Shown piece after piece: positions 1 to 64,000 of a DNA stretch of 64,000 nucleotides. Source of the stretch: Branchinecta lynchi (Eukaryota > Arthropoda > Branchiopoda > Anostraca > Branchinectidae); assembly GCA_023053575.1 (NCBI GenBank), contig JAKZAP010000005.1, forward strand, positions 2,294,001 to 2,358,000, in the 5' to 3' direction. Position numbers and translations under genes: made by a program. The notes beneath the pieces were generated by a model, which saw only the letters and a program-made list of their open reading frames with translations, was not told the origin of the DNA and searched no databases. Positions within the stretch are counted from its first letter, which is position 1. Each line of letters starts with the position of its first letter.

Positions 1-28
1 TAGTAGTAAGTTGTGCAACCTTTTCTAG

Positions 29-141
29 TTGTTACTGCTCAAAAGATGTCTGGCTCTGCTATGTACGAATTGGTCAGAGTTGGATATTATGAACTTGTGG
101 GAGAGATCATTCGACTGGAGGGTGACATGGCAACTATCCAG
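29..141 (+). CDS. ATP6V1A: V-type proton ATPase catalytic subunit A, first visible exon
   Basis: First of twelve exons visible here. ATP6V1A is the ATP-hydrolysing A subunit of the cytosolic V1 sector; three A and three B subunits form the head that drives proton pumping into vacuoles, lysosomes and secretory vesicles. The exon follows a pyrimidine tract plus AG at 27-28 and ends before GT at 142. It reads through MYELVRVG and [14 protein letters not shown], which is near-invariant beta-barrel sequence of the family. It starts in phase 1, so one base of a Val codon and roughly 30 N-terminal residues lie upstream of the window. The visible exons sum to about 589 codons, against ~617 for the vertebrate protein. 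Confidence 0.95.
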
Positions 142-1426
<1,285 letters not shown>

Positions 1427-1469
1427 TGATATATTTGGGAAATTTTGTAAGAAGTATGAAGATACGTGT

Positions 1470-1905
1470 AAAGTAAGTAAGTAATTTATTTATAACCCGC
1501 CATTTTGAAAAAGCGGAGCAAATGAAAATATATAAAACACATAAACACACAGAAAAAGACACTAAATTTTCAATCTTCGGCCAGGAAGCAGTGGATAATG
1601 TCGAGCGCTGGTTGGGCCTTGTTGTCCATGATTTTTTTTTTATAGCGACCAGGAAACATCCAAAAGGTAACACTTGCATCTTGAATTTTGAACTTCTCCG
1701 TCAAAGTATGGTTGTGACATAATTTCGACAAGTAGAGCAGGTGCTTTGCATATTTAAAATAACATGATCTCATCTTTTTAATCTCCTTCTTTCGCAGAAC
1801 ATGAGTGACACCAGAACGAAATAGTATAGAAGGAGCGCAGAAGGTGCTGTACAAATTTCCCAAAGCTTTACGATTATAGCGCCCCCAGTTGGGGAAAGTA
1901 GACAA
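1470..1905 (-). mobile_element. 5'-truncated LINE 3' end with (TTAC)n tail
   Basis: The minus-strand reading contains KKMRSCYFKYAKHLLYL. This matches the C-terminal end of the RT-type ORF2 of the LINE at 11289-12926 (KRKIRSCFYRFCKFLLGLP). A 3' UTR with the AATGGCGGGTTA-type motif and a short TTAC-repeat tail at 1471-1486 follow. Related pieces lie at 31560-31932, 23119-23202 and 48850-48935. It is a dead retrotransposon fragment. Confidence 0.7.
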
Positions 1906-2167
1906 GTGGTTATTTTTAAATTGTAAATAGTATTTTATGTGAATTTTAGGGTGACCCCAGAGGGTGGGAATTAATGAGTGGTTTATGTAATCTTAGATTC
2001 ATGATTGACCCAGGAAGTGGAAAATAGCGAGAAAAGGAAGAAAATCAGTGATGAACGCTTACCCAGATTCAGACGACGTCTTGAGAAAGACCGTCTAACC
2101 CTTTTACAATATTGACGAAGCCAGTTGGCTAAATATTTCTTTGATTTGTATATGATTGGAAGGACTA

Positions 2168-2286
2168 AAGTATTGGACAATACTTAAGAAACTTGGGAAA
2201 GTTTCTTGGAAGAAACTTGGGAAGTTTCCCATTCCCATTGGGAAGTTTTGTATTGGACAATACTTAAGAAACTTGTTAAGTTTCTT
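2168..2286. repeat. Duplicated pair of short palindromes
   Basis: AAGTATTG-GA-CAATACTT (2168-2185) abuts AAGAAACTT-GGGA-AAGTTTCTT (2186-2207). The same pair recurs in slightly changed form at 2250-2286. Each unit can form two adjacent hairpins with 7-9 bp stems. It may be a terminal piece of an unknown transposon; no function is evident. Confidence 0.6.
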
Positions 2287-2399
2287 CTCTCCAAACCCCA
2301 GCATCGAGACATCTTACCACTCACTGCACCGCTCAACAACCGTACGCGTCACCAAAATAAACTGGTTCCAGTAGCTTCGTGAACGAACCGCCACGCAAA

Positions 2400-2575
2400 T
2401 TCGTTTGTACCTTTTTTTACGGATTTTTACGGATTAAACAAAGACGAGTGATATTTTCTCTTTTTTTTTGTTTTTTTTGTGTTAGTTTGTTATTTAGTAT
2501 AGTGAAGCAATGCAAATTAGCTGTCAGCTACAGTGTTGTTTAAATAAACCTATCTCTCTCTCTCTCTCTCTCTCA
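2400..2575 (+). mobile_element. LINE-like 3' end with CT microsatellite tail
   Basis: AAATAAACCTATCTCTCTC... closes this block. The same junction (GTAAATAAACC followed by CT repeats) ends the recognisable LINE fragment at 57160-57515, so this is probably the same family with the coding part lost. Confidence 0.5.
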
Positions 2576-2730
2576 CAATTTATCCTTTGTGGTAAGAAAC
2601 ACAGGACAGGAGCAATCGGGTTTCAGTAGCCTAAGTAACAAGAATTGGCTTTGATTTAAGGAAAGATCGCATTTGTGAAGTACGATTATGGTAAAAGTTG
2701 CATCTGTCAATCTGATTTTCTTTTTTTCAG

Positions 2731-2835
2731 GGTATCCACGATCTCACTCAGAGCATCTACATTCCCAGAGGTATTAACACTCCAGCTCTAAGTCGTACAG
2801 TAACCTGGGATTTCCTGCCAAATCGGAATGTGAAG
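2731..2835 (+). CDS. ATP6V1A: ATP6V1A exon (35 codons)
   Basis: Phase-0 exon after a C/T tract and CAG, ending before GTACTA at 2836. It encodes [20 protein letters not shown] and then [10 protein letters not shown], the start of the A-subunit-specific non-homologous region. Both junctions keep frame with the neighbouring exons. Confidence 0.95.
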
Positions 2836-5082
2836 GTACTATACAGCCTTTTATCATGCGTTGCAAGTTACTTTTTGGCCTGTTGTATAGTTAAGGTTAA
2901 CTTCAGACATCGAGGTTGATATCGGAAAATAACACAGAGACGGTCTTTGAGAGTAACCTATCCGAGCCGAAGGTGAGGTTCATATTTGTAAATAGCCATC
3001 GAGGTTGTAATTCCGATATCAAACGAGATGGAGGTCTGTTAATTGTTTTAACTTTTTTGAACAGAAATCATCTCTGGAGGCTGATATGACCTCATATCAT
3101 CCTCTCTGGAGGCTCATATGACTTATATCATCCTCGCATATCTACCGATAACTTTAATTATCGTAATATAACTGACGTGGGTCATATGAGGAGCATTAGA
3201 TACCTCTTTGAGAAAAGTTATAAAGGAATAATCTACTTCTTTGCTCAGTTCATATGGAGAGCCAGTGGTTGTATAGCAAAGCTTCTATTTACCGTTTCGT
3301 CGGTGAATCCTCGTTCGCCTTTTACTTATTCATCTTTTCTTAGTTAGAGTTTTCAGATAACTAGCACTGCAATAGTCGGCTTGCCATATACCGATCACTT
3401 TTCGGTCTGTCTGTCGGTCGGTCAGACCATTTATCTCAAGCTAGGGTACTACGAGAAGTGCTAGGATGATGAAACGTGGCAGGCATATTAGGGACCACAC
3501 CTAACTAACTTGGAAATAGTCCCTCCCCCGATTCAACCACCATGGGGGGAGTGGAGGGATAGGGAATCCGGAATATTACGTATTTTTAACTTTTGAACGG
3601 GGAATCGGATCTTAATGAAACTTGATATTTGGAAAGACCTCCTGTCTCAGGTGTCACACTTCAAGTCCGGAATGGATCCGGTGACTGTGGGGGAGTTGGA
3701 GGGGGAACTGGAAATCGTGTGTCATATTCAGAGTGGATGGATCGGGATGAAACTTGGGGGAAGAACAAGCACAAGCCCCAGATACATAATTGACAAGACC
3801 GGATCGGATCCGAGCACTTTGTGGGGAGTTGGAGGGAGGGTTCCGGAATTCCGGTGATCCCGACTTAAGATGCTTACACATGTGCTAGGACGATGAAACT
3901 TGGCAGGCATATTAGGGACCCGACGAAACTTTGGAAACAGTCACTTCCCCGATCCGACCTCCAAGGTTGAGTGGAGGGACTGAGGGAGGGGGAATCCGGA
4001 AAATTGATGTATTCATAGCTTTTGAACGTGGAATCACGTCTTGATCAAACTTGATATTTGGAAAGACCTCGTGTCTCAGGTGTCACACTTCAAGTCCGGA
4101 ATGGATCCGGTGACTGTGGGGGGAGCTGGAGGGGGAACCGGAAATCGTGTGACATGTTCAGAGTGGACGGATTGGGATGGAACTTAGTGGGAAGAACAAG
4201 CACAAGCCCTAGATACATAGTTGACAAGACCGGACCGGATCCAAGCACTGTAGGGGGAGTTGGAGGGAGGGTTCCGGAATTCCGGTGATCCCGACTTAAG
4301 ATGCTTACACATGTGCTAGGACGATGAAACTTCGCAGGCATATTAGGGACCCGACCAAACTAACTAACCAAATCCGACTACCGTGGGGAGAGTGGAGGGG
4401 GGAATCGGATATATTGACGTATTTATAACTTTTGAACCGGGAATCGGATCTCAATGCAACTTAGTATTCGGAAAGAGCTCGTGTCTCAGATGTCCCATTT
4501 CAAGTGCGGACAGGATCCGATCAATGTGGAGGAGTCGGGGGGGGGGAGATTTTGTGACACGCTTGGAATATAACGATTGGGATAAGACTTGGTGGGAAGA
4601 ACAAGCGTAAGCCCTAGATACATCAGTGATAGAACCGGGCCGGATTCGGTCACTCTGGTGGAGTTGGAGGGGGGTTTTGAATTCCAGTGATCGCAGGTGA
4701 AGGTAGATTCCATTATGATGATTCCAGAAGAAAAAAAATTACCAAACGATACAATCTCGTGATTTTCAAGGGTCCATCGTCATTCTTATTTACCAAGTCT
4801 TGCAAGTGCCATATGAGCTTCCAGCTCTTTTGAATTTTGTTTTTCAAGTTCTGAAAGAGATGGGCTTGATCTAGTTCTTTGGAATCGTTCTCACTTCTAA
4901 AAAAAACGACTTGTTGTTTTTCTTTTTGGACCACTTTAGCTTTACTGAGTATTTGGCTTTTATAATCAGTGATGAAGTATTACAACATAAATACTGTGTA
5001 GAAAGGAAGAGTGTTATTTTCTAAAGTTATAGCACGGATGCCTCTATATGATTCGCAGACAAGTTTTATTTTCTTCTTTCAG
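2836..5082 (+). other. ATP6V1A intron filled by a composite repeat
   Basis: GT-AG intron of 2.2 kb. A long repeat (3370-4832, reverse orientation) takes up most of it. Nothing is recognisable in 2836-3369 or 4833-5082. Confidence 0.8.
3370..4832 (-). repeat. Composite 'AAGTTTCATC' repeat, reverse copy
   Basis: Reverse-oriented relative of the arrays at 60605-64000. It consists of diverged blocks, each carrying ATGAAACTTGGCAGGCAT, AACAAGCACAAGCCC and GGAGTTGGAGGG-type segments; the blocks at ~3615-3920 and ~4040-4345 are clearly duplicates. It ends at 4809-4832 with CAAGTGCCATATGAGC, the inverse of the start of the copies at 60607 and 62216. Short open frames inside it are by-products of the G/C-rich repeats and are not genes. 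Confidence 0.7.
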
Positions 5083-5220
5083 GTTGGGAGTCATATTACA
5101 GGTGGAGACATCTACGGTTCGGTGGCAGAAACACGGCTGGTTGGACACAACCTAATGCTGCCACCCAAAGCAAGGGGAACGGTAACATGGATTGCTCCTG
5201 CAGGGAATTACACTGTTGCG
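5083..5220 (+). CDS. ATP6V1A: ATP6V1A exon (46 codons)
   Basis: Phase-0 exon after TTCTTTCAG and before GTAAGT. It encodes [16 protein letters not shown]... through APAGNYTVA, the core of the bulge domain unique to A subunits. It is intact. Confidence 0.95.
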
Positions 5221-5375
5221 GTAAGTCGAAACTTGGGAAAGGCTTGGGCGGTGTAGGAGTGTGTGGGTACGAATGAACGAATAAATTTCTTAAAAAAAAA
5301 ACTCACGGGCCATGTCAGGAAGAATAAAAAAATAAATATGGAACACTGGAACATAGAAAACAAAAACTGACCATA

Positions 5376-5485
5376 TTTGATAGTGCAAAACGGATACGTC
5401 AGCTGAATTTTATCAGAGCTGCCAAGAAGGGCCGAAAAGTAGCTCTAATAAAATTCAGCTGACGTATCCGTTTTGCACTATCAAA
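5376..5485. mobile_element. MITE, TTTGATAGTGCAAAAC family, copy 1
   Basis: Nearly the whole 110 bp is a foldback. TTTGATAGTGCAAAACGG at the left is mirrored by CCGTTTTGCACTATCAAA at the right, and both arms run on through ACGTCAGCT to the AGAGCT and GGGCCGAAA region. Sister copies are at 21327-21562 and 49168-49337. A tail (CAGTCAGCTTGGGCTGAA) follows or precedes all three, so the true unit is probably a little longer on one side. Confidence 0.85.
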
Positions 5486-6761
5486 AATGATTCGCAGTCA
5501 GCTTGGGCTGAAAGAATATTTACAAACAAACCGAAAATTAACATCTACAGAAATAATTTTCGATGGGCAGTAGCTACTTTTAGGAATCTACCCAGTCTTT
5601 CGGAGATCACCCAGTCCATACGTGAAAACAAAATCCGTTTCGTCCCAGACCAAACCTCCCGACCTTTCGATGATTTTTGGAGGCATAACGCACTGTCCTG
5701 GTACAGTAGATTTGATGCGAAACTCTGAAAATGTGAAGAATGGGCACCGTTGCATGAGCTTGCTGGAACTTGAAACTGTACTGCACTTGATGCGTGCAGT
5801 ACGGCAGGTGTAGGATTCAGTCTCAAGTTTGAAACAATTTGATACAAGGTTGCGCAGTTTCAACATCCAACACTTACGATGGGATCTACAAATGTTACGG
5901 AATTATTTGTTGTTGTGACCTTTTAAGTGTTATTGTGTCGTTAAAAGTATAATTGCTAACCATTTTCAGTGTTATATTTTACGTATCGTAGTTTGACTTT
6001 AACATTAACAAATTGTGTGTTGTGAATTGAAATCGCGCATCCTTTTTATAAATGTTATGAAACTTCTGACAGTCTATAGCGTCATTGGGATTCACTGTAT
6101 GAAGTTCAAAATTTCAGGAACAAGAACGGATTTTGCAAATGGAGTAGTAGAGCTAACTCGTGTACGAGGCACATCTGGTCATATAAGGTTCTTCATTGCA
6201 TTCCATTTCATCATGGACTGAAACTTAGAGAATATTTATCTTACTGAATGCCTTTGTTTACTCTGGGAATTGGAAGAAATAGGACCACAGCCACATCGGA
6301 AGACCTGTTGAATTATGCAATACTGGCTTTTCTTTATAAGAAAAATTATGTCACTTGGATGTTTGGCTAATTTGAAGTCTCTTTTTGCCTGATGTACGGT
6401 AATTGTTTTAGAAAATCAGAAACCGGTAAGTTTTCTCGGAATAAAAGAAATTGGCTTCTTTCTGCGACTTCAGGAGAAAAGTCACGTTAGCGAAATAACA
6501 GGCAATTGCGAACTAATTATCTAGACATTCCTAGATTTCCGTAGAGTTAATAACAATAATAATAATAACAATCTTTATTCTTTCCCTTTATCACAATGCA
6601 ATAACATGGGTATCGTCAAACAAGAAGAAGAGAAAACACAGAAGACGCAACATGAGGAACACACATGATGAGCTATCACTTCGACTTGAGGATATTGTCG
6701 TTGTAGTGCTTTACATAGTATGGCACGAAGGAGTTTAAAAATCTTGTCGTCGAGTGATGTG

Positions 6762-7265
6762 CGAGGGGCCGACGACTCTAATTTTTTATCTACACCATTC
6801 CGGAATAACATAATAATCCTGACCATTCCGGATTATTCCTGGCCATTCCGGATTATTCCTAACCATTCCGGATTATTCCTAACTATTCCGGATTATTCCT
6901 AACCCTCTGTATGGGATATAATTCCAGTTGAATTAGAAATTCGAGTCATCTGGCATCCTTCATGGCTACAGTGGAGAGATTTTTCCTTGCAAAAGGATAG
7001 TAATGATGAGTGAGTGTTTTTTGTAAGCAGAATATTTGTTGTATATGTATGAATGGCATGTAGAATAATATAAAAATAGTGTTACCACATTATGTAGAAT
7101 AGAGAAGACTGCCACCTAATAAAATTTAATCTAATCTAATACAATCCATTCTAGATTATTCTTGACCATTCCGGATTATTCCTGACTATTCCTGATTATT
7201 CCTGACCATTCCGGATTATTCCTTCGGGACGTGTACACCATTCCGGGAGAGTCGTCGACCCCTCG
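6762..7265. mobile_element. hAT-like non-autonomous element with internal minisatellite
   Basis: Terminal inverted repeats CGAGGGGCCGACGACTCT and AGAGTCGTCGACCCCTCG differ by one base. Perfect 8-bp duplications GTGATGTG flank the element at 6754-6761 and 7266-7273, as in hAT or P superfamilies. The interior contains two blocks (about 6795-6905 and 7145-7245) of a ~20-bp tandem repeat, ATTCCGGATTATTCCTGACC with variants. They are separated by a unique segment ending in an AATCTAATCTAAT stretch that looks like a retroposon tail. No transposase is present. Confidence 0.85.
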
Positions 7266-7328
7266 GTGATGTGTAGGTATTGGGAAATAGCAGAAAGCTG
7301 AAAGTTTACACTTGTCTTTTCTGCTTAG

Positions 7329-7480
7329 GATGAGATCCTAGAGACGGAGTTCAATGGTCAGAAGACTCGTTACTCCATGTTGCAAGTCTGGCCTGTACGA
7401 CAGCCTCGCCCTGTTGTGGAGAAGCTCCCAGCAAACTACCCCCTCCTTACAGGCCAGCGTGTTTTGGATGCCCTCTTTCC
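7329..7480 (+). CDS. ATP6V1A: ATP6V1A exon (start of nucleotide-binding domain)
   Basis: Phase-0 start after TGCTTAG; it ends two bases into a Pro codon before GTAAGT at 7481. It encodes [18 protein letters not shown] and [14 protein letters not shown], the lead-in to the ATP-binding domain. The split codon is completed by the first base of the next exon. Confidence 0.95.
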
Positions 7481-9437
7481 GTAAGTGTCAGTTGGTTTGT
7501 TTAATTAAGAGTCTGGGGGATTCTAAAAAGCCCAAATCCCTTCGGAGTAAGATGGCAGGTGCATCGCACCACGTGGCACGGAAGAAGAAAGGCATTATTT
7601 TAGTGCATTTTTGGGTGTAGACTCTAACGCCTACTTCTGAGTCAACAGAATTCTCTCATTCACCACACCACTGTCAGAACCAACCCTCACCCTTTAAGTC
7701 GAAGTGGAATTACAAAATAAAATTCAACCTCAAAGGAGCCCTGGCACTATTTACTACTCAACTTACAGTATTTCAAAATATTTGAATACTTTAAAACTAG
7801 GCTGTGCTTTTGACGAATAACCCACGGTTTTGGCTGTTTTAAGCCTTTTCCGACACCCGTTGATTTGTAGCCAAAACAGGGAAACAGTTTACATCACCAG
7901 CTTTTCTGATGGAAAAACATCTCGCAAACAACCGTTGACAGCGTGATACACATCGAAGGTAGCAAAACACGGCAAGTGAGAAAATCAGTGTGGTTTTGTT
8001 AGAGGGGTTAGAATGTACCGTACGAAATTTGGGTCTCCAAGTTTAGAAGTATTATGAGTGATGATCGAAGTAGGTTGCGTTAGTATTATAGGTAAGCCAG
8101 GTCCTTTAAGAGTCGAAGTGAAATTATACAAAGCGAAATTCAACCTTAAGATTAGCCAAGCTCGACGATGAATTTGGAGAAGTCAACATTCTCCACCCAG
8201 TTGGGTAAAATAAAAAAGAAAGGCCAAATTTGCAATTGAGTTTCCAAATTTCAGTTCGAATTTTTTTTACCAAACACACATGCAGTTAATCCAGAACAAC
8301 AAACTCGCATTCACTCTTAAAGATTAACTGAAAAGCCAACTTGTTTTTGTATCTTTAGTTGAAGACGCTGAATTATTTGGATTGTGTTAAGGGATTTTTT
8401 TTCTCGTTCAGACCATCTACGGCCGTTCTCACAGCGCAAATTTCTACTACAACGCGGAAAATTCGAATCTCAACACAAGCGCGGCTTTTCAGTATCCACT
8501 GGTGTGCTAGGTGGTCAGTGTTCACTGCGTGAACATTATTTTTCGTAAATCACTTCCGTCAATCATACAACCCACGTACAAGCGCGTAGAGGTACCACAA
8601 ATCCGACAGAGAAAGTCCATCATACGAAAATCGATTTTTCGTGATTAGCGGAGCAACGAAGTAACGCATTTAGAGTCTTCAAACCTATTTAAGGGAATAA
8701 GTGACGAGTAACTATACTACCATATTTAAGCCCTTTTTGGTTAAACTATAAGAAGCCTCTTGGTCTGTGCAGAGTTATTTTTTCACCTTTCACAGACAAC
8801 CTTCTCTCGTCACATCATTTACCCAATTCCTCCCTGATCCAAAATCTCCCATGGAGTCACAAAATTCACCTCCCAATAAATACCCCTTTAATTTACTCTT
8901 AAAAAGAAATATGTTTTCAGCCTCCCCCATAATGGGTGACGGCCGACGGTCGCGCATTGACTAAGTCTGGTGTACACTTTAACTCCGTTCGGCTAAGCGA
9001 GGCTACATGGCTGATGATATAAGTATGATTAAGATATGAGACGAGCGTAGCGAGTCGCTGTCCCCACTTCTCAGTAACGCTTTCCAAAAGTGTAAAACTT
9101 ATGTTTGTAATCGGCCCGGGTCGCAAATACCTACACGTAAGTTCCAGAACCAAGCACGATTTATTTTATTTATTAATACCAAAAACGGTAAGCTAAGAGC
9201 TTGTTGCTATTTGCTTTATCATGTATATATGTCTCGCTTAGCTTGACGAGTTAAGAGGACACAGTTTGTCTGGTATCGTGGTTCCAGGAGTTGACAATCG
9301 TGGTGATCACTGTAAGTCATTCATTCATTCATTTATTCTTACTGTACAAACTACATAACAAAGAAACAAGACCCCCTGAAGCTATTTTGTTGGGGATTCA
9401 AGCTTCTATTAGACACTGCTACTTCGCCGTCTTTCAG
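7481..9437 (+). other. ATP6V1A intron
   Basis: GT-AG intron of about 2 kb. 7640-8150 is a dispersed repeat. 8150-9437 holds no feature I recognise beyond a short ATTC-repeat stretch near 9325-9345. Confidence 0.8.
7690..8150. repeat. Dispersed ~450-bp repeat with short direct terminal repeats
   Basis: Matches 49770-50275 along its length (shared TTTTAGCC, AAACTAGGCTGTG and GGTCCTTT landmarks). A segment containing CTTTAAGTCGAAGTG and AAATTCAACCT at about 7697-7740 recurs at about 8139-8190. The second copy (49770-50275) is interrupted by an insertion ending in an AATC-repeat tail. Confidence 0.55.
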
Positions 9438-9624
9438 GTGTGTGCTTGGTGGCACGACAGCCATTCCCGGCGCTTTCGGCTGCGGCAAAACCGTCATTTC
9501 TCAGTCCCTGTCAAAGTACAGTAACAGTAACGTCATCATTTACGTCGGATGTGGTGAGCGTGGTAACGAGATGTCCGAAGTACTTCGTGACTTCCCCGAG
9601 CTCACGACTGAAATCGGAGGCCAG
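9438..9624 (+). CDS. ATP6V1A: ATP6V1A exon carrying the Walker A motif
   Basis: The exon begins with the third base of a split Pro codon after TTTCAG and ends with CAG before GTAAGC. It encodes GAFGCGKT, the P-loop that binds ATP phosphates, then [11 protein letters not shown] with the catalytic Glu region, and VLRDFPEL. It is the most diagnostic exon of the gene. Confidence 0.97.
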
Positions 9625-10212
9625 GTAAGCTGAACACTTTACGAGTATTTAGTCGAGTAAAGACTTCTTTATTCTCTTTTGGGCTGAAATCAGTTATTGA
9701 TTTTAGTTTCGAAAATAGCAGGTTATGGTACGTAGATCAACACCGTATTAATCCTTCAAAAATGAAAATTATCGTCACTTGCTTTGGTGACTTTCAAATG
9801 AAAAGTAATTATTATTATATTATTAATTTTATTACCCATCATAATATATAAATACACACAAAACATGGAGGAAAAGCTAAACAATACACAACACTACATA
9901 ATCAACAACAAATTATCAGCTATTTCAGGGGTCTATATATATCGCTTGTCGGATCAAGATCTTGCCTATACCGCAGTAAACGCTTCTGCACAGCAATTAC
10001 GGGCTGGGCTACTCCGTACTTCCTTGATATACTGCTGTTGCTTGACCAAGGCGGAAGTCGCAAGAACTATCACCTTGAAAAGGGGAAGCTTGAAACTGTT
10101 GAAAGTCGAAATAGCGGTCCTCGTCCAAAAATGGTATATGGATACCTATTTTGTGGGCGGTATGGAATTTCTGCCTTGGATTTGACTCTGTCCTAATAAA
10201 TGACAATTTTAG
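9625..10212 (+). other. ATP6V1A intron
   Basis: AT-rich GT-AG intron of 588 bp. I see no repeat or gene in it. Confidence 0.8.
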
Positions 10213-10536
<324 letters not shown>

Positions 10537-11288
10537 TAAGCAGTACCTATGTAGAGTTAACTGTTATCGTCAATGTAGTTAGTTGTGTTGGTCCTATCCC
10601 ATTCTATACCACACATTAGGGATATAGTATATCCCGCATTCGAAGATCCGCTCGTCTGGCTTACGCTACCGTATTAGGTCTCTGACCCCTGTGGAGGTTT
10701 ACGTCCACCAAGCTGGTAACCGCTCCAGTTGACCCTGGATACCCCAGTTAATAGTTTTCTGTCCCTTATATAGTAGTAACAGTAATTTATTTCTGACCCA
10801 CCGTCTTTAAAAGGCCTGTAGTAACGAGCAAAAAAAAAATACCACGGAATCCATTATGTTTAGAATTAATCGTTTTGTCAGTGAGAATTTCAGTTGAACT
10901 GAAGTTTTAGGCGACTGAAGCACGTATTATCCGTTCCATGGACCCCCCCCCCCCCCCCCGACCTGTCCGGGTGCGCATAGGAAGTTATATCCTGCTTGTA
11001 TTTGCAGTTTAAAGATATATGTTGTGTTTATGGCGAAAGCTGAATATTATATATCTATCTATCTATATATCTATCTATCTATCTTATTGAATGAATGAAT
11101 GAATGAATTTTATTTCCCGCTAATTAAAGGCAAAAGCACAAAAGCGGAGTATAGGAAAAGAGAGAAAGCAAAATCACAAAAAATTTCACAACATCAAAAG
11201 AAAGAAAAAACACTTCAACACAGGCACTCAGACATTTAACTCGTAACAACGCGACTGTTTACACCCATATTTACAAACAAAAGCACAA

Positions 11289-12926
11289 CTAGTAACGTAT
11301 AGCCTCAGTGAGACTATTGTCAGACCTTAAACTTTGTCGGAACTTTTCAATTCTGTCTTTAACAGCACAGAAAGGCTCTGGGACATTATACTTCTTGCTC
11401 ACATAAGTGTTCCGTGTCCACGGAGGTAAACCTAGCAGAAACTTGCAAAAACGGTAAAAGCAAGAACGAATTTTACGCTTATTTAGATCTGATAGCAGGC
11501 GCCAAAATGGAGAAAGAGCGAGTATGTGCGGCATGACCAGACTTGCGAATAGCCGAGCTCGAATATGCCGATTGTAACATGCTTTAGATGATAAGATCAT
11601 GCCATATGCCTTACGAGTTTTGCTCGCAAAATCCTCTACTAATAGAGAACGAGTTGTTCTGATACTATCACCAATAGGGAGGCCTAGGTATACTAGACTA
11701 GAAGAAGGCTGGATGGTCTGATCACCAAGCTTTACAGGAGGAGCAGGATCACCACTTTTGCGGTTGAAAATAACAACCTCTGTTTTTGCCTCATTAAATG
11801 AAAGGCCGATCTTATTGTACGACTCGCTTAGGGACAGGAAGTTTGACTCTGTTGCACTAATAGAACGGCTCAGATTCAAAATGTCGTCAGCGTAGTTTAA
11901 CAACGAAATATCTAATCCTAAATACACAAAACTGGGCTTTGTCACATTCTGAGCTTCACTAACGCTATTATTGTAGAGAGGAGGCGAAGATAGAGCTCCT
12001 TGACGTATTCCCTTTCTAACGGGAATTACTACTGGTGAAATTTTCACACCATTTGGCAGAAGGATCTTCACTTTGACTTTAAGCTTACTGTACAGATCAC
12101 GAAAAGGAATCAAAATAGACCGGTCAAGACCGCGGTTAGACGCACTTAGAAGCAGCTGGCCGTGTATACCGGAATCGAAAGCTCGTGTTACGTCGAGCGC
12201 TGAAATGATAACGTACTCACCGGTTCGGTCACATTCTAGAAGTACATTACAAATAAGGTGGTGTGCGTGCTCTCTGCTACTTCCCTTTTTGAAGCCAAAT
12301 TGGTTATCGCGAGTATAACATACACGGGTAATTTCACCAAGAACAAGTAATTCAAAAATTTTACAGAGCACAGGCGCAACAGTAATTGGACGATGTGAGC
12401 TACACTGTGAGGGATCTTTGCCCTTTTTCAGAACCGGTGTTACAAGGCCTACAGAAAATGAATCAGGTACTAAACCACTCGCAAATATCATTTGATAAAG
12501 CAATGTAAGATATTCAAAAAGCATAAAACTACCGTTAGTCAAATGCAGACCACATATTTTGTCGTCGCCCTTAGAAGTTTTCTTTTTGACCTTGCGAATT
12601 GCCTCACAAACACTGGAATACGAAACAGAAAATCCGGGGCTAGAAAGATCGCTGCATCCGAGTTTTTCATCCAACTCTTTTTCAAACTGTACTTCAAGCT
12701 GTGGGTCAGGTGCACAGAACTCGGCAGAGAAATAATCATTCCATTCAGTCTCGGAGGGACCAAGCTGCGTGGAGCTACACGATTTATTTTTTTTACTACG
12801 AAGAAACTTCCACACTTCGTTAGGGTTACTTGCGACACGAGCACTATTCTCATCTATGATGTTTATACGATGCTTAGATAAACACTTGGCGAACTTTCTC
12901 TTTGTATGCAAACGGGTTTGATTCAC
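11289..12926 (-). CDS. LINE ORF2, reverse transcriptase portion
   Basis: The 545-residue frame carries RT motifs in order: ALDVTRAFDSG (motif A), KGIRQGALSSP (motif B) and NYADDILNLS (YADD, motif C). A basic C-terminal region (CFYRFCKFLLGLP) recurs in other LINE fragments of the window. The protein would copy LINE RNA at a nicked genomic target. It lies in the same frame as the endonuclease ORF at 12936-13967 and is separated from it only by a TGA at 12936-12938 plus four sense codons, so the two are one gene broken once. The Met at 12926 is therefore not the original start. Confidence 0.9.
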   Translation of the reverse strand: MNQTRLHTKRKFAKCLSKHRINIIDENSARVASNPNEVWKFLRSKKNKSCSSTQLGPSETEWNDYFSAEFCAPDPQLEVQFEKELDEKLGCSDLSSPGFSVSYSSVCEAIRKVKKKTSKGDDKICGLHLTNGSFMLFEYLTLLYQMIFASGLVPDSFSVGLVTPVLKKGKDPSQCSSHRPITVAPVLCKIFELLVLGEITRVCYTRDNQFGFKKGSSREHAHHLICNVLLECDRTGEYVIISALDVTRAFDSGIHGQLLLSASNRGLDRSILIPFRDLYSKLKVKVKILLPNGVKISPVVIPVRKGIRQGALSSPPLYNNSVSEAQNVTKPSFVYLGLDISLLNYADDILNLSRSISATESNFLSLSESYNKIGLSFNEAKTEVVIFNRKSGDPAPPVKLGDQTIQPSSSLVYLGLPIGDSIRTTRSLLVEDFASKTRKAYGMILSSKACYNRHIRARLFASLVMPHILALSPFWRLLSDLNKRKIRSCFYRFCKFLLGLPPWTRNTYVSKKYNVPEPFCAVKDRIEKFRQSLRSDNSLTEAIRY

Positions 12927-12935
12927 TACTCCATC

Positions 12936-13967
12936 TCATGGTTTTCCATTCTCACACCATAACTTAAACCAGAAATGGGAAGATTTACGTGCTTCAACAA
13001 GCTCAGGATTTTCTTTCCACTTTGGAATCTCAGTACCAATTCGCACTCTCCGCCTTGGTACAGCGGCAGATTCAGCGACAAGCAAGGCGTGTACAATTTC
13101 GGTGCAGAACATGTTAAGACACAGCTGTTTTTCACGCTCGTCAAGGTTTGAGCCAGCCTGGAGAAGGTGGTAAGGCACCTTAATCCTCGACAGAATGTCG
13201 TCAGACACAGCTTGATACACAGGTAAGACAATCTTCTCCCATTCAGTTATCCAGACCCATCTTTCGCATTTTTGAGGAGACGCGGGGCGCGTGATCTCGA
13301 AAGAGTTCGAGACAGGTAGATGATCGGAAATGTTTGTAGAAGTGTCAACATGTGAGTGAAGCGAAGTTGCTTTCAGTTTTGACTTAACTATAAAATCGAG
13401 ACTAGATGTAGAGCCACTGTTGTGCACGTAAGTGAAGTCCAAGTCATTATTTATAACTTCGAGTTCAGCACAGGCATTTAAAAGAATCTCAGTCCTGGGG
13501 TTGTTTGCATTTCTGAGGTCACAGTTAAAGTCCCCAGCGACCACTATTTCGAGCCCTTGTTGACGGGTTGCAGTCACGGCACTGGCAAGCTTGCTGCAGG
13601 CAATGCTAAACTTTCTTTCTGAGTTTCGGTCGCGGTAATCAGTTGGTAGATATACCGAGAAGACTACAACGTCACAGAGTTTTACTGAGACAAAGAACTC
13701 TGACGTCAGGTGCAATGCAGGCGAAAGTTCTGCACGAGCCAAGACAGCAGTACCACCAGAGGGCCTGCCCCTTCCGCTTGAAAGAGCAGGAACTCCAAAA
13801 ACCTTAATCCAGCCATCAAGAATTAACAGGTCTAGTCCATCGCTGGACAAGAAGTGCTCTTGTATGCACAGAACGTCACAAGAGCTCATAAGTTGCACAA
13901 GAACAGGTCTTTTATCTATCACTGATCCATTAATATTCAAGGTGGTTATTCTTAGAGAACGGTTCAT
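12936..13967 (-). CDS. LINE ORF2, APE-type endonuclease portion
   Basis: The 343-residue frame begins MNRSLRITTLNINGS and carries LCIQEHFL (catalytic Glu), GDFNCDL (Asp/Asn pair) and SDHLPV (His near the end), the signature order of apurinic-like endonucleases that nick the target for target-primed reverse transcription. It ends at a TGA in the linker between endonuclease and RT. Its ATG overlaps the stop of ORF1 in ATGA, suggesting coupled re-initiation. Confidence 0.9.
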   Translation of the reverse strand: MNRSLRITTLNINGSVIDKRPVLVQLMSSCDVLCIQEHFLSSDGLDLLILDGWIKVFGVPALSSGRGRPSGGTAVLARAELSPALHLTSEFFVSVKLCDVVVFSVYLPTDYRDRNSERKFSIACSKLASAVTATRQQGLEIVVAGDFNCDLRNANNPRTEILLNACAELEVINNDLDFTYVHNSGSTSSLDFIVKSKLKATSLHSHVDTSTNISDHLPVSNSFEITRPASPQKCERWVWITEWEKIVLPVYQAVSDDILSRIKVPYHLLQAGSNLDEREKQLCLNMFCTEIVHALLVAESAAVPRRRVRIGTEIPKWKENPELVEARKSSHFWFKLWCENGKP

Positions 13968-15034
13968 TTCATTACCTTCTGGGCTTCAGGACACTTGTAC
14001 GCATAGCAGGGGTGATCGCTTTTTCCGCAGAGAGCACACTTCATGGCTAGTTGACAGGGGTTTTCTCGCGAATTTCTATGCGGCCCTGCACAATGAGAAC
14101 ACTTCTCAGTCTGTGCACAACTGCTTGCAGTGTGACCATATGCCTGGCATTTGAAGCACTGCGGGGGAAGGAACTTATATTCATGGACGGTAAGGCGCTC
14201 GTACCCTATCACTGGCGGATTTTCTACGGCATATTGAAGGTCCTGTCTCGTCTCGAACTTCAGGCGGAAAGACCTAGTTTCGCGAATCTGAGTCACTTCC
14301 ACGCAATTCTTTAAGAGACTCTGAATGTTCTGACCGGTCGTTTCAGAAGGCGTGCGGCGCACGATACCGAAGAATGCAGGAGTCGTCACTTTCGCATCGG
14401 CAGCTCGGTTCGACTTGTTGACTGCATCAGCAAGCGAATTGGCAGCATCTTTAATCGACATTACGACTCGCCATTCATCCTTTCGTGGCTTGAGAGTGAC
14501 AATGCTGGAGCTACTATTCCCGGCAACATTGTCAAGAAAGTCTTTTCGGGCACACGGGTTGTCAAGATCTTTGGGGGGGTTTTTGACAACGACGGAGTAA
14601 AGAGTCTTTGATTTTTGAAGAGCGGACGGTCCTGGCTGGGGAAAGGCGATTGCCTTGGAACTATTCTGTTCTGCAAAGTTTTTGAATTCCATGTAGAATT
14701 CATTCAGCTTGCGTGTAAGTGTTGCAGTAGTTTCACCCGGTACTATTGGCACTTGATCTGGTTCAAATATTACGTAACGTGGTAACGTTATCTTTTTCTC
14801 GTCACACATGTCAAACGCGCGTACTATATCATGAACATTGTCGCCCAGTTTTTGCCGCTCAGTTGGTCGCGTCGATGCGGCTTCAGCCCATAACACTTTC
14901 TTCGCATCGACAATTTCTTCGGGTTTGAAAAATTCACAGGCAATTCTCGTTATCGAGTCCACCGGGCAACCCGTTTTTCTCGCACGTGACACGAAATTCA
15001 GCAAAGCGTTCAAAACGAGTTTCTCGCTAGCCAT
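13964..15034 (-). CDS. LINE ORF1, gag-like zinc-knuckle protein
   Basis: 356 residues. The C-terminal third carries CFKCQAYGHTASSC (CX2CX4HX4C) followed by two looser Cys/His clusters, CSHCAGPH and CALCGKSDH, arranged as in gag-like ORF1 proteins that bind the LINE RNA. The region before the knuckles (FFGIVRRTP... FRLKFETRQDL) has an RRM-like feel but I cannot prove that. The frame is intact from a start close to the 5' end of the element. Confidence 0.85.
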   Translation of the reverse strand: MASEKLVLNALLNFVSRARKTGCPVDSITRIACEFFKPEEIVDAKKVLWAEAASTRPTERQKLGDNVHDIVRAFDMCDEKKITLPRYVIFEPDQVPIVPGETTATLTRKLNEFYMEFKNFAEQNSSKAIAFPQPGPSALQKSKTLYSVVVKNPPKDLDNPCARKDFLDNVAGNSSSSIVTLKPRKDEWRVVMSIKDAANSLADAVNKSNRAADAKVTTPAFFGIVRRTPSETTGQNIQSLLKNCVEVTQIRETRSFRLKFETRQDLQYAVENPPVIGYERLTVHEYKFLPPQCFKCQAYGHTASSCAQTEKCSHCAGPHRNSRENPCQLAMKCALCGKSDHPCYAYKCPEAQKVMK

Positions 15035-15499
15035 TCCGCAGTGAAATGACCCTAAAAGTCAAAGGATCATGGCAATACAAACAAAAAGAAACATAATGAC
15101 GAACTTATTTCTAACAACCACTAAAAACTAAAAAAAATGTTCTCTGTGAATCATACACAGCCTGAGTAATCTACCCACTTTCTTTATAGTAACATAACAC
15201 TCATCACTCTTAAACAATTCATTCCTCATCACACTCATTTACTCCAAATATCTATCTTCTAAAATCATTCAATTCCCTACAATCACACATAAGATGTCGC
15301 ACACACTAATTCATATCTCCACACATCGGACAGAAGTAAGGACCAATTCTCCCAATCGGCCTACCCGTGTACCTCCTCCTATCTCCCAGAGGTGAAATAC
15401 CAGCAGGCATACTAATTAATAATTTCAATTCCTCCTTATCTAAATCCGCTTCAAAATAAACATATTCACCCCATGTCTCTTTTGCCTCGGTGTAAAACC

Positions 15500-15809
15500 T
15501 TAGAGATTTCGAGCAATCTCTGTCAACCTGCCAGTCTCAAACCATTATTCTGAACAAAACCCTTTTCGATTGGGGTACAACGCACTCCCCAAACTGCCGT
15601 ATGGCCAGGCAGAAGATGGAACACCCCAACACTTATTTTTCAAATGCCGCATCCCCCAACGAAGAAGTCGACAACTGAAAAGCTTGTGCGACGAGCTAAA
15701 AATCCCGAACCAATTTCAAGTCACCACCAGTGCCAAACTCCCGGCCCATCCACAATTTAAAATTTTCAAGATTTTGATTGAGATGCTAGTGGAGAACGGA
15801 GTCTACTAA
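15500..15809 (+). mobile_element. LINE ORF2 C-terminal fragment
   Basis: The frame contains YGQAEDGTPQHLFFKC followed by RRSRQL. This is the post-RT zinc-binding tail of LINE ORF2 proteins (pattern C..G..E.TPxHLxFxC, the first Cys replaced here). It ends at a natural stop (15807-15809). It is a 5'-truncated dead copy from a different LINE than the antisense one. Confidence 0.6.
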
Positions 15810-15931
15810 GCAAAACTTCTGACCGAAAAGCACCAACGATCAACAGAGAAGGCAGAAAGAGATCTACACGAAGTGGAACTCAACGCCAATCAAACCTTAT
15901 GATGAGGAGCTCTAGATTTCCTGGACCTTAA

Positions 15932-16221
15932 GAGCGTATTCCACCCTACTTACTGTAGTTACTAGGCATGGCACGAATCCTGGCTTCTTGGCGTCAAGGC
16001 TGGAACACATTTTTCTATTTTCGTCAAAATATTGTGCCACGGGCTTATCGGGCCAGTAATGTCACAGAGGTGCGTAGTTACCAAGCTAACTACGCTCCCG
16101 AGTTGGGAACCAAATAGTTACTATTTGGACAGGATTGGAACGGTTAGAGTAGTAACTTTTCACGAGGTTAGGATGAAAATAGTAACCAAAATTACTATTA
16201 TTGGAGGGGTGGAACACGCTC
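15932..16221. mobile_element. MITE, GAGCGTGTTCCACCC family, copy 1
   Basis: Starts GAGCGTATTCCACCC and ends GGGGTGGAACACGCTC, with TAA duplicated at 15929-15931 and 16222-16224. The interior has repeated AGTTACTA/TAGTAACT motifs. The 3-bp target duplication fits PIF/Harbinger-like elements; the superfamily is an inference. Other copies: 21070-21649, 24461-24592 (truncated), 27527-27833 and 50314-50617. Confidence 0.85.
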
Positions 16222-16300
16222 TAAGTATATTTTTTACTTCTCTGGCCGCTGTCCCTAACTCAAACTCATGACCAGTACTTACTGTAAGCTTTTTTGGCAG

Positions 16301-16427
16301 GTATCACCCTGTCCGAGTATTACCGAGATATGGGCAACAATGTCTCCATGATGGCTGACTCCACGTCTCGTTGGGCTGAAGCTTTGAGAGAAATCTCTGG
16401 TCGTCTCGCTGAAATGCCTGCTGACAG
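16301..16427 (+). CDS. ATP6V1A: ATP6V1A exon with the [14 protein letters not shown] block
   Basis: Begins with two bases completing a Gly codon after TTGGCAG and ends GACAG before GTTAGT. It encodes [11 protein letters not shown] and the invariant [19 protein letters not shown] segment around the Walker B/catalytic core. The terminal Ser codon is split with the next exon. Confidence 0.95.
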
Positions 16428-16558
16428 GTTAGTACCATCAAGAATGGATAATGATAGAACTTAACGTCTTCAGCCAATACACCGAGAAAAAAAAAACCGA
16501 TCCTGCTCCGTAAATACGTAGTGGGTGGTTTCCCGTACTTATATACCTGAATTGTACA

Positions 16559-16899
16559 ATAGTTTTTCGCAGATACCATGGTATCTGATACCACGGTCAA
16601 AGTCATTTTCGCAGTTACCGTGGTATCTGATACCACGATCAAAAGGCGTGTTCGCAGTTATCGTCGTATCTGAAAAAGTCATCTCACTTTTATCTTTACC
16701 AATAATAGAGGCTAGGATTTTGTCAAATTTCTGAGAAAGAAGTTTGCAACTTAGTGACGTAAGTGGATATCAGTTTTTCTTTAGAGATGACTTCGGAAAG
16801 CACAATTTCGGCGACTGTCGCTAGGTAACTCCAGAAACGACTAATTGCAGATCCAGTTACCGTGGTAACAGATACCATGGTATCTGCAAACACGCAGCT
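16559..16899. mobile_element. MITE, GCAGATACCATGG family, copy 1
   Basis: The left end GTTTTTCGCAGATACCATGG is mirrored by CCATGGTATCTGCAAACACG at the right. The interior is a set of repeated GTTACCGTGGTATC motifs. A reverse-oriented copy of similar length lies at 55820-56146. No coding capacity. Confidence 0.75.
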
Positions 16900-17991
16900 A
16901 CTACCATACTTCTGTGTTGAGCGTTCCTGAGCCGCGAGAATGCAGAAGGTTTGTGTTCAGGGGTAGTGCTTTTTTGGTCGTGGAACGCAGAGTTTAAGCA
17001 TGCTTGCATACAGTGAAGGGAGAGCCTGACTCCCACACCTCCAAATAGCCCATTGGGTCATATGCCATTACCACCTGGTGAGTTTCGTCCGAATCGTATT
17101 ATCTGCGGGGAGTAATGCGGTCAAAATGGTTCCCCGTCTCTCCATGAAGGGGTGACTGAATACGGAAAGGACGGTATCAGATTGGATCTGGCATGGTCCG
17201 TAGTATGCGTGCTAGATTCTACCTTCCTAGCTTATCTTAAATGGACCTTAATATGCAATTCTATATGGCATTTGTACAGGAGTCTTCAAGTCCCATATTC
17301 AAACCAAAACACTCACCAGCTGTTTATTTTCGTGATAATAAGGTGAGGAAAGAAAGCGTACGAAGTTAAAGCACAATGGACACTTCTGATGCTTTACTTT
17401 GTATTAAATGCTTCACAAATAAACATTTCCGACTTCCTTTAGAAGGCGCTACGAAAATCGGCCGTTTTCTTGTTATCCCTTGTCTTTACCTCTCTGGCAT
17501 TTCGGCGATCCAAATCTTAGGAGCTGGGATATCATGGCAGAAAATTCAAAAACTCCCAGCAATGCTTGATAGAAAAGGATATATTTGAGATGTCACCAAA
17601 GTCAAGCCGCAGATGCAGTTTACCTGATTGTTCTAGTGTTTCGTCAGAAGTTCCATGGCTTAAAGTGCCTATTAAAAGTTTTTTTTGTAGCATAGTGTTG
17701 TGAAGCTTGATTAACTTGCTTTATAAAACGTACCAGAATATGCAATAAGCTTATAAAAAATAGCATAGCTACACAAATCATTCAAACACAAATAACCTAT
17801 TAAAATTACGCTTTGAAATATCACAGAGAGGAAACTGCTGAAAAAGCTGCTGATCTAGGGGGTAAGCATTGTTCCTAGGTTGTTACAGAGTGGGATTGGG
17901 GTAGTTTGATGTGCCCATTGTACTTTTAATAACGTCCGAGTCTCTACTATATTATGAACATTCCTGTCGATGTTTTCGCTATATTTACCAG

Positions 17992-18197
17992 CAGAGGCGT
18001 TACTGTTCTTTGGGGGGGGGGGGGAGGGGGCAAGGTATTTACCGACTGGCTGGTAATTTTTACCGACTGTTTTGCAGAAAGAACTATTGTTTTTAAGGAA
18101 AAAAAAGACTGTTATTGAGAAAAAATTGACTATTTTTATGAAAAACCGACTGTTTTGAATAAACCCCCCCCCCCCCCTCCCCATTCGTAACGCCCCT
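17992..18197. mobile_element. Small foldback element with G- and C-tracts
   Basis: Left CAGAGGCGTTAC followed by a G-rich run; right C-rich run followed by GTAACGCCCCTG. The arms pair as an inverted repeat about 200 bp apart, with repeated ACCGACTGTTT motifs between them. Confidence 0.55.
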
Positions 18198-18198
18198 G

Positions 18199-18500
18199 TT
18201 CCTGTTTACCAGGGCCATTCATGAAGTCTTGGCCGATGGCTGTAAATCAAACTTTGCGCCTAAAGAAGCTAATATACGTTCATTATGGTGAAAAATTGCG
18301 AAAAGACATTGGAAAATGGAGCTTCAGAAACTGGATAGTGTAACATTGGACTAGTCTACCAGAAAGTGTCGTAAATGTCGAGAATATCAATCAGTTCAAA
18401 GTAGGTGTGGACCGCCACCTGGCTGAAATTCAGTTTAGTGTATAGAGAAATTTATAGAGGCGAAAGCCTTTTGACGCAGTTCTATATATATTTATTATAT
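18199..18500 (+). mobile_element. LINE ORF2 C-terminus and 3' UTR, truncated
   Basis: The translation includes SLPESVVNVENINQFKVGVD, the typical end of CR1-like/jockey-like ORF2 proteins (pattern W.SLP..VV.....N.FK..LD). GGCGAAAGCCTTTTGACGCA and an AT-repeat tail follow. The last motif recurs at 46650-46675, just right of the Polinton. An in-frame stop near 18340 shows it is dead. Confidence 0.65.
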
Positions 18501-18503
18501 TGA

Positions 18504-20081
<1,578 letters not shown>

Positions 20082-20288
20082 CAAGTACATGAGGTCTCTG
20101 GACGATTACTACGACAAGAATTTCCCTGAGTTCGTCCCCCTCAGAACCAAATGCAAGGAGATCTTGCAAGAAGAAGAAGACCTCAGTGAGATTGTGCAGC
20201 TGGTCGGAAAAGCTTCGCTGGCTGAAACGGACAAAATCACACTCGAAGTTGCAAAGGTTGTCAAGGACGACTTCCTTCAGCAGAACGG
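20082..20288 (+). CDS. ATP6V1A: ATP6V1A exon (68 codons plus two bases)
   Basis: Completes a Ser codon after TTTTCCAG and ends GG before GTAAGG. It encodes [20 protein letters not shown] and [20 protein letters not shown], then DFLQQNG, the helical C-terminal domain. Confidence 0.96.
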
Positions 20289-21069
20289 GTAAGGTTTGAC
20301 CCGGCGTTGTGCCGCTGTAAATTCATCCAGTAGCGAACATAATTACCACTCATATCTTCTTTTAAGTGAAGCCCCTATTAGCTTCACACCGATCGCCAAC
20401 CGGGGTTGCCACGGATCGTGCTACATCACAAAATTTTGCGATTTTCTCCTGTTTGCTAATTACTAAATTTCTGTAGTTGTCACATCCAAAATGCTAGAGA
20501 AACTATCACCAAAATTCCGCAAACATAAAAAAATTTCCTCTCGGCTTCGTCGCTATTTCTCCTTTGGGCAATTTTTTCATTTTGCGTGATTTATTTCTGT
20601 CTGGCGTGGCAACCCTGGTCAAGTGTGATTGTGCCTTTTGCGAATACAATAGTGGCATCGTTAGAATCATAAATGTCACATGTGATAAGGGCCACCCGGT
20701 TTCGTTTTGCTTTTTGTAAGACCGGGTTTGTTTTCCTTTTTACCAAAAGTACAGCGCATCAACATGTTGTCGTGGCTGCTCGTCTTTTAGCGGGTAGCGA
20801 TGGAACTTAAAACGGAAGTTTAATCGTCAAGAAATTATGGTAGTGAAATGACCCTGTGGGGCATCGCAGGCGGTAGCTGATAATATACGATAAGATATCA
20901 GGTTCTCGATTCATTAGTTCATTTTGACTGCCCAGGATATTGAAGAAGCAAAATTGACTGGACGTCTACTAATGTTGTTCTCCTTACTAATGTTGTCACC
21001 AGTTTTGGTGCAGAAACCGGACCCTATAGCCGTCGAGAATTCTGTCTCGCACCAAAACTGAGCTATTCG

Positions 21070-21649
21070 GAGCGTGCTCCACCCAATTAACAATAGTAGC
21101 TATTAGTGACTATTTTCGTTCCAGCATCGTGATAAGTTACTACGCTGACCGTTCCAACCTTTTTGAAGTCGTAACTATTTGCTTACCATGCTTGGGAGCG
21201 TAGTAAGCGTGGTATCAACGCATCTCTGTAACGTGACTGGTCAGATTCGCCCGTGGCATGATATTCTGCTGGAAAATGGAAAAATCGTTCCAGCCTTGAC
21301 GGCAAAAAGCCAGAATTCGTGACGTATTTGATAGTGCAAAACAGATACGTCAGCTGATTTTATTAGAGCTATATTTCGGCCCTTTTTTGCAAGGGCCCTC
21401 TTCAGTCTCACTACCGCTCAAGTTGGGAAAACGAACTTTTCTCCCACAAGAACATAATTTTCCAACTTTAGCGGTTTTGACCCTAAACAGGACCCTTGCC
21501 AAGAAGGGCCGAAATATAGCTATAATAAAATTCACCTGACGTATCCGTTTTGCACTATCAAATATGATTTGCTGTCATCTTGAGCTGAAGGAATATTTAA
21601 ATTCGGACGGCATACGTAGTAACTACGGTAAGTAGGGTGGAACACGCTC
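21070..21649. mobile_element. MITE, GAGCGTG family, copy 2 (interrupted)
   Basis: Ends GAGCGTGCTCCACCC and GGGTGGAACACGCTC; flanks TCG/TTG are an imperfect 3-bp duplication. The interior matches the copy at 50314-50617 up to about 21325 and again after about 21610. The gap is filled by the TTTGATAGTGC MITE and its tail. Confidence 0.85.
21327..21562. mobile_element. MITE, TTTGATAGTGCAAAAC family, copy 2 (nested)
   Basis: Arms TTTGATAGTGCAAAACAG and CCGTTTTGCACTATCAAA, with inner inverted TATTTCGGCCC/GGGCCGAAATA. It sits inside the GAGCGTG-family MITE and is therefore younger than that insertion. Confidence 0.85.
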
Positions 21650-21757
21650 TTGGTGTTGCGGAAAGACGAAAGTCACAAAATTAGTTGAAAAATCACCAAA
21701 CCGTGGCAGCCCCCTGCCGTGTGTGTCTTCTAACCATTTTTTTTTTTTTGCCAACAG

Positions 21758-21947
21758 GTACAGCTCATATGACAGATTCTGTCCGTTTTATAAGACAGTC
21801 GGAATGCTACGGAACATGATTGCATTCTACGATATGTCTCGTCACGCCGTCGAGTCCACTGCTCAGTCTGAAAATAAGATAACGTGGGCCCTCATTAAGG
21901 AGTCCATGGGTGATATCCTCTACCAGCTGTCCTCCATGAAATTTAAG
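21758..21947 (+). CDS. ATP6V1A: ATP6V1A penultimate coding exon (63 codons plus one base)
   Basis: Completes a Gly codon after GCCAACAG and ends AAG before GTAAGG. It encodes [20 protein letters not shown] and [20 protein letters not shown] to KFK. A decayed duplicate of its 3' half is at 22748-22890. Confidence 0.96.
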
Positions 21948-22164
21948 GTAAGGCACATACCTTTTTCCTTTTTTTTTACATTCTCATTGCTTTATTTGTG
22001 TAAATACAGATCTCCAAAAACGAGAAACAAACACTGACGTTTCACTAAGAAAAAAAATTATTTGCTGAAATGCCTTAACACAAAAACATAGTAAATGAAA
22101 TAGAACAAGGGCCGAAATTACTCATCGACCTCCATTATGCCAACGTTTCAGGCAGTCTAGGCTA

Positions 22165-22578
22165 GGCGTGTTCTCGCCGCTCCCCCGAGGATTCCTCGCG
22201 GTATCGAAGGGAACGGCGAGAATAGATGGAGTCACTCGACGCCGGTTCCGCGTGCGGAAAACAACGAGAACACGGGGAATGCTTCCAAAATTGATTTTGT
22301 TCTAAAAATAAATGTGCAGTTGACAAAATTAGTCAGATCCACTTTGATTTTGATTTTGTATATTCTGATTGTTTTTAATTAATTTTACATTGCACCAACG
22401 CCAGCAAAAATTGAATCCGCTCCGAATCTGAAAGAGAGTCCTCTTTGATGATGGTGATGTTAATCGGAGCATTCACCGTCCGTGGGGACTCGCGAGAATA
22501 CGGGGAGTGAGTCCCCAGGACAAACAAAAACGCGGGGACTCCTCAAGTCGAGTCCTCGGAGAACGGCGAGAATACGCC
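22165..22578 (-). mobile_element. MITE, GGCGTATTCTCGCCG family, copy 2 (inverted)
   Basis: Reverse-oriented relative of 19241-19652 with the same order of landmarks: GGGGAATGCTTCC, an AATTAATTTTACATTGCA stretch and CGCGGGGACTCCTC. Together with copy 1 it brackets the exons at 20082-20288 and 21758-21947. Confidence 0.85.
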
Positions 22579-22747
22579 TTTTGACATCGATGTTGCGAAT
22601 GTCGACGCAAAGTCCTTCACCAACGAGCTTGAGCTTTGTGGCGTGGCAGACGAACTTGTAGATGATTGTCAACGCGTCTTCCTTCGCCTCAAGGGCCGTT
22701 TGCCAATCCCACCTTATTGGTTTGGCGACATCCCTTCTACGAACCAT

Positions 22748-22890
22748 CTTGTCACGCCGTCGAGTCAACGGCGTGACAAGTCTGAACATAAAATCACGTG
22801 GGCCCTCATTAAGAATTCCATGGGCGATAGTCCATGGAATTAGGTGTTAATAACTTTCATCCATGAAATTTAGGTCACGGCACACGCCTT
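22748..22890 (+). pseudogene. Decayed partial duplicate of ATP6V1A penultimate exon
   Basis: Shares GTCACGCCGTCGAGTC, ACGTGGGCCCTCATTAAG, TCCATGGG and TCCATGAAATTTA with 21840-21960, in the same order. It keeps a recognisable KITWALIK reading and then an in-frame stop. The 5' splice region is degraded (AGGTCACGG instead of AGGTAAGG). A 13-bp perfect hairpin, CTTGTCACGCCGT with 7-nt loop, occupies 22748-22780. Confidence 0.85.
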
Positions 22891-23118
22891 AATTCGTTTC
22901 GAAAACTCCAATATGCGTAGAAGTCGAGCTGTTAAAAACACGACTATCGCGTACCGTTGTAGCTTGTAACGATTAGTTAAATGAAATGAAGGTTCATCAT
23001 TTGAAATACAGCAATTAAATTTCTATAACACGTTTTAAACACGTTAATTTGTCCTATTGCCCATAGGATAAGCAGGAGCAGCAGGTAACTGAAGAAAATT
23101 GGCTGAAGTGCTAGTCGT

Positions 23119-23202
23119 TAAAGCAGAAAGCATATTATTTTCTTTATTTTCGTCATTTACTCCGCCTACTCAGAATGGCGGGTCACAAATAAATTACTTA
23201 AA
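23119..23202 (+). mobile_element. LINE 3' terminal fragment
   Basis: TTTACTCCGCCTACTCAGAA, then TGGCGGGTCACAAATAAATT and ACTTAA, is the 3' terminus shared with the fragments at 31870-31932 and 48870-48935. No coding part remains. Confidence 0.55.
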
Positions 23203-23518
23203 GGGAGCGATTATTTATTCTTCTCTACTTTACCAAGTGTTTGTTTCGGGTCCCGCTTGAACTCGAAAAATTTGCATTATCGCATTTCTTCTCACTCTCA
23301 GCAGTAGAACCTTGTTCGATTCTTGGCAGCCTAGTTAATTAGGGCGTGGCTTTGTATCCGCCCAGTTACGATCACTTCTCGTCAATACCTGAGACACGTT
23401 ACGGGACTTGAAGGAAAATAATCTCCGCGATAAATGGCCACTTGTGTGAACGGAAGCTGTTCGTAAAACACTACAGAACTGTCAGGCTAGCGCAATTCTA
23501 TCGTTGATGGTTTAACTA

Positions 23519-23995
23519 CAGTAGAGGTACGCTTATTCGAACACTTTTTTAACTGTTCCACTACCTTGGCTTTCTTACTTGCATATAAAGAAGTAAAATG
23601 GAAAAGAAAAATAACAAACTTGATATCGGTTAACAGCCAACTATTTCAGGGTTATCCTGGCACAAACTTGAAGCAGAAATTCAATTAAATTTCTTTGATT
23701 TTGAATTTATTAAAAAGGTCCTTCCTCTTTTGAAGGCATCTGACGGCTCGGACCGCCATATTTCTCCATTGAAGGTGCGTTCCTCCTGGCGAACTTTTCA
23801 AATTATAAAAAACAAAACAGGTGTCAGCTGAGTCACTTTCATAGGTGAATGGTGAATTAGCAAAATATTCAAAAAGTGACAAAAGCGTGAGTGATTATTA
23901 CTAGTATTTATAGGAAAATGCCTGGTTTGGGTTTTAGTTTTGTCTTCGGCGATCGTTCACTGCTAGCAAACGTTCATATAAGCATACCTCTACTG
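23519..23995. mobile_element. pogo/Tigger-like MITE
   Basis: Ends CAGTAGAGGTACGCTTAT and ATAAGCATACCTCTACTG, flanked on both sides by TA (23517-23518 and 23996-23997). TA targeting with CAGT-initiated inverted repeats fits the pogo branch of Tc1/mariner. 477 bp, no transposase. Confidence 0.8.
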
Positions 23996-24460
23996 TAAAT
24001 GACCTAGCAGTTCGGATTATCATTCAAAGAGATCAGCGCTAAATAGACGCTTCCTGAAAGTTCGATTTTGACATAGTTGTCGACTGGACTTCTAAACCAT
24101 TAAACAGTGGAACAGTTCTGTATTGAATCTTCAAGATGTGACATTTTTGCAGTAAGAAAACGAAATATGTCTCTCTATCTCTACCAGAGACCGAAGCAAT
24201 GGCCCAGATGTTGCTAAACTCTCTTGAACGTGAAAACTTTATCTCCCCTCATTTTCCGATTCCAGAGAGAAATTGCCGTGGCTGGTCCTTATTCTATCTT
24301 TTTGTGTTTGTTCCGCTCCAGCTGTATTTTGTGCTCGTCCCTCTTCGGTGGTATTTTGCACAAATGATTTCCCCTTCCTCTCTTAATTTGCTGCTGCTGT
24401 CAGAATTCGCGGTCTTTATTAGGGCTCGGGAATCGAGCAAATGGAATCACTAGAGGCTTA

Positions 24461-24592
24461 GAGCGTGCTCCACCCTTCTAACAATAGTTACTATTAGTTA
24501 CTATTTCTGTTCCATCCTCACGAAAAGTTACTACGCTGACCGTTCCAACCTTGTCTGAATAGTAACTAATAGTTACTATTTGCTTAACCATT
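24461..24592. mobile_element. MITE, GAGCGTG family, truncated copy 3
   Basis: Begins GAGCGTGCTCCACCC and matches the first ~130 bp of the copy at 50314; the right part is absent. Confidence 0.75.
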
Positions 24593-24888
24593 AAAGGACC
24601 CCTCTTGCTTATTCTGCCTTTTATGTTACCCCTATCTCCTGTATGGGATTAGCATGCAGTACGAACTGACGCTACTACATGCTTCTCTGTCAAGGCTACA
24701 TGTTACTGCATTCCACTGCATGTAACTATTAGCAAGACTGGATGCCTAACTACAGCAAGATTGGGTGCTATCGGATACTACTACTTAAGATTAACCCAGT
24801 CGGAGGCATCTTAAATCAAGTATTCCATACTACTACATACCAATACAAGAAACTTTTTCGTACAATTACCATACAACTACTTAGTTTT

Positions 24889-25120
24889 TGGGATCCCAAA
24901 ACGTAAGTGGAGGGATACCTATGACATCGAAAAGTTTTCCGTCTGTCCGTCCGTCCGTCTGTTAGCACGATAACTCTCGAAGGGGTTGAGATATTTTGAT
25001 CAAACTTGGCACGCAGACTCTTTAGGTCAAAGTACAGGTCAAGTTCGAAGATGGGCTATGTAGCTCTGTACTTAGGGGTGGGGAGGGGTTTGAAATTAAG
25101 GGGAACACACAAAGGGGAAC
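24889..25120 (+). repeat. End of GGGATCCC-family repeat
   Basis: TGGGATCCCAAAACGTAAGT, GGAGGGATACCTATGACATC, a GTCCGTCCGTCC run and AGATATTTTGATCAAACTT are mirrored, in reverse orientation, at 59130-59385. Confidence 0.7.
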
Positions 25121-25533
25121 TACAAAGTCAATTTAGTCCCTTCTTCCGATATTCTTTTGGTGTTGTTTTTACAACGCTGAACAATAGCTTTTGATCATTT
25201 GATGATTCTTTTTAGAACATCTCGTTTTAAAGGCTTCGATAATTTGACAACTTCAGCATTTAACCGACAGCGAGAAACAAAAACAAAGTGTTGCGAGCAA
25301 CACTTTAGTCGGCGAAGCCGGACAAAGGTTGCCGCAACACTTCACGTTGCCCAGGTAACGTAGGTCTAGTACTGCTTATGATTGGCCAGTCTGCATTAAA
25401 TGATAGTATTCTTTACAATGCAACTTTTTCGTGCAACTATCATACAACTACGCAGGCTAAATATTTCATGGGAGATAAACCCGTTAAGTCGTTGAAACTG
25501 GCCAGTAGTGCCGCTAACTTCTTGCTTTTCCAG

Positions 25534-25626
25534 GACCCAGTGAAAGACGGAGAGGCAAAGATCAAGGCAGACTTTGAAGAGCTACATGAGAAAATGCAGC
25601 AGGCGTTCCGCAACTTAGAAGACTAA
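25534..25626 (+). CDS. ATP6V1A: ATP6V1A last coding exon and stop
   Basis: Begins after TTTTCCAG; 30 codons and TAA at 25624-25626. It encodes [19 protein letters not shown] and ends FRNLED, the canonical V-ATPase A C-terminus. No AATAAA is visible in the next ~700 bases, so the polyadenylation site is undetermined. Confidence 0.96.
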
Positions 25627-27526
25627 ATTTTTGTCCGCAACTAGACTGTGTTTGATCGTTCGAAATTGTGAATCGTGAAGTCACTCTCAGATTGGCATAG
25701 CAAGCGCCGACGCGTGGAGGAATTTCCAGTGGAGCGGGTAGTCGAGCCGCAACCAGATGGCTGGTAGAACTTCATCGCCTGGTAAAACTCGTCGTGGCTA
25801 GGAAGTCTAGCCTAGAAAAATATTTTCTGGCTAGAGTTTCGGAGCGTTCAGACCTGCATATGACAGTGCGACGGACTTACGAAGAGACGATGAGCTTAGC
25901 TACCCCTGTATGTGATTGTGGCTTATCAGAGAGTGTGCGGCGTAGATCTTTAGCTTGTCTTACTGTTGTTTTGTGTTTATCTGCTGGATCTCTGTTTCTT
26001 AACCTTGAATTTCGAGAGTGTACGAGTTCGAAGTAGTCGGCCTACTTATGCAGGCTGGCATGAAGACCAGAGTCATCTTTTCCGACCGAAATCGTGAATT
26101 TCGATGAGAAGATGATCCTTGTCTTTGCTTGGTAATACTTGTGGGTGCCAAGGATCCATGATATATTGATCACAGCTATTGTTGAGGGCTTTCCGCTTAA
26201 TGTGTCTGCGATCGTTTCCCCTTATTATTTTCTTCGTTTTCTGGACGATGACTGCGAAGCTACGACAACGATCTCTAGTCTGTTAGAGGAGGAAGGGGAG
26301 TGGAAGGCTCTTGTAAGTAACTAAGCTGTGAAAACATTTTTATGGGCCGGTATAACCCAAAACTGATGTGATCACTTCGAGTACCAGCCTCAATAGCTTC
26401 TTTGCGACGTCCGACCTCCGTATTTTGCATTGCTAACCCAAATTGCTGTCTGAAAAGTCGCAATTTAGCGTCGCATCGTGCGTCGTGCAGTCGTCATACA
26501 TCTTGACGCGCGGGTTTTGACGTAAATCCAGCGATTTAGTGCATAAACTCTGTCGGCACCGTTTCCACCGCTTCCCAGAGCCGGGTTCGATTCACCTTTC
26601 CGATCAACGGAAATCGCCATTTCGACGTTTTGTTTGAAATTCTCGGTCAACTGGGATCTTTCGACTCGGTCGATGTAAATTTGCCATTTGTCGCGTCTTT
26701 AACGAGAAAATACATGAAAAACAATTCCGAGGGGGGAGGGGGGGGGGGGGGGAGTCAACATGGTTGCCTGACGGTTAACTCGCGTAGGAGGAAATCGAAC
26801 GCGGCTTAGTTTATGCATGCAGATGTAGGGAAGAGCTTTGGTTTCGGTGAGGCTTTTTAGCTACTGCTATGGAGAAGAAACTGTGTGGTGCTGGGAAGAC
26901 ACCTTGAGTTTGGTTTAGTTCATAGACAGCTTTGTCTCTAGAGCTTTGATCGAATATCTGTAACACGGGCAAGGCCGTAGATGCGTATGTACAAACCAAC
27001 CACGTAGTTGGAACCCTACGGAAGCAGCTAAATTGAATCCTTCTGGATGCTTGTCAAAGGATTCAGAGCAAACATTCTCGTAACAACCGAACGAGCGCGA
27101 ATTTTCATTGAAAAAACAAATTTGCGCTAGCACGAATCCCAGAATCACCTTCTTTAAGTCCGGACTTCACCTCCCGGAACTTCCGAAATCTGGGCTTCCA
27201 GATTATTCTTTGACGTCTTCTGTAAATTGCATCTGGAATATGAACCGGTCCAAACGTATATCAGAATTAATCCGGAAAAAAGGGGCGTTTGAACTTCCAG
27301 ATTTCTGGAATTTTTAAGTATCGCAGAAGAAATTAAAAAAAAAATCGCGAAAAATCTGGGAACCCAGATTCCGGAAGGTGAAGACTCACCTTAACTCATC
27401 CCTCTACATCTGCCGTGGTTAAATATCGGAAACGTTTGTTCTCGGTACACGCATTCTCTGCGTTATCTTCTTTCTTTCCTGGGCGTCGAAACCCCTGAAT
27501 CTTGAAGGCTATCCGCCCGGTATATA
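25627..27526. other. Downstream region, possible 3' UTR then non-coding
   Basis: About 1.9 kb after the stop codon. I see no conserved coding sequence. A G-run lies near 26735-26752. A loose inverted pair CTTCACCTCCCGG / CCGGAAGGTGAAG at 27173-27382 may be a decayed MITE. The 3' end of the ATP6V1A transcript should lie here but cannot be placed. Confidence 0.5.
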
Positions 27527-27833
27527 GAGCGTGTTCCACTCTACTTACCATAGTTACTATGTACGCTCTACTTACCGTAGTTACTATGCTGGACGTCACG
27601 AATTCCGGCTTCTTGGCGTCAAGGCTGGAACGTTACTTCGTTTTGTTTTTTCAGCAAAATATTGTGCCGCGGGCTAATTTGGCCAATCACTTTACGGAGA
27701 TTTGTAGTTACTACGCTCCCGAGCATGGTAATCAAGTAGTTACTGTTTCGAGAAGGTTGGCACGATCAGTGTAGTAACTTTTTACAAGGTTGGAACGAAT
27801 ATAGTACTATTGTTAGAAGTGGAACACGCTCAT
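27527..27833. mobile_element. MITE, GAGCGTG family, copy 4
   Basis: Ends GAGCGTGTTCCACTC and AGTGGAACACGCTC, flanked by ATA on each side (27524-27526 and 27834-27836). Same interior as the copy at 15932, with a small internal duplication of the TACTTACCRTAGTTACTATG segment near the left end. Confidence 0.85.
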
Positions 27834-30390
27834 ATTATTCCCGCCATTAAAACAAAAGTGCTATATATCGACGGAAATCTGAAGAAAAAAAAAATCTGTG
27901 TTCTTGTTATTGTGATACTTCATTCCAGGGACAGCACGTTTTGATTTATTCGTCGAATTTTGTGAATATGTTTCTGTTATCGACAATAGATGTTTGAATT
28001 GTTAGAAAGTACTTTGTCTATTGCGAAACGCACATCACCATACTAGGATATATCGCGGATATTGGGTGGAGCCCAGACCGTGCATCGTATATATGTTTTG
28101 ATAACGAAACGGTTATTAGCTGCCTGTCGTAGCAACTACTATGCTCCACCAAATTTCGAAGAACCAACTCTATCCACTTTGCCAGATTACGTCTGTGCCT
28201 GGTTCTTTCCACTGAGGGTGTATTGCAACTCCGTACCAGTATTTACTAAAATTACCATCGTCGTTATAATCTGTGTATCCCTTCATATAAACACACCGAA
28301 GAGAATAGAACACACCGAAAGTGTCATCCGATCCGATCCGCCATTCTTACAGTTCCCGTTCCCTTCTTCACCCTGCGGTAATCAAAACGGCTCAGGCGGC
28401 GTTCGTAAAGTGCGTTAAATCCGTCGGCAATTTTTGTAAAGTTGCTCCGTTAACCTTCCGTAAACCTTTACGGGAGCAGGCAAGAAGTTAAACTTTAGTT
28501 GACTTTTTTCGTAAAGTTCGGAAGGTTGACCAATGGGAGAAGAGATCGGAAATAAAATATGAAAATGTATTTTAAAATGGGGAATAAGAGAATGAAAATG
28601 ATGAGATGATGATTCTTAGAGGTTTATATGCTGATAATAATAAGGTCGAATAACTTGAAACGTTATTTTGGAAGGATAGTTATAAACAATTTGAATTTTT
28701 TTAGAATGTTGTTGTTCTAGTTGGTTTCTGTCAGGTGAGTTGGGAAAAAGAATTACTTATTAGATTAAATTGTTTTGAACTGATTTATTTAATTATATTA
28801 TTTTTGTTACTGGATTATTTTTATTTATTTATTGGAGGTTCTTCGTGTATCTGGATATTAACCATGGCCCATGATGGCTTTTAGTGTTAAGAAATATCTA
28901 CCTATGATTCATATATAATAATAATTATCTCTAACGATTAGAATTTTTTTCTTTCTAGGTGCAATAAACAATTCTCGTAATGTTATCTAGGTGAAATTCC
29001 CGGCTGAGCGGCCACAAACTTTACGGAGCATACTTAGCGAAAAACTTTACGAACGTCGTCTGAGTCGTCCTTAAGAGAGTCGAGATGGAAAAATCCATCT
29101 CCGCCATTTTGAAGCGTATCTTTGGACCAATCACAGACCAGGGTCACTGACTTTAGCTAGTTTTGTTTACCTTTGGTAATATGTCTTGAATTTCTTTGTT
29201 CCAAGTGTGACCGCGCTGAAACGTAAAGAGTGGGTAATAACAAAGTTACGTACAGACGTGACTGAATGTTGCCCCGGCGCGATCCAAAATTAAATGCTTG
29301 CCAAGTTTAGCTTCCAATCCTGTCTGGAACTGACGGAGCTCGTGATTGTCTGACCGAAGATATGTGATAGCTAAAATTACTAAGGCTGCTAAGGCTAATA
29401 TACTCCTTATGGAAACTAAGAAATCCCAGACTTTTTTCAACCACAGAGGGGTGGACATTGTTCTGGATGAACATAGTTGGGCTAAGCAAAAAGAAACAGA
29501 GTTGCCAAGTGTGACACTTTTGGTGCTTTTTGACACATTTTTCTCTGGGTAACTTCATGACACTTTTTCTCTGGAAAAGACACCTTTCTGTACAAATGGC
29601 ACATTTTAGTAAAAAAAAAACAGAGGCGTCATTTGGGGGCAGCCCCCCCCCCCCCCCTGACCTCGAAACGACCGAGAAAATACAGATAAAATTGAATTTT
29701 GACACTTGTATGAGTCGAGCTCTTGGCAACCCTGATTAGAAACCTCACACTGTCAAAAGTTTGATAAAATTCAACACAAGAACGCGCAATTGCAACGGAA
29801 AACACTCGGATGTTATCAGCAAGTGTTGCCAGGGGACTTCTGTTATGACATTTTAAATTGTTTTTTTTTCAGCAAAAGTAACATTACAAACCGTGTTCAA
29901 TGTTATGTTTCAGAAAAGGCAAATTTTAATGACCCAAAACACGTTTTATTTGTACCATCAAAAGTTACCGTGTTGTCTGTTATCTGTTAAAACTGAGCAT
30001 CCTTGTGAAACCGCATGGGCGGCGAGGTACCGTGTTTTGGCGAGTTCCTTAAACGTAAAGGGCATTTTTATGCCAGGCCAACTCTTTTTGAGACATTCGG
30101 TCTTCCACGGCTGGCATATCTTCAAAGCTGTACGCTGGGGAAAAAAAAATCTGAAGATAGCCTACTGATTTTCTGAAGAGAATAACTGTGAGTAAGGACA
30201 ACATTGTAGAATACTGGGATTTGGGAACCGAAGCAAAGTATCTTGTGCTACATTTACACCAACTACCTTTACAAAAAACAAAAAAGAGTCCCGACATCAT
30301 GTGTGACCAAAACCACTCAAACCAGCGACAACCACAGGAGGGCCATCCACCTGTGTCACTGGACAATGCGATTTAAGGTAAAAGGTTTTC
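27834..30390. other. Intergenic, no gene recognised
   Basis: AT-rich DNA with scattered short open frames that resemble no family I know. CACTGTCAAAAGTTT near 29751 and a C-run at 29644 look like transposon debris. Confidence 0.5.
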
Positions 30391-30914
30391 GGGATCGACT
30401 AAAAGCAGGAAAGGAAAGGCAAGAGAAAAGCAGGAAAGAATACTAAAACCAGGAAGGGCAAACTAAAACGAGGAAAGAATTACCAGGAATCGAGTATTCG
30501 AAAAACTGGCAAGCCATTCCTCTGTACAGTTCACCTTTTCCTCCGTTTAGTATTCGAAAAAACTGGCACGTTGTGCTGTGCTTTTCCTCAGTTTTGTTTG
30601 TCGTGAGGGGTTTAGTATCTCGTGAGGTGTGGGCAACTTACGCTTGTAAAAGTTCACCTTTTCCTCCTTTTAGTCCGTCACGGGATACTAGGAAAGGCTT
30701 GCCAATTTTTTCGAATACTAAAAGGAGGAAAAGGTGAACTTTAACAAATCGAAGTAGCCGGCCCCTCACGGGATACTAAACAGAGGAAAGGCTTGCCAGT
30801 TTTTTGAATCCTCAATTCCTGGTAATTCTTTCCTCGTTCTAGTTTGCCCTTCCTGGTTTTAGTATTCTTTCCCGCTTTTCTCTTGCCTTTCTTTTCCTGC
30901 TTTTAGTCGATCCC
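30391..30914. mobile_element. Foldback element with ~125-bp inverted arms
   Basis: The left arm starts GGGATCGACTAAAAGCAGG; the right arm ends CCTGCTTTTAGTCGATCCC. About 125 bp of each arm pair with few mismatches, and an inner inverted AAAGTTCACCTTTTCCTCC set forms a second level. AGGTTTTC precedes and AGGGTTTTC follows it, a probable 8-bp target duplication with one extra base. No coding sequence. Confidence 0.8.
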
Positions 30915-33139
30915 AGGGTTTTCAAGTACGGGGGTAAAAGGTTGCAATTGCACTGTATTTATATATCGTTTACGACAAATTACAAGAGATCTTCTATTTT
31001 GTTTAAGACAAGTTACAAGAAAGCTAGCCAACAGGAAGGGAAGCGCTAAGAGATGTTTCCGGAGAAGCAAGATGTGCGCTGTATGTTTGCATCTCCGACA
31101 CAACGCTGGGTAGTGCAGATGTAACGCTCCTACAGGTATCGCTCTCCGGACATGATCCTGTAGTACTGACGTTCCTCTTTCGTCTCGACCTTCGGCTGGA
31201 GTCCCGCTGGCTCGACCGTCGAGTTCGGCTGGCCGATGAATACGACCTTGTTGCTATGGGCGTCTCAGCGGTTGATGGGCAGGAAGAGGACTGGTCAGGG
31301 AGGGTTGGTACTTCGAAGTCCGGGAGGACGCAGCAGCGGGCCAACAGGGAGCCAAAGCTTATGGCCCAAGCCAAGAGTGACCCCCAAGATGCGACCTGGA
31401 ACGAGGAAGTGTCACAATGGTGGTGAAAAATCTGTGGTCTCTAGCGGCGAGAAAGTTCCATTTCGGGTAAATCAGGTGTATTGAGATAAATTCACAACTT
31501 TCCGGTTTTCACCAGGGAATGTCCGAGACAAGAACAAATGGTATTTCTGATTCATCATGTCTTTTTTTGTGCTCCATCCATTTTGTTTCGCTTTGGTTTC
31601 GCACATGTTATACGGAAGGAGTTAAGAAGATGCTATTTAAGTATGCGAAGCACCTGCTTTATTTGCCTAAGTTATACCACAGCCACGTGCTAACGGAGCG
31701 TTTCCTAGTTAAAGATGCAAGCGTGACATTTTTGGAAATTTCCTTGGCTCTGCCAAAAATCATGGACAACAGGGCCCAGCCAGCACATGACTCTACATTC
31801 TTTACTGGACGACGGATGAAAATTGTATATTGTAATTGTTGCTTTTTAGTTAATTCTTTTATTTTATTTTACATACTCCGCTTTACAAATCGTGGGGTAG
31901 AAATAAATTATTTACTTACTTACTTACTTAACCTCCATATAATCCGTCAAGTCACTTTGGTCGGAAACTGCGAATCCTACAGTTAGATGTTATGAAACTT
32001 CCGACGGTGAAGCCATTTCATTCTGTCACACCAGTTCCCTTTTATTTACGATCCCGGAAACGGGAATAAACCGGATGGTCCCATTAGAGATAAAAAAAAC
32101 ATTTTCAAATTAAAAAAGGAATAAAAGTTTAAGGAGGTACTAACTTGTTGAGAATGATCCAATTGGCAAATGGCTCGCCACGGCTTCCAACGACTTCCAT
32201 TTCGAAAGTTTGTCTGAACTAGTCATTTGCAAAATGTGTCAGCTTTCTCTCTATACTTTTTAAGATTTAGATTATTGGAAAAATTGGAAAAAAAATACTA
32301 AGAACTACAAAACCCTCCAGAAGTTTACACTTGTTAAGAGGTTTAACAAACCCCCTTTGACGCATTAACCTACATAGCAGTATAATAGATAGAGAAATAA
32401 GAAAAAAGAGAGGAAGAGAAAAGAAAAAAATAAACAAACTTATACACTTTGGTTTCCGGTCAAACACCCAACAAAAAAAGACTATACACTCAGAAATCCC
32501 GTCTCCAAAAACAAACAAAACCAAACGAATAAATAAAATGTAGATGATTAAATAAATAAACATAACGGAATCTGGGCCAACCTGAGAACGACTCAAATAA
32601 AGATAACGACAATTTAAAACTCATATTGGTGGAGACAAAGGGTTTTAAGATTAACATGATTTTTACAGAAGATTATTTTAGTCCAAGATTATTTTAACAC
32701 CAAGTTCGAAGAAGTTATAGTTCGTAGCCGTTGGTAGCTTATCTTGACTTTCAGTTCTGTCTACAGATTGTACTCGCCTTAACACCAACACCAAGCTTCT
32801 CGTTCTTGATACTCCTCCGTATCCCACATTGCCGTTTTCGTCAACATGGATCCGGAAAGTTATGGAAATCAGGGACGCTAGACACACCAGATCCCGGAAT
32901 TCGGAAGGCTTTCATAGACGTTGTAATATTACTTTTTGGATCGGATGACAATTCGACCGGAAACCGGTAAACCCAGAAAGCTGAAAATAGACCAGAATGA
33001 TCGTGGGAACTGACAAGAAGTGGTGGACGATTAAAAGAACATATTATACTGGATATATACATAAAAAGCGACCGGATCAATCGTTGTGTTCATAGAGGCT
33101 ATACACACTGCAGCTTACTTTAAGAGCATTTTGAGTGTG
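30915..33139. other. Intergenic with LINE fragment
   Basis: Apart from the LINE 3' fragment at 31560-31932, nothing is recognisable. A block near 31030-31480 has open frames on both strands of unbiased composition and no known motif. Confidence 0.5.
31560..31932 (+). mobile_element. 5'-truncated LINE with (TTAC)n tail
   Basis: The reading includes KKMLFKYAKHLLYLPKLYHS and IMDNRAQPAHD, closely matching the minus-strand fragment at 1470-1905. ACTCCGCTTTACAAATCGTG and AAATAAATTATTTACTTACT-type tail at 31905-31932 follow. Confidence 0.7.
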
Positions 33140-33145
33140 TCCGAC
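33140..33145. repeat. Polinton target-site duplication, left (TCCGAC)
   Basis: TCCGAC directly precedes the left inverted repeat and recurs at 46626-46631 after the right one. Six-base duplications are the hallmark of Polinton/Maverick integration by their retroviral-type integrase. Confidence 0.92.
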
Positions 33146-33729
33146 AGTAGTATATAAAACCGGGTTCTGGCTCCCCCTCCCCCCAATTTCAAAACCCCAG
33201 TTTAACATCAATTTCTTAAACTTTAACATCCTTTTTACCAAATTACCCCCCTTTTTAAGAACATTTTTATTTTCTTACTTCCAAAATAAAGGATACAAGA
33301 AATGAGAATATTACCCTTTACTACATATAAAATACTACAATATACTACTACTTCTTTTTTTTACATTTTTCATTTTTTATTCAAATATTACTGAGTAAAC
33401 AGTTCTAAATCCACATATGTTTCTTTGTTCTTGTTTTCGCGTACAATAGGCTGCAAAACCAGATTTTTCTTTAAAAGTAATTCGTTAGCAATGGCATTAT
33501 ATTTCTGTGTTATAAACAAATCACAGGGTTTGTCATTATGATTAATAACTACAACCAACTTATCACCATATTTTGTCTTAGCAATTCTCATTTTAACGAT
33601 AGTATATTTCAATCCTAGAACTAGTTATTCTTTCCTGATTGTCTCATTGTATTTATTCATTCTGATTGTATTCAAGACTTCCTTTGTGGACTCCATTTAT
33701 TAGGGGATGATTTTATTAAATAAAAATCC
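33146..33729 (+). repeat. Polinton left terminal inverted repeat
   Basis: By eye it matches the reverse complement of 46042-46625 over all 584 positions with two substitutions: C/A near 33174 in the CCCCCTCCCCCC stretch, and the base creating a stop in the embedded gene near 33627. There are no length differences, even in homopolymers. Confidence 0.93.
33388..33696 (-). pseudogene. Left-TIR copy of the terminal gene, nonsense at codon 24
   Basis: Exact counterpart of the gene at 46075-46383, transcribed outward toward the left end. One base change makes codon 24 TAA (33625-33627). The remaining frame is open but lacks an ATG near the break. It keeps the AATAAATG start context. A fixed difference between otherwise identical repeats means the two ends have not been homogenised since the mutation. 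Confidence 0.85.
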
Positions 33730-34397
33730 CAATCGCTTTGAAACATCTGGTAATAGAAAACAACCACGTTTATCATATAAATGCGATAGATACAAACGCA
33801 GTACTGAGTTTGCATGATGATATGATGATTACCGATTTTGAACTTTATAAAATATTTTTGCAAAACCCCACACCCCCAGACTTTGAAAATTAAGAGGTGT
33901 GATGTTGGTACACCCCGATTGGTGTAGTGTTTGTGGTGATGTGGCCTTAGTCTGGGGGGCCCTGAACGGGGAACCCGCAAGTTTTTATTACCATCCCACT
34001 ATCGACAAACACAAACTGCGGTCAGTGGGATTCGAAGGTCTGAATGGTGATGAGTCAACGTTCGGCCGAGCGTTGAGCCACTACACCAAGGGTCCTTGTT
34101 CAATTCGCACAAGTTTCCGAGTTAAGATGAGATTGTGTTAGTCACGCCGGAGACTGTAATTACATCCCAAATTGACGGCGAGACCTTTGAATGACGCAGC
34201 TCATTAATGCGCGTATGAAATAAAGATCTGTTTGACAGTTAGGAAACAATATTCAGTATAGCAATAGACTATATGTTTGGTAATTTCTCTTGACTTTTTA
34301 TAGATTTATTACAATATTTATAACCATTCAAGCGAACCTGTTTCATGTATTTTTCGCGAGGAAAAAATCGAAAGGTTTTACGCATCTCTGTTTCTCT
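33730..34397. other. Polinton left non-coding interval
   Basis: Between the left inverted repeat and the membrane-protein gene. Contains a compositionally distinct, SINE-like insert (about 33890-34200); the rest is AT-rich. Confidence 0.6.
33890..34200 (-). mobile_element. Possible tRNA-derived SINE nested in the Polinton
   Basis: This stretch is visibly more GC-rich than the rest of the element. On the minus strand GGTGTAGTGGCTCAACGCTC (box A-like) is followed ~30 bases later by CCTTCGAATCCCAC (box B/T-arm-like), the spacing of an internal Pol III promoter. The tRNA-like body is not a clean cloverleaf. No clear target duplication found. Confidence 0.4.
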
Positions 34398-34688
34398 CTA
34401 AATTACCTCCTCAATTGTTAATTGTCCGCATTTTAGCATTGACAACAACTCAGTATAAAAATCATAAATAGTCCTAAATTCTGCTTTTCTATCAGCAATG
34501 CTTAATTGCTTTTCAATTATTTCGATGATAACAGCACCCAAACTTAAAGAAGCTAGCGGTAGCACTAGAAACGCAGACATTCCTGCTGCTGAAAAGAGGA
34601 ATTTGGATACAAGTAAGCTATTACTTATACGATTGTAGTACTTGTAACTGCGACGGTAAACATACATTTTCTTTTCTAATTCTTCCAT
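34398..34688 (-). CDS. Polinton small membrane protein, unknown function
   Basis: 96 residues, the only intact Polinton gene on the minus strand. A basic, tyrosine-rich N-terminus (residues ~6-22) precedes two likely membrane segments (about 25-43 and 46-59), then a charged helical C-terminus with KAEFRTIYDFYTELL. The start ATG lies in TATAAATGG. The two-helix layout loosely recalls SLATT-type small membrane proteins, but I cannot assign a family. It is divergent from polymerase B across a 300-bp interval with tandem repeats. Confidence 0.75.
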   Translation of the reverse strand: MEELEKKMYVYRRSYKYYNRISNSLLVSKFLFSAAGMSAFLVLPLASLSLGAVIIEIIEKQLSIADRKAEFRTIYDFYTELLSMLKCGQLTIEEVI

Positions 34689-34988
34689 TTATAATATAAT
34701 AAAATTGTTTCGAAAAATATTTCTAACAAAATAAAGAGTAGTAACCAAATGCCGATTTCGTCAAGAGTAGTAACCAAAAGCGGATTTTCGTTAAGAGTAG
34801 TAACCAAATGCCGATTTCGTCAAGAGTAGTAAAGAATAAAGGAAACCCGTGACTAGTAGTAAAGCATGTGCGAAACCCATAAGGGCGTCGGAAAATACAT
34901 AGTAAAGGATTTGGAAAACCAGTGCTTTTCTTTACGGCTGAGAAAACGCAGACTGGGAAATTTATTAATAAAAATGTTCCCCTATTAA
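34689..34988. promoter_or_regulatory. Divergent intergenic region with ~29-bp tandem repeats
   Basis: Between the divergently oriented membrane-protein and polymerase genes. Three ~29-30-bp units (34734-34824) carry AGAGTAGTAACCAAATGCCG / ATTTTCGT. AGAGTAG boxes start at 34736, 34765, 34795 and 34824, and looser AGTAGTAAAG boxes follow to about 34870. The core AGTAGTA also opens the terminal repeat. Location suggests promoter or replication control; function is inferred. Confidence 0.6.
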
Positions 34989-37625
34989 ATGATGAATACT
35001 GCAGAGGTTATTCAGCTTTGTAAAAAGGTTATATCAAACAACAAAGCGGTTATACAAAGATTATCGCTATACACATATAATGAACTGCGGACTTATGCGA
35101 AAATTAATAAAATCAAAACAAATGGAGCTAAGAAACATGAAATAACAAATAATATAATAAACCATCTTAATAAGTATATTTTGATAGCTGAAGATAAAAT
35201 TAAAATTGAACGCAGAAACGAAAGAACTCATAATAAGAACAGACCATCCGACTACAAACCAGAACCGAGATTACGAACCATTCTGGAAGATGAGATAAAA
35301 GAAAATAATATCACCATTACAAAACTAAAACAAGAATACAATGATAACAAAGAAAAAGAGACAAGCGAATTAAAGAAATTTCTGAAAAACAAGAACCTAT
35401 CAACTCGCGGAAACCGAGAAGAAGTACTAAAAAGAGTTGGAGAATACTATAATAATATTATTACCAAACATAAAGATTCCGTACAGAAAAATAGAGATAT
35501 CATAAGAGATCAAACAGAAAGACGTGATAACAGTAGACAGAAAGTAATCGATTTATCAACTCTCTTCATAAATAAGAAAAAAATCCAAGTAGAAAAATTA
35601 ATTCCTGATCATTTATTTAGAACTGAAGAAGAAGAACAACCTACTATCTCTAGGGAAAATGAAAATTTGTATACCATCAACGTTTCTATTGAAAGCAATG
35701 GAAGAGATGAACATACTCTTATTGCTTTTACTTTCGCCGATTTACAGCGGCGGATGAATGAACTTTATCAATATAGAGTTCAGTTCGTAACTCGTGTTAC
35801 ATTCTATAGACAGGAGAATGATGAAGAAGTAGTAGTGTATTACAACAGTACTTCTTGGATTTTAAATAAAAATAGCATTCTTACTCATAATCATTTGAAT
35901 GATAATAACAAGAGACTTAGTTCTTTAAGTAATACCCCTCGATCTGGGCTACAATTTAGTCGGTATGAAGGAATTGATTATAGGATGACACGAATAGAAT
36001 CTTACATGGGAGGAACGTTTAAAATACTGCCAGATTTCGTAAAAAATAAAAAAGCGTGCATAAATATAAAAAATTTAGATCAAAAATGCTTTCTTTGGTC
36101 CATCTTAGCACATTTATACCCCACCAAGGACAACGCTGAGAGAATTTCGAAATATAAACAATATGAGAACGAATTTGATTTCGAAGGGGTTACCAACTTC
36201 CCAATGGATACTAAAGATATACACAAATTTGAAAATAGATACAACATTAAGATTTGTTTATTTCAAATTGAAAAAGAGAAAATTATCAGAAGTCATATGC
36301 TAAAAAGTACAATCAATGGCAAAACAGCTAAACATGTTATTAATTTATTATATTTCGATAATCATTATGTACTGGTAAAGGATCTGAGCAGATTAGTTGG
36401 TAGTCAAATCTCTAAAAATAAAACAAAGACATACCTATGCACTTTTTGCGGAAGGCATTTTACAAAAGAAGAACACTTTGAAAAACATGAGAGTAAAAAT
36501 AATTGCGAAGATCCTGATATTATAATGCCTCCTGAAGGTTCAAGTATACAATATAAAAATATTGCAAAACAAATGAAAGTACCTTATTGCATAATAGCAG
36601 ACTTTGAGTCTTATAACGAAGAATACAATCAGGTAAACGGGAAGAAAACAATAAAAGTGGCCAAACAGAAACCATTTGCTTACGGGTTTCAGGTATGCTG
36701 TTCCTTTGATACAAACCAGAACAAATACTATGACTATTTCGGTGAAGACGCTGCAGAACATTTTGTTAAAACCGTTACAAAAGTATCCACAGAAATTGCA
36801 AACAAATATGAAAGCAGACAAAGAAACCATACTTATACCAATGCAGAAATTACCGAAAAATGGAAAAATCTATTGAATAAGACTTGTCACATCTGTACAA
36901 CTGAAATCACTGAAAATCCTCACTTTGATCACGACCACATGACAGGAGAAGATAGGGGATTTGCTCATGCTGAATGTAATATGAAATACAGGATTCCTAG
37001 GCATATCCCGGTAGTAATGCATAATTTATCAAAATATGATTCTCATTTATTTGTTAGAGAATTGATACCTGATAACGGAATTTTTGAAAGTGCAGAAAGT
37101 TTCATCTCATTCTCGAAATCAATAAGTATTACAAAAGCGGATACGGAAATAAAATATGAGATGCGGTTTATAGATTCAATTAGATTTATGGCTTCATCTT
37201 TAGACAAACTATCAGCAAATTTAGCAACATGTGATTGCAAAGTACCTTGTAATCATCTAAGACAGAATTTCAAGTACACATGTAACAGCTTCAAAAATGA
37301 CGATGAATTCAAAGAAATAATTAAAAAAGGGGTGTATCCCTATGAATTCGTAGATAGTTTCGATAAAATGAAATGTACAAAGTTACCACCAATAGAAAGC
37401 TTTTATTCTAGGTTGACGGGGAAAGGTATTGACAAAAGTGATTATAAAAGAGCGGTATCTATATGGAAGCAATTTAACTGTGAAACTTTACTTGATTATA
37501 CCAAGTTGTACCTAAAAAGTGATGTTTTAATATTGTCGGATGTTGTAGAGAATTTCAGGAACGTTTGTATACATAATTATGATCTGGATCCACTTCATTA
37601 CTTCTCAGCTCCAGGATTAACATGA
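34989..37625 (+). CDS. POLB: Polinton protein-primed DNA polymerase B, N-terminal part
   Basis: 878 residues up to an in-frame TGA (37623-37625). Order seen: SAP-like helix pairs (about 25-60 and 123-155), a charged linker, an OTU-like/NKD..CFLWSILA-type segment (about 362-470), a C2H2 finger CTFCGRHF..H (484-505), Exo I CIIADFESY (about 534-542), an HNH-like Cys/His cluster CHIC...DHDHMTG (633-663), Exo II MHNLSKYDSH (677-686), and Exo III YLKSDVLILSDV (near 841-852). These belong to the 3'-5' exonuclease half of viral family B polymerases that initiate on a terminal protein. The start lies in ATTAAATGATG. The same frame continues beyond the TGA into 37656-39065. Confidence 0.93.
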   Translation: MMNTAEVIQLCKKVISNNKAVIQRLSLYTYNELRTYAKINKIKTNGAKKHEITNNIINHLNKYILIAEDKIKIERRNERTHNKNRPSDYKPEPRLRTILEDEIKENNITITKLKQEYNDNKEKETSELKKFLKNKNLSTRGNREEVLKRVGEYYNNIITKHKDSVQKNRDIIRDQTERRDNSRQKVIDLSTLFINKKKIQVEKLIPDHLFRTEEEEQPTISRENENLYTINVSIESNGRDEHTLIAFTFADLQRRMNELYQYRVQFVTRVTFYRQENDEEVVVYYNSTSWILNKNSILTHNHLNDNNKRLSSLSNTPRSGLQFSRYEGIDYRMTRIESYMGGTFKILPDFVKNKKACINIKNLDQKCFLWSILAHLYPTKDNAERISKYKQYENEFDFEGVTNFPMDTKDIHKFENRYNIKICLFQIEKEKIIRSHMLKSTINGKTAKHVINLLYFDNHYVLVKDLSRLVGSQISKNKTKTYLCTFCGRHFTKEEHFEKHESKNNCEDPDIIMPPEGSSIQYKNIAKQMKVPYCIIADFESYNEEYNQVNGKKTIKVAKQKPFAYGFQVCCSFDTNQNKYYDYFGEDAAEHFVKTVTKVSTEIANKYESRQRNHTYTNAEITEKWKNLLNKTCHICTTEITENPHFDHDHMTGEDRGFAHAECNMKYRIPRHIPVVMHNLSKYDSHLFVRELIPDNGIFESAESFISFSKSISITKADTEIKYEMRFIDSIRFMASSLDKLSANLATCDCKVPCNHLRQNFKYTCNSFKNDDEFKEIIKKGVYPYEFVDSFDKMKCTKLPPIESFYSRLTGKGIDKSDYKRAVSIWKQFNCETLLDYTKLYLKSDVLILSDVVENFRNVCIHNYDLDPLHYFSAPGLT

Positions 37626-37655
37626 GATGCTTTCCTAAAGCATTCGAAAGTAGAC

Positions 37656-39065
37656 TTGCCGTTATTCTCAAAGGAAGACATGTATACTTTTATAGAAAAA
37701 GGAATAAGAGGTGGTGTATCCCAATGTATAAAAAGATACGCAAAAGCAAATAATAAATATACAAGTGATTATAATAAGAATAAGCCATCTAATTATTTAG
37801 TGTATTTGGATAAAAATAATTTATATGGGTGGGCAATGTCACAAGATTTACCAGCGAATGATTTCCAATTCATTTCCATACCGGATGATTTGAAAGAAAG
37901 GAATGAATATGAATCAATCGAGTATTACAACCATCTGAAAAGTCATATCAAGTCGGTGATTACGATTAAGTCGGTGAGACAAGATGTGGGTGCTATATAT
38001 GAGGTAGACTTAGAATATCCAAAAGAACTACACGAATTACACAAGGATTTACCATTAGCACCCGAACACTTTAACGGTAAGCTATGTACCACAGTATTAG
38101 ATAAAACCAACTATGTAGTTCACCACAGGAATCTAGAATTCTATTTAAAAAAAGGTTTGATATTGAAAAGAGTACACAGAATACTAGGATTCACTGAAAG
38201 TGCTTACTTAAACGGATATATAGACCACAACACAGCACTTAGAACTAAAGGTACAAATGATTTTGAAAAGGATTTCTTTAAGCTTATGAATAATGCTTGC
38301 TTTGGAAAAACTATGGAAAACGTAAGGAAGCGAGCGGATATGGAAATAATAACGGATGATGCAACAAGAGAAAAAATAATAAAGAAATCCAACTTTAAAT
38401 CTGAAATAATATTCAGTGAAAACTTTTCAGTAGCAAGAATGTCAAAGGAAAAGATAAAATTAGACAAACCAATGTATATCGGCTTTGCTGTATTGGAACT
38501 ATCCAAGTTATTGATGTATGAATTCCATTATGATTATATGAAGCCTAAATATGGAGATAAAATTGATTTGTGTTATATGGACACTGATTCTTTCATATAT
38601 GATATTAGAACTGAAGATTTTTATCAAGATATCAAACAGGATTTGAATGAGAGGTTTGATACATCTGATTATGCGAAAGATAATCCATATGGGTTTCCTA
38701 GTGTAAATAAGAAAGTGATAGGAATGATGAAAGATGAATTAGGTGGACAGGTTATGACAGAGTTTGTTGGATTACGATCAAAGGTATATGCTTATTTAAA
38801 GGACAACCAAGACCCTTCAAAAGCTAGCAAAAAACTGAAAGGAATAAAAACCAATATCGTTAAAGATAAAATTACGATTCAAAACTATAAGGATGTACTG
38901 TTTGGTAAAACGGAAAACCTTTCTATAACCCAGTATAACTTAAGATCATACAAGCACAATATGTTTCTAGAAGAACAGAATAAAAAAGCGTTAGATCCTA
39001 AGGATGATAAAAGGATAGTAACAAGCGATAAAATACACACTTTACCTTTAGGTTATAAACATTAA
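37656..39065 (+). CDS. POLB: Polinton DNA polymerase B, C-terminal (palm/thumb) part
   Basis: Same reading frame as the preceding ORF; the codons between 37626 and 37655 are open. This is the rest of one ~1360-codon gene and not a separate protein (its first codon is TTG). Motifs, counted from 37656: VYLDKNNLYGWAMS (motif A, ~49-62), FKLMNNACFGKTMENV (motif B, ~208-223), LCYMDTDSF (motif C with DTDS, ~305-313), and FVGLRSKVYAY near the C-terminus. All polymerase residues I can judge are intact. It ends at TAA before the 21-bp repeat array. Confidence 0.93.
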   Translation: MPLFSKEDMYTFIEKGIRGGVSQCIKRYAKANNKYTSDYNKNKPSNYLVYLDKNNLYGWAMSQDLPANDFQFISIPDDLKERNEYESIEYYNHLKSHIKSVITIKSVRQDVGAIYEVDLEYPKELHELHKDLPLAPEHFNGKLCTTVLDKTNYVVHHRNLEFYLKKGLILKRVHRILGFTESAYLNGYIDHNTALRTKGTNDFEKDFFKLMNNACFGKTMENVRKRADMEIITDDATREKIIKKSNFKSEIIFSENFSVARMSKEKIKLDKPMYIGFAVLELSKLLMYEFHYDYMKPKYGDKIDLCYMDTDSFIYDIRTEDFYQDIKQDLNERFDTSDYAKDNPYGFPSVNKKVIGMMKDELGGQVMTEFVGLRSKVYAYLKDNQDPSKASKKLKGIKTNIVKDKITIQNYKDVLFGKTENLSITQYNLRSYKHNMFLEEQNKKALDPKDDKRIVTSDKIHTLPLGYKH

Positions 39066-39235
39066 ATTCAAGTACCTACTTAAAAAAAATCAAGTACCTA
39101 CTTAAAAAAATCAAGTACCTACTTAAAAACTTCAAGTACCTACTTAAAAAATTCAAGTACCTACTTAAAAACTTCAAGTACCTACTTAATAAATCCAAGT
39201 ATATACATAAAATACTCAAGTAAATCTTATAATGA
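39066..39235 (+). repeat. 21-bp palindromic tandem array between POLB and ATPase
   Basis: Eight CAAGTA starts at 39069, 39091, 39112, 39133, 39154, 39175, 39196 and 39217, i.e. a 21-bp period after a first 22-bp step. The first six units contain the palindrome AAGTACCTACTT followed by an A-run; the last two are degenerate. 21 bp is two helical turns, so the palindromes face the same side of the DNA. It may be a terminator, protein-binding array or replication element. Confidence 0.85.
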
Positions 39236-39253
39236 AAAATTCTTCCTAAATAA

Positions 39254-39931
39254 ATGAATGAAAAGGCTCCAATCAAAGTCTATGATTTTAGTGAAAAGAA
39301 TAACTATCAGAACAAACACGACCTTGCACCTCAGTGGCCATTTAGACTCTTAATTTGTGGTAGTTCTGGAACAGGGAAAACTAACCTTCTTTTGAATTTA
39401 ATTTATGAATATCTTTGTTTCAACCGAATATACTTGTATGCAAAAGATCTTGAAGAAGATAAATATCAAGACCTTCTAACCAATTTAACCACTTTGGAGT
39501 CACAATGCAAATCGAAAGTCTTAACAGTAAGTAACAATCTTGATGATATTGTCGATGTTGACGACTTAGACCCTGAATACCAAAACTTGATTATCTTTGA
39601 CGATTTTGTCACTGAAAAAGACCAGAAGAAAATAGAAGATTTATTCATAAGAGGAAGAAAGAAAAATGCCTCAATTATTTACTTGTCTCAAAGCTATCAT
39701 AAAACGCCAAAGGTGGTAAGGCTCCAGTGCAATTATTTTGCATTCTTTCAGTGTTCTAATCCAAAAGAAGTAAAATTAATAAGACAAAGCCATGTATCCA
39801 GTATAGACGATGAAAAATTTCTGAAACAATTCGAGACTGCAACCAAGGGCTACGGTTTTTTCTTCATAGATTTAAAAATAAAAGATAAAACCCTTAAGTA
39901 CAGGAAAAACTTTGAAAAATTTACCGGATAA
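39254..39931 (+). CDS. ATP: Polinton genome-packaging ATPase (FtsK-HerA/A32-like)
   Basis: 225 residues. Walker A LLICGSSGTGKTNLLL at about 33-48, Walker B YQNLIIFDDF at about 115-124, then RGRKKNASIIYLSQSYHKTP with a sensor-like Gln, the pattern of the A32-like packaging ATPases of Polintons, virophages and large DNA viruses. It would pump the genome into capsids. Start context AATAAATG. It sits between POLB and a fibre-like gene, all on the same strand. Confidence 0.95.
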   Translation: MNEKAPIKVYDFSEKNNYQNKHDLAPQWPFRLLICGSSGTGKTNLLLNLIYEYLCFNRIYLYAKDLEEDKYQDLLTNLTTLESQCKSKVLTVSNNLDDIVDVDDLDPEYQNLIIFDDFVTEKDQKKIEDLFIRGRKKNASIIYLSQSYHKTPKVVRLQCNYFAFFQCSNPKEVKLIRQSHVSSIDDEKFLKQFETATKGYGFFFIDLKIKDKTLKYRKNFEKFTG

Positions 39932-39947
39932 TTTATTTCTATAATAA

Positions 39948-40571
39948 ATGAATAAATTTGGTAGTGTTGGAAAAAAGGTTAGTAACGAATCGAATGAAAA
40001 GAGAGTTACTGATGACAACGGTAATATTAACCTACAAGGTAAGAGAATTATTATGTTAGGGGATGCGAAAGCTGACCAGGACGCTATTAGTTTCAGATCC
40101 ATGACTATTATTCTGAATCAATTTAAAGAAGAAATTACCGCACAACAAGTGGGGATAAATCAGTATTTTAGCGAAGATATCAACAGATTAACTGCGGTAC
40201 ATGATTCTCCTAAAAATTTATTGGTAAGGATTAATGATAAAGGGTTATTTGTAAAAGAAATAATTCGAGTTAATGAGAAAGAAATTGATGCTGAGAACAA
40301 ATTGATAACAAATGTTCAAAACCCTAGAAACAAAAATGATGCTGTTAATTTAGCAACGTTAACTATGAATCTTTTAGATTATGACAAAAAGCTTCTTGGG
40401 CAACACACCCATAACGGTATAATTGAAGGAAAGATTGCTGGTCAAAAAACTCGTATCGATAATATTGAAAGAGCAGTAGTAAATATTTTAAAAAGGCTTC
40501 TAGAGCTAGAGCTAAAACCTGTTGACAAACCATTCGTTACCAGAATAGAAAAAATGATGGCTGGTAAATAA
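39948..40571 (+). CDS. Polinton fibre/appendage-like protein (tentative)
   Basis: 207 residues. Two copies of a motif resembling the neck of phage tail fibres: NINLQGKRIIMLGDAKADQD (~27-46) and ENKLITNVQNPRNKNDAVN (~116-134), patterned on GK.I.NL..P....DA. A heptad-rich C-terminal stretch (IDNIERAVVNILKRLLELEL) could trimerise. No signal peptide. Start context AATAAATG. Family membership is inferred from motif shape only; a structural virion or attachment role is plausible and unproven. Confidence 0.6.
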   Translation: MNKFGSVGKKVSNESNEKRVTDDNGNINLQGKRIIMLGDAKADQDAISFRSMTIILNQFKEEITAQQVGINQYFSEDINRLTAVHDSPKNLLVRINDKGLFVKEIIRVNEKEIDAENKLITNVQNPRNKNDAVNLATLTMNLLDYDKKLLGQHTHNGIIEGKIAGQKTRIDNIERAVVNILKRLLELELKPVDKPFVTRIEKMMAGK

Positions 40572-40601
40572 ATTTTATAAGATAAATTTATTCCCTAATA
40601 A

Positions 40602-41252
40602 ATGGTTGAAACAATGGAGTATACAGTTTATTTGTCAAAGCTTCAGAAAGGAAAGCTGAAGAAATGCTTTGGTGCTAAACAAAAATGTCAGATACGTGTT
40701 AGTCATAGTAGACAAAATGAAAGAGAACCAGTTAAGTTACTTTTAAGTAAACGACAAATTGATAAAATTGAAACCTGTAAAATGAATAATAAGGGTTGTG
40801 ATATTGATGTATCATACAAGCAGATGAAAGAAGCGATTCAAAAGGGTGGATTACTTCCATTTTTAATACCGCTAGCAATTACCCTTGGTAAGGCAGCTTT
40901 AACAAGTGGTGCTGCTGCTTTGGGTACATTCGCTGGTAAGAAAATTATGGATAAAATGACCAACACAGGTGGAGCTCTAAAACTTCCTGGAACACAAAAA
41001 GTTGTGGGTAATGGGTTACGTGGGAAGGAAAGCGATGATGTCAACATAGGTGGGGCGCTTACACTTCCTGGAACACAAAAAGTTGTCGGTCATGGGGTAC
41101 GTGGAAGGCCTAGGAAGGAAAAAAACGATGATGTCAACATAGGTGGAGCGCTTACACTCCCTGGAACACAAAAAGTTGTCGGTAATGGGGTACGTGGAAG
41201 GCCTAGGAAGTCAAAAAACGGGGACATCAAAAAAGAAGCAAAAGTAAAGTAG
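40602..41252 (+). CDS. Polinton core/membrane-active protein with triple C-terminal repeat
   Basis: 216 residues. Basic N-terminus with paired Lys-rich segments (VYLSKLQKGKLKKCF; LLLSKRQIDKIE), a hydrophobic Gly/Ala/Leu block GGLLPFLIPLAITLGKAALT (~86-105), then three repeats of GGALTLPGTQKVVGNGVRG, two ending in GRPRK, an AT-hook-like motif. Such a region precedes the adenain-like protease in other Polintons, often in one polypeptide. Here the protease lies in the -1 frame; A-AAA-AAC at 41213-41219 is in phase and the -1 frame is open from 41207 onward. Start context AATAAATG. Confidence 0.75.
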   Translation: MVETMEYTVYLSKLQKGKLKKCFGAKQKCQIRVSHSRQNEREPVKLLLSKRQIDKIETCKMNNKGCDIDVSYKQMKEAIQKGGLLPFLIPLAITLGKAALTSGAAALGTFAGKKIMDKMTNTGGALKLPGTQKVVGNGLRGKESDDVNIGGALTLPGTQKVVGHGVRGRPRKEKNDDVNIGGALTLPGTQKVVGNGVRGRPRKSKNGDIKKEAKVK

Positions 41253-41275
41253 GACCTCTAACCAATTTTGATATT

Positions 41276-41620
41276 ATGGATGCATTAGGGGATATACCAC
41301 AGTTTAGAGGTGTGTTCTCTATAGATACGCTACCCAAACATATAAATAGTATAGAATGCGGTGTCATTAATTATGATAAACTCGGAATGCCTGGAACTCA
41401 CTGGGTTGCGTATTGTAATCTACCTGAATCCCCCTATGTCGAATTTTTCGATTCTTTCGGTATTCCTCCAGGAAAAGAAATAGTTAAATATCTAAAAACT
41501 TTAAAGAAAAAAATAGCTTATGAAAATCTTGCTGTTCAAAATATAGATGAATTAAACTGTGGACTTCACTGTATTTCCTACATTAAGCGCAAAATGAAGT
41601 TGGTAGCTTTTCGTTTATAA
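41276..41620 (+). CDS. PRO: Polinton adenain-like cysteine protease
   Basis: 114 residues from the first ATG, a normal core length for Polinton proteases. FRGVFSIDTLP opens the fold; catalytic His in GTHWVAY, acidic residue in EFFDSFG, oxyanion Gln in VQNID and nucleophile Cys in LNCGLHC are all present. It matures capsid or core proteins in related viruses. It lacks the TAAATG start context of its neighbours and its frame is open upstream to 41207 inside the preceding ORF, so it is probably made as a frameshift fusion, or the true start was lost. The ATG is provisional. Confidence 0.88.
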   Translation: MDALGDIPQFRGVFSIDTLPKHINSIECGVINYDKLGMPGTHWVAYCNLPESPYVEFFDSFGIPPGKEIVKYLKTLKKKIAYENLAVQNIDELNCGLHCISYIKRKMKLVAFRL

Positions 41621-41637
41621 AAATTGTTTTCTAATAA

Positions 41638-41805
41638 ATGGAGATTTATTGTATGAAATGTAAAAAGAGCACTGACACTGAATCAATGTTTAAGGCAGTG
41701 TCACAAAAAAATAATGTTCCAATGCTGAAAGGGAATTGTGTTATTTGCGGATCGAGGAAAAATCGCTTTTTAAAAAAAACCTCAACGCAGAAACAGATAT
41801 TTTAA
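41638..41805 (+). CDS. Polinton zinc-ribbon protein
   Basis: 55 codons, short but clear: MEIYCMKCKK and CVICGSRKNRF give two CXXC pairs typical of the small zinc ribbons found in Polintons. Start context CTAATAAATGG. Its 3' third overlaps the integrase frame (-1) by about 70 bases. T-TTA-AAA at 41769-41775 and A-AAA-AAA at 41772-41778 are both phased for -1 slippage. It may act as a DNA-binding N-terminal module of the integrase when shifted. Confidence 0.75.
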   Translation: MEIYCMKCKKSTDTESMFKAVSQKNNVPMLKGNCVICGSRKNRFLKKTSTQKQIF

Positions 41806-42707
41806 AGACGTATTATTCTAATTATTCAGGTGTGGATGATATTTACAGAAAATTAAAAGAAAATGGTGTTAAGGTTTCCAAGGATAAAATAAAAAATGTA
41901 TTGCAAAATGAGAATGTGTATACGTTACACAAACCTTCCTATCATAACTTTGAAAGGAGGCGAGTGTATGTTCACTATGTTGATGAGCAATGGCAAGCTG
42001 ATTTAGTTGACATGCAGAAATATAAAAAAGAAAATAATAAAACAAATTACATTTTAACTGTTATTGATTGCTTTAGTAAATATGCTTGGTGTATCCCTCT
42101 GAAAGACAAAACGGGTGCTGAAATAATAAAAGCATTCAGTGTTATATTTAAAGAAAGAATTCCTAAGAAACTACAAACTGATAAAGGTAAGGAATTTGTA
42201 ATGAGAAATGTTCAATCTTTTTTGAAAAATAACGATATACACTGGTTTGCATCTGAAAGCGAATTGAAAGCGCAAATTGTAGAACGATTCAACAGAACGC
42301 TAAAAGAAAAGTTATGGAAATATTTCACTCACAATAACACTACTAATTGGATTGATATTTTACCTTTATTTGTGAGTAATTATAATAACTCGTACCACCG
42401 TTCAATACAAATGAAACCAGTTGATGCTAGTAAAAAGGTTAATCAGAAAAAGGTTTTTAGTGCTCTGTTTCCTCCAGTAGATGACTACAAAATCACAGGA
42501 AACGTCAAAGTAGGGGATTTAGTCAGAATTAAAAAAGAAAAAAGTATTTTCGATAAAGGATATTTACCTAATTATACGGATGAAGTATTTCAGATAGCAA
42601 CCATCAGACCTACCATTCCCATTACTTATGAAATATCTGACAAAAGTGGGGAATTAATTCAAGGAGGGTTTTATGAAAAAGAACTTTCAAAATTTATTAT
42701 GAAATAA
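41736..42707 (+). CDS. INT: Polinton retroviral-type integrase (rve)
   Basis: About 300 residues of catalytic region. DEQWQADLVDM (first Asp), LQTDKGKEF (second Asp) and ELKAQIVERFNRTLKEK (Glu) make the D,D-E site that joins element ends to host DNA with 6-bp staggered cuts. The C-terminal GNVKVGDLVRI... segment is an SH3/chromodomain-like fold in relatives. No ATG occurs in frame before the catalytic core (the first Met is in LVDMQKY), and there is no TAAATG box, so translation must come from the overlapping zinc-ribbon ORF by -1 shift, from a non-ATG start, or not at all. Confidence 0.93.
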   Translation: MCYLRIEEKSLFKKNLNAETDILKTYYSNYSGVDDIYRKLKENGVKVSKDKIKNVLQNENVYTLHKPSYHNFERRRVYVHYVDEQWQADLVDMQKYKKENNKTNYILTVIDCFSKYAWCIPLKDKTGAEIIKAFSVIFKERIPKKLQTDKGKEFVMRNVQSFLKNNDIHWFASESELKAQIVERFNRTLKEKLWKYFTHNNTTNWIDILPLFVSNYNNSYHRSIQMKPVDASKKVNQKKVFSALFPPVDDYKITGNVKVGDLVRIKKEKSIFDKGYLPNYTDEVFQIATIRPTIPITYEISDKSGELIQGGFYEKELSKFIMK

Positions 42708-42723
42708 AATTACTTGTATATAA

Positions 42724-43548
42724 ATGGATTCAAGACGCTTGAGTGATATGTTATCGGATATAGTGAAGAACAGAGAAGTTCAGAGAAGAAAGGTTCAACA
42801 AAATGAGATGGAGAAGGCAGGATTTCGGGAATATGCTTCAGAATTAAACGCTCCAGTTATTATAGCACAAAAAGAAAACACTAAAGATACCATCAAAAAA
42901 TTACAAGAGAACGCTGAAACGATAATTAATAAACTACAGGAAGGTGATAATAATTCAAGAAGACGGTTTCTCAGATTAGGTGATACATTTAAAACAGCTT
43001 TACAGACCACTACTTCAGAGGAAGTGAGTCGAGCACCCGCTTTAGAACCTTCTCCCGATTTAGGACCACTATCCGTTGATATGAATAAAGATATTACCCA
43101 AGAGTTGTTAAATCAGATTAATTTAAAACATGTAGAATCGCGGGGTGGCACTGATACTTATTTTAAAATGCCTACGTATTACATTAAGCATCATACGGAT
43201 ATAGATGAGGCTCTAGAACGTTTGACATCTCTAAGTCAAAGTTATGGCGGGAAAAAAGGTAAAGGTTACTCTAGCTATGATGAAATCCTTGAATTTATAA
43301 GAGAATACAAGGAGAGGTTAACCAGCATTCGAACTAATTCCCCATTTTTAGTTCAACAAAAAGGAACTGGAATATTTATGAACTGTGATGAAATGATTTC
43401 AAAATTATACACTTTGATAGGTAGCAGAGTAAACGGAAATACATCTGACGAGGTGAGAAATGAAGCTATTGATATTTTGGATTCGTTAATGCGAAATAAA
43501 TTTCTTACGAAGAGATATTACAATTCAATATATAAAAAATATTTCTAA
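42724..43548 (+). CDS. Polinton conserved coiled protein, unknown function
   Basis: 274 residues, charged and helical. Heptad-like stretch NTKDTIKKLQENAETIINKL (~52-71), a Pro-rich linker near 105-118, and a C-terminal domain with GKKGKGYSSYDEILEFI and IDILDSLMRNKFLTKRYYNS. No enzymatic motif. Start context TATAAATGG. Placed between integrase and minor capsid as in other Polintons; perhaps structural. Confidence 0.7.
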   Translation: MDSRRLSDMLSDIVKNREVQRRKVQQNEMEKAGFREYASELNAPVIIAQKENTKDTIKKLQENAETIINKLQEGDNNSRRRFLRLGDTFKTALQTTTSEEVSRAPALEPSPDLGPLSVDMNKDITQELLNQINLKHVESRGGTDTYFKMPTYYIKHHTDIDEALERLTSLSQSYGGKKGKGYSSYDEILEFIREYKERLTSIRTNSPFLVQQKGTGIFMNCDEMISKLYTLIGSRVNGNTSDEVRNEAIDILDSLMRNKFLTKRYYNSIYKKYF

Positions 43549-43551
43549 TAA

Positions 43552-44259
43552 ATGGTGTTGTTAAACATTGAAGGTAATGAAAGTATCATTGATATAACAT
43601 TTAGTCAACCAATCGAATTGAATCGTAATTGGGATTATGAAATAGGTTTGAATCAGTGTACTTTGTGGTATTCGTGGCATAATATAAGTGATAAATTTGG
43701 AAATAATACATTTCAATACAGGAAAGATGAAGAATGGATGAATGTAACTATTCCTAATGGGATGTATAACGATGATTGTTTGAATTATTTTTTGTGTCAG
43801 TATTTTGATACCCCAAAAGACAAATGTCCTATTGTAATTTCATCCAATCCAGCATCTATGAGATTTGTCATACTATTACAAGAAAAATATGTGTTTAGAT
43901 TTAATAGTGACTTGTGTCAGATTTTAGGATTTGAGAAGGATAGTGAGATATCTAAGAAAATCAATGAAGGTACAAAGCTTCCGAATATAACAAGAAGCGT
44001 TGATAAAATTCAAATTCACTGCTCTCTTGTAAACAGTTCTATCGTAAACAAAAGTAAATCAGATGTCATTTGGACATTTGTTCCGAATACAGAACCGGGT
44101 TGTCAAATTGTTGAGAATCCTAGACAATTAATCTACCTTCCTATTAATACAAAAGACTTTATTTACTCCTTGAGAATGACAATTACTGATCAGTTGGGAA
44201 GACCTATCGATTTGAATGGTGATAACGTTGGATACGTACTGCATTTAAGAAAAGCTTAA
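43552..44259 (+). CDS. mCP: Polinton minor capsid (penton-like, single jelly-roll) protein
   Basis: 235 residues. Beta-rich throughout, with LNRNWDYEIGLNQCTLWYSW near the N-terminus and the C-terminal MTITDQLGRPIDLNG...VLHLRK signature I associate with Polinton minor capsid proteins, which occupy vertices. Starts 4 bp after the previous stop in CTAATAAATGG. Intact. Assignment rests on motif recognition and position next to the major capsid gene. Confidence 0.82.
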   Translation: MVLLNIEGNESIIDITFSQPIELNRNWDYEIGLNQCTLWYSWHNISDKFGNNTFQYRKDEEWMNVTIPNGMYNDDCLNYFLCQYFDTPKDKCPIVISSNPASMRFVILLQEKYVFRFNSDLCQILGFEKDSEISKKINEGTKLPNITRSVDKIQIHCSLVNSSIVNKSKSDVIWTFVPNTEPGCQIVENPRQLIYLPINTKDFIYSLRMTITDQLGRPIDLNGDNVGYVLHLRKA

Positions 44260-44291
44260 AGGATTAGTGAAATAAAATTATTTACCTATAA

Positions 44292-44648
44292 ATGTTGATT
44301 AATAATAAGCGATTACTTTATAAAAAGCAGTATGGAAGTGGAATCGGTAGTGTATTCAAAAACATTGTTAATTCCCAGTTATTTCAAACGTCAGCAAAAC
44401 AAATAAAAGATGGGGCTATGTCAATGTATAATAATATTATTAAACCGAGATTTGAGTTGTTGAAAAACAGAGCAATAGAATATGGGAAAGATCTGATCAA
44501 TGTCAACAAGAAGGAACTCATCGATGTAATTGGAAACAAAAAATCGATGAAGGATCTTATCGGTACAAATAAAAGGATTTTAAATCAAAGAAGTCAGGAC
44601 TTGATCAAAACGTTAATGACTGGTAATGGATTAAAGATTCTGAAATAA
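44292..44648 (+). CDS. Polinton pVI-like small virion protein (tentative)
   Basis: 118 residues, basic and helical, with an early QYGSGIGSVFKNIVNSQLF segment and a C-terminal LMTGNGLK. MTGNG fits the adenain-type cleavage pattern (M/I/L)XGX-G, so it may be a substrate of the element's protease. Start context CTATAAATG, between minor and major capsid genes. Similarity to adenoviral pVI is by size, position and processing site only. Confidence 0.6.
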   Translation: MLINNKRLLYKKQYGSGIGSVFKNIVNSQLFQTSAKQIKDGAMSMYNNIIKPRFELLKNRAIEYGKDLINVNKKELIDVIGNKKSMKDLIGTNKRILNQRSQDLIKTLMTGNGLKILK

Positions 44649-44678
44649 GTTTTATTTAATAATTTCTTTCTTATATAA

Positions 44679-46037
44679 ATGGCAGTAAATAAAGTTATCA
44701 GTCCGCAATGGAACATTTTTGATGAACCGCTTGTGGATGATACAGTGGTTAAATATGAATTTAAAGAAATTCGAGAAACAGATGTGAATGTATCTAATAA
44801 ATCAGAGTTTGAATTCGTAACGAAGAAATTAGATTCCTGGTTTTATCCAAGTGAAAGTTATCTTGATGTTAGTGTAAGAATAGTGAAAGAAAATGGAGAT
44901 AATATAGCTGCAACCGATATTGCTACTTTGACGAACAATGGATTTAATTTATTCAGTACCGCTGAATATGTAATAAACGATGAATCGGTTGAAAAAATTA
45001 ATCATGTTGGTATTACAACTACCGTTACAAAGTTGATTGAATACTCTGATGATTATTCTAGAAGTGCAGCAAGAAATCATTTCTGGTATAAGGATTATAA
45101 TCAAGGAAAAGAAATTAATCCTGTTATTGCTTCGTTTACTACAGGGGCTGCAGGGGCTGCAGCAGGGGGTGGAACAGTCAGTTTGAGAAATAATAATAAT
45201 TATAATAAAGGATTTGAAAAAAGATATAACAGAACAAAAAGCAGTAAATTAGTAAATATGTATTTACCATTATCAGAATTGTTTGGATTTCTGAAAGGAA
45301 ACAAACGATTCTTCAGAGGTGCATCGCATAAATTATTTCTAAGAAGAAATGATGATAACAACATGATTATAAGAAATGGAAATACTAATTTCAAAGTAGT
45401 AATCGAGTATTTATCCTGGAAGATCCCTATTGTAGCTCCTAGTATCGAAATGATGAGTGAATTAGAAAAGGGTCTTGCTAAGGATAAAAAGCATAATCTG
45501 ATGTGGGAAGCATGTAATACTTATAAAAGCGATGTTAGTCAAAATAAGGAACACACTTGGAAAGTTATATCTGAGAGAAACAATCCAACAAAAGTAGTTG
45601 TGATGCTACAGAAAAATGAAAAGCATAACAATCAATTAATGAATAATATGGTGTTTGATCATATGAATTTAACAGACATAGAACTTAGAATTAATGGGGA
45701 TAAATATCCCGAAGAACCACTTAAATGTGATTTTAGCGATGACAAATGTAAATACTCAAATCTTTACAATAGGTTCATACATTTGGGTTATAAACAATTA
45801 GCATTTGATACTGGTAGTGTTGTTAGTATAGAAGAATTTAAAGAAGTATATCCACTATTCTGTTTCGATGTTTCCAAACACGAGTCAAATATTTATAATG
45901 GAACAACTGCTGATATTGAAATAAGTTTAACGTTGAAAGATAATCAACCCGTACCATATAATGTTTACTGTGTTATATATTATGAAAGAAAAGCTACATT
46001 AGGTATTATTAACAAAAATATGTATGTGAGTTTGTGA
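44679..46037 (+). CDS. MCP: Polinton major capsid protein (double jelly-roll)
   Basis: 452 residues, the expected size for the Polinton hexon-like capsid protein. Recognisable segments: DSWFYPSESYLDVSVRI in the first jelly roll, GFNLFSTAEYVIND, VNMYLPLSELFGFL, HKLFLRRNDDNN, and late VYCVIYYERK. A Gly/Ala-rich loop (TTGAAGAAAGGGTVSL) interrupts the first half. Frame intact from ATG in TATAAATGG to TGA, last gene before the right repeat. Confidence 0.92.
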   Translation: MAVNKVISPQWNIFDEPLVDDTVVKYEFKEIRETDVNVSNKSEFEFVTKKLDSWFYPSESYLDVSVRIVKENGDNIAATDIATLTNNGFNLFSTAEYVINDESVEKINHVGITTTVTKLIEYSDDYSRSAARNHFWYKDYNQGKEINPVIASFTTGAAGAAAGGGTVSLRNNNNYNKGFEKRYNRTKSSKLVNMYLPLSELFGFLKGNKRFFRGASHKLFLRRNDDNNMIIRNGNTNFKVVIEYLSWKIPIVAPSIEMMSELEKGLAKDKKHNLMWEACNTYKSDVSQNKEHTWKVISERNNPTKVVVMLQKNEKHNNQLMNNMVFDHMNLTDIELRINGDKYPEEPLKCDFSDDKCKYSNLYNRFIHLGYKQLAFDTGSVVSIEEFKEVYPLFCFDVSKHESNIYNGTTADIEISLTLKDNQPVPYNVYCVIYYERKATLGIINKNMYVSL

Positions 46038-46041
46038 GCCT

Positions 46042-46625
46042 GGATTTTTATTTAATAAAATCATCCCCTAATAAATGGAGTCCACAAAGGAAGTCTTGAA
46101 TACAATCAGAATGAATAAATACAATGAGACAATCAGGAAAGAAGAACTAGTTCTAGGATTGAAATATACTATCGTTAAAATGAGAATTGCTAAGACAAAA
46201 TATGGTGATAAGTTGGTTGTAGTTATTAATCATAATGACAAACCCTGTGATTTGTTTATAACACAGAAATATAATGCCATTGCTAACGAATTACTTTTAA
46301 AGAAAAATCTGGTTTTGCAGCCTATTGTACGCGAAAACAAGAACAAAGAAACATATGTGGATTTAGAACTGTTTACTCAGTAATATTTGAATAAAAAATG
46401 AAAAATGTAAAAAAAAGAAGTAGTAGTATATTGTAGTATTTTATATGTAGTAAAGGGTAATATTCTCATTTCTTGTATCCTTTATTTTGGAAGTAAGAAA
46501 ATAAAAATGTTCTTAAAAAGGGGGGTAATTTGGTAAAAAGGATGTTAAAGTTTAAGAAATTGATGTTAAACTGGGGTTTTGAAATTGGGGGGAGGGTGAG
46601 CCAGAACCCGGTTTTATATACTACT
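46042..46625 (-). repeat. Polinton right terminal inverted repeat
   Basis: Inverse of 33146-33729 with two substitutions. Contains the intact terminal gene (46075-46383) and a ~240-bp AT-rich tail to the end CTACTACT-type terminus (...TATATACTACT). Confidence 0.93.
46075..46383 (+). CDS. TIR-encoded small protein, possibly OB-fold
   Basis: 102 residues, lying entirely in the right inverted repeat and read outward. LKYTIVKMRIAKTKYGDKL followed by alternating hydrophobic strands and CDLFITQKYNAI suggests a small beta-barrel of OB type, as in single-strand DNA-binding proteins. Such a role would suit a protein encoded next to replicating ends, but this is inference. Start context CTAATAAATGG. 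The left-end copy is broken at codon 24. Confidence 0.7.
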   Translation: MESTKEVLNTIRMNKYNETIRKEELVLGLKYTIVKMRIAKTKYGDKLVVVINHNDKPCDLFITQKYNAIANELLLKKNLVLQPIVRENKNKETYVDLELFTQ

Positions 46626-46631
46626 TCCGAC
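46626..46631. repeat. Polinton target-site duplication, right (TCCGAC)
   Basis: Exact repeat of 33140-33145. The host sequence right of it (about 46650-46675) matches the LINE 3' UTR at 18450-18475, so the element landed in or beside old LINE debris. Confidence 0.92.
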
Positions 46632-47006
46632 GTTTGTATTCAGGAAATTTATAGAGCCGAAAGCCTTTTGATGCAGTTCTGTTATTATTATTTCTGGACC
46701 ATATAAGTAGGATAATTAAAAGTACGTAGTGTTAGTTTTGGCAAGACAAAATAAGCCGACTATGGATACACCGACAAAACTGGGCAGAGACATAGCTACT
46801 TGCTTAGCTTTGGAGTTGCCGCCCGTCTACTTTCCCCTTCGCCGCTGCGTCTTTAAGAGGAAAAGACTTAGCAGGCTTGCATGACCCGCTCTGCAGTGCG
46901 TCACATATCGGTAGACAACCAAAGCATTTTCCTCTCGACATTTTTTTGCCGAGGCTCTACGGCGATATAGCTGTTTGTAGAGGTGAAGAAATTTGACGTT
47001 CCCCGT

Positions 47007-47166
47007 ACTCTGTAAAAAGTTTCTCCGAAGAAAAATGCAGTATTTGCTACTGGGATTAATCTTATCTGTATTGGTATAAAAGTAATCCAAATTAGGGATA
47101 ATCTTATCTCAATAAAGACAAAATTAATCCCAGTAGCACATACTGTAAGATTTTTTGTTTACAGTG
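47007..47166. mobile_element. MITE, CACTGTAAAAA family, copy 2
   Basis: Left end CTCTGTAAAAAGTTTCTCCG, right end TTTACAGTG, interior TTTGCTACTGGGATTAATCT. Same structure as 47950-48120. Confidence 0.75.
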
Positions 47167-47217
47167 TAGCTGCTACAATCCGCTCGTTTGGATTTGGCAG
47201 GCATCGGGTATCTATGA

Positions 47218-47610
47218 TGATGATGATGATTTTATTAACGCACTTATGGAGATGAAAAGTGCAGTATAGACAAATAAAAGGAAAAAATACACTGAGCTTT
47301 CAATAATGTAGTAAATGCACGAGATAAAAAAAATAAACGTTTTAAAAAAAGAAAGAAAAGGGACTAATCGGGTCTAAAAAATCTTCTTCCTAGATGAAGT
47401 GCGTAGAAATGGCCAAGGGCAGAAACGTGAAGGTCCTGGGCAATTGAAGATAACTTTGCAGAAAGGTCAGAAGGCAAAAAAGTTGCAGTTACACGGGAAT
47501 TCCTATAACGTCGAGGAAGGTACAAGAGAAATTTACAATATTTGAAATAATAAGTCCTGATACGTTTTAAATCTTTTAGCCTCAGAATACCAAAAATTCC
47601 GGAAAGGTTG
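47218..47610 (-). mobile_element. LINE 3' fragment with ATC-repeat tail
   Basis: The minus strand reads KRIRTYYFKYCKFLLYLPRR and LGRRFFRPD, an ORF2 C-terminus of the antisense-LINE type. ATGATGATGATG at 47215-47230 is the tail. A sense copy of the same subfamily is at 53700-53955. Confidence 0.7.
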
Positions 47611-47949
47611 CAGACTATTCGACTCCGCATGCTCGTATTACGGAGATCGGGAGACGGAGGTTCTTTTGCTTATTTGTTCTTGGTTCTGGGAAGTCGCAAG
47701 CTAACTAGCCGTGTTTAAAGTTGAGCTGATTAGGTCTATCTATCTATCATAGCTATTAGCTGCGCTATGCTCAGGGGATCGAAGTTCCACATACCCTGTA
47801 TTCCAGCATGGATCCAGAGCCAGCACAGACCCCATTCATTATTTTCTAGTGCTAGGCTAGGCGCACTCCCTTACCCCGAATGAGCGCCGACCCGAACCGA
47901 GGAAAGCTTCCACAAAACATGATTCGCAAAGCCAGAATAGGTTAAAGCT

Positions 47950-48120
47950 CACTGTAAAAGAAAAAAACTTGCAGTATTTGCTACTGGGATTAGTCTTGTC
48001 CCTAAAAAGAGAACCTTATCTCTAATTCGGATTAACCTTATCTCAGTAGAGATAAGATTAATCCCAGTAGCAAATACTGCAGTTAACTTTAATCCTTACT
48101 CGGAGAAACTTTTTACAGTG
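47950..48120. mobile_element. MITE, CACTGTAAAAA family, copy 3
   Basis: CACTGTAAAAGAAAAAAACT to AAACTTTTTACAGTG. The interior holds CTACTGGGATTA...TAATCCCAGTAG inverted pairs. The best-preserved copy in the window. Confidence 0.8.
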
Positions 48121-49167
48121 TTATCGTTCGAAAACGCGAGACGATTGCCTTTGAACTGGAGCACGGACTGAAATAAAACTCAGCCGGAGTTTTCTGGATG
48201 GAAACCACTGTATTTTCCGGTTTTCTCTAATTGCTACGGGGGACAACCGAAAACTAATTATACACTCTCTTGGAGAGGACTATCCAACGACACATTCGGT
48301 CAAGTCAAAGAGTCGGACAAACCACATGAAGACAAAGACGGGAGATTGAAGTCAGATACCAAGATAGTCTCGGACGGAGTCTGAGGGTCTGATATTAGTA
48401 CTGAGAGACAAAAATTAGACGGGCATACAAATGTGCGAACAGACGTCCTGGTTTTCCAGGCGGATTGGACGGACTTTTGCCATGAATTTGAAAATTAACT
48501 ATTCCGGAATGGAATCCATCCTGATTCTAGAAATCCTGGCGGGAATTCAAGCCCGCGTTCGCCCGGCACTGACTGTCTTTCCGAATCGAACGATAAATGA
48601 AAATGTCAGGTGTGGAAAATAAAAGGAAAGATTATTTACCAAAACTGCAGTGGCCGGATACGGAAACCAGTGAAGCTTGGGCTTTGAAGGAATGGTATAC
48701 TCCCGTATCTCATAGCAGCTAGAAAAGAAGCAATACATTATGATCGTCTGCACGCGCCACAGTTTTGTAAATTCGTTCATTTCGCAAAAACACGGAACAC
48801 TTGAAAAGACAGAACACTTTCGAAGATTGAAAATTCGTGTCTTTTTCTATGGCTGTATGCGTTTTATTTATTTTCTTTCATTTACTCCACTTTTTCGAAA
48901 TGGCGGGTTACAATTATATTACTTACTTACTTACTTTCGAATGTCAACAGAGGCAGAGCATTAATAAGTCCTCCGAGACTGAAGTCGCTGCGTGACCATC
49001 ACGAACCCCTTTGAACCATTTTCCCATATTTTATTTTGTATTTTATTTTTCATCAAGGCGTTGTTAATTTCCGATATGGGCGTACATGTCGAACTCCATG
49101 TAAGGCCTGACAATGAACCAATTTATTTGATGAATATACCTTCAGCCCAAGCTGACTGCGAATAATA
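48121..49167. other. Intergenic, LINE 3' end near 48850-48935
   Basis: Only the LINE terminus TTTACTCCACTTTTTCGAAA / TGGCGGGTTACAA with TTAC repeats (48920-48936) is recognisable. No gene seen. Confidence 0.55.
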
Positions 49168-49337
49168 TTTGACAATGCAAAACGGATACGTCAGCTACAT
49201 TTGGTTAGAGCTATATTTCTTCAGGCTCAAGCTGGAAAATGAACGTGTGGCTTGAGGCTGAAGAGGACCCTTGTCAAGAAGGTCCGAAAAATAGCTCTAA
49301 TAAAATGTAGCTGACGTATCCGTTTTGCATTGTCAAA
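49168..49337. mobile_element. MITE, TTTGATAGTGCAAAAC family, copy 3
   Basis: Arms TTTGACAATGCAAAACGG and CCGTTTTGCATTGTCAAA, extending through ACGTCAGCTACATTT. The CAGCCCAAGCTGACTGCG tail lies on the left here, so this copy is inverted relative to 5376-5485. Confidence 0.8.
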
Positions 49338-49769
49338 TATTATTTTCTGAAACTGATTGAGCACGATGCCGATTATCGTTTCATCTTCAGTAATCCCAAT
49401 CAAACGTAATCTTGATGATGAACAACGCAAAATATTAAATTTATCGTCAATTAAAGTGTAACTGAAGAAAAACATAAAACAAGGCCGCCATTTACACTTA
49501 GAAGCAATTCAGTAAGGAACGCGGGATAACAACAAGGGGGAGTAGAACCAACGCAAGTAGAACTACCCTTCGAGGGTGCTCATAAAGTTTAAGGACGGGG
49601 TCGAAAGTGTCGTTTCTGTTTAGACCCAGCTTTATTCTCTTACTCTTCCTCCCTCAAGCGCTTCCTCCCCCACTTCCTATAATTTCAAAACCAGTTGCTC
49701 GCCTCCTGTGACTCTTTTATCCCTATGACGCCAAAACTCCTCAAATTCCTTGAACGAGCTTAAAGCACA

Positions 49770-50275
49770 CCTCGCACTATTTGCTGTTTATGTTCCAATG
49801 TTCAAAGCTATCTGAATACTGTAAAGCTAGGCTCTGGTTTTAAAAAATTAGCCACAGCCTTGCCTGTTTTTAGCCTTTTTCCGGGCCCATCGACTTCTAG
49901 CAAGATCTCGGCAAAATTCAGAAAACTGGTTTTACACATCACTAGCTTGATACGCGAACACTCGACTGGAGCCCAAATGAGCATGGAAACTAGTGAATCG
50001 CGGCAAGATATTTTATTTTTAAAAGATATTTTTTATTTTATATAGCTTCATCTGTTGACTAAGTAAGCACGCTATTTGGCTTTGTGCCAAGATTTGTGCT
50101 TGTGTTTTAAATAAATCAATCAATCAAACAATCAAGTGCAGAAATTAGTGAGGGGTTGTTAGCGGGCTAAGAATGTAACATAGAAATTTGAATCTCCGGG
50201 TAAGAACTAATGAATCATGTTACGGAAGTACGTTGCTTTGGCATTATAGGTACGACGGGTCCTTTCATGAGCCGT
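49770..50275. repeat. Second copy of the 7690-8150 dispersed repeat, with insertion
   Basis: Same landmarks as 7750-8140 (CACTATTTGCTGT, AAGCTAGGCTCTGG, TTTTTAGCC, GGGTCCTTT). A ~120-bp AT-rich insert at about 50010-50130 ends in AATCAATCAATCAAACAATC, a retroposon-type tail. Confidence 0.55.
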
Positions 50276-50313
50276 CTGTGGTTAATGAGCAATGACATAT
50301 TCACGATTATTGA

Positions 50314-50617
50314 GAGCGTGTTCCACCCTTATACAAATAGTAACTACTAGTTACTATTTCCGTTCCAACCTCACCAAAAGTTACTACGCTGACCGTTCCA
50401 ACCTTCTCGAAGTAGTAACTAATAGTAACTATTTGCTTACGACGCTCGGGAGCGTAGTAAGCGCAGTAACTACGGATCCTGTAACGTGATAGGTCGGATT
50501 CGCCCGTGGCGTGATATTCTGCGGGAAAATAGAAAAATCTTTCCAGCCTTGACGGCGAAAAGCCAGAATCTGTGACGTCATCCGTAGTAACTACGGTAAG
50601 TAGGATGGAACACGCTC
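50314..50617. mobile_element. MITE, GAGCGTG family, copy 5 (uninterrupted)
   Basis: GAGCGTGTTCCACCC to GATGGAACACGCTC with TGA duplicated at 50311-50313 and 50618-50620. 304 bp, intact reference for the nested copy at 21070-21649. Confidence 0.87.
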
Positions 50618-51689
50618 TGAATGTCAACTTGCAAACAATTAGGGGAGAGGAGGGGCAGATTCGTCATACGGGCAGGTCCCGACATCGGCTCAGAAAACCT
50701 CGCTATTACAATTTAAAGATGCGAATCTGTTTTTCGGAACTGTTACACATAAACACTTCTTCTGTAAAAAATTCCCATTGCACTCTGTAATCATATCACG
50801 AAAGTAAGTTCTGCCTTGGTTCTACGTCATGGGTTTGGTACCTCACTTTGGTAGTTCCGAACCAACTTACATCGTCGGCGATTTGTATTTAGGTTGTTTA
50901 AGATTCGCTCTACCATGCCAAATCAATGTCGTTCTTGATACCATACAGAAAGAAGTTTATAAATAAAAAAAAACCCAGAAATTATTCCTGTGAAAACAGC
51001 ACCAGTGGCAGATCCGGACAAAAACACCCAGGGCGGGTTCGGACAGCAAAGAAAGAGAAGCTGAAGGGGAAAAAAGAAAAAATAATGAAAGAATAGAAAA
51101 TCGGACTAGGGAAGGAAAAACGTCAGAAAAGGCTCATAAAGTCTTCCCGACCAATTCCGGAAGAAAACAAGTGATATTCAGACCAGCGGTAACAGCATAT
51201 CCAGATGACATGGACAGATGTTGATAAAGTGACGGTATACTTGAACAGTTTTCCCAAACGGAGGCAAACGAACGAAACTGAATTGGCCATATTCCCGTTT
51301 AGCGCTTCCAAGCGGACTAGTTTCTGTTAATCCCCTCATGCCTCACCGTCAGCACTTGGATCAGACATAGTTAAATAGATCCACATGTTAGCGAGTGGAA
51401 AACCTGTCATCTGTCTTCCAGGTAATGGTTCTTTCTTTTCTTGTCTTTTCTTTCATACTCCATTTGTGACTTGTGTCTTAAAAATGAGAAATAAATTTCA
51501 TTCATTCATTCATTCATTCACATATTCCTTTACAGGAACCTTTCTCTCTGGTTCACTGAAACCGAAAGGAATCTTCCCAACTTTTCAATATCACCGAATA
51601 GTTTAATTCCCATTATACTTTTACCAACCAATCCTGCCAACCGTTCCCGGAAAATAAAGACCCCTTAAGTGCGAAAGTTCCTGGCACCT
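50618..51689. other. Intergenic, no gene recognised
   Basis: Low-complexity AT-rich DNA. ATTC repeats at about 51500-51520 follow AATAAATTT and resemble a LINE tail like that of the antisense LINE. Nothing else identified. Confidence 0.5.
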
Positions 51690-52060
51690 GAAAAGAAAAT
51701 GACCCATACCATCCCCATCAAGATGGACCCGTCTACGCATCCCTCTTCGCCGCTGCGCATACCAGATGAAAAGCTGTAGCAGGCCTGCGGGCGTGAAGAA
51801 ACCGCTCTGAAGCGCGTCACAATGGTAGACGGCCAATCAGCTGTAAAGGACGACTCAGACGGCACTTATAAGGAAATTTCTTCTCCGGGGTTCTACTGCC
51901 ACATAGATGTTTATAGAGGTACTCCTCTATAAGATACTGCCCTCCGATCGTTTGGATCGGGCAGGGTATCGAGAATACATTCGACTCTGCATGGTCGTAT
52001 TACGGAGATATGGGGACTAAGGTTCTTGTGATTATTTGTTCTTGGTGTAACTAGACAGTC
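51690..52060. repeat. Dispersed repeat, uninterrupted copy
   Basis: Relative of 46790-47700 without the MITE and LINE insertions, so it serves as the empty-site reference. Confidence 0.65.
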
Positions 52061-52297
52061 GGGCCTCAGCCCTCTCGGTTAAACTATAAACTCACCTTGA
52101 TAGTAATAAACCATTGGTTATCGAGCTACAAATTACTTCGAAGCCTTGACTGTATGTTCCTAAAGTTAGCGCCGAAACAAGAAACAGCAGTCCGCTGGAA
52201 CACAGCCCGGGGAGAATTAATTGCCATGTTCGACAAGACCTAGAAAATGAGTAAAATTGAGTTCCCTGAAATCTAGAGTGGTAAGTTACTGTCCGCA

Positions 52298-52468
52298 GGC
52301 CCGTATCCAGGAATTTATTTCGGGGGGGGGGGGGGGGGGTGGTGCCTGCGGGTCGCACAAAAAAGTGCAAAAAAGACATAGATCAGAGGGAAAAGCCTCT
52401 AAAATTGAGTATTTTTGTATGTTTCGGGGGGGGGGGAGTTTCAACCCCCCCCCCCCCTGGAAACGGCC
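52298..52468. mobile_element. Small foldback with G/C tracts
   Basis: GGCCCGTATCCAGG at the left and CCTGGAAACGGCC at the right form an inverted pair around a long G-run (52323-52340) and a C-run (52446-52457). Short element of the same style as 17992-18197 but with different ends. Confidence 0.55.
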
Positions 52469-54215
52469 TTGACTGTCCCTATGTTTGGATGCACGAGTGA
52501 GAGTTTCCTGTGTTCGACTCAATGAAACACTAAATGGGTTAAGGGAGGAGGTTTTCAGCGTAGTTCAGTTAGGAGTGGCTGGTGAGAATGAAGAAGGGAA
52601 GGCTTTACATACATTCACAACTTGGCGACTTCCTGAATCTCATTATGAGACATCGGTAGAAGCTTTTAGCTTAAAGGGCGTATCTACACCTGACTGGTTG
52701 CATCTAAGAGTGATCTGAAAAATTTTGCCCAGGTATAGTAGCCTACTTCCGATTACGACTTTTCAGTGAAAAGTTTTCACTGCTTAGACTCCGCGTGATA
52801 GAGTGGTCCGCCGAGAGCGCGGCCTCACGTGATAGAAATGACGCGGCAAAATTCGAAACAACGTCGCAGTCTGGTCAGTCAAAACGTTGTTATCTGTGTC
52901 AAACAAGCTCGGCTGTGCTCCATGCGGCTACCATTTCACGCGGAAATATTATCCCGGTCCATTTCTCTACATTATGTTTCTACTAAGTCTTATAGGCAGT
53001 AGCCCTTGGTTGACACTGCTGTGTTGTGAGCGACACGACCTTAGGTGTATTCTCGCCTTTCCCCGGGGACGCAACACAGACGCAACGGGCCGGGAAAACA
53101 TTCCCATGGAACACATGGTTCCGCGCGAACCCTCTGTGGAATAGCACAGTTATGTCACGATCTTCGGTAAAACTTTATTTGTGTATCAGTTGCCCAGAAG
53201 ATCTTGTGTTCAACCATCCTTGAATTACAATATATCCTTTTAGCCTTGATAATTAAATAATCTTTGGCGCGATCGCAGATTTTTCCTCGCCTTGGGGATA
53301 ATTTGTTTTTTTTCTGTTACTGAGAAAGCGAATACTGAAAAAAAAAAAGAGATTACCTGAATATTTTATACTCCTCCGGACCATTACAGCAGAACATAGC
53401 TGATAACAAACATCCAAAAATAATCTGAATGGCAGTCATAAACTGGAAGATAGCACAGTTGGTCATTGGCCCCCAAGTCGTTCGTTCTGCACTTTTGGAA
53501 CTAGTTACAAGCTAGAAAAAATACACCACTAGAACCAGATAGAAATCCAGAGCAAACAAAGAAACTTAGTTCGCGTTGGCGTGAGGCCATTTTACCCTCC
53601 GAAACTTTGTTACATGGTCAGTTCGTCCCACAGATCAAATTGATCTTTGAGCGTTGCCGCGGGGCGTAAAGGCATTTTCATTAACTAACTGTGCAAACCT
53701 TGTGCAAAGTTATCTTCAATTGCCCAGGACCTTCACGTTTCTGCCCTTAGCCATTTCTCCGCATTCCATCTAGGAAGAAGACTTTTTAGACCCGAATGAC
53801 CCGATTAGTCCCTTATCTTTTTTTTAATGTTTAGTTTTTTATCTTGTGTATTTACTACAGTATTGAAAGCTCAGTGTAATTTATCCTTTTCTTTGTCTTG
53901 TACTGCGCTATTTCCCTCTTTTAAAGTGCGTAAATAAAATTTCATCATCACCATTATTAACTATAACTGCTAATAAAAACTTCTTGATGAAGTCCAAACG
54001 GGTGTCAACCGGAATATAGACAAGACGCTGATTTTCTATCGTTGCTTCGATTTGCCAAATTTTCAGTTCATCTGACCGGCAAGTCATTACAAGGACCACG
54101 GTCGCTATCCCCCGAGCAGAGAAGAGAATTCAAGACTATCTCAGTCTTTTACACCTGGATCTTTTTAACTGTATCTTTTTCTGAGAGGCTTCTATTCCGT
54201 ACAATTTATCCTATA
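52469..54215. other. Intergenic with transposon debris
   Basis: Contains a GGTGTATTCTCGCC fragment of the GGCGTATTCTCGCCG MITE (53042-53067) and a sense LINE 3' fragment (about 53700-53955) that matches 47218-47610 in reverse. No gene recognised. Confidence 0.55.
53700..53955 (+). mobile_element. LINE 3' fragment, sense copy
   Basis: CAATTGCCCAGGACCTTCAC, TTCTGCCCTTAGCCATTTCT and TAGGAAGAAG, then GTGCGTAAATAAAATTTCAT and an ATC-rich tail, match the reverse complement of 47218-47470. Confidence 0.65.
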
Positions 54216-54597
54216 CACTGTCAGATGTTTCATTACAGAATGCGCATAACACTTTCAAGAATAACACCTTTTCACTTAGAAATAAAGTGTTATGACCAAT
54301 TAAGTTTATACTATTTCGTGCCTAGATCTCCAACAACACCTTCAATAGATAAAAAACTACACTGTCAGAAGTTACATAACGACAACAGAAGGATGCGCGG
54401 TTCCAACAGATAACACTTTGGGATATTATCTGTTATGTTTCTTCCGTTCCCGTTAGTGTTTTACCAATTGAAGGTTTTGTTGGAGATCCAGGCACGAAAT
54501 ACTGTAAACTTAATTGGTCATAACACTTCATTTCTAAGTGAAAAGATGTTATTCTCGAAAGTGTTATACGCTATCTGTTATGAAACTTCTGACAGTG
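54216..54597. mobile_element. MITE-like element with CACTGTCAGA ends
   Basis: CACTGTCAGATGTTTCAT at the left and ATGAAACTTCTGACAGTG at the right, with ~150-bp pairing arms (ATAACACTTTCAAGAATAAC and its inverse). A third CACTGTCAGAAGTTACATAA sits near the centre (54360), suggesting a solo end or nested copy. Solo ends also occur near 6056-6077 and 31986-32010. Confidence 0.75.
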
Positions 54598-54813
54598 CAG
54601 ACACTTACGTCTACCATACTTTAAAAATCGAGAAGCATTTTTGGTTCGCACAGATGGACGGACGTCTCGTGCTTCGGTTGCTATTTTATGTGACACATTT
54701 TTTTTGGCGCAATCGACATCCCACCCACGCACTTGGCTAATGTAAACACTGGATGGATTTACCTAAAGAAGCGTAACCCTCCATGACTTACAGTCAAAAC
54801 GAGAAAGACCTTA

Positions 54814-55285
54814 GGAGGGTTTTCGCGAGCCAGAAAGCAAAGTCGGGATCACGTTCCAATGGATTTTCGCGCTACTTCGGAAAGTTGACGAACTTTCCAA
54901 CCCGGTTTCCGCGCTTTCGAAACCGAAGCAGCTTTCCCGGAAAGTGATTCCACGAGGTTAGTGGAAAGCTCCGCGGAAAGTTGAATGTTTCGGAGGGAAT
55001 TTCAAAGGTGTGGAGAATAAACAGTGCAAGTATTACTACGGCAATCGTAATTAAGGTGACTTCGATGGAATATATGAGAATCAAAGAAACGTTAAGTGAA
55101 CCATATTTATTGGAATAAGTTTTGTAATTAAACATTTATTTTTCTCGGCGATATCAGCTTTCCATGCGTTTTCGCGATCAGTCCATTGGGAAAGTGGAAA
55201 GTTATTCCAGGAATCGCTATCCCACAGTTTTCGCGATGCGCTTGGCTCATCGGAAAGTGATGCTAAGATCTCGCAAAAACCCTCC
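54814..55285. mobile_element. MITE-like element with GGAGGGTTTTCGCGAG ends
   Basis: GGAGGGTTTTCGCGAG at the left and TCTCGCAAAAACCCTCC at the right, with repeated TTTTCGCG and CGGAAAGTG motifs inside. 472 bp, no coding capacity, no clear target duplication. Confidence 0.65.
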
Positions 55286-55356
55286 ACTTGAACTACCCTA
55301 AACAGCATTTTCTGGCGACATGGCTGTGTAAAAAAGTGAGAATAAGTCGGACTGAA

Positions 55357-55649
55357 CCCGATGAAAAATTTGCAGCCTGCGTAGTAGTATGGTAATAGTA
55401 CGAAAACGTTGCATGTAATACTATATAATAGCAAAGAATACTATCATTTCATGTGCCTCAGACTGGTCCAATCTTATTTAGTAGTATCCAGTAGCATCCT
55501 GTCTTGCCATATTAGCATCCGGTCTTGCTAATAGTAGCATATAGTAGTAAGCAGTAACACGGTAGTCTTGAAGTAGAAGCATGTATAGTAGCATCTTTAG
55601 TACTGCATGCTACTTTTTCGTACTATTTTGAGATGAATTTTTCATCGGG
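55357..55649. mobile_element. MITE-like element with CCCGATGAAAAATT ends
   Basis: CCCGATGAAAAATTTGCA and GATGAATTTTTCATCGGG bound a segment full of AGTAGCAT/AGTAGTA motifs. A decayed reverse relative seems to span 24630-25475 and to be split there by a GGGATCCC repeat. Confidence 0.6.
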
Positions 55650-55819
55650 TAATTCACCCCATGGACAAGGACAATCGTTACAAATATGATGCTTTACATA
55701 AGCATTTACGGAGACAGATGAAATGAGATCAAAGTAAAGCCAAAATTTCTAATCGTAAGAATAGTTAACTCGACCTTTTCGCAAAAAGAAAAATGCTAAA
55801 CTAGAGATACCCTAATATT

Positions 55820-56146
55820 AGCTGCGTTTTTGCAGATACCATGATATCTGTTACCACGGTAACTGGATCTGCAGTTAGTCGTTTTTGCAGTAACCGTGAA
55901 ATCTGATATACGGTTGCTCTGCAATAACGACAATTGCCGAAATTGCGCTTTTCGAAGTCATCCCAAAAGAAAAACTGATATTCAGTAACATCACTAAGTG
56001 CGACTTTTTCAGACAACAAGATCAGATCGGTCGGACCGTGGTATCTAAATAACATATACCACGATAACTGGCCGGATACCCCGATAACTGCAAAAACGAC
56101 TTTAGACCGTGGTATCAAATATCACGGTTTCTGCAAAAACGCAGCT
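55820..56146. mobile_element. MITE, GCAGATACCATGG family, copy 2 (inverted)
   Basis: AGCTGCGTTTTTGCAGATAC at the left and TTTCTGCAAAAACGCAGCT at the right. Interior TCATCCCAAAAGAAAAACTG and CAGTAACATCACTAAGTG match 16745-16800 in reverse. Confidence 0.75.
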
Positions 56147-57159
56147 ATTGTTTTTTGCCTTGTACGGTCCACGAGCTATAGTAAACCTATTGGTCCGCCT
56201 CAGTATCCTTCTGTGATTGCGGTTGAGATATTTTGAGGCATTTCGAAGGTAATTTGGTGTACCGGTTCTTATCCTCCAGAATGAGGTCGGGTTCACAGAC
56301 CTCAACTTAAAGGGTGGTTACGGGCTTAGAAACATGGGGACCGGGACAGAACTCTGATCAAACTGGTTGGAAGGTGAACGTAAGGGCGCAAGGACATTTT
56401 CCGACCCGAATTGCCATTCTACACCCTTCTTGATTAAATCGATACGGTTGTCGATTGGAATAGAACCGAGGCGCCGATTTTCTATCTCTGCTTCCATTTT
56501 CTCACCGAGGAGTATCCGGCAAACACTGACAAATCCTATCCAGCTTCTTGCCTTCCAATAAAAGTTCGAAAAATTCATAAGACTCCACTCAACTTCTTAC
56601 CTCCACTTCCTTCCCGCTAGAATTTCCAAAGATGAGGTCCGCGAATAGAAAACACGGCCCTTCAAATAAACTTTGCACGTTTTCGAAAGTCACAAATGCC
56701 ACAAAGGACAAACATGCGGAGGAACTGAAACATGTGATATGGATAATCCCCCACATCGAGGATAACCTCTTATTGTTACTTTCCCGCAGTCGATATTCCA
56801 CTAAAGCAGAAACCATCACACACAATTTCCTGACCTGCCTTCTCCATTTACCACTGCAAACTCGTTCCAGACGCCCGTAATGGAACAACTAGCGAACTCC
56901 GCCTTTTAACCGAGTCTGAAAAGCCGATTACTGTCTCGCGAACACTGGTTAAATTTTCGGACGCTGCAAGTACGATATGACATGCTCCCTGGAGTCAAAT
57001 TTAATAAAGGAGCTAGCGCGATACCGCAATGTAGTTTGAGTTTTAGCTGACATTTGCCAGCACTCCAACTAGCTCCAATCACCGCATCAAACAATTCCCC
57101 ATATTCCAGTTCGATATGCGGTTTAGTCCCACCAACAGTCATCAACTTTTAACTAACAA
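56147..57159. other. Intergenic, no gene recognised
   Basis: About 1 kb with several short open frames on both strands, none with family motifs. Confidence 0.5.
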
Positions 57160-57515
57160 ATCATCCTGAGAAATGAGACATTTCCTACCATGATGCCCTC
57201 GCAGCCCTTGAACTCGAAAGTCTAAAACTCCGGTTGGATGACCTTATCCTGAGGTTTGGCAAAATGCTACTGTCTAACCCTGCCCACCGTGACATTTTAC
57301 CCCCCCCCCCCGAAGCCCCCGACAATCAGCCGCACGAGACAGAAACTAAAACTTGTGCCTGTGCTTGCTCGGACAAATCGCTAGTACAACTCTTTCGTGC
57401 CCTTTTTTACGTCCTTGTATAACAGTGTGTAATAACATGTTTTGTAGTATAACATAATTAGCCACTGAACTACGATTGTTGTGTAAATAAACCTTTCTTT
57501 CTCTCTCTCTCTAAC
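57160..57515 (+). mobile_element. 5'-truncated LINE, ORF2 C-terminus and 3' UTR
   Basis: The frame reads YHDALAALELESLKLRLDDL and LRFGKMLLSNPAHRDILP, the conserved end of jockey/CR1-type ORF2 proteins, to a TAA near 57420. A UTR ending GTAAATAAACC and a CT microsatellite follow. The fragment at 2400-2575 shares this terminus. Confidence 0.75.
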
Positions 57516-57975
57516 TAACTCTGCGAGAACAGACGATCAATGGCTGAAATTCCTGGGTTGTTATTTTTTTTCTGGGCAGAAAATCTGGAACGGAAAACCT
57601 GATTTCCTGATTTAAATCATATTCCTTGAACAACAAAAAAGGTGCTAGCTGCCCTGACGATAAAAGTTTTGCAATTTAGACAGGAAAAGTTTGCATTCTG
57701 TTCATAACTTACAGATCTACTGTCAGGATTGCCGCATCAAAAATATTTAGAGAGTGACTTTTGGCCCGAAAAGAGAGTGAACTGACATTTTATTGTCATA
57801 AAAAAATGGTCACTTTTGGTCGGAATCATCTCAGTAAAAATAACAATCTTGAAAAATCGTCACTTCTGGTCGCAATCCCTGCTACAAAAATGACACATTT
57901 GGACGTTTTCTGAAACACAGTGACTTTTAGGTCCGATGTATCACAAGCATGACAAAACAAGACCAAAGGTTTCGA

Positions 57976-59385
57976 TGGGATCCCAAAAATTCAATATCTG
58001 ATCCAGACAACTGGGTCTTGTCTTAGCCAGATCCAGTCTTCGCCAGACTCCTTGAACATTTTTACAATTAAAATTCAGAAACAGATTAAGGCCAAATAGC
58101 TAATCACCTGCGAAAACCAAGTTCAGATTTGGATTCAGCATGTGTGTTTACCCCTATAAGTCATATCTGTTTTGACGAAAACTTCCTGCCACTTCTGCCA
58201 ATTTCCCGGTTCCGGCCGAACTCCAGAACTACTTGTCTGGCGAAAAAAGAAAGCTCAAAGACGAAATCAGGGTATCTTCTTTCCCCTGTAATGAACATCT
58301 AATCAACTTCAAATAGAAATTTAGCTTATAACAAATTTTCCGATTCCAGCCGGATTCCGGTCGAACTATATGTCCGGGTAAAATATGATTGTCATACAGG
58401 GACTCAGCATCTCTTCTTACCCCTAAATCGCTTATCTAATCAACTAGAAATAAAACTTTGACTTCCAACAGTTTTCCGGTTTTGGCCGGATTCCGGACGA
58501 ACTACATGTCCGGGTAGAAACTTGTTTTCACATAAGTGTTCAGCATGTCTTCTTGCCCTAAATCGAACATCTAATCAACTCCAAATAAAACTTTTAATTT
58601 TGACAAACTTTCCGGTTTGGGCCAGATTCCGGTCGAAATACTTGTCCGTCGAGAAAATAGTTTTCACCATCGTCTTCAGCACGTCTTCCTACCTCTAAAT
58701 CGAACATTTAATCAACTTCAAATAAAACTTTTACTTTCAACAAACTTTCCGGTTTGGGCCGGATTCCGGGCGAAATACTTGCCCGTCGAGAAAATAGTTT
58801 TCACCATCGTCTTCAGCATGTCTTCCTACCCCTAAATCGAACATCTAATCAATTTCAAATAAAACTTTTACTTTCAACAAACTTTCCGGTTTTGGCCGGA
58901 TTCCGGGCGAAATACTTGTCCGTCGAGAAAATAATTTTTCACCCATCGTCTTCAGCATGTCTTCCTACCCCTAAATCGAACATCTAATCAACTTCAAATA
59001 AAACTTTTACTTTCAACAAACTTTCCGGTTTTGGCCGGATTCCGGGGCGAACTACTTGTCCGATGACAAAATAGTTTTCACCATCGTGTTCAACATGTCT
59101 TCTTACCCCATAATCGACTATCACATTAGCTGTTTCAAAATATTTTGTTTGTCCCTTAATTTCAATCCCCTCCCCCACCCCTAAATGTAGAGCTACAAAG
59201 CCCATCTACGAACTTGACTGGTCCGACGACCCAACGAACCTTCTCACCAAGTTTCATCAAAATATCTCATTCCCTTCGAGAGTTATCGTGCTTACAGACG
59301 GACGGACAGACGGACGGACGGACAGACGGACAACTTTTGCGATGTCATAGGTATCCCTCCACTTACGTTTTGGGATCCCAAAAAC
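57976..59385 (-). repeat. GGGATCCC-bounded repeat with 137-bp tandem array
   Basis: TGGGATCCCA stands at both edges (57976-57985 and 59371-59380). Between about 58190 and 59110 are seven units of ~136-139 bp, each with ACTTTCCGGTTTTGGCCGG, AATACTTGTCCGTCGAG and TCTTCAGCATGTCTTCC. The Gly-type landmark GGTTTT/GGTTTGG starts at 58479, 58615, 58751, 58888 and 59027. Units become more alike toward the right. The right end (59130-59385) equals the inverse of 24889-25120. Short frames inside are repeat artefacts. Confidence 0.75.
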
Positions 59386-59809
59386 TGAGTGAAAATTCAA
59401 ACTATCTTCCGACATGTGGCAACGCTGTCTACTGTACCAATCTCAATGAGAAGACGGAAACGAACATAGACTAATATATACATATGCTTGGAGGCTGAAC
59501 TGGTATAGACCAATCAGTGGCATACATTCGTTATTAGATTATCGAAGGAACGTATTTCGCCTCGACTGTCGCCGGCACCATCCGTGCAGAAATGAGAGTT
59601 CGAGAATATAAACGTTTTTTCCTGCTCGATTTTTTTTGAATTGTGAGGAGCTTCGGTTCCGTATAATTTCTCGCATCTCTTCTGTATGCAAATCTGTTTC
59701 GAGATCAATCAAAGCGTGTTAGCTCGCACAGACGGACGAGTGTCAATTTTTGGTTGCTATATTTTTGTGGCAAAAATTTTGCGGAACTGACATCCCGCCC
59801 ACACGTCAT
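59386..59809. other. Intergenic; shared block with 54600-54760
   Basis: Segments such as GTTGCTAT, GACATCCCGCCCAC and ATTAACCTAAAGAGGCGTAA parallel 54650-54775, so both are copies of one degraded repeat. No gene. Confidence 0.5.
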
Positions 59810-60540
59810 CAGCTAAAAGTAAATAAACAATTGATTGATTAACCTAAAGAGGCGTAAGGGCTTAAGATTTTCAAGCAATTACAGAGAAACATGGTCTAAG
59901 AAAACGTCGGGCTTCAACAGCTTTCGTCACAGAATAACGCCTACCCCTACCCCAGAATAACGCCTACCCCCCCCCCCCCCCCCCCAAGAGAAATCAAACT
60001 CTTTGGAAGAGCAGTTTTGTTCATTATTGTTTACCAAACACAAAATAAAACCTACCTACGTCCCTCGCTACGTCTGTAGTGGATCGAGAGACCCGATCCC
60101 TCCGGAAGCAGTAAGGGATAATAGCTAAAAGTAAACAAACAACTATTTCATTCACCTGAAGGTAGGTAGGTTAAGCGCAAGGATTTAAGACTTTCAGCCA
60201 AAACGGAGAAAGGTGGTCTAAGAAAAAGTCGGGCTGAACCTGATGGGTTCAATAGATTTCGTCACAGAAAAACGCCACGTCAAAACCATACCATATCCAC
60301 GCATTTCGGCTAGCGACAGCTTTGTCATTAACCTACCCGCTAAAGATTTCAGGAAGTTCCCATAGGCAATCATCCATCAACCTCCCCCCCCCCAAGAGAA
60401 AACAAACTCAATTTGGAAAGGCAGTTTTGTTCACTATTGTTTACTAAACACAAAATAAACCTACGTACGTTCCTCGCTACGTCTGTCTTGGATCGAGAGA
60501 CCCGATCGCTTCGGAAGCAATAAGGCAGTAATTACATTTG
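59810..60540. repeat. Direct duplication of a ~310-400-bp block
   Basis: AGCTAAAAGTAAA, AAAGTCGGGC or AACGTCGGGC, TTTCGTCACAG, GCAGTTTTGTTCA, CACAAAATAAA, CCTCGCTACGTCTGT and GATCGAGAGACCCGATC all occur twice in order, once in 59812-60115 and once in 60125-60535. The poly-C run at 59968-59986 is in the first copy only; a shorter one is near 60386. Confidence 0.75.
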
Positions 60541-60604
60541 GCGATGAGTATTTTTGTGAGGTTGGTTTTGGTTTTTAAGGTTTTTGTTTTTTGTTTTTAT
60601 TTTG

Positions 60605-62213
60605 AAACAAGAGCTACGAGCTCATATGGCACTTGTTACGAGTAAGCAGTACAAGAAAGTAGATGAGAACGTCACAAAATACACCCGACATCCAAAAATG
60701 TGGTTCGAAAATAGAAATAAAATATTTAGTTTCACTCACTTCTGAGCAGTCCCGGCATCGTCTCCTTTATCTGTAGCAAATGCACATGACTGTTCAAACC
60801 CAAAATATGTCGTCTAGGGTATATGCTCTCTCTACGTTCCATGTTTCATTTAAACTGATGTACTCGTTTGACCTCTATGCGAGCCTCAAAGTTTCCGACA
60901 ACCCCCCTCCCAACTCCCCTTACTGCGGCCGAACAGGACTTGAAAACATAAACCTCGTATCTCTTAATTCCCTCTTCCTGTCCATCCAAGTTTTACTGAA
61001 ATTGAAGCATAGCCTATCTTTAAGTTTCCAGTACCCCGGACTTGATACTTAAGATCTGAGGCGATAGCTCTTTCCACCAGACAAGTTTCATTCGAATCCG
61101 ATCACAAGTTCGAAAGTTAAGCACGCCACTAGATTCCGGACTCCCCATCCATCCACTCCCCCCACGATGATCAGATCAGGGAAACGGCTGTTCTCGAGTC
61201 AATCTGTTCGGATCCCTGACATACCTGCCAAGTTTCATCGCCCTAGCACATCAGGAAGTATGCCGAACTCGCGGGATCGCCAGAAACCCGGACCCCCACC
61301 CCAACTCCCCCACAGTGCCCGGATATGGTCCGGTTATGTCAATGACGTATCTAGGACTTGTGCTTGTTCTTCCCACCAAGTTTCATCCCGATCCCTCCAT
61401 TCTAAGCGTTTCTCAAGATTTCCGGTTCCCTCCTCCAACTCCCCCCAGTGTCATCGGATCCGGTTCGGGTTTAAAGTGGGACGTCTGAGACAGGAGGTCG
61501 TCCTAAATATCAACTTTCATCAAGATCCGATCACTCGTTCGTAAGTAAAAATACCGCAAATTTTGGCTCCCCCCTCCCTCCACTCCCCCTCCAGATGGTC
61601 AGATCGGGGAAGTGACTATCTCCTATTTAATCTGGTCGGGTCCCTGACATGCCTGCCAATTTTCATGGTCCCGGCACATCAGGAAGCACCGAACTCGCGG
61701 GATCACTACAAATTCGGACTTCTCCCCCCCCCCAACTCCCCCAAAGTGAGCGGATTCGTTCCAGTTATATCAGTCACGTATCTAGGACTTGTGCTTTTAT
61801 TTTCCACCAAGTTTCATCCAGATCTCATGACTCAAAGTGTTTTCCAAGATTTCCGGTTTCCCCCTCCAACTCCCCCCGATGTCACAGGATCCGGTCTGGG
61901 TTTAAAATGGAGCGTCTGAGACACGAGGTCCTTCCATATATCAAGTTTCATTAACATCCGATCACCCGTTCGTAAGCTAAAAATATCTCATTTTCCCTAA
62001 TTTTTCCGGATTCCCCCTCCCTCCACTCCCCTCCAGATGGTCGAATCGGGTAAGCGACTATTTCTAATTTAATCTGGTCCAGTCCTTGATATGCCTGCCA
62101 AGCTTCATCGTCCTAGCTTATCTGGAAGTGCCCAAACTAGCAAAACCGGGACCGACTGACGGGCATAAATTACAATCGCTATATGGAACTTGGCCGAAGG
62201 GCAAGTGCCATAA
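60605..62213 (+). repeat. Composite 'AAGTTTCATC' repeat, copy 2
   Basis: Begins ACAAGAGCTACGAGCTCATA. The body is a ladder of AGTTTCATC anchors at 61231, 61379, 61513, 61659, 61810, 61944 and 62101, spaced 148, 134, 146, 151, 134 and 157, giving a three-subunit unit of about 430 bp repeated twice. C-rich CCAACTCCCCC tracts punctuate it. It ends CAAGTGCCATA, the inverse of ATATGGCACTTG near its start. No evidence of translation. Confidence 0.8.
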
Positions 62214-64000
62214 AAACAAGAGCTACGAGCTCATATGGCACTTGTACGAGTAGGCTGTACAAGAAAGTAGATGAGAACGTCACAAAATACACCCGCCATC
62301 CAAAAATGCGGTTCGGAAATAGAAATAGGATATTTAGTTTCACTCATTTCTGAGCAGTTCCGGCATCGTCTCGATTGTCTGTAGCAAATGCACATGACTG
62401 TTCAAACTTTCATCCCAATAAATCCATTTGTTTGATCCCTAGACGTGCTACACGATTTCCGGTACCGACTCTATCTCGACCTACCGTGGCCGAATCTGGT
62501 TCGGAATATAAGAAATCGACCACCTAAAGCATCTTCTTTTATACCATCTATCAAGTTTCACTCGAATCTGAGCATTTTTGGAAAGTTCCGGTACCCCCCC
62601 CCCCCCCCTCCCACCAACGTTGTCGGAGCCGGTTCGGGCCCAATCTCTTAATTCCCTGTTCCTGTCCATCAAGTTTTACTGAAATTGGAGCTTAGCCTAT
62701 CTGCAAGTTTCCAGTACCCCCCCCCCCCCTACCTTGGCGGAATTCGGCCCGGACGCCAAATAACAAATCTAGGCCGCATAAACTCGGCACTGTCGAATTT
62801 GCATCTCATTCGGTCCATCCGTTTGGTTTTTGTGCATGTCAAAAGTCCCCCCACCCCCAATTCCCCTAATCGTGGTCGCATATGGTTCGAACGCATGTTT
62901 TACATGTCGAGGCCATCGATTCGTATCACCCATAAAGTCACTCGAATCAGACCACTCGTTTGCAATTTATAGAAGTCAATTTCCATATTTCTCTTCTCGT
63001 GCTCCCCAAAAAATGCTCGGATCTAGGAACGGGGTTCTTAAGTCAAGATAATTCGTGTCGCTAATATGCCTGCAAAGTTTCGTTGTCGTTTTACATCTGG
63101 AACTATTCTAACTCACGACTACCGGAATTCCAGGAAACCCCTCCAACTCTCCCCACAGAGCCCCGAAACCATCTGGCTCCTTCAATTTCATCTAGGCCTA
63201 ATGCTTGTTCCATCCATTAAGTTTCGTCCCAATCCCTCTGCTTTTAGAGTTTCTCGAGTCCCCCCCCCCTCCATCCCCACAGGTATCGGACCCGACCCGG
63301 ACGTGACACTGAACGTCCGAGGCGATAGCTCACCAGACAAGTTTCATTCAAATCCGATCACCCGTTCAAAAGTTATGCACGCCACTAGATTCCGGACTCC
63401 CCATCCACCCACTCCCCCCACGATGGTCGGGTCGGAGAAACGGCTGTTCTCAAGTCAATATGTTCGGATCCCTGACATACCTGCCAAGTTTCATCGCCCT
63501 AGGACATCAGGAAGTATGCCGAACTCGCGGGATCGCTAGAAATCCGGACCCCGACCCCAACTCCCCCACAGTGCCCTGATCCGGTCCGGTTATGTCAATG
63601 ACGTGTCTACGACTTGTGCTTGTTTTTCCCACCAAGTTTCATCCCGATCCCTCCACTCTAAGCGTTTCTCAAAATTTCCGGTTCCCTCCTCCAATCCCCC
63701 CAGTGTCATCGGATCCACCCGGATTTAAAGTGGGATGTCTGAGACACGAGGCCATCCTAAATATAAAATTTCATCAAGATCCGATCACCCGTTCAAAAGT
63801 TATACACGCCACTAGATTCCGGACTCCCCATCCATCCATTCCCCCCAGTATGGTCGGATTGGGGAAACGGCTGTTCTCAAGTGAACCTGTTCGGGTCCCT
63901 GACATACCTGCCAAGTTTCATCGCCCTAGCACATCAGGAAGTATGCCGAACTCGCGGGATCGCTAGAAATCCGGACCCCCCCCAACTCCCCCAGAGTGCC
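62214..64000 (+). repeat. Composite 'AAGTTTCATC' repeat, copy 3, running off the window
   Basis: Restarts at 62216 with the same ~200-bp leader as 60607-60800 (ACAAGAGCTACGAGCTCATA through CAAATGCACATGACTGTTC). It then goes through poly-C-containing units to the window edge, with near-duplicate blocks at 63380-63590 and 63795-64000. Direct head-to-tail arrangement with copy 2. Confidence 0.8.

Follow-up and report, generated by a model that had tools for sequence, protein, structure and literature searches.

Predicted -1 ribosomal frameshifting from a core-like gene into an adenain-type protease in a Polinton, with a probable second site before the integrase

The adenain-type cysteine protease of a complete-looking Polinton at 33146-46625 of the window (the whole stretch of 64,000 nt that was analysed) is encoded in the -1 frame of the preceding core-like gene and has no AUG at its beginning. 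We put at roughly 80% the probability that the core-like protein is extended at its C-terminus by this protease, through programmed -1 ribosomal frameshifting at an A_AAA_AAC heptamer at 41213-41219. Put forward in the original prediction, this explanation was the best supported of those considered, on the strength of the reading frames, the phased heptamer, the missing AUG, the genome copies, an independent viral contig (L151) and purifying selection; of the mechanisms considered, ribosomal slippage at A_AAA_AAC is the simplest to draw on every one of these features.

The core/protease junction and its Polinton

The 13.5-kb element is bounded by terminal inverted repeats (TIRs) of 584 nt (33146-33729 and 46042-46625) which are 100% identical, and TCCGAC on both of its outer sides forms a 6-bp target site duplication, as in Polintons. 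Its plus-strand genes include an rve integrase (PF00665), an A32-like ATPase (PF04665) and a DJR capsid protein (PF21738), all matched in Pfam, and with the adenain they make up the Polinton gene set of integrase, packaging ATPase, protease and major capsid protein. The adenain was assigned by its fold, its Pfam C5 score being 15.8 bits against a cut-off of 21.3. An in-frame stop at 37623-37625 divides a long frame into two pieces (34989-37625 and 37626-39065). Searched separately, neither piece matched the PolB family; the second carries a DTDS motif, and the two probably encode a polymerase-like protein; the window's copy looks defective at 37623-37625. The genome (575.7 Mb in 216 contigs) yielded at least 150 scored places per search, drawn from 860-887 first-look candidates, and was found to hold well over a hundred copies of the element. 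The identity of the TIRs over 584 nt, together with these many similar copies, indicates a recent burst.

The core-like ORF (40602-41252, plus strand, 216 aa) begins at a TAATAAATG start box and encodes a hydrophobic GGLLPFLIPLA segment followed by tandem repeats with RGRPRK motifs. Its AT_hook score was just below the cut-off, and the label "core-like" rests on position and composition. The placement of core and protease in frames 0 and -1 was confirmed from the sequence, and the -1 frame of the plus strand is indeed open from 41207 through the protease, to its stop at 41620. The overlap of the two frames (41207-41252) is 46 nt long, rather than the 44 nt given originally. Within it, A_AAA_AAC stands in the X_XXY_YYZ phase that had been claimed (codons TCA AAA AAC). 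The first ATG of the protease frame is found only at 41276, and no near-cognate codon precedes the ATT at 41273. The junction thus has the arrangement expected of programmed frameshifting, with overlapping ORFs of which the downstream one lies in the -1 frame without a start of its own, and a phased, evolutionarily conserved heptamer inside the overlap.

A second in-phase A_AAA_AAC is present at 41120-41126, in the preceding core tandem repeat, where -1 reading stops at the second codon after it. The heptamer may therefore have arisen together with the protein repeat, and at the earlier site slipped ribosomes would soon run into a stop, which argues against selection for shifting alone.

The protease also lacks the TAAATG box, as had been stated, and so does the integrase; in the ten other plus-strand gene starts checked (34989-46075) this box lies exactly at the start codon in every case. 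Across the element, TAA precedes only 12 of 302 plus-strand ATGs. Of 12 genes checked, protease and integrase are thus the pair that has no box, and it is this same pair that is placed in the -1 frame of an upstream neighbour. An AATAAAA-like stretch is often seen some 20 nt ahead of the box, an arrangement that resembles poxvirus late promoters.

The sequence upstream of ATG 41276 belongs to the protease, as judged from related proteins, an alignment and a structural model. The N-terminal PLTNFDI is encoded at 41255-41275, ahead of that ATG, and relatives 42-51% identical to the protease carry an L(T/S)N-type motif at the same position. Relatives were taken as the best 120 of 6364 matches, in a search limited to proteins of 75-240 aa and thus excluding long fusions. 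A strict pattern of the motif was matched in 92 of these 120, and many of the remaining ones display variants (LTDxDI or LNELDI, for example). Across an alignment of 64 rows, residue L18 of PLTN hardly varies. All of the best 120 except P0003 and P0008 (that is, 118) extend upstream of the ATG point, with starts as the databases called them. An AlphaFold2 model of the -1 frame had a mean pLDDT of 89.8 (96 at residues 21-30, 58 at residues 1-10), and the predicted helix at residues 20-27 spans the ATG, which corresponds to residue 24, so that a start there would cut the helix. The best fold match of the model was the adenovirus 2 protease (1nln, E 1.2e-7).

In order to gauge chance expectation, the lysine-rich peptide of the overlap was re-encoded with random synonymous codons: some in-phase slippery heptamer appeared in 35% of the versions and a strong one in 14%. 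Only 4.5% of the versions kept the -1 frame open over the whole overlap, and a heptamer was present in 64% of these. The presence of A_AAA_AAC in the window's overlap is by itself not striking; it is the features taken together, conserved as they are in the copies and in an independent contig, that go beyond chance. A strong enrichment of the heptamer in the window was considered and rejected, with 32 occurrences of AAAAAAC on both strands against 41 expected.

Downstream of the heptamer, folding was no better than in shuffled sequences, and a convincing stimulatory structure was not found there. A weak candidate for an H-type pseudoknot on the plus strand (41226-41291) starts 6 nt after the heptamer, with stems S1 (41226-41232/41266-41272) and S2 (41255-41261/41285-41291). 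It was equalled by 15 of 100 shuffles and is not conserved: 47 of 148 copies disrupt one S2 pair, and 11 of 147 disrupt one S1 pair. At the junction of L151 the 70-nt fold was equalled by 7 of 100 shuffles and the best pseudoknot by 48; at the integrase junction described below, the corresponding figures were 58 and 22 of 100. The efficiency of shifting may be low, or the stimulator may be of another kind.

Conservation in copies and relatives

The junction was compared across the best 150 loci of the 860-887 candidates, ranked by protease similarity and comprising 148 distinct segments; this ranking favours intact proteases. The -1 spacing across 41195-41260 is kept in 143 of the 148 listed copies. 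The net length change over this interval is none in 139, a multiple of three in 4 and frame-changing in 5. The heptamer reads AAAAAAC in 144, AAAAAAT in one and otherwise in three. A full-length protease was found in 147 of these protease-ranked copies. The core frame runs from ATG to the usual stop in 102, reaches the usual stop without an ATG in 13, stops elsewhere in 15, was not recognised by the test in 15 and runs into the protease in one frame in 3. Both ORFs were complete, and the heptamer present, in 98 of the 148. Mean minor-allele frequency among the listed copies was 0.0137 in the 46-nt overlap, compared with 0.02-0.06 in surrounding stretches; the heptamer is conserved among the copies, though not exceptionally, 15% of 7-nt windows being less variable.

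The three one-frame copies (L018, L046 and L049) bear on the proviso, made in the original prediction, that core and protease might share a frame in other copies. L018 and L049 arose by changes at the junction that differ between them, and L046 by a change further upstream; L046 is counted among the 143 with kept -1 spacing although it is in one frame. Their nearest neighbours, 0.4-2.8% away, are not fused, and the three copies therefore look derived. A one-frame ancestral state was rejected on the same ground, judged by distance. In a separate list ranked by core similarity (best 150, read from the result table), the core frame measures 168-247 aa in 148 of 150 places and is longer than 300 aa in the other 2. 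An older copy, L121, which differs from the window by about 18% across the junction and the protease, retains both heptamer and core stop, and its two frames are still in the -1 relation; in its relative L045 both heptamer and spacing are lost. The rival that had been offered at the outset, the loss of one base in the A-run of the window's copy or a homopolymer error there, is contradicted by the kept -1 spacing, the core-ranked list, L121 and L151, and the 148 distinct copies rule out a sequencing or assembly error at the junction.

Scans of viral contigs yielded two distinct contigs, L151 (recovered again as L152 and L156) and L155 (again as L157). The first is IMG/VR contig IMGVR_UViG_3300046323_000841, whose genes include those for a DUF5679 protein, for an A32-like ATPase and for an adenain-like protease. 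The protease is 35% identical to the query P0098 and 31% to that of the window, and its Pfam matches are below cut-off. A core-like ORF at 4363-4986, named by position and a Gly/Leu-rich segment without Pfam support, ends in ACT AAA AAA AAA AAC CCA GAG TTT TAA. The protease lies in its -1 frame, open from 4965, with the first ATG only at 5082. The overlap of 22 nt contains an in-phase A_AAA_AAC at 4968-4974; in-phase slippery heptamers occur at 0.8% per codon in the window's element, and about 5% would thus be expected in the 7-codon overlap of L151. In the viral-contig and genome-contig scans together, L151 was the only independent DNA example of the -1 core/protease arrangement, and a tblastn search of a phage collection with P0098 returned no relatives.

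Other relatives are organised differently. Most of the best 120 listed relatives (of 6364) look like stand-alone proteases, judging by length and start, and do not bear out the earlier statement that other Polintons commonly have this protease at the C-terminal end of one polypeptide. L153, from the genome-contig scan, has a stand-alone protease as well; this protease is of Polinton type, although the contig has been assigned to a Balneolales bacterium MAG, where it looks like a contaminant derived from a eukaryotic virus or element. The sole in-frame fusion seen with its DNA, on the Polinton-like virus contig L155 (1907-2920), places the adenain-like protease behind a different N-terminal region, which looks lipase-like. 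Database ORFs from other sources, considered as proteins alone, agree with separate frames: P0009 and P0010 are each a core with an end of its own, and P0003 is a protease called from an inner ATG. In P0004 and P0036 the called start is far upstream and KK then Q/R precedes the motif, a hint from protein letters only that these too may be -1 arrangements.

Selection was assessed by comparing N:S among changes found in one copy with N:S among those shared by at least two, in 148 copies for protease and core and, for the integrase, in the window together with 47 loci; changes were unpolarised, and blocks of less than 75% identity were masked. For the protease, N:S was 84:37 in singletons and 45:46 in shared changes (neutral 3.0; Fisher p = 0.004). 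The core gave 154:56 and 81:85 respectively (neutral 2.8; p = 1e-6), and the integrase gave 180:67 and 56:89 (neutral 3.2; p = 4e-11). The contrast was not significant for the Zn-ribbon ORF alone or for its overlap with the integrase, and none was visible in the core/protease overlap. Uncorrected dN/dS of the protease against the window was 0.20-0.64 in the 7 copies tested; for the older L121 it was 0.39 and for L045 0.32. The shared substitutions reveal purifying selection on the protease. The contrasts indicate that the multiplying lineages kept protease and integrase intact, though neither has an AUG at its beginning.

A second -1 junction, before the integrase

Immediately downstream, a DUF5679 Zn-ribbon ORF (41638-41805, plus strand, 55 aa; PF18930, E 6.4e-11) starts at a TAATAAATG box. 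The rve integrase (PF00665, E 2.2e-14) occupies its -1 frame on the same strand at 41715-42707, without a start box; this frame is open from 41715, and its first ATG is at 42012. The overlap of 91 nt contains two candidate slippery heptamers in phase with the Zn-ribbon ORF, T_TTA_AAA (41769-41775) and A_AAA_AAA (41772-41778), together spanning 41769-41778 of the plus strand. This pattern, which matches that of the protease, was missing from the original prediction.

Of 50 loci long enough for a tally, 3 were dropped for want of an integrase match and 47 were used, L003 and L034 being the same place. The integrase is in the -1 frame in 39, in a common frame in 4 (only two of which, L014 and L036, run open through) and in the remaining frame in 4. 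Among the 39, an in-phase heptamer is present in 32, and an integrase-frame ATG is absent from the overlap in 37. A slippery heptamer in this overlap is likely by chance (75%), and the near-cognate codons of the integrase frame there make non-AUG initiation of the integrase possible. On the sequence evidence, the integrase is probably reached by a -1 shift from the Zn-ribbon ORF at T_TTA_AAA/A_AAA_AAA.

Competing explanations, mechanism and significance

In the proposed mechanism, most ribosomes would end at the core stop (41250-41252), while a minority would slip back one base at A_AAA_AAC and continue into the protease. The product would be a core-protease fusion of about 340 residues, made at a fixed sub-stoichiometric ratio; through its core portion the fusion would bring the protease to the particle, and the protease would act there during maturation. 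The integrase would probably be reached likewise from the Zn-ribbon ORF at T_TTA_AAA/A_AAA_AAA. What we infer here is the slippage of the ribosome itself, its efficiency, the packaging and the ratio. According to PMC8097293, no Maverick particles have been observed.

Slippage could instead occur during transcription, RNA polymerase adding or dropping A's so that some mRNAs carry both ORFs in one frame. Both junctions are A-runs (of 6 and 8 A's), and such a mechanism needs much the same DNA features as ribosomal slippage. Six A's are, however, short for slippage by cellular polymerases, a second run of six A's at 41229-41234 would be expected to slip too, and the phased X_XXY_YYZ at both sites and in L151 is required specifically by the ribosomal mechanism; we regard transcriptional slippage as improbable, if the strongest of the competitors. 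Slightly less probable still is that a frame break in an ancestral copy was passively inherited by the burst, the protease being dispensable or provided in trans. The copies differ little from one another (median pairwise difference 5.6%) and non-autonomous copies can amplify, but this account is at odds with the purifying selection in shared protease and integrase changes, with the full-length protease in 147 of 148 listed copies (protease-ranked as they are) and with the occurrence of the same arrangement in the older L121 and, independently, in L151.

Initiation at ATG 41276, through reinitiation after the core stop or from a promoter of its own, seems more doubtful again: the ATG follows the core stop by 23 nt and is the called start of database ORF P0003, yet such a start would remove the conserved PLTNFDI and half of helix 1, the protease has no start box, and the scheme fails for L151, where the first ATG lies inside FRGVFMR. 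Splicing of the core and protease frames is the least credible of all: although the host is presumably a eukaryote, as genome size and element type suggest, these frames overlap by 46 nt in the window and by 22 nt in L151, an A-rich sequence with no pyrimidine tract precedes the protease part, and intact vertebrate Mavericks are described in PMC8097293 with intronless ORFs.

Ribosomal frameshifting at A_AAA_AAC has close parallels. This heptamer is among the most shifty on mammalian ribosomes, according to PMC5009743, and is given in PMC3835772 as the site of MMTV, BLV and HTLV-I. As in the gag-pro junctions of these retroviruses, a protease without a start would be reached by a -1 shift at A_AAA_AAC near the end of a structural ORF. 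The Polinton enzyme is an adenain-type cysteine protease and not an aspartic one, however, and the element is DNA virus-like; the listed retroviruses have predicted or solved pseudoknots, whereas the Polinton junction has a weak candidate. Closer in kind, a preprint (PMC11071296) suggests, from KnotInFrame predictions, -1 frameshifts in the C-terminus of adintovirus Penton and a potential Hexon-Adenain fusion, "Hexain", in a related virus group with the same protease type. The upstream gene is Penton or Hexon in that suggestion and a core-like gene in the Polinton described here, which differs also in its second site before the integrase and in the conservation over many copies. Polinton/Maverick elements with a separate protease gene, such as the vertebrate Mavericks drawn in PMC8097293 and L153, have in common with the window's element the gene set (A32-like ATPase, adenain, rve integrase and DJR capsid protein) and the TIRs. 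Their protease is an ORF of its own, whereas here no start codon precedes the conserved N-terminus. In a literature search that mostly covered papers outside subscription, neither a core-protease nor a Zn-ribbon-integrase shift was encountered for Polintons.

The broader proposition, to which we lean with some reservation, is that protease and integrase are each reached by their own -1 shift from a small structural or Zn-ribbon ORF, in convergence with retroviral gag-pro-pol, and that the core-protease shift is old enough for a far-diverged virus to have it too. If so, proteases and integrases of this kind can be expected to appear in automated annotation as truncated, lacking a start or broken. 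If the reading is correct, this Polinton would dose its maturation protease, and perhaps its integrase, by a translational switch of the retroviral type, which would fit the assembly of particles with a fixed ratio of enzyme to core.
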